A DNA stretch of 43,746 nt from the NCBI RefSeq assembly GCF_000953855.2, contig NZ_DF970150.1:1-43746 (forward strand). The letters run 5' to 3'. The DNA comes from Mizugakiibacter sediminis (GTDB lineage: Bacteria > Pseudomonadota > Gammaproteobacteria > Xanthomonadales > Rhodanobacteraceae). Of this stretch, positions 1-43,746 are shown piece by piece. The notes beneath the pieces were generated by a model that had not been told where the DNA came from, searched no databases, and saw only the letters and a list, made by a program, of their open reading frames with translations. The position numbers were made by a program, and so were the translations under genes. Numbering within the stretch: position 1 is the stretch's first letter; the number at the start of each line of letters is the position of its first letter.

Positions 1-1571
1 ACGACGCGCGGGGCGGCGTCGGGCGCGGCGGCGCCCGGCGCCTGCGTGCGGATCTGCCGCAGTTGCGCGCGGTCCAGCGGCGCGCCGCCGTTGCGCTCGA
101 TGGCGGCGCGGCGCTCGGCGAAGGCCGGCGGCGCCGGCGGCGGTGCGTGGCGCGCCACCACCGGGCGCTCGAACACCTGGCGCGGCGGCAGGCTGCCGCC
201 GACCATGCGCTCGCGCACGCCGAGACTGGCCTCGGTCGGCATCAGGCGCGGGCCGCGCAGCAGCGGCGCGCGCGCGATGTCGGCGGGATTCACGTCGCGC
301 ACCCGCGCCGCGCCCACCGGACGCGCGCCGACGAAGGTGTCGCGCGAGACCACGGTGACGGCGTGCGGCGCGCGCAGGTTGGGCGAGCGCGCGTAGTCGT
401 TGCGGCGGTCGGCCTGCAGGTTGACGTAGGTGTTGTTGATCACGGTCTTGTTGATGACCGTGACGTTGGTGACGTTGACGTTGGTGAAGTAGCGGCGCCC
501 GCAGCGGTAAGGCGGCACGTAGACGTCGCGCGGACCGAGCGGGAACCAGCCGATCGGGCCGTCGCCGAAGCCGATCGACAGGCTCCAGCCCGAGCCGCCG
601 ACGAAGGCGACCAGCGCCGGCGCGTACACCGGCCGCACGTACACCGGCCCCGGCAACCAGCCCCAGCGCCCGCCGACGTAGACCCAGCGGCCGTAGTGGA
701 ACGGCGCGAAGCCCCACGGCGCGTCGTCCACCCAGGTCCAGCCCCACGGATCGATCCAGGTCCAGTGGCCGTAGCGGTAGGGCGCCCAGTCGGCGACCAC
801 GGTGGCGGGGAACCAGACGTGGCCGTACTCGCGCACCTCGGTCCAGGTGCCGTAGTCGTCGAGGTCGTCGGCGCCGATGACGTCGGCGGCGACGTAGCGC
901 CGCGACAGGCTTTCGCCGCTGCGGCGGTCGCGGTCGAAGCACCAGCGGTCGAAGGCGTCCGGCGCGGGCACGCCGGCGACGTCGACCTGCCGCAGTTGCG
1001 GGTCGTCGAAGCGGCAGGAGCGTCCCGCCTGCACCGGATAGTCGACGCCGCCCTCGCCGTAGACGGTGGCGTCGCCGTCGAACACGGTCACCATCGAGCC
1101 TTTGCCGTCCGGAGCGATGTCGACGCGGTATTCGCCCGGCCGCGTCACCACCAGGGCCAGCGTCGGCGTGTCGACCTCGTAGCGCTGGCCGGCGTCGAGG
1201 CGGCTGACGCGCAGATTCAGCGTGCCGCTGGACAGCTCGGCCTGGGCGACGTCGTCGTCCAGGGCGAGGAAATTGAACGCGCTGCGCTGGCCGAGGCGGA
1301 TCTGCGCGCCGCCCAGCTCCAGCACCGCCCGCGAGGCGTCGCCGCTGAGCAGGCGGTCGCCCTGCACGACCGGGCGGTTGATGCTGACCTGGCCCCAGTC
1401 GTCGCTGCCGGCCGGCGCGAAGCTGACGTCGCCGTCGAGGTAGCTCAGGCGCGCCACGCGGTCCGGCGGATCGACGTCGGCGTCGGCCGTCTGCGCGCGC
1501 GCCGGCAGCGCCAGCGCGCATGCGCACAGCACTCCGCACCACGCGGCACGCAGCAGGGACATCGCACTCAT
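1..1571 (-). CDS. DUF6600-type secreted protein (C-terminus cut by window)
   Basis: Reading the minus strand from ATG 1571 gives an open frame to the window edge. It starts with a signal peptide (MSAMSLLRAAWC..., cleavage near AQTADA), then a FecR-like beta domain (RVARLSYLDGDVSFAP) and a long Trp/Tyr-rich region with repeated units such as YGHWTWIDPWGW and HYGRWVYVGGRWGW. These are hallmarks of the DUF6600 family of proteobacterial secreted proteins of unknown function. The C-terminal part (NVTVINKTVINNTYVN, then Arg/Pro-rich) is low complexity. GGGAGG lies about 5 nt before the ATG and supports this start over the in-frame ATG at 1562. The function is unknown; an envelope-surface or matrix role is only inference. 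Confidence 0.85.
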   Translation of the reverse strand, partial: MSAMSLLRAAWCGVLCACALALPARAQTADADVDPPDRVARLSYLDGDVSFAPAGSDDWGQVSINRPVVQGDRLLSGDASRAVLELGGAQIRLGQRSAFNFLALDDDVAQAELSSGTLNLRVSRLDAGQRYEVDTPTLALVVTRPGEYRVDIAPDGKGSMVTVFDGDATVYGEGGVDYPVQAGRSCRFDDPQLRQVDVAGVPAPDAFDRWCFDRDRRSGESLSRRYVAADVIGADDLDDYGTWTEVREYGHVWFPATVVADWAPYRYGHWTWIDPWGWTWVDDAPWGFAPFHYGRWVYVGGRWGWLPGPVYVRPVYAPALVAFVGGSGWSLSIGFGDGPIGWFPLGPRDVYVPPYRCGRRYFTNVNVTNVTVINKTVINNTYVNLQADRRNDYARSPNLRAPHAVTVVSRDTFVGARPVGAARVRDVNPADIARAPLLRGPRLMPTEASLGVRERMVGGSLPPRQVFERPVVARHAPPPAPPAFAERRAAIERNGGAPLDRAQLRQIRTQAPGAAAPDAAPRV

Positions 1572-1728
1572 AACGCCTCCCGAAGGTCGCCGGCACGCGG
1601 GCCGGGCGACAGGCCGGGGCGGACGCGGTCGCGCCGGGGTCCGGCAAGCCCATCACAGCGCAGCGGCGCTGAATGCGGACTGGATGGCGGCAGCCCCGCA
1701 ACCCGCCGTTCAGCGCGCGGTGGCCGCG

Positions 1729-1757
1729 TTGCCAGCCGCCGGCCCTGTGGCTAACAT
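1729..1757 (+). promoter_or_regulatory. Sigma-70-like promoter of the interrupted tRNA-Gly
   Basis: TTGCCA (1729-1734), a 17-nt spacer and TAACAT (1752-1757) predict a start near 1764, about 5 nt before the tRNA 5' end. This is the only promoter-like sequence seen upstream of the split tRNA and intron. It would drive the 5' half, the intron, the internal tRNA and possibly the maturase in one transcript. Confidence 0.55.
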
Positions 1758-1794
1758 CCCCGGGCCGGGCGGGTGTAGCTCAATGGTAGAGCTG

Positions 1795-1807
1795 TAGCTT
1801 CCCAAGC
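1795..1807 (+). other. Intron-binding sites IBS2 and IBS1 in tRNA exon 1
   Basis: IBS2 is TAGCTT (1795-1800) and IBS1 is CCAAGC (1802-1807), immediately 5' of the insertion point. They cover the anticodon stem and loop. Both are exact reverse complements of loop sequences inside intron domain I (AAGCTA at 2210-2215, GCTTGG at 2276-2281). Confidence 0.8.
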
Positions 1808-2209
1808 GTGCGACACGAGCCGCGTGTCCCACGCTCCAGCCGCGAAAGCGGCCGACTCTCCGTCGTAAACTGGAGCGACTGTCGGATCGATCTCCGACTT
1901 AACCGGACCTGTCCGGAAAGGGTGGCCCTGAACCTGTTAAACGGTACAGGGTCCACGCGGCGAAGGCCGCGCGAGTAATTGCCTGCTTTCCCCACAAGGG
2001 ATTGCGCAGGCCCGGTGTTCAGCCACCGGTAGCCTAGGAGCAGCGCGGGATTGGCAACAATCCTGTGCCGAGCGCTCTGACAATGTAGCCACCTCTCGGG
2101 GTACGCTGAACCCCGTGAGGGGTCGGCGTGATTCTGGAAGATGCATCCGGATGAGGCGCTAGGCTGGGTTGAAGGGTTAGTGCAAACGAACTGTCGCTCC
2201 ATCGTCGTC

Positions 2210-2281
2210 AAGCTATGAAGGGCTTAGGCATCTGACAAGCCCTGCCCAAAACGGGATAAGACCGGATGCGCCGCTGCTTGG
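2210..2281 (+). other. Exon-binding sites EBS2 and EBS1 in intron domain I
   Basis: EBS2 is AAGCTA (2210-2215). EBS1 is GCTTGG (2276-2281), shown in the 9-nt loop of a 7-bp hairpin (TGCGCCG 2267-2273 with CGGCGCA 2283-2289). Each pairs over 6 nt with exon 1. The 60-nt distance and the order EBS2 then EBS1 fit known group II domain I architecture. Against the internal tRNA copy, EBS1 would have one mismatch and EBS2 two. Confidence 0.78.
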
Positions 2282-2613
2282 TCGGCGCACGCTGACACCA
2301 CGGTCTTCGGCGAAAAGACAGAACCCTCCCAACTCTGTTACTTGTGCGGAACGTGGTAACTCCGTTGGTGCGTTGCCCCGCACTTGGGCAACTAGGCGAC
2401 CCGCGAGGATCGCTGATGCGCCAGCGGAAAGAGGAACGCGGAGAAAGCGAATGCCCGACGGTAATAGTCGGGATAGGGGATGAAACGATCGCCCCGACCC
2501 GAAAGGGTGCAGACTTCCGCGTGGTGGCCTGTCGCTAGACAGGTCTGACAACCGACTCCCGATGGGGTGACGAATCCCCACCGGGGGAGGCGTCCATCCC
2601 CAAAGGGTCATGG

Positions 2614-2687
2614 GCGGGCGTAGCTCAATGGTAGAGCTGCAGGTTCCCAACCTGCTGACGAGGGTTCGATTCCCTTCGCCCGCTCCA
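2614..2687 (+). tRNA. Intact tRNA-Gly(CCC) inside the group II intron
   Basis: A complete 74-nt tRNA: acceptor GCGGGCG/CGCCCGC, D-arm GCTC/GAGC, anticodon stem GCAGG/CCTGC with loop TTCCCAA (anticodon CCC, 2646-2648), variable TGAC, T-arm GAGGG/CCCTT, discriminator T and encoded CCA. It differs from the interrupted host tRNA by six nucleotides forming three compensated pairs: one in the acceptor stem and two in the anticodon stem. This indicates selection on folding in both copies. It ends 16 nt before the maturase ATG, and its 3' trailer contains the maturase ribosome-binding site. No separate promoter was recognised, so it is probably released from intron RNA by RNase P and 3' processing enzymes. 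Confidence 0.93.
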
Positions 2688-2703
2688 ACTTTGGAGGACT
2701 GAT

Positions 2704-4328
2704 ATGGACGCCATTTCGAGTGGCGATGTCGCCTCCACGCGCTGGACCGACTGGCACACGATCCCGTGGGCCGAGGCGTTCCAGCACGTCAGGAGGTTGC
2801 AGGCACGCATAGCGAAGGCAGCGGAGGACGAGAACTGGCGCAGCGTCAAACGGCTGCAAAAGTTGCTCGTCCGCTCGACCACCGCACGAGCAGTCGCGGT
2901 GCGCCGAGTGACGGAGAACCAAGGCCGAAAGACCCCCGGTGTGGATGGCATTACCTGGTCCACGCCCGCGGAGAAGTGGAAAGCGGTATCGACGCTGGAA
3001 TCGCGGCGGTACCGCCCTAAGCACTTCGCAGGATCCACATCCCGAAGGCCAGTGGCGGAAAGCGGCCCCTCGGCATACCGACGATGAAAGATCGAGCCAT
3101 GCAGGCGCTGTACTGGCTTGCGCTCGATCCCGTCGCGGAAACCCGAGGCGACCCGAACTCGTACGGCTTTCGTTCCGGACGCTCAACAGCGGATGCCATC
3201 GCTCAGTGCCACAACGCACTGAGCAGGAAGCACTCGCCAAAGTGGGTGCTGGAAGGCGACATCAAAGGTTGCTTTGACAACATCGGTCATGACTGGCTGG
3301 TGGGCAACGTGCCGATGGACCGGCGCGTGCTGTCTAAGTGGCTCAAAGCCGGATTCGTGGAGGGTCACAAGCTCTTTCCGACGGACGCAGGCACGCCGCA
3401 AGGCGGGATCGTCTCCCCGTGTTTGGCGAACCTGGCGTTGGACGGCATGGAGGGGCTGTTGAAAGACAGCCTTCCACGCCGGGCCAAGATCAACTTCATC
3501 CGATACGCGGACGACTTTGTCGTGACTGGTGCCTCGAAAGAGGTGTTGGAAACGCAGGTCAAGCCGATGCTCGTGGGGTTTCTCGCCGAGCGTGGTCTGC
3601 AACTCTCGGCGACGAAAACGAAGATCACCCATGTGACGGAGGGGTTCGACTTCCTTGGCTGGCATGTGCGGAAACACAAGGCGTTTCTGCGCATCGTCCC
3701 GTCAAAGCGAAACGCGACGACGCTCTACGCGAAAGTCAGAGACCGACTGCGCGAGCTGCGTGGTGCAAAGCAGGATGACGTGGTAGGAGCCCTTAACCCG
3801 ATCCTTCGGGGGTGGGGCAACTATCATCGAGTCGTGCACGCATCGCGTCCGTTCGCAAAGATGGATTACCTGATCACGCGCGCGTTGTGGCGCTGGGCGG
3901 TACGTCGGCATCCCATGAAGGGCAAGCGTTGGATCAAACGCCGCTACTTTCGGGCGAACGGCTCACGCGACTGGCTCTTTCAGACGGATCGTTTCAGTTT
4001 GGTGCGGCTGGCCAGCATTTCCGTGGACAAGCACATCAAGGTGAGGGCCGACGCCAATCCCTATGACCCCAAGGACGAGGCCTACTTCGACGAGCGTTTA
4101 ACTCGGCGGATGCGGTCTACGCTGCAAGGACGCAGGCGGTTGTATTGGCTTTGGGACAGGCAGGAAGGGCTTTGCCCGGTCTGTGCTGCCAAGATCACGA
4201 AGGCAACGGGGTGGCACGTCCACCATGTGGTCTGGCGGGTCTATGGTGGTCCGGATCGGCTGTCCAACTTGCAATTGCTCCACCCGACGTGTCACGTGCA
4301 GTTGCACGCACGCGCCACGAAAGGATAG
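2704..4328 (+). pseudogene. ltrA: Group II intron reverse transcriptase/maturase, frameshifted
   Basis: The first part (ATG 2704, GGAGG at 2693-2697) encodes the RT N-terminus to YRPK. The continuation LRRIHIPKASGGKRPLGIPTMKDRAMQ is in the next frame from 3024, so one base is missing near 3022-3023 (AAG-CA-CTT, where a proline codon is expected). The second frame (in-frame ATG 3084) is intact to 4328. It shows YGFRSGRS, TPQGGIVSPCLANL, the catalytic YADD, the thumb/X maturase region (GWGNYHRVVHA) and a C-terminal HNH endonuclease (CPVC...HVHHVVWR...NLQLLHPTCH). The full protein would be about 541 residues, normal for mobile intron proteins. The stop of frame one and the ATG of frame two overlap (ATGA), but reinitiation would lose RT motif 0/1. 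A recent mutation or a sequencing error are both possible. Confidence 0.9.
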
Positions 4329-4371
4329 GCTGCCGCTCGACTGGGTGACCGGATCGAGTCCAAGGCTGCTT

Positions 4372-4446
4372 GAGCCGTATGAGGCGAAAGTCTCGCGTAC
4401 GGTTCTGAGGGGGGAGGGTGGCCGCGAGGCCACCTTCCCACCCGAC
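4372..4446 (+). ncRNA. Group II intron domains V and VI
   Basis: Domain V is 34 nt (4372-4405), starting GAGCCGTATGAGG, with a GAAA tetraloop and a closing strand ending CGTACGGTTC. Domain VI follows as a G-rich/C-rich hairpin with a GCGA loop. An unpaired A at 4440 sits between two CCC triplets that both pair, seven nucleotides from the intron end (counting the A), which is the usual position of the branch-point adenosine. Confidence 0.92.
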
Positions 4447-4548
4447 TACTGACGAGGGTTCGATTCCCTTCACCCGCTCCATCTCCCTCCTGTCACGCAT
4501 CGGCGACCGGCGGCAGCGGCGCGACGGCACGCCGTTACCGGAGCGCGC

Positions 4549-5430
4549 ATGAAGATCGCCATCCTCTCGCGCAACCCGCGCCTGCACTCCACCGTGCGCC
4601 TGGTCGAGGCGGCGCGCGCGCGCGGCCACGTCGCCCGCGTGCTGGACCCGCTGCGTTGCTACATGCGCATAGCGCCGGGCGCGTTCGCGGTGCACTACAA
4701 AGGGCGCGAGCTCGCCGGCTTCGACGCGGTGATCCCGCGCATCGGCGCCTCGATCACCTTCTACGGCACCGCGGTGGTGCGTCAGTTCGAGCTGATGGGC
4801 GTGTACACGCCGAACGGTTCGGACGCGATCCTGCGCGCGCGCGACAAGCTGCGCTGTCTGCAGCTGCTGGCCGGCGAAGGCCTCGGCATGCCGACCACGG
4901 TATTCGGCGACAACCCCGACGACACCGCCGACCTGCTGGCCATGCTGGGCGAACCGCCGCACGTGATCAAGCTGAACGAGGGCGCGCAGGGGCAGGGCGT
5001 GGTGCTGGCCGAGAAGCGCGCCGCCGCGCAGAGCGTGATCGAGGCGTTCCGCGGCATGTACGCCAATTTCCTCGTGCAGGAGTTCATCCGCGAAGCGCAA
5101 GGCCGCGACCTGCGCTGCTTCGTGGTCGGCGGCAAGGTGGTGGCGGCGATGCAGCGCGAGGCCTCGCCCGGCGACTTCCGCTCCAACCTGCACCGCGGCG
5201 GCAGCGGCACGCGGGTGCGCCTGAGCGCGGCCGAACGCGCCGTGGCGCTGCGCGCGGCCGAAGTGCTGGGGCTGGAGGTGGCGGGCGTGGATCTGCTGCG
5301 TTCGGCGCGCGGCCCGCTGGTGCTCGAGGTCAACGCCTCGCCCGGCCTGGAGGGCATCGAGGCCGTCACCGGGGTGGACGTGGCGGCGGAGATCGTCGCC
5401 TACCTCGAGCGGCGGGTCGGTCGGCGCTGA
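4549..5430 (+). CDS. rimK: RimK-type ribosomal protein S6 glutamate ligase
   Basis: The 293-residue ATP-grasp protein matches RimK along its length: N-terminal [40 protein letters not shown], the ATP-binding stretch [19 protein letters not shown]-like [21 protein letters not shown], and the Mg-binding end [13 protein letters not shown]. RimK adds glutamates to the C-terminus of ribosomal protein S6 and can make poly-glutamate in the cytoplasm. The ATG is preceded by GGAGCG. It starts 67 nt after the interrupted tRNA-Gly and may be partly read from the tRNA promoter. No rimB-like partner is visible here. Confidence 0.93.
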
Positions 5431-5460
5431 ACGACGAAGTGGTTAGTACGAAAGTCGTCG

Positions 5461-5490
5461 TTGACAAGCCCCGTGACCCGTGTCTAGGAT
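5461..5490 (+). promoter_or_regulatory. Sigma-70-like promoter for the tandem paralogues
   Basis: TTGACA (5461-5466), an 18-nt spacer and TAGGAT (5485-5490) lie 69 nt before the ATG at 5559. The -35 box is a perfect consensus. A 7-bp inverted repeat (ACGACGA 5431-5437 with TCGTCGT 5455-5461) between the rimK stop and this promoter might be a weak terminator or an operator. Confidence 0.55.
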
Positions 5491-5558
5491 CGGCCGGTCG
5501 GCGCTGGCGATGGGCGCGGCGGCCGGTGGATCCATAACGTCAAACGGGGGAAATTCCC

Positions 5559-6047
5559 ATGAAGTTCGGCAAAGGTTGGGTGGTCGCCGGCGTGCTGGCG
5601 GCGCTGTACGTCGGCAGCGCGTTCGCGGCGGACAAGATCGATGTGGTGACCAAGGGCGACACCAAGGACAACTTCGAGGCGGTCGCCGCCGCCGTCCGCA
5701 AGCAGATGGGGCCGGGCGGCTACTATCAGTACGTGCAGAACGACGAGCGCCAGGCCGTGGAAGCCCGACTGGACGACATGCAGGCGCTGTTCAACCGCCG
5801 CGGCACCGTCGGCCAGATGACCGCGGACGAGAAGGTCCAGCTCGCCAACGACCAGGAAGCGATCAACGCGATCCTGGCCAAGCGCGACAGCCGCCGCGTG
5901 ATCTGCGAGCGCGTCCAGGCGACCGGCTCGCATCTGACCAAATCGGTCTGCAAGACCTACGGCGAGATCGAGCGCGAGCGCCGCGATTCCGTGCAGTACT
6001 TGCAGGATCGCCAGAAGCAGGCGACCCAGAACATCAGCGGCGGTTGA
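5559..6047 (+). CDS. Secreted protein of unknown function, paralogue A
   Basis: 162 residues with a clear signal peptide (MKFGKGWVVAGVLAALYVGSAFA). The mature part is mostly charged and helical: FEAVAAAVRKQM, a central DDMQALFNRRGTVGQMTADEKVQLANDQEAINAIL segment and a C-terminal CERVQATGSHLTKSVCKTYGEIERERRDS block with two cysteines that could form a periplasmic disulfide. GGGGGAA before the ATG serves as ribosome-binding site. I do not recognise a named family. The next gene is a same-length paralogue, so the pair arose by tandem duplication. Confidence 0.85.
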   Translation: MKFGKGWVVAGVLAALYVGSAFAADKIDVVTKGDTKDNFEAVAAAVRKQMGPGGYYQYVQNDERQAVEARLDDMQALFNRRGTVGQMTADEKVQLANDQEAINAILAKRDSRRVICERVQATGSHLTKSVCKTYGEIERERRDSVQYLQDRQKQATQNISGG

Positions 6048-6085
6048 GCGTGGCCGGCACGGATACGGGGCCCGAAGGTGCGATC

Positions 6086-6574
6086 ATGAACATTGCCAAA
6101 TGCGTTGCGTGGATGCTGGCGGCGGTGCTGGCCGCGATGGCCGGTGCAAGCCGGGCGGACGAACCCAAGCAGATCGTCAAGGCGGACAATGCCCAGGATT
6201 TCGCCGTGGTCGTCGCCGCCGTGCGCCAGGAAATGCAGACGGGCGGCCGTTACGAGTTCGTCCCGGAGGCGGAGCGCAGCACCATCGACACGCGGTTGGC
6301 CGACATGAGCGCGCTGTTCCAGAAGCGCGGCACCGTCGAGGCGATGACCGCCGACGAGAAGGTGCGGCTGATGAACGACCAGTCGGAGATCAACGCGATC
6401 CTGACGCGGCGCGACAGCGAACGCCTGATCTGCAAGCGCGAGGCGCCGACCGGGTCGCACCTGACGCGCTCCGTCTGCCGCACCTATGGGGAGATCGAAC
6501 GCGCGCAGCACGACAGTTGGAGATACCTCGAGGACCGCAGGATGCAGGCGACCCAGAACAGGGGCGGCGGCTGA
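6086..6574 (+). CDS. Secreted protein of unknown function, paralogue B
   Basis: Also 162 residues, starting at ATG 6086 with GAAGG upstream. Signal peptide MNIAKCVAWMLAAVLAAMAGASRA. It aligns with the preceding gene throughout: DFAVVVAAVRQEMQTGGRYEFV, DTRLADMSALFQKRGTVEAMTADEKVRLMNDQSEINAIL, and CKREAPTGSHLTRSVCRTYGEIERAQHDSWRYL, with both cysteines and the ATQN...GG tail kept. The 38-nt gap suggests co-transcription with paralogue A. Function unknown; the conserved Cys pair and TADEK block are the residues to examine. Confidence 0.85.
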   Translation: MNIAKCVAWMLAAVLAAMAGASRADEPKQIVKADNAQDFAVVVAAVRQEMQTGGRYEFVPEAERSTIDTRLADMSALFQKRGTVEAMTADEKVRLMNDQSEINAILTRRDSERLICKREAPTGSHLTRSVCRTYGEIERAQHDSWRYLEDRRMQATQNRGGG

Positions 6575-6736
6575 ACGACAGCGCCGGCGCGCCCGGACCG
6601 GCACGGGCCGATGCGGAAGGCCGTACAGGAGGCCTTCCGCTCCGCCCGGCCGGCGAATGAGGTACACGCGATCATCCGCGATGGGCCTAGATATGCCACA
6701 GTCGCCGCAGGGCGGCGTGGTCCGGAGTGAGACGAC

Positions 6737-7135
6737 ATGAGTCCGCGTCGAGTCAGCGAAACGCCGAAGCCCACCGAGGCCGAGCTGGACATCCTGCGCG
6801 TGCTGTGGGAGCGCGGTCCGTGCACGGTGCGCGAGGTGCACGAGGCGCTCTACCGCGACGAAGGCGCCGGCTACACGACCGCCCTGAAGCTGTTGCAGGT
6901 GATGCACGGCAAGGGACTGGTCGCACGCGACGACTCGCAGCGCGCGCACGTCTTCCGCGCCGCCGTCAGCAAGGAACGCACGCAGAAGCGCTTCCTCGCC
7001 GATATCGTGCAGCGCGTGTTCGACGGCTCGCCCTCGCAGCTGGTGCTGCATGCCCTGGGCAGCCAGCGTGCGACGCGGGCGGAGCTCGAAGAGATCCGCG
7101 ATCTGCTGGATCGGTTGAACGAGGAGGCGAAGTGA
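6737..7135 (+). CDS. BlaI/MecI/CopY-family transcriptional repressor
   Basis: 132 residues. The winged helix-turn-helix is typical of the BlaI family: PTEAELDILRVLWERGPCTVREVHEALY, then YTTALKLLQVMHGKGLVARDDSQRAHVFRAAVSKE, followed by a dimerisation tail (LADIVQRVFDGSPSQLVLHAL). The family represses its own operon and is cleaved or released when the partner membrane peptidase senses a signal. Its stop overlaps the start of the M56 peptidase gene (TGATG), the classic repressor-sensor pairing. I found no clear TACA/TGTA operator upstream, so the binding site is unresolved. Confidence 0.92.
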   Translation: MSPRRVSETPKPTEAELDILRVLWERGPCTVREVHEALYRDEGAGYTTALKLLQVMHGKGLVARDDSQRAHVFRAAVSKERTQKRFLADIVQRVFDGSPSQLVLHALGSQRATRAELEEIRDLLDRLNEEAK

Positions 7136-8943
7136 TGGAGACCTTGCCTGCACCGTTCCTCGACACCGTGCACGTGCTCGGCTGGACGCTGCTGCATTTT
7201 CTCTGGCAGGGCGCCGCCGTCGGCGCGCTGTATGCGCTGGTGCGCATGCGCGTGCCGCGCGGACGCGCGCGCTACGCGCTCGGCATGGCCGCGCTCGCCG
7301 TATTGGCATGCTGCCCGCTGCTGACCGGTTGGCGCCTGCTGGACGGCATGGCCGCTGCGGTGGATGCCGACGCGACGGTGCTGGCCGCGATGGCCGTCAC
7401 GCCGGCGGCAGGCGATGCCGCGCAGCCGGCGTGGCGCGAGCTGGTGAACGCCGCGCTGCCTTGGCTGGTGGCCTTGTGGGCGATCGGCGTGCTGCTGCTG
7501 ACGTTGCGCGCCTGGCGCCACTGGCGCCAGATCAAGCGCCTGCTGCGCGAGGCTTCGCCGCTGCCCGAGTGGGAAGCGCGCTTGCGCGAACTCGGCCGGC
7601 GGCTGGGGCTGCGGCGCCGCGTGCGCCTGCTTTGGTCGCAGCGCGTCGCCACCCCCACCCTGATCGGCTGGCTGCGGCCGGTGATCCTGCTCCCGGCCGC
7701 GGTCGCGCTCGGCTTTCCGGTCGCCCAGGTCGAACTGATCCTGGCCCACGAGCTCGGCCACATCCGCCGCTGGGATCACCTCGCCAACCTGCTGCAGCTC
7801 GTGCTGGAGACGGTGCTGTTCTATCACCCGGTGGTGCACTGGATTTCGCGCGACGTGCGCAACGAGCGCGAGATCTGCTGCGACGAACTGGTGCTGGAAG
7901 TCACCGGCGGCAGCCCGCGCGTCTACGTCGAGGCGCTGGCCGATCTCGAGGACCTGCGCGACGGCCATCACGGCCTGGCGCTGGCGGCGAGCGGAGGCGT
8001 GCTGGTCGAGCGCGTGCGCCGTATCGCCGGCATGCCGCTGGTCGGACGTTCGGCGCGGCCGCAGGCACGTTTCGTCGTCGGTTTGCTGCTCGCCATGCTG
8101 GCCGCGGCGGCGGCCCATTACCAGCTTGCCCGCCTCGACCAGGCGCGCATGGCCGGCCTGACCGCCGCCCTCGCCCGTGTCAGCGCCGTACTGGCGCCGC
8201 AACTGCGGCTGGCACCGCCGGCATCCGGCGTCGGCGAGCGTCTCGCCGACCTGGTGCCGAAAGCGCTGCCGTTGCCGCACCTGCGGTTGCCGGCGGCCGC
8301 AGCCGAGGCATCGCCATCCGTGACGTCGCCGTCGCCGCGGTCGATGCCCGACGCGGCACGTCCGGCGGCCGCGCCGGCTGCCGTCGAGCCGATGGCGGCG
8401 CGGCCGGCGGACGCACCTGTCGCGGCGCCCGCCGCTCCGGTTTCGGCGACCGCCCAGCCGCAGCCGACGGCCCGACCCGAGGGGGCGTCGCTCACGGCCG
8501 GGCACACGGCGCCGACCATCCTGTTCCTGGTGCGCCCCGTCTATCCGGAAGGCGCGATCGCCAAGGGCATCGAGGGCGAGGTCGAATTCGAATTCGCGCT
8601 GGCCGGCGACGGCACCGTGCGCGACGTGCGCGTGGTCGAGTCGAACCCGGTCGGCGAATTCGAGGTGGCCGCCCGTCGCGCCCTGGACCGTTCGCGGTTC
8701 TCGCCGCCGACCTCGGCGGATGCGGACAGGCGGTATCGCCAGACCTTCGTCTTCAGCCTGCGGCCGCAGACGGCGCCGGAGCCGAGCGAGGACGTGCGCG
8801 CCGCCGGCGATGTGGCCGCGCAGACGGGATGCCGCATCGTCACCGGCTCGCACATCTGCCGGCGACCCGACGAGTTCGGCCCGGCGTTCCAGCCGGAGAT
8901 CTACGGAGCCGCGCGCGGCATGCCCGCGCCTTCGGTGCCCTGA
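7135..8943 (+). CDS. BlaR1-like M56 membrane metallopeptidase with TonB C-terminal domain
   Basis: 602 residues. Membrane segments occur near 11-38, 48-65, 105-125 and about 305-325. The zinc peptidase motif HELGH is at 205-209 with the downstream glutamates of NEREICCDELVLE. A long Ala/Pro linker (about 370-460) leads to a periplasmic TonB-like C-terminal domain (RPVYPEGAIAKGIEGEVEFEFALAGDGTVRDVRVVESNPVGEFEVAARRALDRSRF). Instead of the beta-lactam-binding domain of BlaR1 it carries a TonB_C fold, a known architecture in Xanthomonadales; the signal is unknown. It is translationally coupled to the BlaI-like repressor and probably inactivates it by proteolysis. Confidence 0.9.
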   Translation: METLPAPFLDTVHVLGWTLLHFLWQGAAVGALYALVRMRVPRGRARYALGMAALAVLACCPLLTGWRLLDGMAAAVDADATVLAAMAVTPAAGDAAQPAWRELVNAALPWLVALWAIGVLLLTLRAWRHWRQIKRLLREASPLPEWEARLRELGRRLGLRRRVRLLWSQRVATPTLIGWLRPVILLPAAVALGFPVAQVELILAHELGHIRRWDHLANLLQLVLETVLFYHPVVHWISRDVRNEREICCDELVLEVTGGSPRVYVEALADLEDLRDGHHGLALAASGGVLVERVRRIAGMPLVGRSARPQARFVVGLLLAMLAAAAAHYQLARLDQARMAGLTAALARVSAVLAPQLRLAPPASGVGERLADLVPKALPLPHLRLPAAAAEASPSVTSPSPRSMPDAARPAAAPAAVEPMAARPADAPVAAPAAPVSATAQPQPTARPEGASLTAGHTAPTILFLVRPVYPEGAIAKGIEGEVEFEFALAGDGTVRDVRVVESNPVGEFEVAARRALDRSRFSPPTSADADRRYRQTFVFSLRPQTAPEPSEDVRAAGDVAAQTGCRIVTGSHICRRPDEFGPAFQPEIYGAARGMPAPSVP

Positions 8944-9079
8944 CGCGCTCGATCGCGACCGATGATCGGCCCGCCGCACGCGCGGGGGCCGCCGCGCCCT
9001 CGTCGCAGCGCGCGCGATTAACGATTCGGTGAACGGCGTTTAACGAGCTTTTAAAGGCTCCCTCCCTATAACGACCCAT

Positions 9080-9205
9080 ACTGTAGTTCTGCTCGACACT
9101 CCTAGGTCAGGTCAGGTGACAGGCAGATTTACGGTAATCGGGGCAGTAGCTTTAGGCCCGAGCGAGGTGGGTTCCCCCAATGGCACCTCCTCGGGCCTTT
9201 TTCTT
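9080..9205 (+). ncRNA. Candidate small RNA ending in a Rho-independent terminator
   Basis: A stretch of about 100-125 nt that starts after TATAAC/CATACT hexamers (about 9067-9082) and ends in a terminator. The terminator loop is C-rich (GTTCCCCC), as in some xanthomonad riboregulators. The -35 is not convincing and no family is recognised. It may instead be the 3' UTR of the M56 gene. Confidence 0.3.
9154..9205 (+). terminator. Rho-independent terminator
   Basis: The arm at 9154-9169 (AGGCCCGAGCGAGGTG) pairs with 9184-9198 (CACCTCCTCGGGCCT) except for one bulge, followed by a run of T (9198-9205, TTTTTCTT). It separates the BlaI/M56 operon from the two-component operon. Confidence 0.85.
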
Positions 9206-9328
9206 TGCCCGCCGCTGCGTCATCTCCCCGTCTGAATTGCGGCTGGCCGCGGCGCGACGCCGCCGGCCACGGCCGACCCGAATCCCGTTAAGCTTTCGTC
9301 CCGGGCAGCGTCCCAAGGGAGCGCAGCG

Positions 9329-10018
9329 ATGCGAGTGCTGGTAATCGAGGACAACAACGACATCGCCACCAACATCGGCGACTACCTCGAGGACCGCGGG
9401 CATGTGGTGGACTTCGCCGGCGACGGCGTCACCGGCCTGCACCTCGCGGTGGTGCACGACTTCGACGTGATCGTGCTGGACCTGACCCTGCCCGGCATGG
9501 ACGGGCTCGAGGTTTGCCGCAAGCTGCGCCAGGAGGCGCACAAGCAGACCCCGGTGCTGATGCTGACCGCGCGCGACGCGCTGGAGCAGAAGCTGACCGG
9601 CTTCGAATCCGGCGCCGACGACTACATGACCAAGCCGTTCGCGCTGCAGGAGCTGGGCGCGCGCCTGGAAGTGCTGGCGCGCCGTGGCAAGGGGCCGCAA
9701 AGCCGCGTGCTCAAGGTCGCCGACCTCACCTACAACCTCGACACCCTCACCGTCACGCGCGCCGGCAAGCCGATCCAGTTGAACCCCATCGGCCTGAAGC
9801 TGCTGCAGGCGCTGATGGAGTCCAGCCCGTCGGTGGTCACGCGCCAGGAACTGGAACAGCGCGTGTGGGGCGAGGAGCTGCCGGACAGCGACTCGCTGCG
9901 CGTGCACATCCACGGCCTGCGCGCGGCGATCGACAAGCCGTTCGACAAGCCGCTGATCCACACGCGCCACGGCATCGGATACCGCATGGTCGACCCGGAT
10001 GCTGCAGTCCCGGCGTAG
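9329..10018 (+). CDS. OmpR/PhoB-family response regulator
   Basis: 229 residues. The receiver domain has the acidic pair E7/D8, phospho-acceptor D51 (VIVLDLTLPGMDG), T80 and K102 (MTKPF). The C-terminal winged helix (about 130-222) shows the OmpR-type pattern LNPIGLKLLQALMESSPSVVTRQELEQRVWGEELPDSDSLRVHIHGLR and ends IHTRHGIGYRMV. GGGAG precedes the ATG. It overlaps the sensor kinase gene by 20 nt, so the two are co-translated. The sequence resembles PhoP/QseB/ColR-type regulators, but the regulon cannot be named from sequence alone. Confidence 0.93.
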   Translation: MRVLVIEDNNDIATNIGDYLEDRGHVVDFAGDGVTGLHLAVVHDFDVIVLDLTLPGMDGLEVCRKLRQEAHKQTPVLMLTARDALEQKLTGFESGADDYMTKPFALQELGARLEVLARRGKGPQSRVLKVADLTYNLDTLTVTRAGKPIQLNPIGLKLLQALMESSPSVVTRQELEQRVWGEELPDSDSLRVHIHGLRAAIDKPFDKPLIHTRHGIGYRMVDPDAAVPA

Positions 10019-11297
10019 GCTCCGCAGCCGCATCTTCGTCTCCTTCGCGCTGTTCGGTCTGGCGCTGACCTCGCTGTTCGCGGCGGCGACGATCTACATG
10101 CGCGCGCGGCTGGAAGACCAGCTGATCAACAACACCCTGCAGCGCGAGGTGGAGAACTTCGTGCAGTTCAAGCAGGCGCATCCCGAGCCGGACGCGCCGT
10201 GGAAGCTGTCGACGTTCGACGCGCAGATCTACAGCGCGCGCAAGTTCGCCAACGTGCCGTTCGCCTGGCAGCGCTACGGCACCGGCGTCTACGACATCCG
10301 TGATTTCGACGAGAACGGCAAGCTGCGCCCGTACAAGCTCGCCGTGTACAAGGACGATCGCTACTGGGCGTTCCTGCGCCTGGACGTCAGCACGCAGCGC
10401 CTCAGCGAGCGCCAGCTGATCACCGCGCTCGGCTTCGCCGTGTTGATCTTCGCCGGGCTGTCGATGCTTATCGGCCGCTGGCTGTCGTCGCGGGTGATGA
10501 GCCCGGTCAGCGACCTCGCGCGACGTCTGCGTTCGCTGCGCCGCACCGGCCAGTTCGAACCGCTGGCGCCGAACTTCGCCGACGACGAGGTCGGCGAGCT
10601 GGCGGCGGCGCTGGACGACTACGCCCAGCGCCTGACCGAGCTGGTGCAGCGCGACCGCGAGTTCAACGCCGACGTCAGCCACGAGCTGCGCACGCCGTTG
10701 GCGGTGATCGCCACCACCACCGAGTTGCTGCTGAACGCGCCGGACCTCAGCGACAAGATGCGCGACCGCTTGAAGCGCATGGAGCGCGCCTCGCGGCAGT
10801 CCACCGAACTGATCGAGGCGCTGCTGCTGCTGTCGCGCGCCGAGCGCTCCGGCCCGATCGATGGCGAGACCACCGACATCGCCCGCGTCTGCGCCGACGT
10901 GATCGATGCCAACCGTCCGCACCTCGGCGGCCGCCCGGTCGAGGTGAGCCTGCGCGTGGAGTCGCCGCTGGCGGTGAACGCGCCGTCGTCGGTGGTGGCG
11001 GTGGCGCTGAACAACCTGATCGGCAACGCCATCAAGTACACGCCGCAGGGCGAGGTGGTGGTGCGCGTGCAGGACGGCCGCGTGCTGGTCGAGGACACCG
11101 GCCCCGGCATCAAGGCCGAGGACGCGGAGAAGCTGTTCCAGCGCGGCGTGCGCGGCGAGGGCGCCGTCGGCAAGGGCGCCGGGCTCGGCCTCGCCATCGT
11201 GCGGCGGCTGTGCGAGCTGTACGGCTGGGGCGTCGGCCTGCGTCCGCGCGAGGGCGGCGGTGCGGTGGCGACGCTGGATTTCCAGCCGCGGCGCTGA
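9999..11297 (+). CDS. Membrane sensor histidine kinase
   Basis: 432 residues. Transmembrane segments at about 12-33 and 139-160 bracket a periplasmic sensor of roughly 105 residues. Then come HAMP (MSPVSDLARRLRSL), the H-box with H228 (DVSHELRTPLAVIATTTELL), N-box (ALNNLIGNAIKYTPQGE), G1 (VEDTGPGI) and G2 (GKGAGLGLAIVRRL). It is the partner of the overlapping response regulator. The periplasmic part has no recognisable ligand motif. Confidence 0.93.
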   Translation: MLQSRRRLRSRIFVSFALFGLALTSLFAAATIYMRARLEDQLINNTLQREVENFVQFKQAHPEPDAPWKLSTFDAQIYSARKFANVPFAWQRYGTGVYDIRDFDENGKLRPYKLAVYKDDRYWAFLRLDVSTQRLSERQLITALGFAVLIFAGLSMLIGRWLSSRVMSPVSDLARRLRSLRRTGQFEPLAPNFADDEVGELAAALDDYAQRLTELVQRDREFNADVSHELRTPLAVIATTTELLLNAPDLSDKMRDRLKRMERASRQSTELIEALLLLSRAERSGPIDGETTDIARVCADVIDANRPHLGGRPVEVSLRVESPLAVNAPSSVVAVALNNLIGNAIKYTPQGEVVVRVQDGRVLVEDTGPGIKAEDAEKLFQRGVRGEGAVGKGAGLGLAIVRRLCELYGWGVGLRPREGGGAVATLDFQPRR

Positions 11298-11323
11298 CGG
11301 GCGGCCGCGCCGGGCCTCCGCGC

Positions 11324-12247
11324 TCAGGCGTCCAGCGGTTCCAGCCAGCCGTGGCGGTCGGGCGTGCGGCCGTCGAACAGGCCGAAGAACAGCTCCTGCA
11401 TGCGCCGCGTCAGCGGGCCCGCCTTGCCGGCGCCGACCGGCTTGCCGTCCACCGAGCGGATCGGCGTGATCTCGGCGGCGGTGCCGCACATGAACACTTC
11501 GTCGGCGAAGTAGAGATACTCGCGCGGCATGTCGCGCTCGACCACGGGAATGCCGGCGTCGCGCGCCAGCGTCATCAGCGAGTGCCGCGTGATGCCGTGC
11601 AGGATCGCGCTGGCCACGGGCGTGGTGTGCAGCGCGCCGTCGAACACCAGGAACAGGTTCTCGCCGGCGCCCTCGCTGAGCAGGCCGGTGGAAGCCAGCG
11701 CGATGCCTTCGCCGAAGCCGAGGCGGCGCGCCTCGCGCGCGATCAGCTGCCCGGAGAGATAGTTGCCGCCGGCCTTGGCGCCGGCCGGGATGGTGTTGGG
11801 CGCGAAGCGCTGCCAGCTCGACACGCAGGCGTCGATGCCCAGTTCCAGCACGCCGTCGCCGAGATAGGCGCCCATCGCCCACGCCGCCACCGCGACATCG
11901 GTGGGCGTCTCCGCCGACAGGCCGAAGCCGCCGAGGCCGCGGAACGCGACCGGGCGCAGATAGGCCTTGTCGAGGCCGTTCTTCTTCACCACCGCGCGGC
12001 AGGCGGCGGCGAGCTGCTCGAGCGTGTACGGCATGGCGATGTCGTACACCTTGGCCGAGTGGAACAGGCGCTTGAGGTGATCGGTCAGGCGGAAGATCGC
12101 CGCCCCCTTCGGCGTGGCGTAGCTGCGGATGCCCTCGAACACCGAGGAGCCGTAGTGCAGCGCATGCGCCATCACGTGCACGGTGGCGTCGCGCCACGGC
12201 TTGATCTCGCCGTTGTGCCAGATCCAATCGGGGTACGTCTGCGCCAT
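11324..12247 (-). CDS. ilvE: Branched-chain amino acid aminotransferase
   Basis: 307 residues beginning MAQTYPDWIWHNGEIKPWRDATVHV. This start (12247, GGAGAAA upstream) is chosen over a longer frame because family members begin here. Class IV PLP fold: SSVFEGIRSY, FRLTDHLKRLFHSAKVY, the PLP lysine K158 in PAGAKAGGNYL, and the cofactor-binding LSEGAGENLFLV. It transfers the amino group between Val/Leu/Ile and 2-oxoglutarate, the last step of their synthesis. It runs tail to tail with the sensor kinase. Confidence 0.95.
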   Translation of the reverse strand: MAQTYPDWIWHNGEIKPWRDATVHVMAHALHYGSSVFEGIRSYATPKGAAIFRLTDHLKRLFHSAKVYDIAMPYTLEQLAAACRAVVKKNGLDKAYLRPVAFRGLGGFGLSAETPTDVAVAAWAMGAYLGDGVLELGIDACVSSWQRFAPNTIPAGAKAGGNYLSGQLIAREARRLGFGEGIALASTGLLSEGAGENLFLVFDGALHTTPVASAILHGITRHSLMTLARDAGIPVVERDMPREYLYFADEVFMCGTAAEITPIRSVDGKPVGAGKAGPLTRRMQELFFGLFDGRTPDRHGWLEPLDA

Positions 12248-12310
12248 CGCGGTTTCTCCAGGCCAAACCCGCGCATGATAGCAGCCGGCGGCGCCGCGCC
12301 GCCGCACGGT

Positions 12311-12871
12311 TCAGAAGCGCAGCCACCAGCAGCCGTCGCGCTGCACCAGCGGATAGCGCGCTTCTTCCGCGGCGACCGCGTTCCAGGGGTCGATGGCGCG
12401 GCGGACCAGCAGCGCGGCCGCGCTGCCGTCGGAAGGCGCGGCCGCGCTGGCGGCGGGCGCCGACGTTGCGCCCTCGAGCTGCAGGCCGAGCACCGGGCCG
12501 TCGACGATCGCGGCCAGTTCGTGCAGACGCGCCAGTGCGGCCGCGCCGTCCATGCCCTGCCACAGGAACAGCGCGGCGAGGCGGTTGGCGTCATGCGCGT
12601 CGATGGCCGCGGCGGCGCGTTCGCGCAGCTCCTCGGCGTCGGCCGCGCAGAAGCCGTGGTTCTGCGGTGCGGCCGGCGTTTCCGCCGCCGCCGCGCTGGC
12701 GCTGCCGGAAGGCAGCCGCAGCGCGCTGCAGGGCTGGCCGGAGAACACCGGCTCGCCGTTGGCGCCCACGCAGCGGTAGACCGGCGTGTCCTGCGCCGGC
12801 GCCGCCGGCGCGGCGAGCGCGCCTGCCATCGCGCCGGCGGTCAGCAACAGGAAGGAAAGCGCGCGCCGCAT
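12311..12871 (-). CDS. Secreted DUF4124-like protein
   Basis: 186 residues with a signal peptide (MRRALSFLLLTAGAMAGALAAPAAPAQ). An N-terminal motif VYRCVGANGEPVFSGQPCS resembles the short DUF4124 domain of gammaproteobacteria. A helical region (AADAEELRERAAAAIDAHDANRLAALFLWQGMD) and an end with YPLVQRDGCWWLRF follow. Role unknown. It lies 63 nt upstream of ilvE on the same strand and 36 nt downstream of metF, so it may be co-transcribed with the methyl-cycle genes by position only. Confidence 0.8.
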   Translation of the reverse strand: MRRALSFLLLTAGAMAGALAAPAAPAQDTPVYRCVGANGEPVFSGQPCSALRLPSGSASAAAAETPAAPQNHGFCAADAEELRERAAAAIDAHDANRLAALFLWQGMDGAAALARLHELAAIVDGPVLGLQLEGATSAPAASAAAPSDGSAAALLVRRAIDPWNAVAAEEARYPLVQRDGCWWLRF

Positions 12872-12907
12872 GCGCCGAGCGTAGTGCGCGGGCGCGCAGC
12901 GCGCCAG

Positions 12908-13759
12908 TCAGGCCAGGCGCGCCAGCACCGCCTGCGTCGGCTTCGCCAGGTTCAGCGTGTAGAAATGCAGCGCCGGCGCGCCGCCCTCGACCAGGCGGCG
13001 GCACATCGCCGCGACCACGTCGGCGCCGAATTCACGGATCGCCTCGGCGTCGTCCGCGAAGGCCGCCATGCTCTTGGCGATCCATCGCGGGATCTCGGCG
13101 CCGCACTGCTCGGAGAAGCGCCTGAGCTGGGCGAAGTTCGCGATCGGCATGATGCCCGGCACGATCGGCACCGCGACGCCGATGCGACGCGCGGCGTCGA
13201 CGAAGCGGAAATAGGCATCGGCGTTGAAGAAGTACTGCGTGATCGCGCCGTCGGCGCCGGCGTCGATCTTGGCCTTGAAGTGGGCGAGGTCGGCCTGCGC
13301 GTGCTCCGCCTGCGGATGGCATTCCGGATAGCAGCCCACCTCGATATGGAACCAGCCGTCGTGCTCGGCGCGGATGAAGGCGACCAGCTCGGAGGCGTAG
13401 TGGAAGTCGCCGCTGCGCGCCATGCCCGACGGCAGATCGCCGCGCAGCGCGACGATGCGCCGGCAGCCCATCGCCTTGTAGCGCTCCAGCAGCGCGCCCA
13501 GTTCGGCGCGCGTGCCGCCGACGCAGGACAGGTGCGGCGCCGCCTCCATCCCGTGCACGTCGCGCAGCCGCTGCACCGTCTCCGGCGTGTAGGAGAGCGT
13601 CGAGCCGCCCGCGCCGAACGTCACGCTGACGTATTCCGGCGCATGCGCCCGCAGCTTCGCCGCGGTGCGATCGAGCTGCGCGCGCTGCTCGTCGGTCTTG
13701 GGCGGGAAGAATTCGAAGGAGATGGGAGTGGGAGGTGGGGAGTAGGAAGTGGAGTTCAC
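12908..13759 (-). CDS. metF: 5,10-methylenetetrahydrofolate reductase
   Basis: 283 residues, MetF family: ISFEFFPPKTDEQ, YVSVTFGAGGST, HLSCVGGTRAELG, GCRRIVALRGDLP, a PECHPQAE segment and GADGAITQYFFNADAYFRF. It reduces methylene-THF to methyl-THF with FAD, supplying methionine synthase. The apparent start is GTG 13759, overlapping the stop of the upstream four-helix-bundle gene (GTGA). The first 12 residues (MNSTSYSPPPTPI) are encoded by a purine/pyrimidine repeat and are not typical of MetF, so the native start seems to have been replaced when the upstream cassette inserted. It belongs to the ahcY operon. Confidence 0.92.
   Translation of the reverse strand: MNSTSYSPPPTPISFEFFPPKTDEQRAQLDRTAAKLRAHAPEYVSVTFGAGGSTLSYTPETVQRLRDVHGMEAAPHLSCVGGTRAELGALLERYKAMGCRRIVALRGDLPSGMARSGDFHYASELVAFIRAEHDGWFHIEVGCYPECHPQAEHAQADLAHFKAKIDAGADGAITQYFFNADAYFRFVDAARRIGVAVPIVPGIMPIANFAQLRRFSEQCGAEIPRWIAKSMAAFADDAEAIREFGADVVAAMCRRLVEGGAPALHFYTLNLAKPTQAVLARLA
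13719..13756. repeat. Purine-rich flanking repeat, right copy
   Basis: A GGGAGTGGGAGGTGGGGAGT-type stretch at the metF 5' end. It is an imperfect inverted match to 14132-14158. The two bracket the four-helix-bundle gene. Confidence 0.6.
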
Positions 13760-14127
13760 GCGCGTTTGCCCCCGGTTTGCTTCGAACTTATGAGGCCATT
13801 GAGCTTGACGAGAACCGACTCCATCGCAGACCGGAGTCCATCGTCATAGCCCAAGTAACCCAAGTCCTGGCCGAGCAAGAGTTGCGTATCCAGTTCCATC
13901 AGGGAACCACGGGCGATCTGCAGGAAGCGCATGTACTCTGCCTTGCTGCCGCGTGCAGCACCTTCGGCAATATTCGAAGGGATGCTGGTCACCGCGCGTC
14001 GGATCTGACTTTGCAAACCGTACCGCTCCTTTCCCGGCATTCCGTCGGTGACCAGATAAACCTGCCGGACGAGCCGCATGGCTTCCTGCCAGACCAGCAA
14101 CCGGTAATGCCCAGGCTTCAATGCCAT
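13756..14127 (-). CDS. Four-helix-bundle protein (23S rRNA intervening-sequence type)
   Basis: 123 residues. The sequence is typical of the S23/IVP four-helix-bundle family: LVWQEAMRLVRQVYLVTDGMPGKERYGLQSQIRRAVTSIPSNIAEGAARGSKAEYMRFLQIARGSLMELDTQLLLGQDLGYL. Members occur inside intervening sequences of 23S rRNA, as relatives of the Avd protein of diversity-generating retroelements, and as stand-alone cassettes; the biochemical role is poorly known. Here it is wedged between ahcY (34 nt away) and metF (overlapping stop/start) and flanked by inverted purine-rich repeats, which suggests a mobile cassette captured by a riboswitch-controlled operon. Confidence 0.9.
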   Translation of the reverse strand: MALKPGHYRLLVWQEAMRLVRQVYLVTDGMPGKERYGLQSQIRRAVTSIPSNIAEGAARGSKAEYMRFLQIARGSLMELDTQLLLGQDLGYLGYDDGLRSAMESVLVKLNGLISSKQTGGKRA

Positions 14128-14131
14128 GCGG

Positions 14132-14158
14132 CTCTCCCACTCCCTACTCCCTACTCTC
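14132..14158. repeat. Purine-rich flanking repeat, left copy
   Basis: CTCCCACTCCCTACTCCCTA and neighbours lie between the ahcY stop and the four-helix-bundle ATG. It is built from the same GGGAGTAGGGAGT unit as 13719-13756 but in inverted orientation. Confidence 0.6.
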
Positions 14159-14161
14159 GGG

Positions 14162-15589
14162 TCAGTAGCGGTAATGCTCCGGCTTGTACGGCCCCTCCAC
14201 CGGCACGCCGAGGTAGGCGGCCTGTTCCGGCGTCAGCCGGGTCAGCTTCACGCCGATCTTCTCGAGGTGCAGGCGCGCGACTTCCTCGTCGAGCCGCTTC
14301 GGCAGGCGGTACACCTTCTTCTCGTAGACGTCCCTGTGCTGCCACAGGTCGATCTGCGCGAGCGTCTGGTTGGAGAACGAGTTGGACATCACGAAGCTCG
14401 GGTGGCCGGTGGCGCAGCCGAGGTTGACCAGGCGGCCTTCGGCAAGCAGGAAGATCTCGCGGCCGTCGGCGAACTTGTAGCGGTCGACCTGCGGCTTGAT
14501 GTTGGTCTTGGTCACGCCCGGCGCCTTGTTCAGGCGGTCGACCTGGATCTCGTTGTCGAAGTGGCCGATGTTGCAGACGATGGCCTGGTCCTTCATCTTC
14601 GCCATGTGCTCGAGCGTGATCACGTCCTTGTTGCCGGTCGTGGTCACGTAGATGTCGCCGCGGCCGAGCGTCTCCTCGACCGTGGTCACCTCGAAGCCTT
14701 CCATCGCCGCCTGCAGGGCGTTGATCGGATCGATCTCGGTGACGATCACGCGCGCGCCGAAGCCGCGCAGCGACTGCGCGCAGCCCTTGCCGACGTCGCC
14801 GTAGCCGCACACCACCGCGACCTTGCCGGCGACCATCACGTCCATCGCGCGCTTCAGGCCGTCGGCCAGCGACTCGCGGCAGCCGTACAGGTTGTCGAAC
14901 TTCGACTTCGTCACCGAGTCGTTGACGTTGATCGCCGGCACCAGCAGCTTGCCGGCCTCGGCCAGCTGGTAGAGGCGGTGCACGCCGGTGGTGGTCTCCT
15001 CGGAGACGCCGCGCCAGTCCCTGACCACGCGCGTCCAGAAGCCCGGGCGCTCCTTGGCGACACGCTTCAGCAGGTTCTTGATGATCTGCTCTTCCTCGGA
15101 GGAAGCAGGCTCGTCGACCCACTTCGAACCCTGCTCGAGTTCGTAACCTTTGTGGATCAGCAGGGTGACGTCGCCGCCGTCGTCGACCACCAGCTCGGGG
15201 CCGGTGTCGCCGTGGGTGACCGCGTCCAGCGTGCAGTCCCAATACTCTTCCAGCGTTTCGCCCTTCCAGGCGAACACCGGCACGCCGGCCTTGGCGATCG
15301 CCGCCGCGGCGTGGTCCTGGGTGGAGAAGATGTTGCACGAGGCCCAGCGCACCGAAGCGCCGAGATCGACCAGCGTCTCGATCAGCACCGCGGTCTGGAT
15401 GGTCATGTGCAACGAGCCGGTGACGCGCACGCCTTTCAGCGGCTTCGCGGCGGCGTACTTGCGGCGGATCGACATCAGGCCCGGCATCTCGTGCTCGGCG
15501 ATCTCGATCTCCTTGCGGCCGAACTCGGCGAGGCCGAGGTCGCGGACCTTGAAGTCCTGGCCGGGGGTCTGCTTGACGACTGCGTTCAT
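14162..15589 (-). CDS. ahcY: S-adenosylhomocysteine hydrolase
   Basis: 475 residues from ATG 15589 (GGAGC upstream), starting [28 protein letters not shown]; the frame extends further but overlaps the riboswitch. Diagnostic motifs: [47 protein letters not shown], the NAD-binding [25 protein letters not shown] and the C-terminal [10 protein letters not shown]. It splits SAH to homocysteine and adenosine, clearing the product inhibitor of methyltransferases. It leads an operon with metF and is controlled by an SAH riboswitch. Confidence 0.97.
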
Positions 15590-15612
15590 GGCGTTTGCTC
15601 CGTGGGATTGGC

Positions 15613-15690
15613 AGCGGGCGCCGTTGTGGGGGTTGGCCGCGCCGAGCCTGGCTCCGGTTCGCACGGAGTCGCAGCGCCCCTCGGCGGGAA
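15613..15690 (-). promoter_or_regulatory. SAH riboswitch upstream of ahcY
   Basis: On the minus strand the leader reads GCCGAGGGGCGCTGCGAC, a variable hairpin, GCCAGGCTCGGC, then CAACGGCGCCCGCT. GCCGAG pairs with CTCGGC, and GGGCGC(TG) pairs with the later GGCGCCC to form the pseudoknot known from the SAH riboswitch family. These riboswitches turn on ahcY when SAH accumulates. It ends 23 nt before the ahcY ATG. Confidence 0.9.
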
Positions 15691-15705
15691 TGGGAGGGGC
15701 GAAGT

Positions 15706-15723
15706 ATATCGTTCCTTCCGGAT
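15706..15723 (-). promoter_or_regulatory. ahcY promoter motif shared with metK
   Basis: Minus-strand ATCCGGAAGGAACGATAT (18 nt) runs into TATACT, a good -10. The predicted start lies a few bases before the riboswitch. The metK copy (29160-29177) matches at 15 of 18 positions. Either a core promoter or the operator of a methionine-cycle regulator. Confidence 0.55.
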
Positions 15724-15791
15724 GAAGAGATAGATGGCCGCCCGGGCGCCGCCGGGCTTGCTAGCCTAGGCATCCCGACCCTGGAGCGCCC

Positions 15792-18497
15792 ATGGACGAG
15801 TCCCGCGACCCCGGCTTCCTGCCGCACGACGCGCCGCTGCGCGCCGACGTGCACCGCCTCGGTGCGATGGTCGGCGACATGCTCGCCGAGCAGATCGACC
15901 AGGCCTTCCTCGACGAGGTCGAAGCGGTGCGCCGCGCCGCGATCCGCCGCCGCGAGGCCGGCGAGCCGCCGGAGATACTGGCGACCCGCCTGCGCGATCT
16001 CGCCCCGCAGCACGCCACCGCGCTGACCCGCGCGTTCTCCGCCTACTTCCAGATGGTCAACATCGCCGAGCGCGTGCACCGCATCCGCCGCCGCCGCGAC
16101 TACCAGCGCGCCGGCGCGGCGCCTCAGCCGGACGGTCTGCACGACGTGCTGCTGCGCCTGCGCGAGGCCGGCGTCGGCCTCGACGAACTGCGCGCCTGGC
16201 TGCCGCGCATCGCCGTCGAGCCGGTGTTCACCGCGCATCCCACCGAGGCGGTGCGCCGCTCGCTGCTGGAGAAGGAGCAGGTGATGGTGCGCTGCCTGGT
16301 CGCCGACCTCGACGGCCAGCTGACACCCGGCGAGCGCGCCGTGCAGCTCGCGCACCTGCGCACCGCGCTGACCGCGAGCTGGCAGACCGCCGAGGCCTCG
16401 CCGGTGCGTCCGGACGTGCAGGACGAGATCGACCACCTCGGCTTCTATCTCGCCGACGTGCTGTACCGCGTGCTGCCGGTGTTCTACGAAACGCTGGAGA
16501 CCGCGCTGCGCGAGGTCTACGGCGACGGCCTCGAGCTGCCGGTGCTGCTGCGCTTCGGCTCGTGGGTGGGCGGCGACATGGACGGCAATCCCAACGTCGA
16601 TGCCGGCACCATCGCCGCCACGCTGCGCGCGCAACGCGCGCTGGTGCTGGAGCGCTACGCCGCCGACCTCGCCGCGCTGGGGCGGCTGCTCAGCCAGTCG
16701 CGCGGGCGCGCCGAGGTCGACGCGGCGATCGACGCCCGCATCGCCGACTACCGCGCGCGCCTGCCGGAAGCGTTCGAGGCGATCCGCCCGCGCCATCGCG
16801 ACATGCCCTACCGCGTGCTGCTGGCGCTGATGCAGGCGCGGCTGCGCGCCACCGCCGCCGGCGAGCTGCGCGGCTACGCGTGCGCCGACGATTTCGTCGC
16901 CGACCTCGCGCTGATCGCCGCCAGCCTGCGCGCGCACAAGGGTGTGCACGCCGGCTGGTTCGGCGTGCGCAGGCTGCTGTGGCGCGCGCGCACCTTCGGT
17001 TTCCATCTCGCCTGCCTGGACGTGCGCCAGGACGCGCGCGTGCACGCCCAGGCGCTGGCCGTGGCGCTGGACGATGCCGACTGGGAGATGCGCGACGCCG
17101 CGGAACAGGCGCACCGGCTGGCGCCGTTCGCCGCCGGCGCAGCGACGCTGCCGGCGGCGCAGGACGCGGTCGGCGCGCGGCTCGACGCGGTGTTCACTAC
17201 GCTCGGCGAAGCGCGCGCCGCGCACGGCGACGCGGGGCAGGGGCTGTACATCATCAGCATGGCGCACAGCGCCGCCGACGTGCTGGCGGTGCTGGCGCTG
17301 GCGCGCCGCGCCGGCCTCGGCGCCGGCGGCGCGGTGCCGCTGGACGTGGCGCCGCTGCTGGAGACCATCGACGACCTCGAGCGCGGCCCGGCGATCCTCG
17401 GCGCGCTGCTGGCCGATCCGGTCTACCGCGCGCACCTCGCCGCGCGCGGCGACGTGCAGACGGTGATGCTCGGCTACTCCGACAGCGGCAAGGACGGCGG
17501 CATCGTCGCCTCGCGCTGGGCGTTGCAGCGCGCGCAGGTGGAATTGCTGGAGGTGGCGCGCGCCGCCGGCGTGCGGCTGGCGTTCTTCCACGGCCGCGGC
17601 GGCTCGATCAGCCGGGGCGGCGGCAAGACATCGCGCGCCGTGCTGGCCTCGCCGCGCGGCAGCGTCGGCGGCCGGCTGCGCGTGACCGAACAGGGCGAGG
17701 TGATCCACCGCAAGTACGGCATCCGCGCGCTGGCGCTGCGCACGCTGGAGCAGACCGTCGGCGCGGTGTTGCTGGCGAGCCTGCGCCCGCGCGCAGCGGA
17801 CGCGCGCGAGGGCGGCTGGCGCGAGGCGATGCGCGTCGCCGCCGGGGCCGGCCGCGAAGCCTACCGCGCGCTGCTGGAGGACGACGGCTTCGTCGCCTAC
17901 TTCCGTGCCGCCACGCCGATCGACGTGATCGAGCGCATGACGCTGGGCTCGCGCCCGCCGCGTCGCGGCGCCGCCGACGGCGGCATCGACAGCCTGCGCG
18001 CGATCCCGTGGGTGTTCGCCTGGACGCAGAACCGCGCCGGCCTGACCGGCTGGTACGGCGTCGGCCGCGCGCTCGAGCGCGCCGCCGCCGCGGTCGGCGA
18101 GGCGCGGCTGCAGGAGATGGCGCGCGCCTGGCCGTTCTTCCGCACGCTGCTGGACGACGTCGAGATGATGCTGGCGAAGAGCGACCTCGCCATCGCCGAG
18201 CGCTTCTCGCAGCTGGCCGGCGACCTGCACGCGCGCTTCTTCCCGCGCATTGCCGAGGAGTTCGCCCGCACCGTCGACTGGATCGCGCGCCTGAAGGGCA
18301 CGCGCACGTTGCTGGCCGAGGACCCGCGCCTCGCGTTGTCGATCCGCCTGCGCAATCCCTACGTCGATCCGATGAGCCTGATCCAGGCCGACCTGCTGGC
18401 GCGCTGGCGCGCCACGCAGCGCCGGGACGAGGCGCTGTTCGCCGCGCTGGTCGCCACCGTCAACGGCATTGCGCAAGGTCTGCAGAACACCGGTTGA
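15792..18497 (+). CDS. ppc: Phosphoenolpyruvate carboxylase
   Basis: 901 residues, full length for bacterial Ppc. Catalytic His149 lies in [18 protein letters not shown]. Further landmarks are [14 protein letters not shown], the HCO3/PEP site [33 protein letters not shown], and the C-terminal [17 protein letters not shown] ending in the invariant QNTG. It makes oxaloacetate from PEP and bicarbonate, replenishing the TCA cycle. It is transcribed divergently from ahcY, with GGAG before the ATG. Confidence 0.97.
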
Positions 18498-18528
18498 GGT
18501 GCCCGCATCGCCGCGCGCTTCTCGTCTC

Positions 18529-18564
18529 CCTCTGCCCCGCGGGAGAGGCTGGGGCGAGGGGGCG
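18529..18564. repeat. Intergenic palindromic GC-rich repeat
   Basis: CCTCTGCCCCGCGGGAGAGG (18529-18548) folds into a hairpin and is followed by CTGGGGCGAGGGGG. This resembles the dispersed CCCTCTCCCGCGGGAGAGGG elements of xanthomonad intergenic regions. It sits in the 185-nt gap between convergent ppc and uup and could also act as a bidirectional terminator. Confidence 0.45.
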
Positions 18565-18682
18565 TCCGCAGGACGGCCGTCTCTTCGCGGCAAGCCCGAA
18601 GCGCATGCCGCGGTCGTCTGCACGCAGGCTCCTGCAAAACACGCTTGGCGGGGGCGTGCGTACAGGCGACTTCGCCCGCGGC

Positions 18683-20596
18683 TCAGGCCTCGAGTTCTTC
18701 CCAGCGCCGATAGCAGGCGTCCAGTTCCGCCTGCAGCGCGGCCAGCGCCTCGTTGGCGGCGACGATCGCCGAGGCGTCCTGGCGGAAGAACGCGGGATCG
18801 TGCATTGCCGCGCTGCGCGCGGCGAGCTCCGTTTCCAGCGCCTCGATGCGCACCGGCAACTGTTCCAGCTCGCGCGCGTCCTTGTAGCTCAGCTTGCGGC
18901 GCGCGGGCGCGGAAACCGCGGCGGGTGCGGCCGACGCGACCGTCCCTCTCTCGCCGTCATTGCGGCGAACGCCGGCATCCGGCGCCTTCGCGGACGGCGA
19001 TTCGCGAACCGGCGTCGCCGCCGCCGGCCGCTGCCGCAGCCAGTCGCTGTAGCCGCCGACGTATTCGCCGACCTGGCCGTCGCCCTCCAGCGCCAGCGTG
19101 CCGGTCGCCACGTTGTCGAGGAACTCGCGGTCGTGCGAGACCAGCAGCAGCGTGCCGCGATAGGCGCCGAGCAGTTCCTCCAGCAGTTCCAGCGTCTCCA
19201 CGTCGAGGTCGTTGGTCGGCTCGTCCATCACCAGCAGGTTGGACGGCCTGGCGAACAGCCGCGCCAGCAGCAGGCGGTTGCGCTCGCCGCCGGACAGGCG
19301 CGTGATCGGCGCGCGCGCGCGTTCCGGCGTGAACAGGAAATCCTGCAGGTAGCCCATGATGTGCTTGCGCTGGCCGTCCAGCTCGATGTACTCGCGGCCC
19401 TCGGCGACGTTGTCCAGCGCGCTGCGCGTGTCGTCGAGCTGCGCGCGGTGCTGGTCGAAGTAGGCGATCTCCAGCCCCGTGCCGAGCTTCACCTCGCCCG
19501 TTTGCGGCGCCAGTTCGCCCAGCAGCAGCCGCAGCAGCGTGGTCTTGCCGGCGCCGTTCGGGCCGATGATGCCGATGCGGTCGCCGCGCAGGATGGTGGT
19601 GGAGAAATTCCGCACCAGCGTGCGCCCGCCCACCGCGTAAGTCACGTCGCGCGCTTCGATCACCTTGCGGCCGGAGGCCTGCGCGTCGGCCAGCGTCATG
19701 CGCGCGGTGCCTTCCTGCTCGCGGCGCGCGGCGCGCTCGCGGCGCAGCGCTTCCAGCGCGCGCACGCGGCCCTCGTTGCGCGTGCGCCGCGCCTTGATGC
19801 CCTGGCGGATCCACACCTCTTCCTGCGCCAGCTTCTTGTCGAACAGCGCGTTGGCCTGCGCCTCGGCGTGCGCCCGCTCCTCGCGCCGGCGCAGGTAGTT
19901 GGCGTAGTCGCCGGGCCAACTGGTCAGCGCGCCGCGGTCGATCTCGACGATGCGCGTGGCGAGCTGGCGCAGGAAGCGGCGGTCGTGGGTGACGAACACC
20001 AGGCTGCCCTCGTACTGGCGCAGGAATTCCTGCAGCCAGTCGATCGCCTCGATGTCGAGATGGTTGGTCGGCTCGTCCAGCAGCAGCAGGTCGGGCGCGC
20101 ACGCCAGCGCCTGCGCCAGCAGCACGCGGCGCTTCATGCCGCCGGACAGCTTCGCGAAATCGGCGTCGCCGTCCAGCTCGAGGCGCGCCAGCACCTGCGT
20201 CACGCTCCGGTCGAGATCCCAGCCGTGGCCGGCCTCGATGCGCGCCTGCGTCGCGGCCATCGCCGCGGTGTCGCCGTGCGCGATCGCGCGGTGGTAGGCG
20301 GCGAGCAGCGCGCCGGCGTCGCCGAGGCCGGCCGCGACCACCTCGAACACGCTGCCGGCGACGTCGTGCGGCACCTCCTGCGCCAGCCGCGCGATGCGCA
20401 CGCCCGCGCCGACGCGGCGCTCGCCGTCGTCCGGCGCGATCTCGCCGGCGAGCAGGCGCAGCAGCGTCGACTTGCCGGCGCCGTTGCGGCCGACCACGCA
20501 GACGCGCTCGTTCGGCTCGATCGTCAGATCGACGCCGTCGAGCAGCGGCGGACCGCCGACGCCGAGGTCGACGTTGAGGAGCTGGATCAGGGGCAT
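18683..20596 (-). CDS. uup: ABC-F ATPase, Uup type
   Basis: 637 residues with two ABC domains and no membrane segment. Domain 1 has GRNGAGKSTLLRLLAGE and LSGGMKRRVLLAQAL; domain 2 has GPNGAGKTTLLRLLLGE and LSGGERNRLLLARLFARPSNLLVMDEPTNDLDVETLELLEELL. A basic linker joins them. A C-terminal coiled coil (RKLSYKDARELEQLPVRIEALETELAARSAAM) is the DNA-binding tail typical of Uup. ABC-F proteins act on ribosomes; Uup also affects precise excision and replication-fork stability. It is the last core gene before the defence island. Confidence 0.92.
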   Translation of the reverse strand: MPLIQLLNVDLGVGGPPLLDGVDLTIEPNERVCVVGRNGAGKSTLLRLLAGEIAPDDGERRVGAGVRIARLAQEVPHDVAGSVFEVVAAGLGDAGALLAAYHRAIAHGDTAAMAATQARIEAGHGWDLDRSVTQVLARLELDGDADFAKLSGGMKRRVLLAQALACAPDLLLLDEPTNHLDIEAIDWLQEFLRQYEGSLVFVTHDRRFLRQLATRIVEIDRGALTSWPGDYANYLRRREERAHAEAQANALFDKKLAQEEVWIRQGIKARRTRNEGRVRALEALRRERAARREQEGTARMTLADAQASGRKVIEARDVTYAVGGRTLVRNFSTTILRGDRIGIIGPNGAGKTTLLRLLLGELAPQTGEVKLGTGLEIAYFDQHRAQLDDTRSALDNVAEGREYIELDGQRKHIMGYLQDFLFTPERARAPITRLSGGERNRLLLARLFARPSNLLVMDEPTNDLDVETLELLEELLGAYRGTLLLVSHDREFLDNVATGTLALEGDGQVGEYVGGYSDWLRQRPAAATPVRESPSAKAPDAGVRRNDGERGTVASAAPAAVSAPARRKLSYKDARELEQLPVRIEALETELAARSAAMHDPAFFRQDASAIVAANEALAALQAELDACYRRWEELEA

Positions 20597-20618
20597 CCGG
20601 CCATTCTAGCGGGCGAGG

Positions 20619-20693
20619 CTTTGAAAGCCCTTTTTCGGAAGGCGGGAAGGTTTTGAAAGATTCATTGCCAATTCTTTCAAAGCTGACTAGAGT
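20619..20693 (+). promoter_or_regulatory. Promoter and repeated operator-like boxes of the Fic-RM operon
   Basis: TTGCCA (20665-20670), a 17-nt spacer and TAGAGT (20688-20693) predict a start near 20700. Three copies of a CTTTGAAAG-type 9-mer occur: CTTTGAAAG (20619-20627), TTTTGAAAG (20651-20659) and its reverse complement CTTTCAAAG (20674-20682), the last within the promoter spacer. The layout suggests repression of the operon by a DNA-binding protein, possibly the Fic protein itself through its C-terminal helix-turn-helix. Confidence 0.6.
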
Positions 20694-20724
20694 CGGCACC
20701 CGGGCGACGGCCGCGTGGGGACAG

Positions 20725-21888
20725 ATGCTGGTGGATGCAGCGGACTTTCGATCAGCCGAAGCCGGTCGTTTGGTACGCACGCCACAGGGGGTGCTGGCTT
20801 TCGTGCCGGCACCGCTGCCGCCAGCGCTCTCTTTCGACCAAGCGCTGGTGCTGGCGCTGTCGCGTGCCGATACGGCGCTCAGCGAGCTTTCCGGCATCGG
20901 GCGGCAGTTGCCGAATCCGCATCTGCTCATCGCGCCCTATCTGCGCCGCGAGGCTGTGTTGTCCTCGCGCATCGAAGGCACCCAGGCCAGCATCAGCGAC
21001 CTGCTCGCCGACGAGGCGGGGCAGGCGCCGCAGGCGCCCGCGGACGACGTGCTGGAAGTGCGCAACTACGTGACCGCGCTGGAGTACGGTGTCGAACGCT
21101 TGCGGAGCCTGCCGCTCTCGCTGCGCCTCGTGCGCGAACTGCACGCCAAGCTGATGCACGGCGTGCGCGGGGAGCGCGCCACGCCCGGGGAGTTCCGCCG
21201 CAGCCAGAACTGGATCGGCCCGCCCGGCAGCACGCTGGCGACGGCCACTTACGTGCCGCCGCCGCCCGAAGAGATGAAGCAGGCGCTGGGCGAATGGGAG
21301 CGCTTCCTGCATCGCCGCGACGACCTGCCCGACCTGGTGCAGTGCGCGCTGATGCACGAGCACTTCGAGGCCATCCATCCCTTTCTCGACGGCAACGGCC
21401 GCGTCGGTCGCCTGCTGATCACGCTGTTCCTGATCGAACGCGAGCGGCTGAGCCAGCCGTTGCTGTACCTGTCCGAATACATCGAGCGCGAGCGCAGCGA
21501 CTACTACGCCTGTCTGCAGCGCATCCGCACGCATGGCGACTGGGCCGGCTGGCTGCACTATTTCCTCGCCGGCGTGCGCTGGAGCGCGCGGCGCGCGACA
21601 CGCCAGGCGCGCGACCTGATGGATCTGCGCGAGCGCATGCGGCGCAAGGTGGCGCAATCGCCCCGTGCGCTGGCGCTGGTGGACGAGCTGTTCGTCAACC
21701 CGCACATCAACGCGGCGCGGGTGAAAGCGTTGCTGCGCGTATCCGACCCCACCGCGCGCGCCGCGCTGGCCGACCTGGAAAAGGCCGGCTTGATCCACGA
21801 GACCAGCGGCCGGCAGTGGGGCCGACAGTACCTCGCGCGCGGCGTCCTGCGCGCCATCGAGAAGCCGGCCGAAGACGAACATGACTGA
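20725..21888 (+). CDS. Fic-domain AMP-transferase-like protein with C-terminal winged helix
   Basis: 387 residues from ATG 20725 (GGGGA upstream, downstream of the predicted transcription start); a TTG at 20653 would lie before the promoter. N-terminal AFVPAPLPP and the inhibitory helix SSRIEGTQASISDLL (S/T-x-x-x-E-G) mark a class II Fic protein. The catalytic loop is HEHFEAIHPFLDGNGRVGRLL, matching HPFx(D/E)GNGRxxR. The C-terminus (NPHINAARVKALLRVSDPTARAALADLEKAGLIHE) is a winged helix. Fic enzymes usually transfer AMP from ATP to protein Ser/Thr/Tyr. It heads the type III restriction-modification operon, 14 nt before mod, so a regulatory or accessory role is likely. Confidence 0.9.
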   Translation: MLVDAADFRSAEAGRLVRTPQGVLAFVPAPLPPALSFDQALVLALSRADTALSELSGIGRQLPNPHLLIAPYLRREAVLSSRIEGTQASISDLLADEAGQAPQAPADDVLEVRNYVTALEYGVERLRSLPLSLRLVRELHAKLMHGVRGERATPGEFRRSQNWIGPPGSTLATATYVPPPPEEMKQALGEWERFLHRRDDLPDLVQCALMHEHFEAIHPFLDGNGRVGRLLITLFLIERERLSQPLLYLSEYIERERSDYYACLQRIRTHGDWAGWLHYFLAGVRWSARRATRQARDLMDLRERMRRKVAQSPRALALVDELFVNPHINAARVKALLRVSDPTARAALADLEKAGLIHETSGRQWGRQYLARGVLRAIEKPAEDEHD

Positions 21889-21902
21889 CAGGAACACCCC
21901 GC

Positions 21903-23420
21903 ATGCCTGAACTGAACTGGCTGGGCGACGCCAAGGCGCGCAAGGCCGCCGCGCGCGTGCCGTACCGGCTGCTGGAGCCGGTGGCGCAGATCGGCGACCC
22001 GGCGGCGGAGAACCTGCTGGTGCAGGGCGACAACCTCGATGCGCTGAAGAGCCTGCTGCCGCTGTACGCCGGCCGCGTGAAGTGTGTCTTCATCGACCCG
22101 CCGTACAACACGAAAAGCGCGTTCGAGCATTACGACGACAACCTCGAACACAGCCAGTGGCTGTCGATGATGTATCCGCGCCTGGTGCTGCTGCGCGACC
22201 TGCTGGCCGAGGACGGCTCGATCTGGGTGACCATCGACGACAACGAGGCGCACTACCTCAAGGTGTTGATGGACGAGGTGTTCGGGCGAAGAAACTTCAT
22301 CGGCAACGTGGTCTGGCAGAAAAAATACACGATTTCAAATGACGCAACGCTCATCTCTGATACACACGATCACGTATTAATTTTTGCGAAGGCTAAGGAG
22401 CATGCGTCGTTCAACCTTCTGCCTAGAACTGAGAGGATGAATGCGAGGTTCCGTAATCCGGACAACCACCCCAAGGGGCCTTGGAAGGCAACACCTTTGC
22501 ATGCACGAAGTGGCACTAGCCGAGAGTCTTATCGGTTTCGCAATGGTGTCGTGTGGGAGCCGCCGGTTGGAACTTTTCGCCGATATTCTGATGCCACTAT
22601 GGCGAAACTTGAAGACGACAACGCCATCTGGTTTGGCAGGGATGGCCGCGCCACACCTGCACGGAAGACGTTTCTGTCAGAGTTGACTCGCTCGGGGACC
22701 GTTCCGAGTACCGTTTGGTTGCACGATGATGTAGGCAGTAATCATGAGGCACGCGACGAAGTTCGCCGCTTGAATCCTAATGATCCATTTACCTCGCCAA
22801 AACCAGAGCGGCTTTTGCACAGAATCATTCACATCGCCACCAATCCCGGCGACCTCGTCCTCGACAGCTTCCTCGGCTCCGGCACCACCGCCGCCGTTGC
22901 GCACAAGATGGGCCGGCGCTGGATCGGCATCGAGATGGGCGAGCATGCGCGCACGCACTGCCTGCCGCGCCTGACCAAGGTGGTCGAAGGGGAGCAGGGC
23001 GGCATCTCGCAGGCGGTCGGCTGGCAGGGCGGCGGCGGCTTCCGCTTCGCGCGCCTCGGCGAGCCGGTGTTCGATGCCGACGGCCGCATCAACCCGGCCG
23101 TGCGTTTCGCGCCGCTGGCGGCGTACCTGTGGTTCGCCGAGACGCGCGAGCCGCACGCCAGCGGCATGTTCGACTCGCCGCTGCTCGGCGTGCATGGCGA
23201 TACCGCGATCGCGCTGCTCTACAACGGCATCCTCGGCGACCGCCGGCCGCAGGGCGGCAACGTGCTGACGCGCGCGGTGTGGGACGGCCTGCGTGCGCTG
23301 CGGCCCGATCACGCCGGGCCGTGGATCGTCTACGGCGAGGCCTGCCGGCTCGCTCCGGCCACGCTGAAGCGCTGCGGCATCGCGTTCAAGCAGATTCCCT
23401 ACGACATCCGGGTGCGCTGA
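21903..23420 (+). CDS. mod: Type III DNA methyltransferase (Mod), beta class
   Basis: 505 residues. Motif IV is DPPY (65-68, FIDPPYNTKSAFEHYDD) and the SAM-binding motif I is DSFLGSGTTAAVAHKMGRRWIGIEMG near residue 320. DPPY before FxGxG defines beta-class N6-adenine methyltransferases such as type III Mod. The segment between them (about residues 136-309, 22310-22830) is the target-recognition region and is visibly AT-richer than the flanks (for example TTAATTTTTGCGAAGG), which points to exchange of the recognition domain. It is coupled to res with 1 nt between stop and start. Confidence 0.93.
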   Translation: MPELNWLGDAKARKAAARVPYRLLEPVAQIGDPAAENLLVQGDNLDALKSLLPLYAGRVKCVFIDPPYNTKSAFEHYDDNLEHSQWLSMMYPRLVLLRDLLAEDGSIWVTIDDNEAHYLKVLMDEVFGRRNFIGNVVWQKKYTISNDATLISDTHDHVLIFAKAKEHASFNLLPRTERMNARFRNPDNHPKGPWKATPLHARSGTSRESYRFRNGVVWEPPVGTFRRYSDATMAKLEDDNAIWFGRDGRATPARKTFLSELTRSGTVPSTVWLHDDVGSNHEARDEVRRLNPNDPFTSPKPERLLHRIIHIATNPGDLVLDSFLGSGTTAAVAHKMGRRWIGIEMGEHARTHCLPRLTKVVEGEQGGISQAVGWQGGGGFRFARLGEPVFDADGRINPAVRFAPLAAYLWFAETREPHASGMFDSPLLGVHGDTAIALLYNGILGDRRPQGGNVLTRAVWDGLRALRPDHAGPWIVYGEACRLAPATLKRCGIAFKQIPYDIRVR

Positions 23421-23421
23421 C

Positions 23422-26091
23422 ATGGCGTTGGAGCTGAAGAAGTACCAGGACGACGCGCTCGGCGCGCTGGACGCCTTCCTCGCCGCCGCGCGCGGCCAGC
23501 GCACGCGCGAGGACATGCAGGCCGCATTCGACGCCGCGCGCCGCGCGGCGCTGGGCGAGCACGCGCCGGTGCTGCCCTACCGGCCGTTCAGCGACGAGGC
23601 ACCGGAGATTCCCATCGCCTGCCTGCGCGTACCCACCGGCGGCGGCAAGACGCTGATGGCGGCGCACGCCATCGAGCGCGCGGCGCGCGGCTACGTCGGC
23701 AGCGCCGCGCCGCTGGCGCTGTGGCTGGTGCCGAGCAACGCCATCCGCACGCAGACCCTGCAGGCGCTGAAGACGCCCGGCCATCCGTACCGCGAGGCGC
23801 TGCTGGGCTACTGGCCGGCCGATCGCCTGACCGTGCTCGACATTGCCGACTGCGAGCAGCTGCGCGCACAGGACTTCGGCAGCCGCGCCATCGTCGTGGT
23901 CGGCACGCTGCAGACGCTGCGCGTGGAGAACACCACCGGCCGCGAGGTCTATGCCTACAAGGAGGCGTTCGAGCCGCACTTCGCCACGGCGCCGGATGCG
24001 GATTTCTTCGAGCGCGTGAACGAACGCGATCTGGAGGCGCAGCCGTATCTCTCGCGCGCCGATCTCGGCAAGGTCAAGCGCAGCTTCGCCAACCTGCTGG
24101 CCTGGCACCGCCCCATCGTGATCATGGACGAGGCGCACAACGCGCAGTCGGCGCTGTCGGTGGAGGTGCTCAAGCGCATCCGTCCGGCCTGCGTGATCGA
24201 GTGGACGGCCACACCGGCGCGCGACCAGAACCTGCTGTACCACGTCTCGGCGCAGGAGCTTAAGTCCGAGCACATGATCAAACTGCCGATCGTGCTGGCG
24301 CCGCACCCGAACTGGCGGGAGGCCGTGCGCGATGCGGTACTGACGCGCCAAAAACTCGCCGAAGAGGCGCAGGCCGAGCGGGATTACCTGCGCCCGATCG
24401 TGCTGTTCCAGGCCGACCAGCGCGGCAGCGAGGTTGGCGTCGAAGTGCTCAAGGCCCACCTGATGGAATCGCTGCACATCGAGGAGCGGCGCATCGCTCT
24501 CGCCACCGGCAGCCAGCGCGAACTGGATGGTGTGGACCTGTTCGACCGCAATTGCCCCGTCGATTTCGTCATCACGGTGGAGGCCCTGAAGGAAGGTTGG
24601 GACTGCTCCTTCGCCTACGTGTTCTGCACCGTGCAGAACATCCGCTCGGCCAGGGACATGGAACAGTTGCTGGGCCGAGTGCTGCGCATGCCGTATGCGC
24701 AGCGCCGGCAGTCCGAAAAATTGAACCGCGCCTACGCGCACGTGGTCGGCGCAGGGACCGCGCAGGTCGCCAACCGGCTGGCCGACCGGCTGGTGGCGAT
24801 GGGCTTCGAGGAAATGGAAGTCGCGCAGTTCGTGCGGCCTTCGCTGGACGCCGACCTGTTCGCGCCGCGACCGGCGACGCCGCGCGTGGTCGAATCGGTG
24901 TTCGAGCTGGCGCCCGAGGCTGCGCGCGCGGTGGCGGCCGTTCTGCCCACGCACGCGAGGGTGGAGGAGGTCGGTGCCGTCGCCCAGGTGACGCTCAGCG
25001 GACCGATCGCGCCAGAGGTCATCGCACAGGCCGTCGCTGCGGTGCCGAAGCGCGAACGCGAACAGCTCGAACGTGAGCTGGAGCGCCACCGGGTGCGCGC
25101 GCTGGTCGCCGCCGCGCCCAGCGAACGCGGCGAGGCGTTCGCGCCGATCCCGCAGTTGATCGTGCCGCTGCAGGGCGATCTGGTGCTGTACGAACCGGAA
25201 CTGCTGGCGGAGTTCGCCGATTTCTCGCTGGCCGAACTGCCCGCCGATCTGCCCGATTTCCGGCGTGCCGAATCGCGGCATCCGTACCTGATCGACGTGG
25301 AGCGCGGACATCTGCGCATCCGCGAGGACGAGGCGCAGTATGCGCTCGACATCGACTCGGCCAGCGAAGGCATCCGCCGCGAGGACCTGATGCGCGCGCT
25401 GGACCGCCGTCTGCGCAGCGCAGCGGTCCTGCAGCCGGACATGATCGCCTGGTTGGGGCGCATGCTGGATGGTCTCGCTGCGCGCGGTTTCGAGCTGGCC
25501 TATCTGGCGCGCCATTTCAACGACCTGGCCGATGCGGCGGCGCGCCGCGTCGCGGATCTGCTGAAAGGGCAGCGGCGCGCGGCGTTCCAGCAGTCGTTGT
25601 TGCCGGGATCGGGCCAGGCTCGTCTGGACGCCCATTTCGTGTTCCGCTTCGATCCCGGCAACTATCCTGCGCGCTGGTGGTACGAGCATGGCCGCTACGA
25701 GTTCCGCAAGCACTACTATCCGGTGCCCGGCGAGTTGAAGTCCGACATCGACGCCGAGGAGACCGCCTGTGCGGTGGAACTCGACCGGCTGGAACAGGTG
25801 AAGGTTTGGGTGCGCAATCTGGACAGGCAGCCGCAGGCCTCGTTCTGGCTGCCGACCTCGACCGATCGCTTCTATCCGGATTTCGTCGCGGAACTGACCG
25901 ATGGCCGTCTGTTCGCCATCGAGTACAAGGGCGAGCATCTCGAGAGCAACGACGACTCACGCGAGAAGCGCGATATCGGCAAGGTGTGGGCGGCGGCCAG
26001 CAATGGGCGTTGCGTGTTCGCCATGGTGACCGACGCGGCCACGGCGGGGAAGTCGGTAAAGGCGCAGTTGTTGGAGGCCATGGGCGCATGA
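23422..26091 (+). CDS. res: Type III restriction enzyme helicase-nuclease (Res)
   Basis: 889 residues. SF2 helicase motifs: Walker A PTGGGKT (71-77), DEAH in IVIMDEAHNAQ, WTATPA, and motif VI QLLGRVLRMPYAQRR. The C-terminal nuclease has the PD-(D/E)xK pattern in FYPDFVAELTDGRLFAIEYKGEHL. All catalytic residues are present, so it should cleave when two unmethylated sites are in the required orientation, acting with Mod. Start ATG 23422 directly follows the mod stop. Confidence 0.92.
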   Translation: MALELKKYQDDALGALDAFLAAARGQRTREDMQAAFDAARRAALGEHAPVLPYRPFSDEAPEIPIACLRVPTGGGKTLMAAHAIERAARGYVGSAAPLALWLVPSNAIRTQTLQALKTPGHPYREALLGYWPADRLTVLDIADCEQLRAQDFGSRAIVVVGTLQTLRVENTTGREVYAYKEAFEPHFATAPDADFFERVNERDLEAQPYLSRADLGKVKRSFANLLAWHRPIVIMDEAHNAQSALSVEVLKRIRPACVIEWTATPARDQNLLYHVSAQELKSEHMIKLPIVLAPHPNWREAVRDAVLTRQKLAEEAQAERDYLRPIVLFQADQRGSEVGVEVLKAHLMESLHIEERRIALATGSQRELDGVDLFDRNCPVDFVITVEALKEGWDCSFAYVFCTVQNIRSARDMEQLLGRVLRMPYAQRRQSEKLNRAYAHVVGAGTAQVANRLADRLVAMGFEEMEVAQFVRPSLDADLFAPRPATPRVVESVFELAPEAARAVAAVLPTHARVEEVGAVAQVTLSGPIAPEVIAQAVAAVPKREREQLERELERHRVRALVAAAPSERGEAFAPIPQLIVPLQGDLVLYEPELLAEFADFSLAELPADLPDFRRAESRHPYLIDVERGHLRIREDEAQYALDIDSASEGIRREDLMRALDRRLRSAAVLQPDMIAWLGRMLDGLAARGFELAYLARHFNDLADAAARRVADLLKGQRRAAFQQSLLPGSGQARLDAHFVFRFDPGNYPARWWYEHGRYEFRKHYYPVPGELKSDIDAEETACAVELDRLEQVKVWVRNLDRQPQASFWLPTSTDRFYPDFVAELTDGRLFAIEYKGEHLESNDDSREKRDIGKVWAAASNGRCVFAMVTDAATAGKSVKAQLLEAMGA

Positions 26092-26107
26092 GGCCCCAAG
26101 GACAGGC

Positions 26108-26656
26108 ATGACTGCATTCCGCTGCACCGCGAAGCTGTTGAAGGCGATGAAGGCCAGGCCCGAACCGCGGCCGCGGCCGGCAGGCAATCGACTGGGTGAA
26201 TGGACGGCCAACCTGATCCGCGTGTCGCGCATCCAGTTGGTGATCGCCGTGAACGAGCCGACCCGCCTCGGCGTCGTGCTCGACGCCGCGCCCTATGCCG
26301 CGATACCCGAGCGCTTCGGTCATGCGCTGTTCCAAGCGCTGATCGAGATCGGCATCCACCCGGATGCGGCCGCGGAGGAAGTCGAGGCGATGTGGCCGAT
26401 GGAGATCGCGGCGAGTTCTTCACGGTCGGTACTGGGCACGCTGAACCAGTACGCCGTCGAGGTGGATTGCGATTTGCGCTACCGCAAGGCGAATTCGGCG
26501 GCGGGATTGACGCGCAGGCTGGCGGAAACCATCGTGCTCAGCCCGAAAGACATCGTTTTTCCGGCGGATCGCGCACGCGAAGCATTCGGGTTGCCGCCGC
26601 TCGACCGGCGCCGGTTGCCGATGAGTACGCCGCCGCCTGTAGTATCGCTGCACTGA
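26108..26656 (+). CDS. DUF6933-like protein of unknown function
   Basis: 182 residues starting MTAFRCTAKLLKAMKARPEP, then LGEWTANLIRVSRIQLVIAVNEPTRLGVVLDAAPYAAIPERFGHAL. This resembles the DUF6933 family (an N-terminal RCTxKLLK motif followed by a beta-rich region). No catalytic motif is seen. It follows res by 16 nt and is probably the last gene of the Fic-mod-res transcript. Its reading as a defence or toxin-antitoxin component rests on neighbourhood only. Confidence 0.7.
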   Translation: MTAFRCTAKLLKAMKARPEPRPRPAGNRLGEWTANLIRVSRIQLVIAVNEPTRLGVVLDAAPYAAIPERFGHALFQALIEIGIHPDAAAEEVEAMWPMEIAASSSRSVLGTLNQYAVEVDCDLRYRKANSAAGLTRRLAETIVLSPKDIVFPADRAREAFGLPPLDRRRLPMSTPPPVVSLH

Positions 26657-26752
26657 GGCACGCGAAAGATGGAGCCGGCGGTGCGGCTCGTATTCGACTC
26701 CGCTGGAGCGTCGATGGCGGACGGTTGCCTTTCGCGCCACCGCTACGGCCCT

Positions 26753-26787
26753 AGTTATACGCAATACATACTTGATTGCGTATAACT
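26753..26787. promoter_or_regulatory. Perfect 13-bp inverted repeat, likely operator or element end
   Basis: AGTTATACGCAAT (26753-26765) and ATTGCGTATAACT (26775-26787) are exact reverse complements separated by 9 nt. The site is strikingly AT-rich for this genome and contains a TATAAC hexamer. It lies 48 nt before the next ATG. No T-run follows, so a terminator is unlikely. Confidence 0.7.
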
Positions 26788-26834
26788 CGGCTTTCAACGT
26801 CGGCTGCGGACCCGCACAACCAGCGACATCGGTC

Positions 26835-27891
26835 ATGCAGCGATCTTTCCCATTGTCCGCCTCCGCCCAGGCGGCCTACGCACAGTTGCTGGACGCCGCG
26901 CATGGGGCAGAACTGGCGCGCTCGGTAGCCGATCTGCCCGGCACGTTTGCCCGCAAACAGGTGAAGGGACGCACTTACTGGTACTACCAGTATCTGGACG
27001 TGTCAGGCCGCAAGCGCCAGATCTATGTCGGCCCGGAAAGCGAACGGGTGCGGGCGCTGGTGGAGGCACGCGCGGGGAGGGGGGGCGAAACCCGCGTTGC
27101 AGGCGCTAGCGCGGTCGGCAGTGGCGTTGGGCAATGCGCCGATGCTGCAGCGGCATTTCAAGGTAGTACAACGCTTGGCGGACTACGGCTTCTTTCGTGC
27201 GGGCGGCATGCTGATCGGTACGCACGCATTCCTGACGTTCGGCAACATGCTCGGAGTGCGGTGGAGAGATGCGCAACGCACGCAAGACGTGGATTTCGCA
27301 CACGCGGGCGAGGCGCTCACGATCGCACTGCCGGCGGACATCGCGATCGACGTCCACGCCGCATTGGAGTCGCTGCAGATGGGATTGCTTCCGATCGAAC
27401 ACGCCGATGGCGGGACCGGCGGCACTTACCTGGATCCACGCGATCCGGAATTCCAGATTGACTTCCTGACGCCCCTGCATCGCGGCGGCAGCAAGCCGTT
27501 CCTGCATCCGCAGCTTGGAATCAAACTGCAGCCGCTCGAGTTCATGGAGTACTTGCTGCAGGAGGCGCAGCAGGCGGTCGCGTTTACGGCCGGCGGCGCG
27601 GCGGTGGTGAACGTCCCGGATCCGGCGCGTTACGCGCTGCACAAGCTGGTGGTGGCGGGTGAGCGCCCGGCCTCGCGCAGCGCCAAGTCGAGCAAGGACG
27701 TACAGCAGGCGGCTGCGTTGCTGGAGCTTCTGCAGGAACAGGCGCCGGCGCAGATCGAGGCCGCATGGGCCGACATCAGCAACCGCGGTCCCGGCTGGAC
27801 TGCTCGACTCAAGAGTGGGCGCGCAGCGCTGGCTCGCACGGCGCCGGAGCTCAAGCCGCCGCGGTTGCTGCTACTTCCTGGAGAGCGGTGA
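26835..27891 (+). pseudogene. GSU2403-type nucleotidyltransferase-fold protein, frameshifted at a G7 tract
   Basis: The N-terminal frame (ATG 26835, MQRSFPLSASAQAAYAQLLDAAHG...GRTYWYYQYLDVSGRKRQIYVGPESERVRALVE) continues after about 27085 in the next frame: KPALQALARSAVALGNAPMLQRHFKVVQRLADYGFFRAGGMLIGTHAFLTFGNMLGVRW...TQDVDFAH...EFQIDFLTP. The GGMLIGTHAF...DVDFAH pattern is a nucleotidyltransferase fold like AbiEii/GSU2403 proteins. The switch falls at seven G residues (27079-27085); six would restore one frame of about 351 codons. This may be a true mutation, a phase-variable tract or a sequencing slip. It ends the accessory island. Confidence 0.82.
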
Positions 27892-27894
27892 ACC

Positions 27895-27928
27895 AAAACA
27901 CGACGGGCCGCGCGAGGCGGCCCGTCGT
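27895..27928 (-). terminator. Rho-independent terminator of metK
   Basis: A perfect 12-bp stem: ACGACGGGCCGC (27900-27911) with GCGGCCCGTCGT (27917-27928) and a 5-nt loop. On the minus strand it is followed by TTTT (27895-27898). The orientation of the T-run assigns it to metK rather than to the nucleotidyltransferase gene. Confidence 0.8.
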
Positions 27929-27951
27929 CGTTGCGAGTCGGTGTTGGCCGA

Positions 27952-29151
27952 TTACTTCAGGCCGGCATCCTTGCGCAGCGCCTCGGCGCGATCGGTCTTC
28001 TCCCAGGAGAACGCGGTGAAGCGCTCGCCGTTGGGCAGTTCGACCTCGTACGGCTGACGGCCGAAATGGCCGTAGGCGGCGGTGGCCTGGTACATCGGGT
28101 GGATCAGGTCGAGCATCTTGATGATGCCGTACGGACGCAGGTCGAAGTGGCGGCGGATCAGCTTCTCGATCTTGTCGTCGCTCAGCTTGCCGGTGCCGAA
28201 GGTGGTGACCGAGATCGAGGTCGGCTCGGCCACGCCGATGGCGTAGCTCACCTGCACCTCGCAGCGGTCGGCGATGCCGGCGGCGACGATGTTCTTCGCC
28301 ACGTAGCGCGCCGCGTAGGCCGCCGAGCGGTCGACCTTGGACGGATCCTTGCCGGAGAACGCGCCGCCGCCGTGGCGGGCCCAGCCGCCGTAGGTGTCGA
28401 CGATGATCTTGCGGCCGGTCAGGCCGCAGTCGCCCACCGGACCGCCGATCACGAACTTGCCGGTCGGGTTGATGTGGTACTTGGTGCCCTTGTGCAGCCA
28501 CTTCGCCGGCAGCACCGGCTTGACGATCTCCTCCATCACGCCTTCGATCAGGTCCTTGTGCTTGACCGAGGGGTCGTGCTGCGTCGACAGCACCACGGCG
28601 TCGATGGCGACCGCCTTGCCGTTCTCGTAGCGCAGCGTGACCTGGCTCTTCGCGTCCGGGCGCAGCCACGGCAGCGGCGAGTTCTTCTTCTTGCGCACCT
28701 TGGCCTGGCGTTCGACCAGCCTGTGCGAGTAGTAGATCGCCGCCGGCATGAAGTCCTTGGTCTCGCTGGTGGCGTAGCCGAACATCAGGCCCTGGTCGCC
28801 GGCGCCCTGCTCCTCGGGTTTCTTGCGATCGACGCCCTGGTTGATGTCGGGCGACTGCTTGCCGATCAGGTTCAGCACGCCGCAGGTCTCGCCGTCGAAG
28901 CCGACGGTGGAGCTGTTGTAGCCGATGTCGAGGATCACCTTGCGGGTCAGCGCCTCCAGGTCCACCCAGGCGCTGGTGGTGACTTCGCCGGCGACGATCG
29001 CCACGCCGGTCTTCACCAGCGTCTCGCAGGCCACACGCGCGCGCTTGTCCTGCGTGAGGATGGCGTCCAGCACGGCGTCGGAAATCTGGTCGGCGACCTT
29101 GTCCGGATGGCCTTCGGAGACCGATTCGGAGGTGAAGAGGTAGCTGCTCAT
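27952..29151 (-). CDS. metK: S-adenosylmethionine synthetase
   Basis: 399 residues with [25 protein letters not shown] at the N-terminus, [50 protein letters not shown], and [18 protein letters not shown] near the end. It makes SAM from methionine and ATP; with ahcY and metF in this window it completes much of the methyl cycle. A TATAAC box lies only 5 nt before the ATG, so the message may be nearly leaderless; the only SD-like sequence (AAGGA) is 11 nt away and inside the promoter motif. Confidence 0.97.
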
Positions 29152-29156
29152 CGGCG

Positions 29157-29177
29157 GTTATATCCTTCGATCCGGAT
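29157..29177 (-). promoter_or_regulatory. metK promoter motif shared with ahcY
   Basis: The minus strand carries ATCCGGATCGAAGGATAT (29160-29177) overlapping TATAAC (29157-29162). It contains an inverted repeat TATCC-N8-GGATA and matches the ahcY promoter motif at 15 of 18 positions. Confidence 0.55.
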
Positions 29178-29269
29178 AGATGGATGAAAAACGAAGGGCG
29201 CATGATACCGGGAACGCGCCGGCGCTGCAGCAGACCGGGGCAGGCGACGCAGGCTGGCGGGCCTGCGGT

Positions 29270-30400
29270 TCAGGAACGCGACACCCCGCGTCGCGGCGAG
29301 CGCGCCAGCAGGCGCCGCTCGACCAGCGCATACAGCAGCCAGGCCGCGGCCAGGCTGAGCGCGGCGGACAGCGGGATGCGCTGCCAGGCCGGCAGGTCGG
29401 TGCCCAGCAACGCGCGCACGATCGGCCAGTGCACCAGGTACAGGCTGTAGGACAGCCGCCCCAGCCACACCGCCGGTGGCCATGCGAACAGACGCTCGAG
29501 CGGATGCGCACCCGGCGCCAGCAGGCCGGCGATCAGCAACGTGCCGGCCAGCTCGGCGAGGGTCAGGCCGACGCCGTAGGTCCAGGGGGCCTGGCTGGAC
29601 AGCTTGTGCGCCGCCAGCAGCAGGGCGAACAGGCCCAGCGCCGCCGCCCACGGCGCCGCGCGCCGCGCCGCCTCGCCCTGCAGCAGCGCGGCGCCGCGCC
29701 GGCTGGCCGCGGCGATCGCCAGCCCGGCGCCGATCAGGAAGCCGAAGGCGCAGGTTTCCGTCGCGTAGTAGAGGTAGTGCTGCGGCTGCGGCTGCGCGCG
29801 GTGCATCGCCACCGCGAGCGGCCGCCACGCCGCCGAGGCGAGGATGCCGACGACGGCCAGCGCCGCCAGCCCGCGCCAACGGCCGAGCCGCCAGGCTCCC
29901 CACAGCAGCAGCGGCCACAGGAAGTAGAACTGCTCCTCCACCGCCAGCGACCAGGTGTGGCCGAGCGCGCTGGGGCTGTCGAAGGCGATGAGAGTCCAGT
30001 TGCTGATGTAGGAGGCGGAGAAGATCACCTCGTACACGCTGGGTTCGAGCTGCGCGAGGCCGCCCAGCGCGACGTTCAGCGCGAGGAACCCCGACAGGGT
30101 CAGCAGCAGCGGCGGGAACAGGCGCTCGAAGCGGCGCACGTAGAACGCGCCGAAGCGGATGGTGTCCTCGGCGAGCAGGCGTTCCAGCAGCAGCGAGGTG
30201 ATCAGGAACCCGCTCAGCACGAAGAACAGGCGCACGCCGACGAAGCCGCCCCAGAAGCCGGGCGTTTCCGCGTTGTAGAGCGCGACCAGCACGATCGCCA
30301 GCGCGCGCACGCCGTCCAGCGCCGGCGTGTAGCGCAGCGCGAAGGCGGGCGGCGCGCGGGTGGCGGGCGCGCGCGTGTCGGCGTCGGCAGGAGCCCCCAT
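29270..30400 (-). CDS. OafA/YrhL-type membrane acyltransferase, catalytic His replaced
   Basis: 376 residues with about ten hydrophobic segments. Acyltransferase_3 landmarks: YTPALDGVRALAIVLVALYNAE, GGFVGVRLFFVLSGFLIT, FYVRRFERLFPPLLL, SALGHTWSLAVEEQFYFLWPLL and a C-terminal RLSYSLYLVHWPIV. Such enzymes O-acetylate sugars of envelope or exopolysaccharide. The family's R-x10-H motif reads R32-x10-N43 here (codon AAC), so the usual catalytic histidine is missing. The frame is open further upstream; the ATG at 30400 is the first that fits family length. Confidence 0.88.
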   Translation of the reverse strand: MGAPADADTRAPATRAPPAFALRYTPALDGVRALAIVLVALYNAETPGFWGGFVGVRLFFVLSGFLITSLLLERLLAEDTIRFGAFYVRRFERLFPPLLLTLSGFLALNVALGGLAQLEPSVYEVIFSASYISNWTLIAFDSPSALGHTWSLAVEEQFYFLWPLLLWGAWRLGRWRGLAALAVVGILASAAWRPLAVAMHRAQPQPQHYLYYATETCAFGFLIGAGLAIAAASRRGAALLQGEAARRAAPWAAALGLFALLLAAHKLSSQAPWTYGVGLTLAELAGTLLIAGLLAPGAHPLERLFAWPPAVWLGRLSYSLYLVHWPIVRALLGTDLPAWQRIPLSAALSLAAAWLLYALVERRLLARSPRRGVSRS

Positions 30401-30510
30401 CCGCGCAGCATACGCCGGCGGCGTTGCGGCGGGCAGCGGGGCGTCGCCGCGCGCGCCGCACAGCGTCGTTTCCTTGGCAGCAGCCTGCGTGCAGGCGACC
30501 CGAGCGCGCA

Positions 30511-31497
30511 TCAGGCCGCGCGCGCACAGCCCGCTTCCAGCGCGTCGAAATAATCGCGGGTCAGGCGCAACTGCTCGGCCGCGCTCTCGGCGCGGTTGAC
30601 CACCGCGCGGAAGGCGGCGTTCTCGGCGCGGTCCTTGGCGTACCAGCCGAGGTGCTTGCGCGCGATGCGCACGCCCTGGTGCTCGCCGTAGAACGCGTAC
30701 AGGTGTTCCAGGTGGCCGAGCAGGATGTCGCGCACCTCGGCGGGACCGGGCTCGGGCAGCAGTTCGCCGGTGGCGAGGTAGTGGGCGATCTCGCGGAAGA
30801 TCCACGGCCGGCCCTGCGCGGCGCGGCCGATCAGCAGCGCGTCGGCGCGCGTGTGCGCGAGCACCTGCCGCGCCTTCTGCGGCGTGTCGACGTCGCCGTT
30901 GGCGCAGACCGGAATGCGCACCGCCGCCTTCACCGCGGCGATGGTGTCGTACTCGGCCTCGCCCTCGTAGCGGTCGGCGCGCGTGCGCCCGTGCACCGCC
31001 AGCGCGGCGATGCCGGCGTCCTCGGCGATGTGCGCGATGGCGAGCGCGTTGCGGTGCTCGCGGTCCCAGCCGGTGCGGATCTTCAGCGTCACCGGCACGT
31101 CCACCGCCTTCACCACCGCGGCGAGGATGCGCGCCACCAGCGGCTCGTCCTGCAGCAGCGCCGAGCCGGCCCAGACGTTGCACACCTTCTTCGCCGGGCA
31201 GCCCATGTTGATGTCGACGATCTGCGCGCCGTGGTCGACGTTGTAGCGCGCCGCCTCGGCCAGCATCGCCGGGTCGTAGCCGGCGATCTGCACGCTGACC
31301 GGCGCCGGTTCGTCGACGTGGTCCATGCGCCGCAGCGACTTCGCCGTGCGCCACAGGCGCGGGTCGGCGGTGGTCATCTCGGACACGGCCCAGCCGGCGC
31401 CCAGCCGCTTGCACAGCAGGCGGAACGGCTTGTCGGTGACGCCGGCCATCGGGGCCAGCGCCAGCGGCGGGTCGAGCGTGTACGGGCCGATGCGCAT
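30511..31497 (-). CDS. dusB: tRNA-dihydrouridine synthase B
   Basis: 328 residues, DusB subfamily: MRIGPYTLDPPLALAPMAGVTDKPFRLL, VQIAGYDPAMLAEAARYNVDHGAQIVDINMGCPAKKVCN with catalytic Cys100, LKIRTGWDREHRNA, HGRTRADRYEGEAEY, GRAAQGRPWIF, and GVRIARKHLGWYAKD. It is an FMN enzyme that reduces a uridine in the tRNA D-loop using NADPH. The fis gene, often next to dusB in gammaproteobacteria, is not present here. It is divergent from the NfeD gene. Confidence 0.95.
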   Translation of the reverse strand: MRIGPYTLDPPLALAPMAGVTDKPFRLLCKRLGAGWAVSEMTTADPRLWRTAKSLRRMDHVDEPAPVSVQIAGYDPAMLAEAARYNVDHGAQIVDINMGCPAKKVCNVWAGSALLQDEPLVARILAAVVKAVDVPVTLKIRTGWDREHRNALAIAHIAEDAGIAALAVHGRTRADRYEGEAEYDTIAAVKAAVRIPVCANGDVDTPQKARQVLAHTRADALLIGRAAQGRPWIFREIAHYLATGELLPEPGPAEVRDILLGHLEHLYAFYGEHQGVRIARKHLGWYAKDRAENAAFRAVVNRAESAAEQLRLTRDYFDALEAGCARAA

Positions 31498-31560
31498 CCG
31501 GCCATTGTAGCGGCGCCATGTTCGCTTGCCGGGCAGGAAGGGTTCTGCTGTGATGCCGGC

Positions 31561-32931
31561 ATGGGCCGCATCCTGCTCGCGCTGGCGGCGCTGCTCGGGA
31601 CGCTGCCGTGGACTTCCGCGGCGGCGAGGGCCGGCGGCGTGCTGCTGCTGCGCGTCGACGGCCCGATCAGCCCGGCCAGCGCCGACTACGTGCGCCGCGG
31701 CCTGGACGAAGCCGCGGAAACCAACGCGGCGGCGGTGGTGCTGGAACTCGACACGCCGGGCGGGCTCGACGCCGCCATGCGGCGGATCATCAAGGCGATC
31801 CTCGCCTCGCCGGTGCCGGTGATCGGCTACGTCGCACCGTCCGGTTCGCGCGCCGCCAGCGCCGGCACCTACATCCTCTACGCCTGCCACGTCGCCGCGA
31901 TGGCGCCGGCTACCAACCTCGGCGCGGCGACGCCGGTGTCGCTGTTCGGCGGCGGCCCACGGCCCGGCGAGGACGCCGGCAAACCCGCAAAACCGTCCAG
32001 CGCGGGCGCGGAGGCCGCCACCCCCGCGGACGCCGAGTCGCGCAAGGTGCTGAACGACGCGGTGGCCTACATCCGCGCGCTCGCCCTGCAGCGTGGGCGC
32101 AACGCCGACTGGGCCGAGCAGGCGGTGCGCGGCGCCGCCAGCCTGCCGGCTGAAGAAGCGTTGCGGTTGCACGTGATCGACTTCGTCGCCGCCGACCTGG
32201 CCGCGCTGCTGGACCGCGTCGACGGCCGCCGCGTGCAGACCGCGGCGGGCGAGCGCGTGCTGCATACGCGCGGCGTCACGCCGGTCGAGCGCGCGCCGGA
32301 CTGGCGCACGCGCTTCCTCGACGTGATCGCCAATCCTTCCGTCGCCTACATCCTGCTGCTGGTCGGCATCTACGGCCTGCTGCTGGAAGGCTACAACCCC
32401 GGCGCGGTGCTGCCGGGCGTGGTCGGCGCGATCGCCCTGTTGCTGGCGCTGTACGCGCTGCAGCTGCTGCCGGTCAATTTCGCCGGACTGGGGCTGATCG
32501 CGCTGGGCGTGCTGCTGATCGTCGCCGAGACCTTCGTGCCGGCGTATGGTTCGCTCGGCATCGGCGGCGTGGTCGCCTTCGTGATCGGATCGGTGGTGCT
32601 GATGGACACGGGCGTACCCGGTTACGGCATTCCGCTGCATCTGCTGGTCGGCGTCAGCCTGGCCGCGGCGCTGGTCGTCGCCGGGATCGGCTGGCTGGCG
32701 CTGCGCACGCGTCGCCGTCCGGTGGTCAGCGGCCGCGAGCAGATGGTCGGCAGCGTCGGCGAAGCGGTGGAGGCGTTCGCCGAACGCGGTCTGGTGCACG
32801 TGCACGGCGAACGTTGGCAGGCGCTGACCGACGCACCGCTGCAGGCCGGCCAGGCGGTGCGCGTGCTCGGCATCGAGGGCCTGACGCTGCGCGTCACGCC
32901 GCTCGAACGAACCCCGGAAGGAGGTGCGTGA
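31561..32931 (+). CDS. NfeD-family membrane serine protease (ClpP class)
   Basis: 456 residues. Signal peptide, then a ClpP-like protease domain with LELDTPGGLDAAMRRIIKAIL and nucleophile S100 in PSGSRAASAGTYILYACHVAAMAPATNLGAATPV; the general-base Lys is likely in ESRKVLNDAVAYIRALA. Four to five membrane helices (about 265-395) and a C-terminal OB-fold NfeD domain (EQMVGSVGEAVEAFAERGLVHVHGERWQALTD) follow. Homologues cleave the C-terminus of stomatin-like partners. The stop overlaps the slipin ATG (TGATG), the conserved NfeD-slipin operon. Confidence 0.93.
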   Translation: MGRILLALAALLGTLPWTSAAARAGGVLLLRVDGPISPASADYVRRGLDEAAETNAAAVVLELDTPGGLDAAMRRIIKAILASPVPVIGYVAPSGSRAASAGTYILYACHVAAMAPATNLGAATPVSLFGGGPRPGEDAGKPAKPSSAGAEAATPADAESRKVLNDAVAYIRALALQRGRNADWAEQAVRGAASLPAEEALRLHVIDFVAADLAALLDRVDGRRVQTAAGERVLHTRGVTPVERAPDWRTRFLDVIANPSVAYILLLVGIYGLLLEGYNPGAVLPGVVGAIALLLALYALQLLPVNFAGLGLIALGVLLIVAETFVPAYGSLGIGGVVAFVIGSVVLMDTGVPGYGIPLHLLVGVSLAAALVVAGIGWLALRTRRRPVVSGREQMVGSVGEAVEAFAERGLVHVHGERWQALTDAPLQAGQAVRVLGIEGLTLRVTPLERTPEGGA

Positions 32932-33683
32932 TGTTCTCCACGTTTGCTGTCGTCGTCGTCATCCTGCTCGCGCTCGTGCTCGGCTCGCTGAAGGTGCTGC
33001 GCGAATACGAACGCGCGGTGGTGTTCACCTTCGGCCGTTTCCACGGCGTCAAGGGCCCGGGCATCGTCGTGATCGTGCCGGTGGCGCAGCAGATGGTGCG
33101 CGTCTCGCTGCGCACGGTGGTGCACGACGTGCCGCCGCAGGACGTGATCTCGCGCGACAACGTCTCGGTCAAGGTCAATGCGGTGATCTACTTCCGCATC
33201 ATCGACCCTGAAAAGGCGGTGATCCAGGTCGAGAACGCGCACGAGGCCACCAGCCAGATCGCGCAGACCACGCTGCGCTCGGTGCTCGGCCAGCACGAGC
33301 TGGACGAGATGCTGGCCGAGCGCGACAAGCTCAACCGCGACATCCAGCGCATCCTCGACCAGCACACCGATGCCTGGGGCATCAAGGTCGCCAACGTCGA
33401 GATCAAGCAGGTCGACCTCGACGAGGGCATGATCCGCGCGATCGCCAAGCAGGCCGAAGCCGAGCGCCAGCGCCGCGCCAAGGTGATCAACGCCGAAGGC
33501 GAACTGCAGGCGTCGGAGAAGCTGATGCAGGCGGCGCGGGTGATGCAGCAGCAGCCGCAGACGCTGCAATTGCGCTACCTGCAGACCCTGGTCGAGGTGG
33601 CCGGCGACCGCGCCTCGACGATCGTCTTCCCGCTGCCGATGGACCTGATCGAGCCGCTGCTGCGCAAGCCCAAGGCCGACTAG
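32931..33683 (+). CDS. Slipin (stomatin/SPFH family membrane protein)
   Basis: 250 residues: an N-terminal hydrophobic anchor (TFAVVVVILLALVLGSL), then the SPFH domain (EYERAVVFTFGRFHGVKGPGIVVIVPV, DVPPQDVISRDNVSVKVNAVIYFRI) and a coiled-coil-prone AIAKQAEAERQRRAKVINAEGELQASEKL. It forms membrane-associated oligomers with the NfeD protease encoded just upstream. GGAGG lies upstream of the ATG at 32931. Confidence 0.95.
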   Translation: MFSTFAVVVVILLALVLGSLKVLREYERAVVFTFGRFHGVKGPGIVVIVPVAQQMVRVSLRTVVHDVPPQDVISRDNVSVKVNAVIYFRIIDPEKAVIQVENAHEATSQIAQTTLRSVLGQHELDEMLAERDKLNRDIQRILDQHTDAWGIKVANVEIKQVDLDEGMIRAIAKQAEAERQRRAKVINAEGELQASEKLMQAARVMQQQPQTLQLRYLQTLVEVAGDRASTIVFPLPMDLIEPLLRKPKAD

Positions 33684-33776
33684 CCACCGCGCCGCCGGCG
33701 CGTGCCAGCCGGCAGGGCGGAATCCGCGCAGCGGCTTCCGCCGGAGTGCGTCGCCGGATTCGGTGCGCAGATCGCC

Positions 33777-34919
33777 TCAGCGGCGGCAGCGCCGCTGCGC
33801 GGCGATTCCGCCCCGCGCGGCACGCTTGCGTGCGCGCCAGAACAGGAAGCCGCTGACCAGCAGCAGCGACGGCAACAGGCCGGCGAGCGCGACCAGCGCG
33901 CGCCAGGCGCCGCCGCCGGCTGCGCCCATGTGCAGCGGATAGATGTTGTCGCTCATGCGCGCGCCGGCACCCTGGCGCGTCGCGTCGCGCACGCCGAGCA
34001 CGCGGCCGCGGTACGGGTCCAGCCAGATCACGCTGCGGCCGACCGGATGCCGTTCGCCCGCCGCCTGCGCGCGGATCGCCACTTTCGCATCGCGCGCGCC
34101 CGGCAGGACGAGACGGCGCAGTGCGGCGCCGGGCAGCGCCGCTTCCGCGGCGGCCAGCGTTGCGTTCCAGTCGAAGGGACGCGCCTGCGGCACCAGCAGC
34201 GGCGGTGGTGCGGGCTCCGGCGCATCGGCGAACGCAGCGCGCAGCGCGGCGCGCGTCGGCGCGTGGTAGACCATCGCCGTGCCGGTGGCGGTGACGGTGA
34301 GCAGCAGCGGCAGCGCCAGTGCACCAAGGCTGCGGTGCCAGCTCAGCCAGCGTCGCGTCGGCGGCTGCGCGTGCGGGCGCAGGCTGGAGAGCAGCGCGCC
34401 GCGCCGCGGCCACCACAGCCACAGCCCCGACAGCAGCAGGAACAGCGCGAGCAGCCCGACTCCACCCAGCACCTGCTCGCCGCGCGCGCCGGCGAGCAGG
34501 TGCGTATGCAGTTCGCGCAGCCACAGCAGCGCATCGTTCGACGGCGTGCGCGTCAGCAGCAGCGCGCCGGTCTGCGGGTCGAGGTAGCGGCGCGCGCCGT
34601 CGGCGAAGTAGAGCTGCCAGACCGGCAGCGCGGGCGTCGGCAGGTCGAGCGCGGTCAATCCCGCCGGACGCGCGGCACCGCCCAGCGTGTCCAGCACGGC
34701 GGCGAGCTGCGCGCGATCGGGCAGCGGCCTGCGCAGTTCCGGGTGCTGCCACAGCAGCAGTTCGCGCTGGAACGCCAGCGCCGTGCCGGACAGCGCGACC
34801 AGCGCGAACGCCAGTCCCGCGCTCAGCCCGAACCACAGGTGCAGGCGTTTCAGCCACGCGCGCGCGCGGACCGGCCGTGCGGCCGGCGCTGCCTGCGCGC
34901 GCAGCGGCGCAGCGGCCAT
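33777..34919 (-). CDS. PepSY-associated transmembrane protein
   Basis: 380 residues with four strong helices: WFGLSAGLAFALVALSGTALAF, LGGVGLLALFLLLSGLWLWW, LGALALPLLLTVTATGTAMVY, and LVALAGLLPSLLLVSGFLFW, bracketing periplasmic PepSY-like regions (HPELRRPLPDRAQLAAVLDTLGG; QLYFADGARRYLDPQTGALL). Histidines such as HLWF, LHTHLLAG, WHRSLG and YPLHMG are placed as in diheme-type iron-uptake reductases. The ATG overlaps the receptor stop, so it is co-translated with the TonB receptor and probably helps release iron from the imported chelate. Confidence 0.88.
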   Translation of the reverse strand: MAAAPLRAQAAPAARPVRARAWLKRLHLWFGLSAGLAFALVALSGTALAFQRELLLWQHPELRRPLPDRAQLAAVLDTLGGAARPAGLTALDLPTPALPVWQLYFADGARRYLDPQTGALLLTRTPSNDALLWLRELHTHLLAGARGEQVLGGVGLLALFLLLSGLWLWWPRRGALLSSLRPHAQPPTRRWLSWHRSLGALALPLLLTVTATGTAMVYHAPTRAALRAAFADAPEPAPPPLLVPQARPFDWNATLAAAEAALPGAALRRLVLPGARDAKVAIRAQAAGERHPVGRSVIWLDPYRGRVLGVRDATRQGAGARMSDNIYPLHMGAAGGGAWRALVALAGLLPSLLLVSGFLFWRARKRAARGGIAAQRRCRR

Positions 34920-37027
34920 CAGAAGCCCAGTTGCCAGGTCAGCGAGACCACGCGGCCGCGGCCGGCGAAGTAGGAGAGGTCGTCGCCCAGCGTCTGCGCG
35001 AAGTAGGTGATGTACTTGCGGTTCGCCAGGTTCTCGACGCCGAGCGTCCAGTCGCCGATCGCGCCGCGCAGCCGCGCGTAGGCGTCGGCGGTGGTGTAGC
35101 CGCGGAAGCGCGCGTCGGGCTTGCCGAGGAAGTCGAAGCCGCGGCCGAAGTAGTGCGAGAGCTGCAGATAGCTGGCGAAGTCCTCGCGCCACGCCTGCGT
35201 CCAGCCCAGGTTGAGGCGGTCCGGAGCGACGTTGGCGGCGTCGAGGTCGGAATCGACCTTGCCGTCGCCGTTGCTGTCGGTGCGCCCGCGCGTGTGCGCA
35301 TACGCCAGCGTGAACTGCCCGCCGCTCCACGGCTTGACGCCGCCGCGCGCTTCCCAGCCGCGCAGCGAGGTGCGCTGGCGCGCGACGTTGTAGACGTCGT
35401 TGGCGGCGTCGTAGACCAGCAGCGCGCCCAGCGCGGAGCGCGAGGTCCAGGTGCTGACGCGCGCGTTCCAGACGTCGTCGTCGTACTCGGCGCCGAACTC
35501 GCGGTTGTCGGAGACCACCGGCTGCAGGTCGAGGAAGCTCTCGACGCTGAGGCCGGGCTGGTCGATCGCGCGCAGCACGCGGCCGACGTCGGGCAGCGTG
35601 TAGCCCTGCGCGTAGCTGGCGAACACGTTGAGGTGGTCGCCGGCGTACCAGACCGCGCCGAGATTCGGCAGCGTTCGGGTGAACTCGCGCGTGCCGCCTT
35701 CGACGGTGACGCCGTGGTAGAACGCCAGCGTGCGGTAGGTCGGCACGTCCAGCGCGCCGTGCTCCCGGCGCAGGCCGGCGGACAGCGACAACCGCGGCAG
35801 CGGCCACAGCTCGGTCTGCAGGAACGGCGCCCAGCCGGTGAAGGTGGTGTCCGGCACCCACTTGCGGCCGGTCAGCGCGAGTTCCTGGTAGGTGGCGTCG
35901 CGGTAGCCGTCGACGCCGCCGAGCACGCCGAGCTTGCCGTCGAGCAGGCCGCGGCGCGTCCACGACAGGCGCGCACCGTCCTTGTCCGACACGTTCTGCG
36001 ACTGGTCGAACACGCTGGGGCCGAGCGCCGGATCCTGGAAGGTGGCGAACGTGCCGCCGCCGAACAGCTCGCGGTTCTGCTGATGGTAGAGCTGCGCGCG
36101 CAGCTCGCCGCCGGCGAGCGCGCCGTCGCGGTAGTCGAGGCTGGCGGTGAGCACGCGGTTGCGCGGCGCCTCGCCTTGCTGCGTGCCGCGCCGCGAGGTG
36201 GTGGGGACGCCGGCGTCGGCGTCGCCCGCTACGACGACGAAGTCGCCGTCGCCTTGCAACTGGAAGCGGTTGACGGTGAGTTGCAGGCGGCGCGCGTCGC
36301 CGAAGGCGTAGCCGAGCTTGGCGAACAGATCCCAGTTGCGCGAATCCATCAGGTCGCCCTGCGTGCCGTCGACGCCGATAAGGCGGCCGTCGGCGTCGCT
36401 GTACATGCCGCGCGTGCGCTGCGAGACGCCGGCGACGATGTCGAACGCACCGCTGCGCGCGCCCAGCGTGTAGGCGCCGCCGTAGCCGGTGCCGTCGCCG
36501 CCGCGCGTCGGTGCGCTGGCGTTCAGCGTGATCTGCTGCTGCACGCCTTCGGCCTTCGGCGCCTGCCGGGTGACGATGTTGATGATGCCGCCGGCGGCGC
36601 CGAGGCCCTGCAGCGAGTTGGCGCCCTCGACGATCTCGATGCGCTCGATCATCGCCGGATCGATGGTGTAGCCGTCGCGCGAGCCGTCGCGCAGCGGGCT
36701 CGACTGCGGCACGCCGTCGATCATGTACAGCGGACTGCGCCCGCGCAGCGTCTCGCCGAAACCGGACAGCTTCTGCCGCGACGGCGAGAACGCCGGCACC
36801 AGATTGCCGAGGATGGTCGAGAGGTCGGGCGTGATGGCGAGTTGCCGGGCCAGATCCGCGGAGGTGATCACCGTGATCGTCATCGGCAGCGCGCCCTGGC
36901 TCTGCGGCATGCGCAGGGTGGAGGCGGAGACCTCGATGCCGTCGAGGGTGGTGGCCGGTTCGGCGTGGGCGGCGGCGGCAAGCGCCAGCGCGACGGCGCC
37001 GGCGAGGGTGCGGACGGAGCAACGCAT
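34919..37027 (-). CDS. TonB-dependent siderophore receptor
   Basis: 702 residues with a signal peptide (MRCSVRTLAGAVALALAAAAHA) and plug domain (ALPMTITVITSADLARQL, GFGETLRGRSPLYMIDGVPQSSPLRDG, MIERIEIVEGANSLQGLGAAGGIINIVTRQ). The 22-strand barrel ends GLTW-like in VVSLTWQLGF, with the terminal Phe needed for outer-membrane assembly. Substrate unknown, presumably a ferric chelate, given the Fur box 36 nt upstream and the co-translated PepSY partner. Confidence 0.94.
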   Translation of the reverse strand: MRCSVRTLAGAVALALAAAAHAEPATTLDGIEVSASTLRMPQSQGALPMTITVITSADLARQLAITPDLSTILGNLVPAFSPSRQKLSGFGETLRGRSPLYMIDGVPQSSPLRDGSRDGYTIDPAMIERIEIVEGANSLQGLGAAGGIINIVTRQAPKAEGVQQQITLNASAPTRGGDGTGYGGAYTLGARSGAFDIVAGVSQRTRGMYSDADGRLIGVDGTQGDLMDSRNWDLFAKLGYAFGDARRLQLTVNRFQLQGDGDFVVVAGDADAGVPTTSRRGTQQGEAPRNRVLTASLDYRDGALAGGELRAQLYHQQNRELFGGGTFATFQDPALGPSVFDQSQNVSDKDGARLSWTRRGLLDGKLGVLGGVDGYRDATYQELALTGRKWVPDTTFTGWAPFLQTELWPLPRLSLSAGLRREHGALDVPTYRTLAFYHGVTVEGGTREFTRTLPNLGAVWYAGDHLNVFASYAQGYTLPDVGRVLRAIDQPGLSVESFLDLQPVVSDNREFGAEYDDDVWNARVSTWTSRSALGALLVYDAANDVYNVARQRTSLRGWEARGGVKPWSGGQFTLAYAHTRGRTDSNGDGKVDSDLDAANVAPDRLNLGWTQAWREDFASYLQLSHYFGRGFDFLGKPDARFRGYTTADAYARLRGAIGDWTLGVENLANRKYITYFAQTLGDDLSYFAGRGRVVSLTWQLGF

Positions 37028-37062
37028 GCGGATCCCCGGTTCGAAGTCTGGTCGCGCATGCT

Positions 37063-37081
37063 AATGCGAGTAATTCGCATT
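37063..37081 (-). promoter_or_regulatory. Fur box of the TonB receptor operon
   Basis: AATGCGAATTACTCGCATT on the minus strand is a perfect 7-bp palindrome with a 5-nt centre, close to the Fur consensus (AATGAGAATNATTCTCATT pattern). It lies upstream of the receptor ATG. Confidence 0.75.
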
Positions 37082-37117
37082 TACAACGGATGCAGGCCGA
37101 GCACGCCGGCGCGGCGC

Positions 37118-38098
37118 TCAGCCCGGAAAGCGCGCGCGTACCTCCTCCCAGTGCGGCATCGCCCGCGCCGCGCCGACGCGCTCGGTCGACAGCGCCGCGG
37201 CGCGGTTGGCGTGGCGCACCGCCTCGATCAGCGGCCGCCCGGCAAGGCGCACCAGCGCCGCGGCCAGCGCGCCGCTGAAGGCGTCGCCCGCGGCGGTGGT
37301 ATCGATTGCGCGCACCGCTTCGGCCGGCAAGCGGTAGCGCGCCACCGCGTCGCCCAGGCGGTCGCCGTCTTCGGCGTGCGAGACGAAGCAGCCGTGGCGG
37401 CCGAGCGTGATCACCACGCAGGGCACGGGCAGCCGCCGCGCCAGCGCGTGCAGTTCGGCGTCGGGCAGGGTGGCGAGCGCGTCCGCGTCGACCTCGGTGC
37501 CGGCGAAGCGCGCCAGCAGCAGCGCCAACTCGGTCTCGTTGGGCGTGACGAGGTCGCAACGGCGCAGCGTGTCCGCCGCCAGATCCGCGTGCACCGGTGC
37601 CGGATTGAGCACGCAGGTCGCGCCCGCGACACCGGCGAGGTCGAGCGCCGCGTCGACCGCGTCGAGATTGTTCTCGAGCTGCACCAGCAGCACGCGCGCG
37701 TCGGCGAAGGCGCCGCGCTGCGCGCGCACGAAAGCCGGATCGAGCCGCTCGTTGGCGCCCAGCGCGACGACGATCTGGTTCTGCCCGGCGGCGTCGACCA
37801 GGATGCCGGCGGCGCCGGTCGGCGCGTCGTCGCGGATCTGCCAGCGGCCGTGCAGGCCCTCGGCGTCGGCCAGCGCGCGCGCCGTGGTGCCGAGCGGGTC
37901 GTCGCCGATCGCGCCGACGAAGGTGGTGGCGACGCCTTGGCGCACGCAGGCCACCGCCTGGTTGAAGCCCTTGCCGCCGGGACCGGCGACGAAGCCGTGC
38001 GCGCGGCGCGTCTCGCCGGGGCGGCAGAAGCGGTCGACCTGCCAGACGTGGTCGTGGTTGTAGCTGCCGACCACGACCACCTGCGCGGGAGCGGACAT
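37118..38098 (-). CDS. rbsK: Ribokinase (PfkB family)
   Basis: 326 residues: VVVVGSYNHDHVWQVDRFCRPGETRRA, the first PfkB signature GFVAGPGGKGFNQAVACVRQG, VTPNETE, and the second signature AIDTTAAGDAFSGALAAAL with the catalytic Asp. It phosphorylates ribose (or a related pentose) to the 5-phosphate. It follows a nucleoside-type permease by 13 nt, suggesting use of ribose from nucleosides; the expected nucleoside hydrolase is not in this window. Confidence 0.92.
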   Translation of the reverse strand: MSAPAQVVVVGSYNHDHVWQVDRFCRPGETRRAHGFVAGPGGKGFNQAVACVRQGVATTFVGAIGDDPLGTTARALADAEGLHGRWQIRDDAPTGAAGILVDAAGQNQIVVALGANERLDPAFVRAQRGAFADARVLLVQLENNLDAVDAALDLAGVAGATCVLNPAPVHADLAADTLRRCDLVTPNETELALLLARFAGTEVDADALATLPDAELHALARRLPVPCVVITLGRHGCFVSHAEDGDRLGDAVARYRLPAEAVRAIDTTAAGDAFSGALAAALVRLAGRPLIEAVRHANRAAALSTERVGAARAMPHWEEVRARFPG

Positions 38099-38111
38099 CG
38101 CCGGCGTCCGC

Positions 38112-39386
38112 TCAGGTGCCGATGCGGCCTGCGGCGTGCAGGTCGCGCGTGCCGCCCGCCGCGTGGCGATGCTTGAACAGCGGCACGAAGAACGCCGCCA
38201 TCGCCAGCGCGTACAGCGCGAACGTCAACCAGATGCCATGCCAATCCTTGCTCTGGTCCGGCGCCGTGAACCAGCGCTCGATCAGCACGCCGCTGACGGC
38301 GCTGCCGAGCACGGCGCCGACGCCGTTGGTCATCACCATGAACAGGCCCTGCGCGCTGGCGCGGAACTTCGGGTCGCTCTGCTGCTCCATGAACAGCGAG
38401 CCGGAGATGTTGAAGAAGTCGAACGCCATGCCGTAGACGATGCAGGACAGCACGATCATCCACAGCCCGCCGCCCGGGTTGCCGTAGGCGAACAGGCCGA
38501 AGCGCAGGAACCAGGCGAGCATGCTCATCACCATCACCGCCTTGATGCCATAGCGGCCGAGGAAGAACGGGATGGTCAGGATGAACAGCGTTTCCGACAC
38601 CTGCGAGATCGACATGATGATCGCCGGGTAGCGCACCGCCAGCGTGTCCTTGTAGATGTCTACGCGTGCGAAGTCGTGCAGGAAGGTGTCGCCATAGGCG
38701 TTGGTCAGCTGCAGCGCCGCGCCGAGCAGCATGGCGAAGATCAGGAACACGGCGATGTTGCGTTGCCTGAACAGGGTGAACGCGGTCAGTCCGAGCGCGT
38801 CGACCAGCGATCGGCCGGCGGCCTTGCCCAGCTTCGGCGGGCACGGCGGCAGGGTGAACGCGTACACGCCGAGCACCGCCGCCGCGGCTGCGGCGACGCG
38901 GAACTGGCCGGCGGAGGTCTCGAGGCCGAGCAGGCTGACCGTCCACAGCGCGGCGATGAAGCCGATCGTGCCCCACACGCGGATCGGCGGGTAGTCGCGC
39001 ACCACATCCAGGTCGGCGCTCTTCAGCGCGTTGTACGACACCGTGATCGCCAATGCGATCGTCGGCATGTAGAAGACCATGTTCAGCAGCATCACCCAGA
39101 ACAGCACGGACGGGCTGTCCACCGTCGGCACCACCAGCAGCATAACGGCGCCGGCGAGGTGCAGGATGCCGTACAGGCGCTCGGCGTTGAGCCACTTGTC
39201 CGCGACGATGCCGGCAAGCGCGGGCATGAACAGCGCGGCGATGCCCATCGTCGAGAAAATCGCGCCGAACGACGAGGCCGACCAGTGCCTGTTCTGGAAC
39301 CAGTAGGCGCCGATGGTCAGCAGCCACGCCCCCCACACGAAGAACTGCAGGAAGTTCATCACCACGAGGCGAAGCTTGAGGCTCAT
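38112..39386 (-). CDS. Nucleoside:H+ symporter, NupG-type MFS permease
   Basis: 424 residues and about 12 membrane helices. The N-terminus LKLRLVVMNFLQFFVWGAWLLTIGAYWF and the loop MPALAGIVADKWLNAERLYGILHLAGA are typical of the NupG/XapB nucleoside symporter family; PPIRVWGTIGFIAA and the FNISGSLFMEQQSDPKFRASAQGLF region also fit. It imports nucleosides with protons across the inner membrane. It is first in an operon with ribokinase. Confidence 0.9.
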   Translation of the reverse strand: MSLKLRLVVMNFLQFFVWGAWLLTIGAYWFQNRHWSASSFGAIFSTMGIAALFMPALAGIVADKWLNAERLYGILHLAGAVMLLVVPTVDSPSVLFWVMLLNMVFYMPTIALAITVSYNALKSADLDVVRDYPPIRVWGTIGFIAALWTVSLLGLETSAGQFRVAAAAAAVLGVYAFTLPPCPPKLGKAAGRSLVDALGLTAFTLFRQRNIAVFLIFAMLLGAALQLTNAYGDTFLHDFARVDIYKDTLAVRYPAIIMSISQVSETLFILTIPFFLGRYGIKAVMVMSMLAWFLRFGLFAYGNPGGGLWMIVLSCIVYGMAFDFFNISGSLFMEQQSDPKFRASAQGLFMVMTNGVGAVLGSAVSGVLIERWFTAPDQSKDWHGIWLTFALYALAMAAFFVPLFKHRHAAGGTRDLHAAGRIGT

Positions 39387-39555
39387 CGGTCACCTTCGGA
39401 AGCGGGTGGGCCGGGGTGCCGGAGCGACGCGCACCTGGCCACGCCTGCGGTACCGGCGCGGCAGCGTGTCGGGTCGCCCTGCAGGTGCGCCGAATCCCCC
39501 GGAGCGCGCACGGCCGGGGCAGCGTAGGGCATGCCCGCCGGGGCGACAAGCGGGC

Positions 39556-40113
39556 TCAGCGCAGCACGATCCACAGCGCCAGCGTCGCGAACAGCAGCGC
39601 CGTGCCGATGCGCGCCGCGCGCAGCGGCAGCCGCGCGGCGAAGCGCACGCCCAGCCAGACCACCGGCACGTTGGCGGCGAGCATGCCGAGCGTGGTGCCG
39701 GCGACCACCTGCCACAGCGGGCGGTACTCGGCGGCGAGGATCACGGTCGCCACCTGCGTCTTGTCGCCCATCTCGGCGAGGAAGAACGCGATCAGCGTCG
39801 CCAGCAGCACGCCGTGGCCGGCGCGCTTCGCCGTCGGATCGTCGTCGGCGCGGTCCGGTACCAGCGTCCACGCGGCGACGGCGAGGAAGCTGCCGGCGAC
39901 GATCCACTTCAACAGCATCGGCGACAGCCAAGCCGCGACCAGCGCGCCGACGCTGCCGGCCAGCGCGTGGTTGACCAGGGTGGCGCCGAGGATGCCGAGG
40001 CAGATCGGCCAGGGGCGGCGGTATTTCGTCGCGAGGATCAGCGACAGCAATTGGGTCTTGTCGCCGATTTCCGCCAGCGCGACGGCGGCGGTGGAAACGA
40101 GGAGGGCCTGCAC
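39556..40113 (-). CDS. TMEM165/GDT1-family manganese exporter
   Basis: 185 residues from GTG 40113 (GGAGC upstream); an in-frame extension would overlap the riboswitch. Two family motifs ExGDKT: VALAEIGDKTQLLSLIL and FFLAEMGDKTQVATVIL, in two three-helix halves joined by a short polar linker (VPDRADDDPTAKRAG). This is the MneA-type inner-membrane Mn2+ efflux protein of xanthomonads and vibrios. Control by the upstream yybP-ykoY riboswitch fits a role in manganese detoxification. Confidence 0.93.
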   Translation of the reverse strand: MQALLVSTAAVALAEIGDKTQLLSLILATKYRRPWPICLGILGATLVNHALAGSVGALVAAWLSPMLLKWIVAGSFLAVAAWTLVPDRADDDPTAKRAGHGVLLATLIAFFLAEMGDKTQVATVILAAEYRPLWQVVAGTTLGMLAANVPVVWLGVRFAARLPLRAARIGTALLFATLALWIVLR

Positions 40114-40174
40114 GCATGCTCCGATGGCTGGGGACTGTCGAGACGATGGCGCGCGCGCCGCCCCAGCCGGGTTC

Positions 40175-40290
40175 GGCGCGTGCAGCCAAAGGTCTCGCCG
40201 GGCTTCTCGCCGTCCGCGCCATGGCCGGTGGGCCAAGCGTGTTGACGCGGACACCGCGGCGTCTCGCCGCGGCAGGCTACTCCCCGATGG
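40175..40290 (-). promoter_or_regulatory. yybP-ykoY manganese riboswitch
   Basis: On the minus strand the leader contains GGGGAGTAGCC, a GCCGCGGCGAGACGCCGCGG hairpin, GTCAACACGCTTGGCC, a GCGCGGAC arm and AAGCCCGGCGAGACCTTTGGC. The GGGGAGUAG...UCAACA...GGCGAGACCxUUGGC core is diagnostic of the yybP-ykoY family, which senses Mn2+. It lies directly upstream of the Mn exporter gene. Confidence 0.9.
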
Positions 40291-40299
40291 AGCGCGCGC

Positions 40300-40328
40300 A
40301 GTCTAGCGACCGTCCCTGCCGCGGGCAA
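40300..40328 (-). promoter_or_regulatory. Promoter of the Mn riboswitch transcript
   Basis: TTGCCC (40323-40328), a 17-nt spacer and TAGACT (40300-40305) on the minus strand give a start just before the riboswitch. Confidence 0.6.
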
Positions 40329-40393
40329 TCGCGGCTGCACGCGGCGCGCACGCGTGGCAGTCTTGGAGGTCGCCGCGTTCGAGGAGAAGATCG

Positions 40394-41365
40394 ATGGAAT
40401 ACCGCCGACTGGGATCGTCCGGTCTCAAGCTGTCCGCGCTGTCGTTCGGCGCGTGGATCACCTTCGGCCGCCAGCTCGGCCGCAAGGAGGCGCGCGAGCT
40501 GATCGCCTGCGCCTGGGACCACGGCGTCAACTTCTTCGACAACGCCGAGACCTATGCTGCCGGCGAGGCCGAGCGCGTGATGGGCGATGCGCTGACCGAC
40601 CTGCGCCTGCCGCGCGACGCCTACTGCGTCTCCAGCAAGGTCTATTTCGGTGCGTCCGCCGAACCGCGGCCCACCCAGCGCGGGCTGTCGCGCAAGCACG
40701 TGATCGAGGCCTGCCACCAGGCGCTGGCGCGGCTGCGCGTCGACTATCTCGATCTCTATTTCTGCCATCGCCCCGATCCGGAAACGCCGATCGAGGAAAC
40801 CGTGCGTGCGATGGACGACCTGATCCGCAACGGCAAGGTGCTGTACTGGGGCACCTCGGAGTGGCCAGCCGAACTGATCCTGCGCGCGCATGCCTTCGCG
40901 CGCGCCGAGCATCTGCATCCGCCGCAGATGGAGCAGCCGGAATACAACTTGCTGCGCCGCGCGCGTGTCGAAGTGGAGTACGCGCCGCTGTACCGCGAGA
41001 TCGGGCTCGGCACCACCACCTGGTCGCCGCTCGCCTCGGGGGTGCTGAGCGGCAAGTACGCCGACGGCGTGCCGGCGGGCTCGCGCCTGGCCACGCCCGG
41101 CTTCGAATGGCTGCGCGAGCGCCTGCAGGGCGCGGAGGGCGAGGCGCGGCTGGCGCGGGCGCGGCGGCTGGCGGAACTGGCGCGTGAACTGGGCGTCACG
41201 TCCGCGCAACTGGCGATCGCCTGGTGCCTCAACAACGCGCACGTCAGCTCGGTGATCCTCGGCGCCAGCCGGCGCGCGCAGCTCGAGGAAAACCTCGGCG
41301 CGCTGCCGTTGGCCAAGCGCCTGGACGCGGCGACCATGGCACGCATCGAGGCGGCGGCCGCCTGA
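40394..41365 (+). CDS. Aldo/keto reductase, potassium-channel beta-subunit-like
   Basis: 323 residues. (beta/alpha)8 fold with MEYRRLGSSGLKLSALSFGAW, FFDNAETYAAGEAERVMG (catalytic Asp and Tyr), SSKVYFG (Lys), YLDLYFCHRPDPETPIEETVRAMDDLIRNGKVLYWGTSEW (His), and the NADPH-binding TTWSPLASGVLSGKY. It is closest in pattern to the Kv-beta/YghZ branch. The substrate is unknown, probably small aldehydes or ketones. AGGAGAAG precedes the ATG. Divergent from the Mn exporter. Confidence 0.93.
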   Translation: MEYRRLGSSGLKLSALSFGAWITFGRQLGRKEARELIACAWDHGVNFFDNAETYAAGEAERVMGDALTDLRLPRDAYCVSSKVYFGASAEPRPTQRGLSRKHVIEACHQALARLRVDYLDLYFCHRPDPETPIEETVRAMDDLIRNGKVLYWGTSEWPAELILRAHAFARAEHLHPPQMEQPEYNLLRRARVEVEYAPLYREIGLGTTTWSPLASGVLSGKYADGVPAGSRLATPGFEWLRERLQGAEGEARLARARRLAELARELGVTSAQLAIAWCLNNAHVSSVILGASRRAQLEENLGALPLAKRLDAATMARIEAAAA

Positions 41366-41380
41366 TGCGGCGGGCGCTTG

Positions 41381-41413
41381 ACGATCAAATGCGAATCATT
41401 ATCATTTGATCGT
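41381..41413 (+). promoter_or_regulatory. Fur box in an extended palindrome upstream of hemP
   Basis: AATGCGAATCATTATCATT (41388-41406) closely matches the Fur consensus. It is embedded in a perfect 11-bp inverted repeat: ACGATCAAATG (41381-41391) and CATTTGATCGT (41403-41413). It lies 25 nt before the hemP ATG. Confidence 0.82.
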
Positions 41414-41437
41414 CGTCCGCCGGATGCAGGTGCCGCC

Positions 41438-41641
41438 ATGCCGCCGAACAGCCCGCCGTCTTCTCCCTCCAGCACGTCTCCGCTTGCGCCTTCGCCAAGC
41501 GTCCGACCGGCGCGCGCGGCCACCCGCCGCATCGAGAGCGCGCAGCTGCTGCAGGGCGCGCGCGAGCTGGTGATCGAGCACCTCGGCGGCGAGTACCACC
41601 TGCGCCTCACGCGCAACGACAAGCTGATCCTCACCAAGTAA
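41438..41641 (+). CDS. hemP: Hemin uptake protein HemP
   Basis: 67 residues from ATG 41438; the longer frame would start within the Fur palindrome. The C-terminal half is the HemP signature RRIESAQLLQGARELVIEHLGGEYHLRLTRNDKLILTK. The N-terminus is Pro/Ser-rich and disordered. HemP genes lie in Fur-controlled haem or siderophore loci; in some bacteria the protein is needed for haem-receptor expression. Followed after 60 nt by a HemS-like gene. Confidence 0.93.
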   Translation: MPPNSPPSSPSSTSPLAPSPSVRPARAATRRIESAQLLQGARELVIEHLGGEYHLRLTRNDKLILTK

Positions 41642-41701
41642 TCCGAACCGGACGCCAGCCGCCCCGCGCGGGCGCGCCAGCCCGTATTCCACGGAGGCGG
41701 C

Positions 41702-42265
41702 ATGCTGGCCCGTTATCGTTTCCATGCGCATTGTTCGCCGCCGCTGCCGGGCGCCGTGCGTCCGTTGCGCCACGGCCTCGCGCATCTGGCGGCGCGTCTG
41801 CCGTCGCTGGGCTGCGTACTCTGCTGCGCCCGCGCCGACGCATCCGCCACGCGGGTCGTGCGCGGCGCCGGCGGCGTGCTGCTGCTCGACGACCCCAGGC
41901 TGTGCTGGCTGGGCGCGACGGCGCGCGTGGAGGCGCGCAGCGCGGTGACGCGTTCCGGACCACGCGAATGGCTGCGCTTCGAGGATGCCGGCGGCGACGC
42001 GCTGGCTTGCCTGTACCTGCTGCCCGACACCGACTGGCTCGCCTGGGACGCCTTGCTGGACGCGTGCGGCGTCGGCGCCGCGACGGAGGAGCCTTGCGCG
42101 CGCGCGGCGCGCATCGCGCCGCGTCGCGCCGAGCTGCTGCGCTTCCGCTGCCTGCACGTCGGCCGGCTGACCGCGCTCGGCTGCGAGACGGCCGAGCGGG
42201 TCTCGCCGCTGGGCCGCGCCGTCGCCGCCGAGATCGCCGGCAACCGCCGCGGCGTGCCGGCGTGA
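41702..42265 (+). CDS. Divergent HemS/HmuS-like half-length haem protein
   Basis: 187 residues, GGAGG before the ATG. The central part GGVLLLDDPRLCWLGATARVEARSAVTRSGPREWLRFEDAGGDALACLYLLPDTDWLAWDALLDACG follows the pattern of the repeated domain of HemS/ChuS (strand, xxLxFFDxxGxAxHKVYLxxxTDLxAWxxLV) but is only one domain long. Position behind Fur-regulated hemP supports a role in haem handling. The usual His haem ligand cannot be assigned. Confidence in the family is moderate. Confidence 0.7.
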   Translation: MLARYRFHAHCSPPLPGAVRPLRHGLAHLAARLPSLGCVLCCARADASATRVVRGAGGVLLLDDPRLCWLGATARVEARSAVTRSGPREWLRFEDAGGDALACLYLLPDTDWLAWDALLDACGVGAATEEPCARAARIAPRRAELLRFRCLHVGRLTALGCETAERVSPLGRAVAAEIAGNRRGVPA

Positions 42266-42267
42266 GC

Positions 42268-43392
42268 TCAGTCGATCGCGTCGACGGGCGGTGCCGGCGG
42301 CGCCGGTGGCGCGGCGGGGTGGATCTGCGGATGGGTCGGCGGCGCGGGCGGCGCCGGCGGTGCCGGCGGCGCGGGCGGAGGCGGCAGCAGCCAGCCGCGC
42401 GCCTCGGGGAGCTTGAGCCGCAGCGTCTCGCGCTTGCCATGGCGCAGCACCTCGACGGCGACGGTCGTGCCGGCCTTGGCATCGTCGTCGCGTTCGCGCA
42501 GCGCGCGCATCGCATCCTCCGGACGTCGCACCGGCGCGCCGGCCACGCTCACGATCACGTCGCCGGCCTTGAGGCCGGGGAACTGCTCCGGCTGCGCCGA
42601 CAGCACCAGGGCGCCCTCGCGGGTGCCGAAATAGCTGCCGAGGTCGGCGTCCAGCGAGGCGAGGTTCAGGCCCCACCACGGCGCCATCACGCGCAGCATC
42701 GCCACGTTGCGGCCGGCCTGCTCGGCGGCACGTCGCGCCTGCTCGGTGATGCGCGCGACGTCGATGTCGTGGCCGGCGCGTTCGGCGGCGGCGTGCGCCT
42801 GCTCGGCGATGCGCCGCGCGTCGATGTGGTCGAGCTGCGCCTGCGCGGCGTCCAGCGCCGGCTGCACGTCCAGCAGCAGCGGCCAGCTGTAGGCTTCGCG
42901 GCGCTCCGCCTTGACGCCGAGGGTGAGCGGCTTGCCGTTGCGCTCGATGCCCAGGGCGACGGTTTCGCCGGCCTTGAACGTGCCGAGCAGGCGCTGCGCC
43001 GGCGCGCCGCGCTCGCCCTCCGTGCGCAGCGGCTTGCCGTCGACGCTGACGATCACGTCGCCGATGGCGACGCCGGCGCGTTCCGCCGGGCCGCCCGGCG
43101 TGACGGCGCTGACGCGCGCGCCCCTGGCGTCGGGGGTCAGCACCACGCCGAGCATGCCGCGGTCGGGGTCGGCGACGTAGTCGAGCGCATCGGCGCCCGG
43201 CGCGGCTTCGCCGAGGCGCGCGGACAGCTCGGCCATGCGCCCCGCCAGCGCGCGCATTTCGCCGCGCATCTGTTCGAGTTCGCGGCGCGCCGCGGCCGTG
43301 TCGGCGGCGCTGCTCGCGGGCGCCGGCGGGGTCGCCGCCCAGGCGCTGCCGCAGGCCAGCGCCAGCGCGGCTGCAAGGAGTTTCGTGCGCAT
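42268..43392 (-). CDS. Periplasmic protein with two PDZ domains and Pro-rich tail
   Basis: 374 residues from ATG 43392 (GAGAGG upstream). Signal peptide MRTKLLAAALALACGSAWA, a coiled coil (TAAARRELEQMRGEMRALAGRMAELSARL), PDZ1 (about 75-160, GMLGVVLTPDARGARVSAVTPGGPAERAGVAIGDVIVSVDGKPL), a helical repeat region (ARRIAEQAHAAAERAG / ARITEQARRAAEQAG), PDZ2 (about 230-320, YFGTREGALVLSAQPEQFPGLKAGDVIVSVAGAPV) and a tail of APPAPP repeats. No protease domain is present, so it is a scaffold rather than a DegP-type enzyme. Converges with the HemS-like gene with a 2-nt gap. Confidence 0.88.
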   Translation of the reverse strand: MRTKLLAAALALACGSAWAATPPAPASSAADTAAARRELEQMRGEMRALAGRMAELSARLGEAAPGADALDYVADPDRGMLGVVLTPDARGARVSAVTPGGPAERAGVAIGDVIVSVDGKPLRTEGERGAPAQRLLGTFKAGETVALGIERNGKPLTLGVKAERREAYSWPLLLDVQPALDAAQAQLDHIDARRIAEQAHAAAERAGHDIDVARITEQARRAAEQAGRNVAMLRVMAPWWGLNLASLDADLGSYFGTREGALVLSAQPEQFPGLKAGDVIVSVAGAPVRRPEDAMRALRERDDDAKAGTTVAVEVLRHGKRETLRLKLPEARGWLLPPPPAPPAPPAPPAPPTHPQIHPAAPPAPPAPPVDAID

Positions 43393-43403
43393 ATCGGGCC
43401 TCT

Positions 43404-43746
43404 CTAGTTGATCCACACGGTGGGGGTGCCGGCGTCGGCCATGGCGTAGCTATCCAGGCGCAGCGCGGCGAGCTGTTCGAGCAGGCCGACGCGCTGCCGC
43501 CACAGCGGCAGCTGGCTGCGCGCGTCGCCGCCGGCGGCGAGCTGCACGTCGACCAGGCCGATCATGTCCTCGAGCTCGGTGACGCCGGCGAGCGCGCGGC
43601 CGCCGAGCGGCGCGCCGCCCGCGCCCAGCGCGCGCACCCAGCGCTCCAGCCGCTGCGAGCGCGCGCGCAGCGCGGCCAGTTCCTCGGCGGGCGCGGGATT
43701 CGCCGCGCCGGCGGCGCCGGCATGCGCCGGGGCGGGCGCGGCCGCG
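43404..43746 (-). CDS. Hypothetical protein, C-terminal part (cut by window)
   Basis: An open minus-strand frame enters from the right edge and stops at 43404, 11 nt before the PDZ protein start. The visible 113 residues are an Ala/Pro-rich linker followed by a helical LAALRARSQRLERWVRALGAGGAPLGGRALAGVTELEDMIGLVDVQLAAGG and LWRQRVGLLEQLAALRLDSYAMADAGTPTVWIN. Probably the upstream partner of the PDZ gene in one operon. Family not recognised. Confidence 0.75.
   Translation of the reverse strand, partial: AAAPAPAHAGAAGAANPAPAEELAALRARSQRLERWVRALGAGGAPLGGRALAGVTELEDMIGLVDVQLAAGGDARSQLPLWRQRVGLLEQLAALRLDSYAMADAGTPTVWIN

What the first reader, a model, noticed from the sequence alone, without database searches (positions are those of the whole stretch)
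1769..4481. Group II intron in tRNA-Gly(CCC) that carries its own intact tRNA-Gly(CCC)
The sequence shows a tRNA split in its anticodon stem by a complete group II intron, and a second full tRNA of the same anticodon inside the intron in the domain IV position just before the maturase. The two tRNAs differ only by three compensated base pairs. Inference: the intron invades a possibly single-copy tRNA gene and brings a replacement, so insertion is harmless or even selected. I know of mobile elements that restore tRNA ends at att sites, but not of a well-described family of group II introns with a rescue tRNA as cargo.
Basis: partly seen in the sequence, partly recalled or inferred. Interest (0 to 1): 0.95.

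Follow-up and report, generated by a model that had tools for sequence, protein, structure and literature searches.

The report
Introns carrying the tRNA they interrupt
A family of bacterial group II introns sits inside glycine-tRNA genes and carries within itself an intact gene for that same tRNA, which likely replaces the copy that the intron interrupts.

Summary
Observation confirmed. A 2,639-nt group II intron (1808-4446) splits tRNA-Gly(CCC) and holds a second, intact tRNA-Gly(CCC) (2614-2687) just before its maturase ORF, which is frame-broken here. It is a family: 39 introns in tRNA-Gly genes form one maturase clade with one gain of the cargo; 38 have a readable internal tRNA-Gly, one has an assembly gap in it, and none was found in 51 outside relatives. 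In 37 of 38 carrier genomes the cargo is the only intact tRNA-Gly(CCC) gene found; a same-genus empty site equals the joined exons 74/74. Cargo copies covary as cloverleafs. One genome holds a sister intron in tRNA-Gly(UCC) that carries tRNA-Gly(UCC), with a matching EBS2 change. Most cargoes (33 of 37) differ from their own target within the recognised stretch. Best reading: a natural home-and-rescue retroelement. Rescue, cargo expression, splicing, mobility and self-immunity are inferred; exon halves are not decaying, cargoes show more stem mispairs than exons, and a group II intron in a single-copy tRNA gene is known (TeI4h). Ten open-paper searches listed no such cargo.

The parts
1729..1757 (+). 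promoter-like site TTGCCA-17-TAACAT upstream of the split tRNA; the only one the scan found in 1600-2760, so none directly before the internal tRNA
   Evidence: consensus match only
1769..1807 (+). 5' exon of the split tRNA-Gly(CCC) gene (39 nt, through tRNA position 40)
1808..4446 (+). group II intron, 2,639 nt
2011..2158 (+). group II intron segment RF02012 (group-II-D1D4-7)
   Evidence: 109 bits
2210..2214 (+). proposed EBS2 (AAGCT), pairs with IBS2 AGCTT (tRNA 29-33)
   Evidence: matching change in L212
2276..2281 (+). proposed EBS1 (GCTTGG) in hairpin loop 2267-2289, pairs with IBS1 CCAAGC; the cargo has CCAACC
2614..2687 (+). cargo: intact tRNA-Gly(CCC) with encoded CCA
2704..3087 (+). 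maturase, first frame (RVT_N domain); the frame breaks near its end
3084..4328 (+). maturase, second frame (RVT_1, GIIM, HNH)
4370..4446 (+). group II intron 3' domains (RF00029, Intron_gpII)
   Evidence: 65.6 bits
4447..4481 (+). 3' exon: rest of tRNA-Gly(CCC) with CCA (35 nt)
4549..5430 (+). RimK-like gene (name recalled), flank marker; 96.6% identical over 291 aa next to the empty site in the same genus

Best explanation
This is a clade of group II introns inserted in single-copy tRNA-Gly genes that carries, just before its maturase ORF, an intact tRNA-Gly gene of the same anticodon, which is likely a rescue copy that would replace the interrupted gene and be a poor target for the intron itself. 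Inferred steps: the intron would retrohome into tRNA-Gly(CCC) between nt 40 and 41 through EBS1-IBS1 (6 bp) and EBS2-IBS2 (about 5 bp). The insertion would cut the host's only gene for that tRNA. The cargo tRNA, transcribed with the intron from the host tRNA promoter, would fold by itself in domain IV and be cut out by RNase P and 3' processing, so the host would keep its tRNA whether or not the intron splices well. Cutting it out would split that intron transcript in domain IV, so each transcript would serve either rescue or splicing and mobility. Changes in the cargo's anticodon stem would weaken pairing with EBS1/EBS2 or at +1, sparing the cargo from reinsertion and from acting as a decoy splice site.
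For: Clade: carriers are one side of a branch (SH-aLRT 99.8) and need one change on the tree, 38 carriers versus 51 others; still one change with L212, 39 versus 51. Found by junction alone, 11 of 11 tRNA-inserted introns, window included, have the cargo. Target single-copy in 191 of the 193 family genomes with a match, 197 searched. Cargo is the only intact tRNA-Gly(CCC) found in 37 of 38 carrier genomes; the 38th has an N gap. Cargo kept as a tRNA: in 24 of the 37 tabulated cargoes (17 distinct) 98.0% of 357 cells are paired and 8 pairs change on both sides; 0 of 500 shuffles reach the paired percentage or the covariation score, 4 of 500 the 8 pairs. Mean pairwise identity of cargoes 86%, of the 150 nt before them 59%. 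Empty site in the same genus equals the joined exons 74/74, flanks 90% over 1,503 nt. Matched retargeting: in G496 one intron sits in Gly(CCC) with Gly(CCC) cargo, its sister (maturase 77.5% identical) in Gly(UCC) with Gly(UCC) cargo and EBS2 AGGCT instead of AAGCT; that cargo is the only Gly(UCC) match there. Cargo differs from its own exon within nt 29-41 in 33 of 37; stems of the target type (G39, T41) in 3 of 37 cargoes versus 69 of 80 uninterrupted class genes.
Against: No expression, splicing or mobility data. Exon halves are not decaying: 22 of 25 joined exons (one a duplicate contig) have no mispair in the three stems checked, against 23 of 32 cargoes, so the exons look, if anything, better kept; splicing may still make tRNA or insertions may be young. 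TeI4h sits in a single-copy tRNA-Ile(CAU) gene and is argued to splice to a functional tRNA (PMC2882425, passages). tRNA-Gly(CCC) may be dispensable, since UCC can read GGG (recalled). Immunity is not uniform: 4 of 37 cargoes match their exon over 29-41 (L047, L055, L057, L194); cargo has fewer EBS1+EBS2 pairs (G-U allowed) than the exon in 22 of 36, the same in 12, more in 2; in 6 of 36 the exon itself misses the fifth EBS2 pair. Cargo does not simply follow the intron: distance correlation with the maturase is 0.25, against 0.21 for the exon, and cargo-exon is 0.36. The count of further pair types is not above its shuffles (180 of 500). No promoter was found just before the cargo. The retargeting is a single case.
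Confidence: 0.62

Rival explanations
1. The intron splices well enough that the exon tRNA is the working gene; the cargo is a second functional copy that gives dosage or insurance, not a needed replacement.
For: Joined exons are intact, slightly better paired than the cargoes, and in the window equal the uninterrupted gene of a sister species; TeI4h in a single-copy tRNA gene is argued to splice (PMC2882425).
Against: Retention of the cargo in all 39 clade members found (one gapped), and the matching of cargo to target in the one UCC case, are more than insurance needs. In the window the maturase frame is broken, so maturase-aided splicing is doubtful there.
Confidence: 0.22
2. The tRNA serves the intron in cis: as a processing site that frees the maturase mRNA, or as a folded block in domain IV.
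For: It ends 16 nt before the maturase ATG in the window, and the predicted fold pairs the stretch just before the ATG with upstream intron sequence, enclosing the tRNA.
Against: Any tRNA would do, yet the cargo has the anticodon of the interrupted gene wherever both were read: Gly-CCC at the CCC sites, Gly-UCC at the UCC site. Relatives without tRNA have a short leader before the maturase (11 read).
Confidence: 0.09
3. A passive hitchhiker: a tRNA captured once by recombination and not yet lost.
For: A single gain on the tree.
Against: Clade members down to 55% identity to the window maturase (L061) keep it, with compensated stem changes; the anticodon-stem type changed at least 17 times on the tree without a visible loss; the cargo anticodon switched with the target.
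Confidence: 0.04
4. Assembly artefact or binning error joining two tRNA loci.
For: tRNA repeats do break assemblies; the contig of L032 looks like a copy of L033 in another bin and was dropped.
Against: Same structure in genomes held as one contig, G231 and G570, and in isolates and MAGs of several proteobacterial groups, with cargo differing from exon in nearly all.
Confidence: 0.01

Closest known systems
TeI4h group II intron of Thermosynechococcus elongatus, in the single-copy tRNA-Ile(CAU) gene (PMC2882425; passages read)
   Same: Group II intron with RT/maturase in a single-copy bacterial tRNA gene; the best sequence match of the maturase among solved structures is 6me0, which I recall to be TeI4h
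   Different: The passages argue that it splices to give the tRNA and mention no internal tRNA; another tRNA; its insertion position was not compared
Plastid trnK intron with MatK (PMC4424553; passages read)
   Same: Group II intron in an essential tRNA gene with a maturase-type ORF
   Different: MatK has lost RT activity according to the passage; no cargo tRNA is mentioned in the passages
Integrative elements that restore the 3' end of the tRNA gene they enter (recalled)
   Same: Mobile element that repairs the tRNA gene it uses
   Different: Restores only the 3' part by att identity; here a complete second tRNA is carried inside an intron, with its own changes
Engineered home-and-rescue and cleave-and-rescue gene drives (recalled)
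   Same: Element disrupts a gene and carries a recoded copy of it
   Different: Engineered, nuclease-based, protein genes; here natural, presumably by reverse splicing, RNA gene
Intron-encoded tRNAs of fungal mitochondria (PMC7902536; one figure legend read)
   Same: A tRNA gene lies inside an intron
   Different: Drawn under the gene whose intron holds them; nothing in that passage says that they replace an interrupted tRNA gene

Membership tests
Group II intron | 5' core and 3' catalytic domains in order on one strand | tested here: met
   RF02012 109 bits and RF00029 65.6 bits, same strand
Group II intron | 5' end GUGYG, 3' end AY | tested here: met
   GTGCG at 1808, AC at 4445-4446
Group II intron | EBS1/EBS2 pair with IBS1/IBS2 | tested here: met
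   6 + 5 pairs in the window; EBS1 found in all 37 introns tabulated, EBS2 pattern in 36; EBS2 change with the UCC target. By sequence only.
Group II intron | Intron-encoded RT/maturase | tested here: met
   TIGR04416 362 bits for the intact relative P0002; the window's second frame scores 276.8, below the cut-off of 300; open frame of 540 codons or more in 35 of 37, not in the window and L082 (that of L105 may run off the contig end)
Group II intron | Splices and retrohomes | not testable with these tools
   no RNA or mobility assay; same site in many hosts and an empty site fit retrohoming
Subgroup IIB | EBS3-IBS3 rather than delta-delta' | tested here: inconclusive
   one column met a loose criterion for pairing with +1, not cleanly
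Functional tRNA-Gly (cargo) | Cloverleaf with compensated stems, Gly anticodon, CCA | tested here: met
Functional tRNA-Gly (cargo) | Expressed and charged | not testable with these tools
   no RNA data
Home-and-rescue element | Disrupts a gene and carries an intact copy of it | tested here: met
   anatomy and single-copy status
Home-and-rescue element | The carried copy restores a needed function | not testable with these tools
   no growth or RNA data; need for the gene not tested
Home-and-rescue element | The carried copy resists the element | tested here: inconclusive
   33 of 37 differ from the target within 29-41, 4 do not; pairing lower in 22 of 36, higher in 2

The most novel reading that the evidence does not exclude
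A natural RNA-based home-and-rescue gene drive: a retroelement that destroys a single-copy tRNA gene while delivering a recoded, self-immune copy of it, and that moved to a second, essential isoacceptor gene (tRNA-Gly(UCC)) by changing its guide (EBS2) and swapping its cargo to match. Uninterrupted host genes with non-target stems would then be drive-resistant alleles or relics of cargo left after intron loss.
Probability: 0.42. Interest if true: 0.95.

Novelty: new variant of a known kind. Interest (0 to 1): 0.9.

Why it matters
[quoted passage not shown] This clade points to another solution: bring the gene along. It would be a natural counterpart of engineered rescue drives, has one case of guide and cargo changing together, and gives a ready system to ask whether tRNA excision and intron splicing compete on one transcript. 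It also suggests that a cell's only intact gene for a tRNA can lie inside a mobile-type element.

Tried and rejected
Strict immunity through EBS1/EBS2: not uniform. A cleanly covarying EBS3: not found. Cargo strictly inherited with the intron: not supported by distance correlations. By D-arm type, 26 introns are gamma-type in exon and cargo, 8 have a beta-type exon with a gamma-type cargo, 3 are beta-type in both. Cargo stem type CCAACC as unique to introns: rejected, 3 of 80 uninterrupted class genes have it. Clade members on plasmids: none seen; 1,360 records with matches, all under 60% identity. Dedicated promoter for the cargo: none found by consensus scan. Rows dropped: L032 (looks like a copy of L033 in a Planctomycetota bin); pattern hits that are not tRNAs, L158 and L159 (ARAGORN) and L177, L179, L184 (read); G138, which is the genome of L033 again (same contig place). 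Slips mended: one search found the 5' exons but no cargo because of a wrong spacer (redone); the intron start was first set one base late, so one search printed False for the identity of the joined exons with L160, and with the right boundary found them identical; one search listed L082 and L105 as without tRNA because they had not been scanned, and one search found their tRNAs; D-stem columns were one base off, the counts used are those. In one search the exon base at +1 was taken as the partner of nt 29; it was read directly in 35 of 37 introns (not L044, L105). The class genes were typed by positions 39 and 41 alone and only the 11 non-target ones were looked at in context.

Full report
What is there. 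The window holds tRNA-Gly(CCC) split between tRNA positions 40 and 41, in the 3' strand of the anticodon stem, by a 2,639-nt group II intron (exon 1769-1807, intron 1808-4446, exon 4447-4481). Rfam finds a 5' segment and the 3' domains. Between them, ending 16 nt before the maturase ATG, lies a complete tRNA-Gly(CCC) with CCA (2614-2687). It differs from the joined exons at six positions that make three compensated pairs. The predicted RNA fold of 2440-2705 forms the cloverleaf inside a larger stem (z -3.92). The maturase has RT, maturase and HNH domains but is read in two frames here. Among 37 introns tabulated, 35 have an open frame of 540 codons or more; the other two are the window and L082 (the frame of L105 may run off its contig).

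The host. The genome is 3.12 Mb, 99.93% complete, with one maturase of this kind. The pattern for an intact Gly(CCC) stretch from anticodon loop to T-loop matches once, and that match is the cargo. ARAGORN typed the 30 of 42 Rfam tRNA hits that were fetched as loci and found Gly(UCC) and Gly(GCC) elsewhere. Rhodanobacter denitrificans appears to be in the same family (contig length of P0007 equals that of G231). In the same genus, G001 has an uninterrupted gene identical to the joined exons over 74 of 74 nt, with flanks 90% identical over 1,503 nt and the same downstream gene at 96.6%.

A clade, not a curiosity. In L055 and L036 an inserted element lies in or beside the cargo, which was read from the other side of it (L142, L145). 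On the maturase tree the carriers are one side of a branch, SH-aLRT 99.8, one change, 38 against 51, and one change with 39 against 51 after adding L212. In the 51 others ARAGORN found no tRNA inside the intron; the tRNAs it reported in L058, L074, L085, L086 and L093 lie 1.8 kb or more before the match and so outside the intron, judged from distance (intron starts about 1.0-1.4 kb before the match in the outside loci read). Searching by exon-intron junction only: 12 of 233 family genomes match, 9 are true tRNA junctions and 3 chance hits, and all 9 carry the cargo; 3 of 369 class genomes match, the window and two more, both with cargo.

Single copy and sole copy. Of 197 genomes of the family 193 have a match, 191 of them exactly one. 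In carriers the only true match is the cargo: 25 of 26 genomes (the exception is L053 with the gap; a second hit in G204, L159, is not a tRNA by ARAGORN), 11 of 11, and the window's own genome, together 37 of 38.

Kept as a tRNA. In 24 cargo sequences (17 distinct; 13 of the 37, the beta-type and several later-found ones, were not included) 98.0% of 357 pair cells are standard and 8 pairs change on both sides. No shuffle of 500 reaches the paired percentage or the covariation score, 4 of 500 reach the 8 pairs, and 180 of 500 reach the number of further pair types, so that last measure says nothing. The anticodon loop, T-loop positions 52-57 and CCA do not vary among the 24. Mean pairwise identity is 86%, against 59% for the 150 nt before it, although between the closest introns the flank is as conserved as the tRNA.

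Guide sequences. EBS1 GCTTGG sits in a hairpin loop and pairs with CCAAGC in the exon in all 37 rows; EBS2 is AAGC plus T or A and pairs with tRNA 29-33 (36 rows matched the EBS2 pattern). The fifth EBS2 position does not track the exon in 6 of 36 rows, so I do not lean on it alone.

The second target. One is in Gly(CCC) with Gly(CCC) cargo (L195). The other lies between tRNA-Tyr and tRNA-Thr in Gly(UCC); its joined exons read as Gly(UCC), and its cargo is Gly(UCC). There is a run of N upstream of that tRNA, not in it. Its EBS2 is AGGCT, the exact partner of AGCCT in that exon. The cargo is the only Gly(UCC) match in that genome. tRNA-Gly(UCC) is normally the only reader of GGA (recalled), so this gene should be essential. 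This co-change of guide and cargo is the best support for replacement as the function; it is one case, and no other was found in 11 genomes of that order.

Recoding. Exons have the stem type A29-T41 with C31-G39 in 34 of 37 introns, cargoes in 3 of 37; 33 of 37 cargoes differ from their own exon within 29-41 (exon +1 read directly in 35). Among 80 uninterrupted genes of the class, typed by positions 39 and 41, 69 have the target type (listing; the 11 others were checked as uninterrupted). The cargo stem type changed at least 17 times on the tree. This fits selection for a copy that the intron does not recognise, at DNA or RNA level. Against it: four exceptions, lenient pairing counts lower in only 22 of 36, and introns sitting in T29-A41 genes in three cases.

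Mechanism and limits. I think the cargo rescues the interrupted gene (62%). Shown: anatomy, clade, single-copy target, sole intact copy found, tRNA-like evolution, matched cargo in the UCC case. Inferred: retrohoming, transcription from the host promoter, processing of the cargo, cost of insertion, immunity. The exon halves remain well paired, 22 of 25 without a mispair against 23 of 32 cargoes, so spliced tRNA may also count.

Literature. Ten full-text searches (two searches returned no paper) in open PubMed Central papers listed no title or abstract on a group II intron with a replacement tRNA; I saw listings only, and subscription papers and preprints were not searchable. Passages read: PMC8919778, PMC4033280, PMC4424553, PMC2882425, PMC10455443, PMC7902536. 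The nearest precedent is TeI4h in tRNA-Ile(CAU), for which splicing alone is argued.

Noticed in passing
L142, L197, L198 with L055 (Thauera, G219): About 21 kb of foreign DNA sits in the T-arm of the cargo tRNA, which is restored on one side (without the encoded CCA) and left as a 3' remnant on the other: an integrative element appears to have used the intron's cargo tRNA as its attachment site.
   Followed up: partly
L036, L145, L199, L200 (Solimonas fluminis, G200): A second such case: cargo tRNA and maturase are about 88 kb apart on one contig, an 18-nt tRNA end remnant lies before the maturase, and an ORF that looks like a tyrosine integrase (by eye, not searched) lies next to the cargo tRNA.
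   Followed up: partly
L044 around 5300-7750: Domain V of the intron appears to be interrupted by another group II intron (a twintron), read by eye.
   Followed up: no
L196 (G149) and L034: An uninterrupted tRNA-Gly(CCC) upstream of the rimK-like gene is identical to the cargo of L034; it may be the source of a cargo or what intron loss leaves behind.
   Followed up: partly
protein list: At least 25 of the 120 listed maturases lie on contigs of 1.81-1.83 kb, close to the distance between the cargo T-arm and the 3' exon T-arm; assemblies probably break at the repeated tRNA halves.
   Followed up: no
window 15609-15688 (-) and 40184-40289 (-): SAH riboswitch (54.6 bits) and Mn2+ (yybP-ykoY) riboswitch (50.6 bits).
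   Followed up: no
window 34753-34842 (-): ARAGORN calls tRNA-Ala(GGC) but Rfam reports no tRNA there at its cut-off; probably a false positive.
   Followed up: no
L032 (Planctomycetota MAG): The contig looks like a copy of the proteobacterial L033 in a foreign bin, likely contamination.
   Followed up: partly
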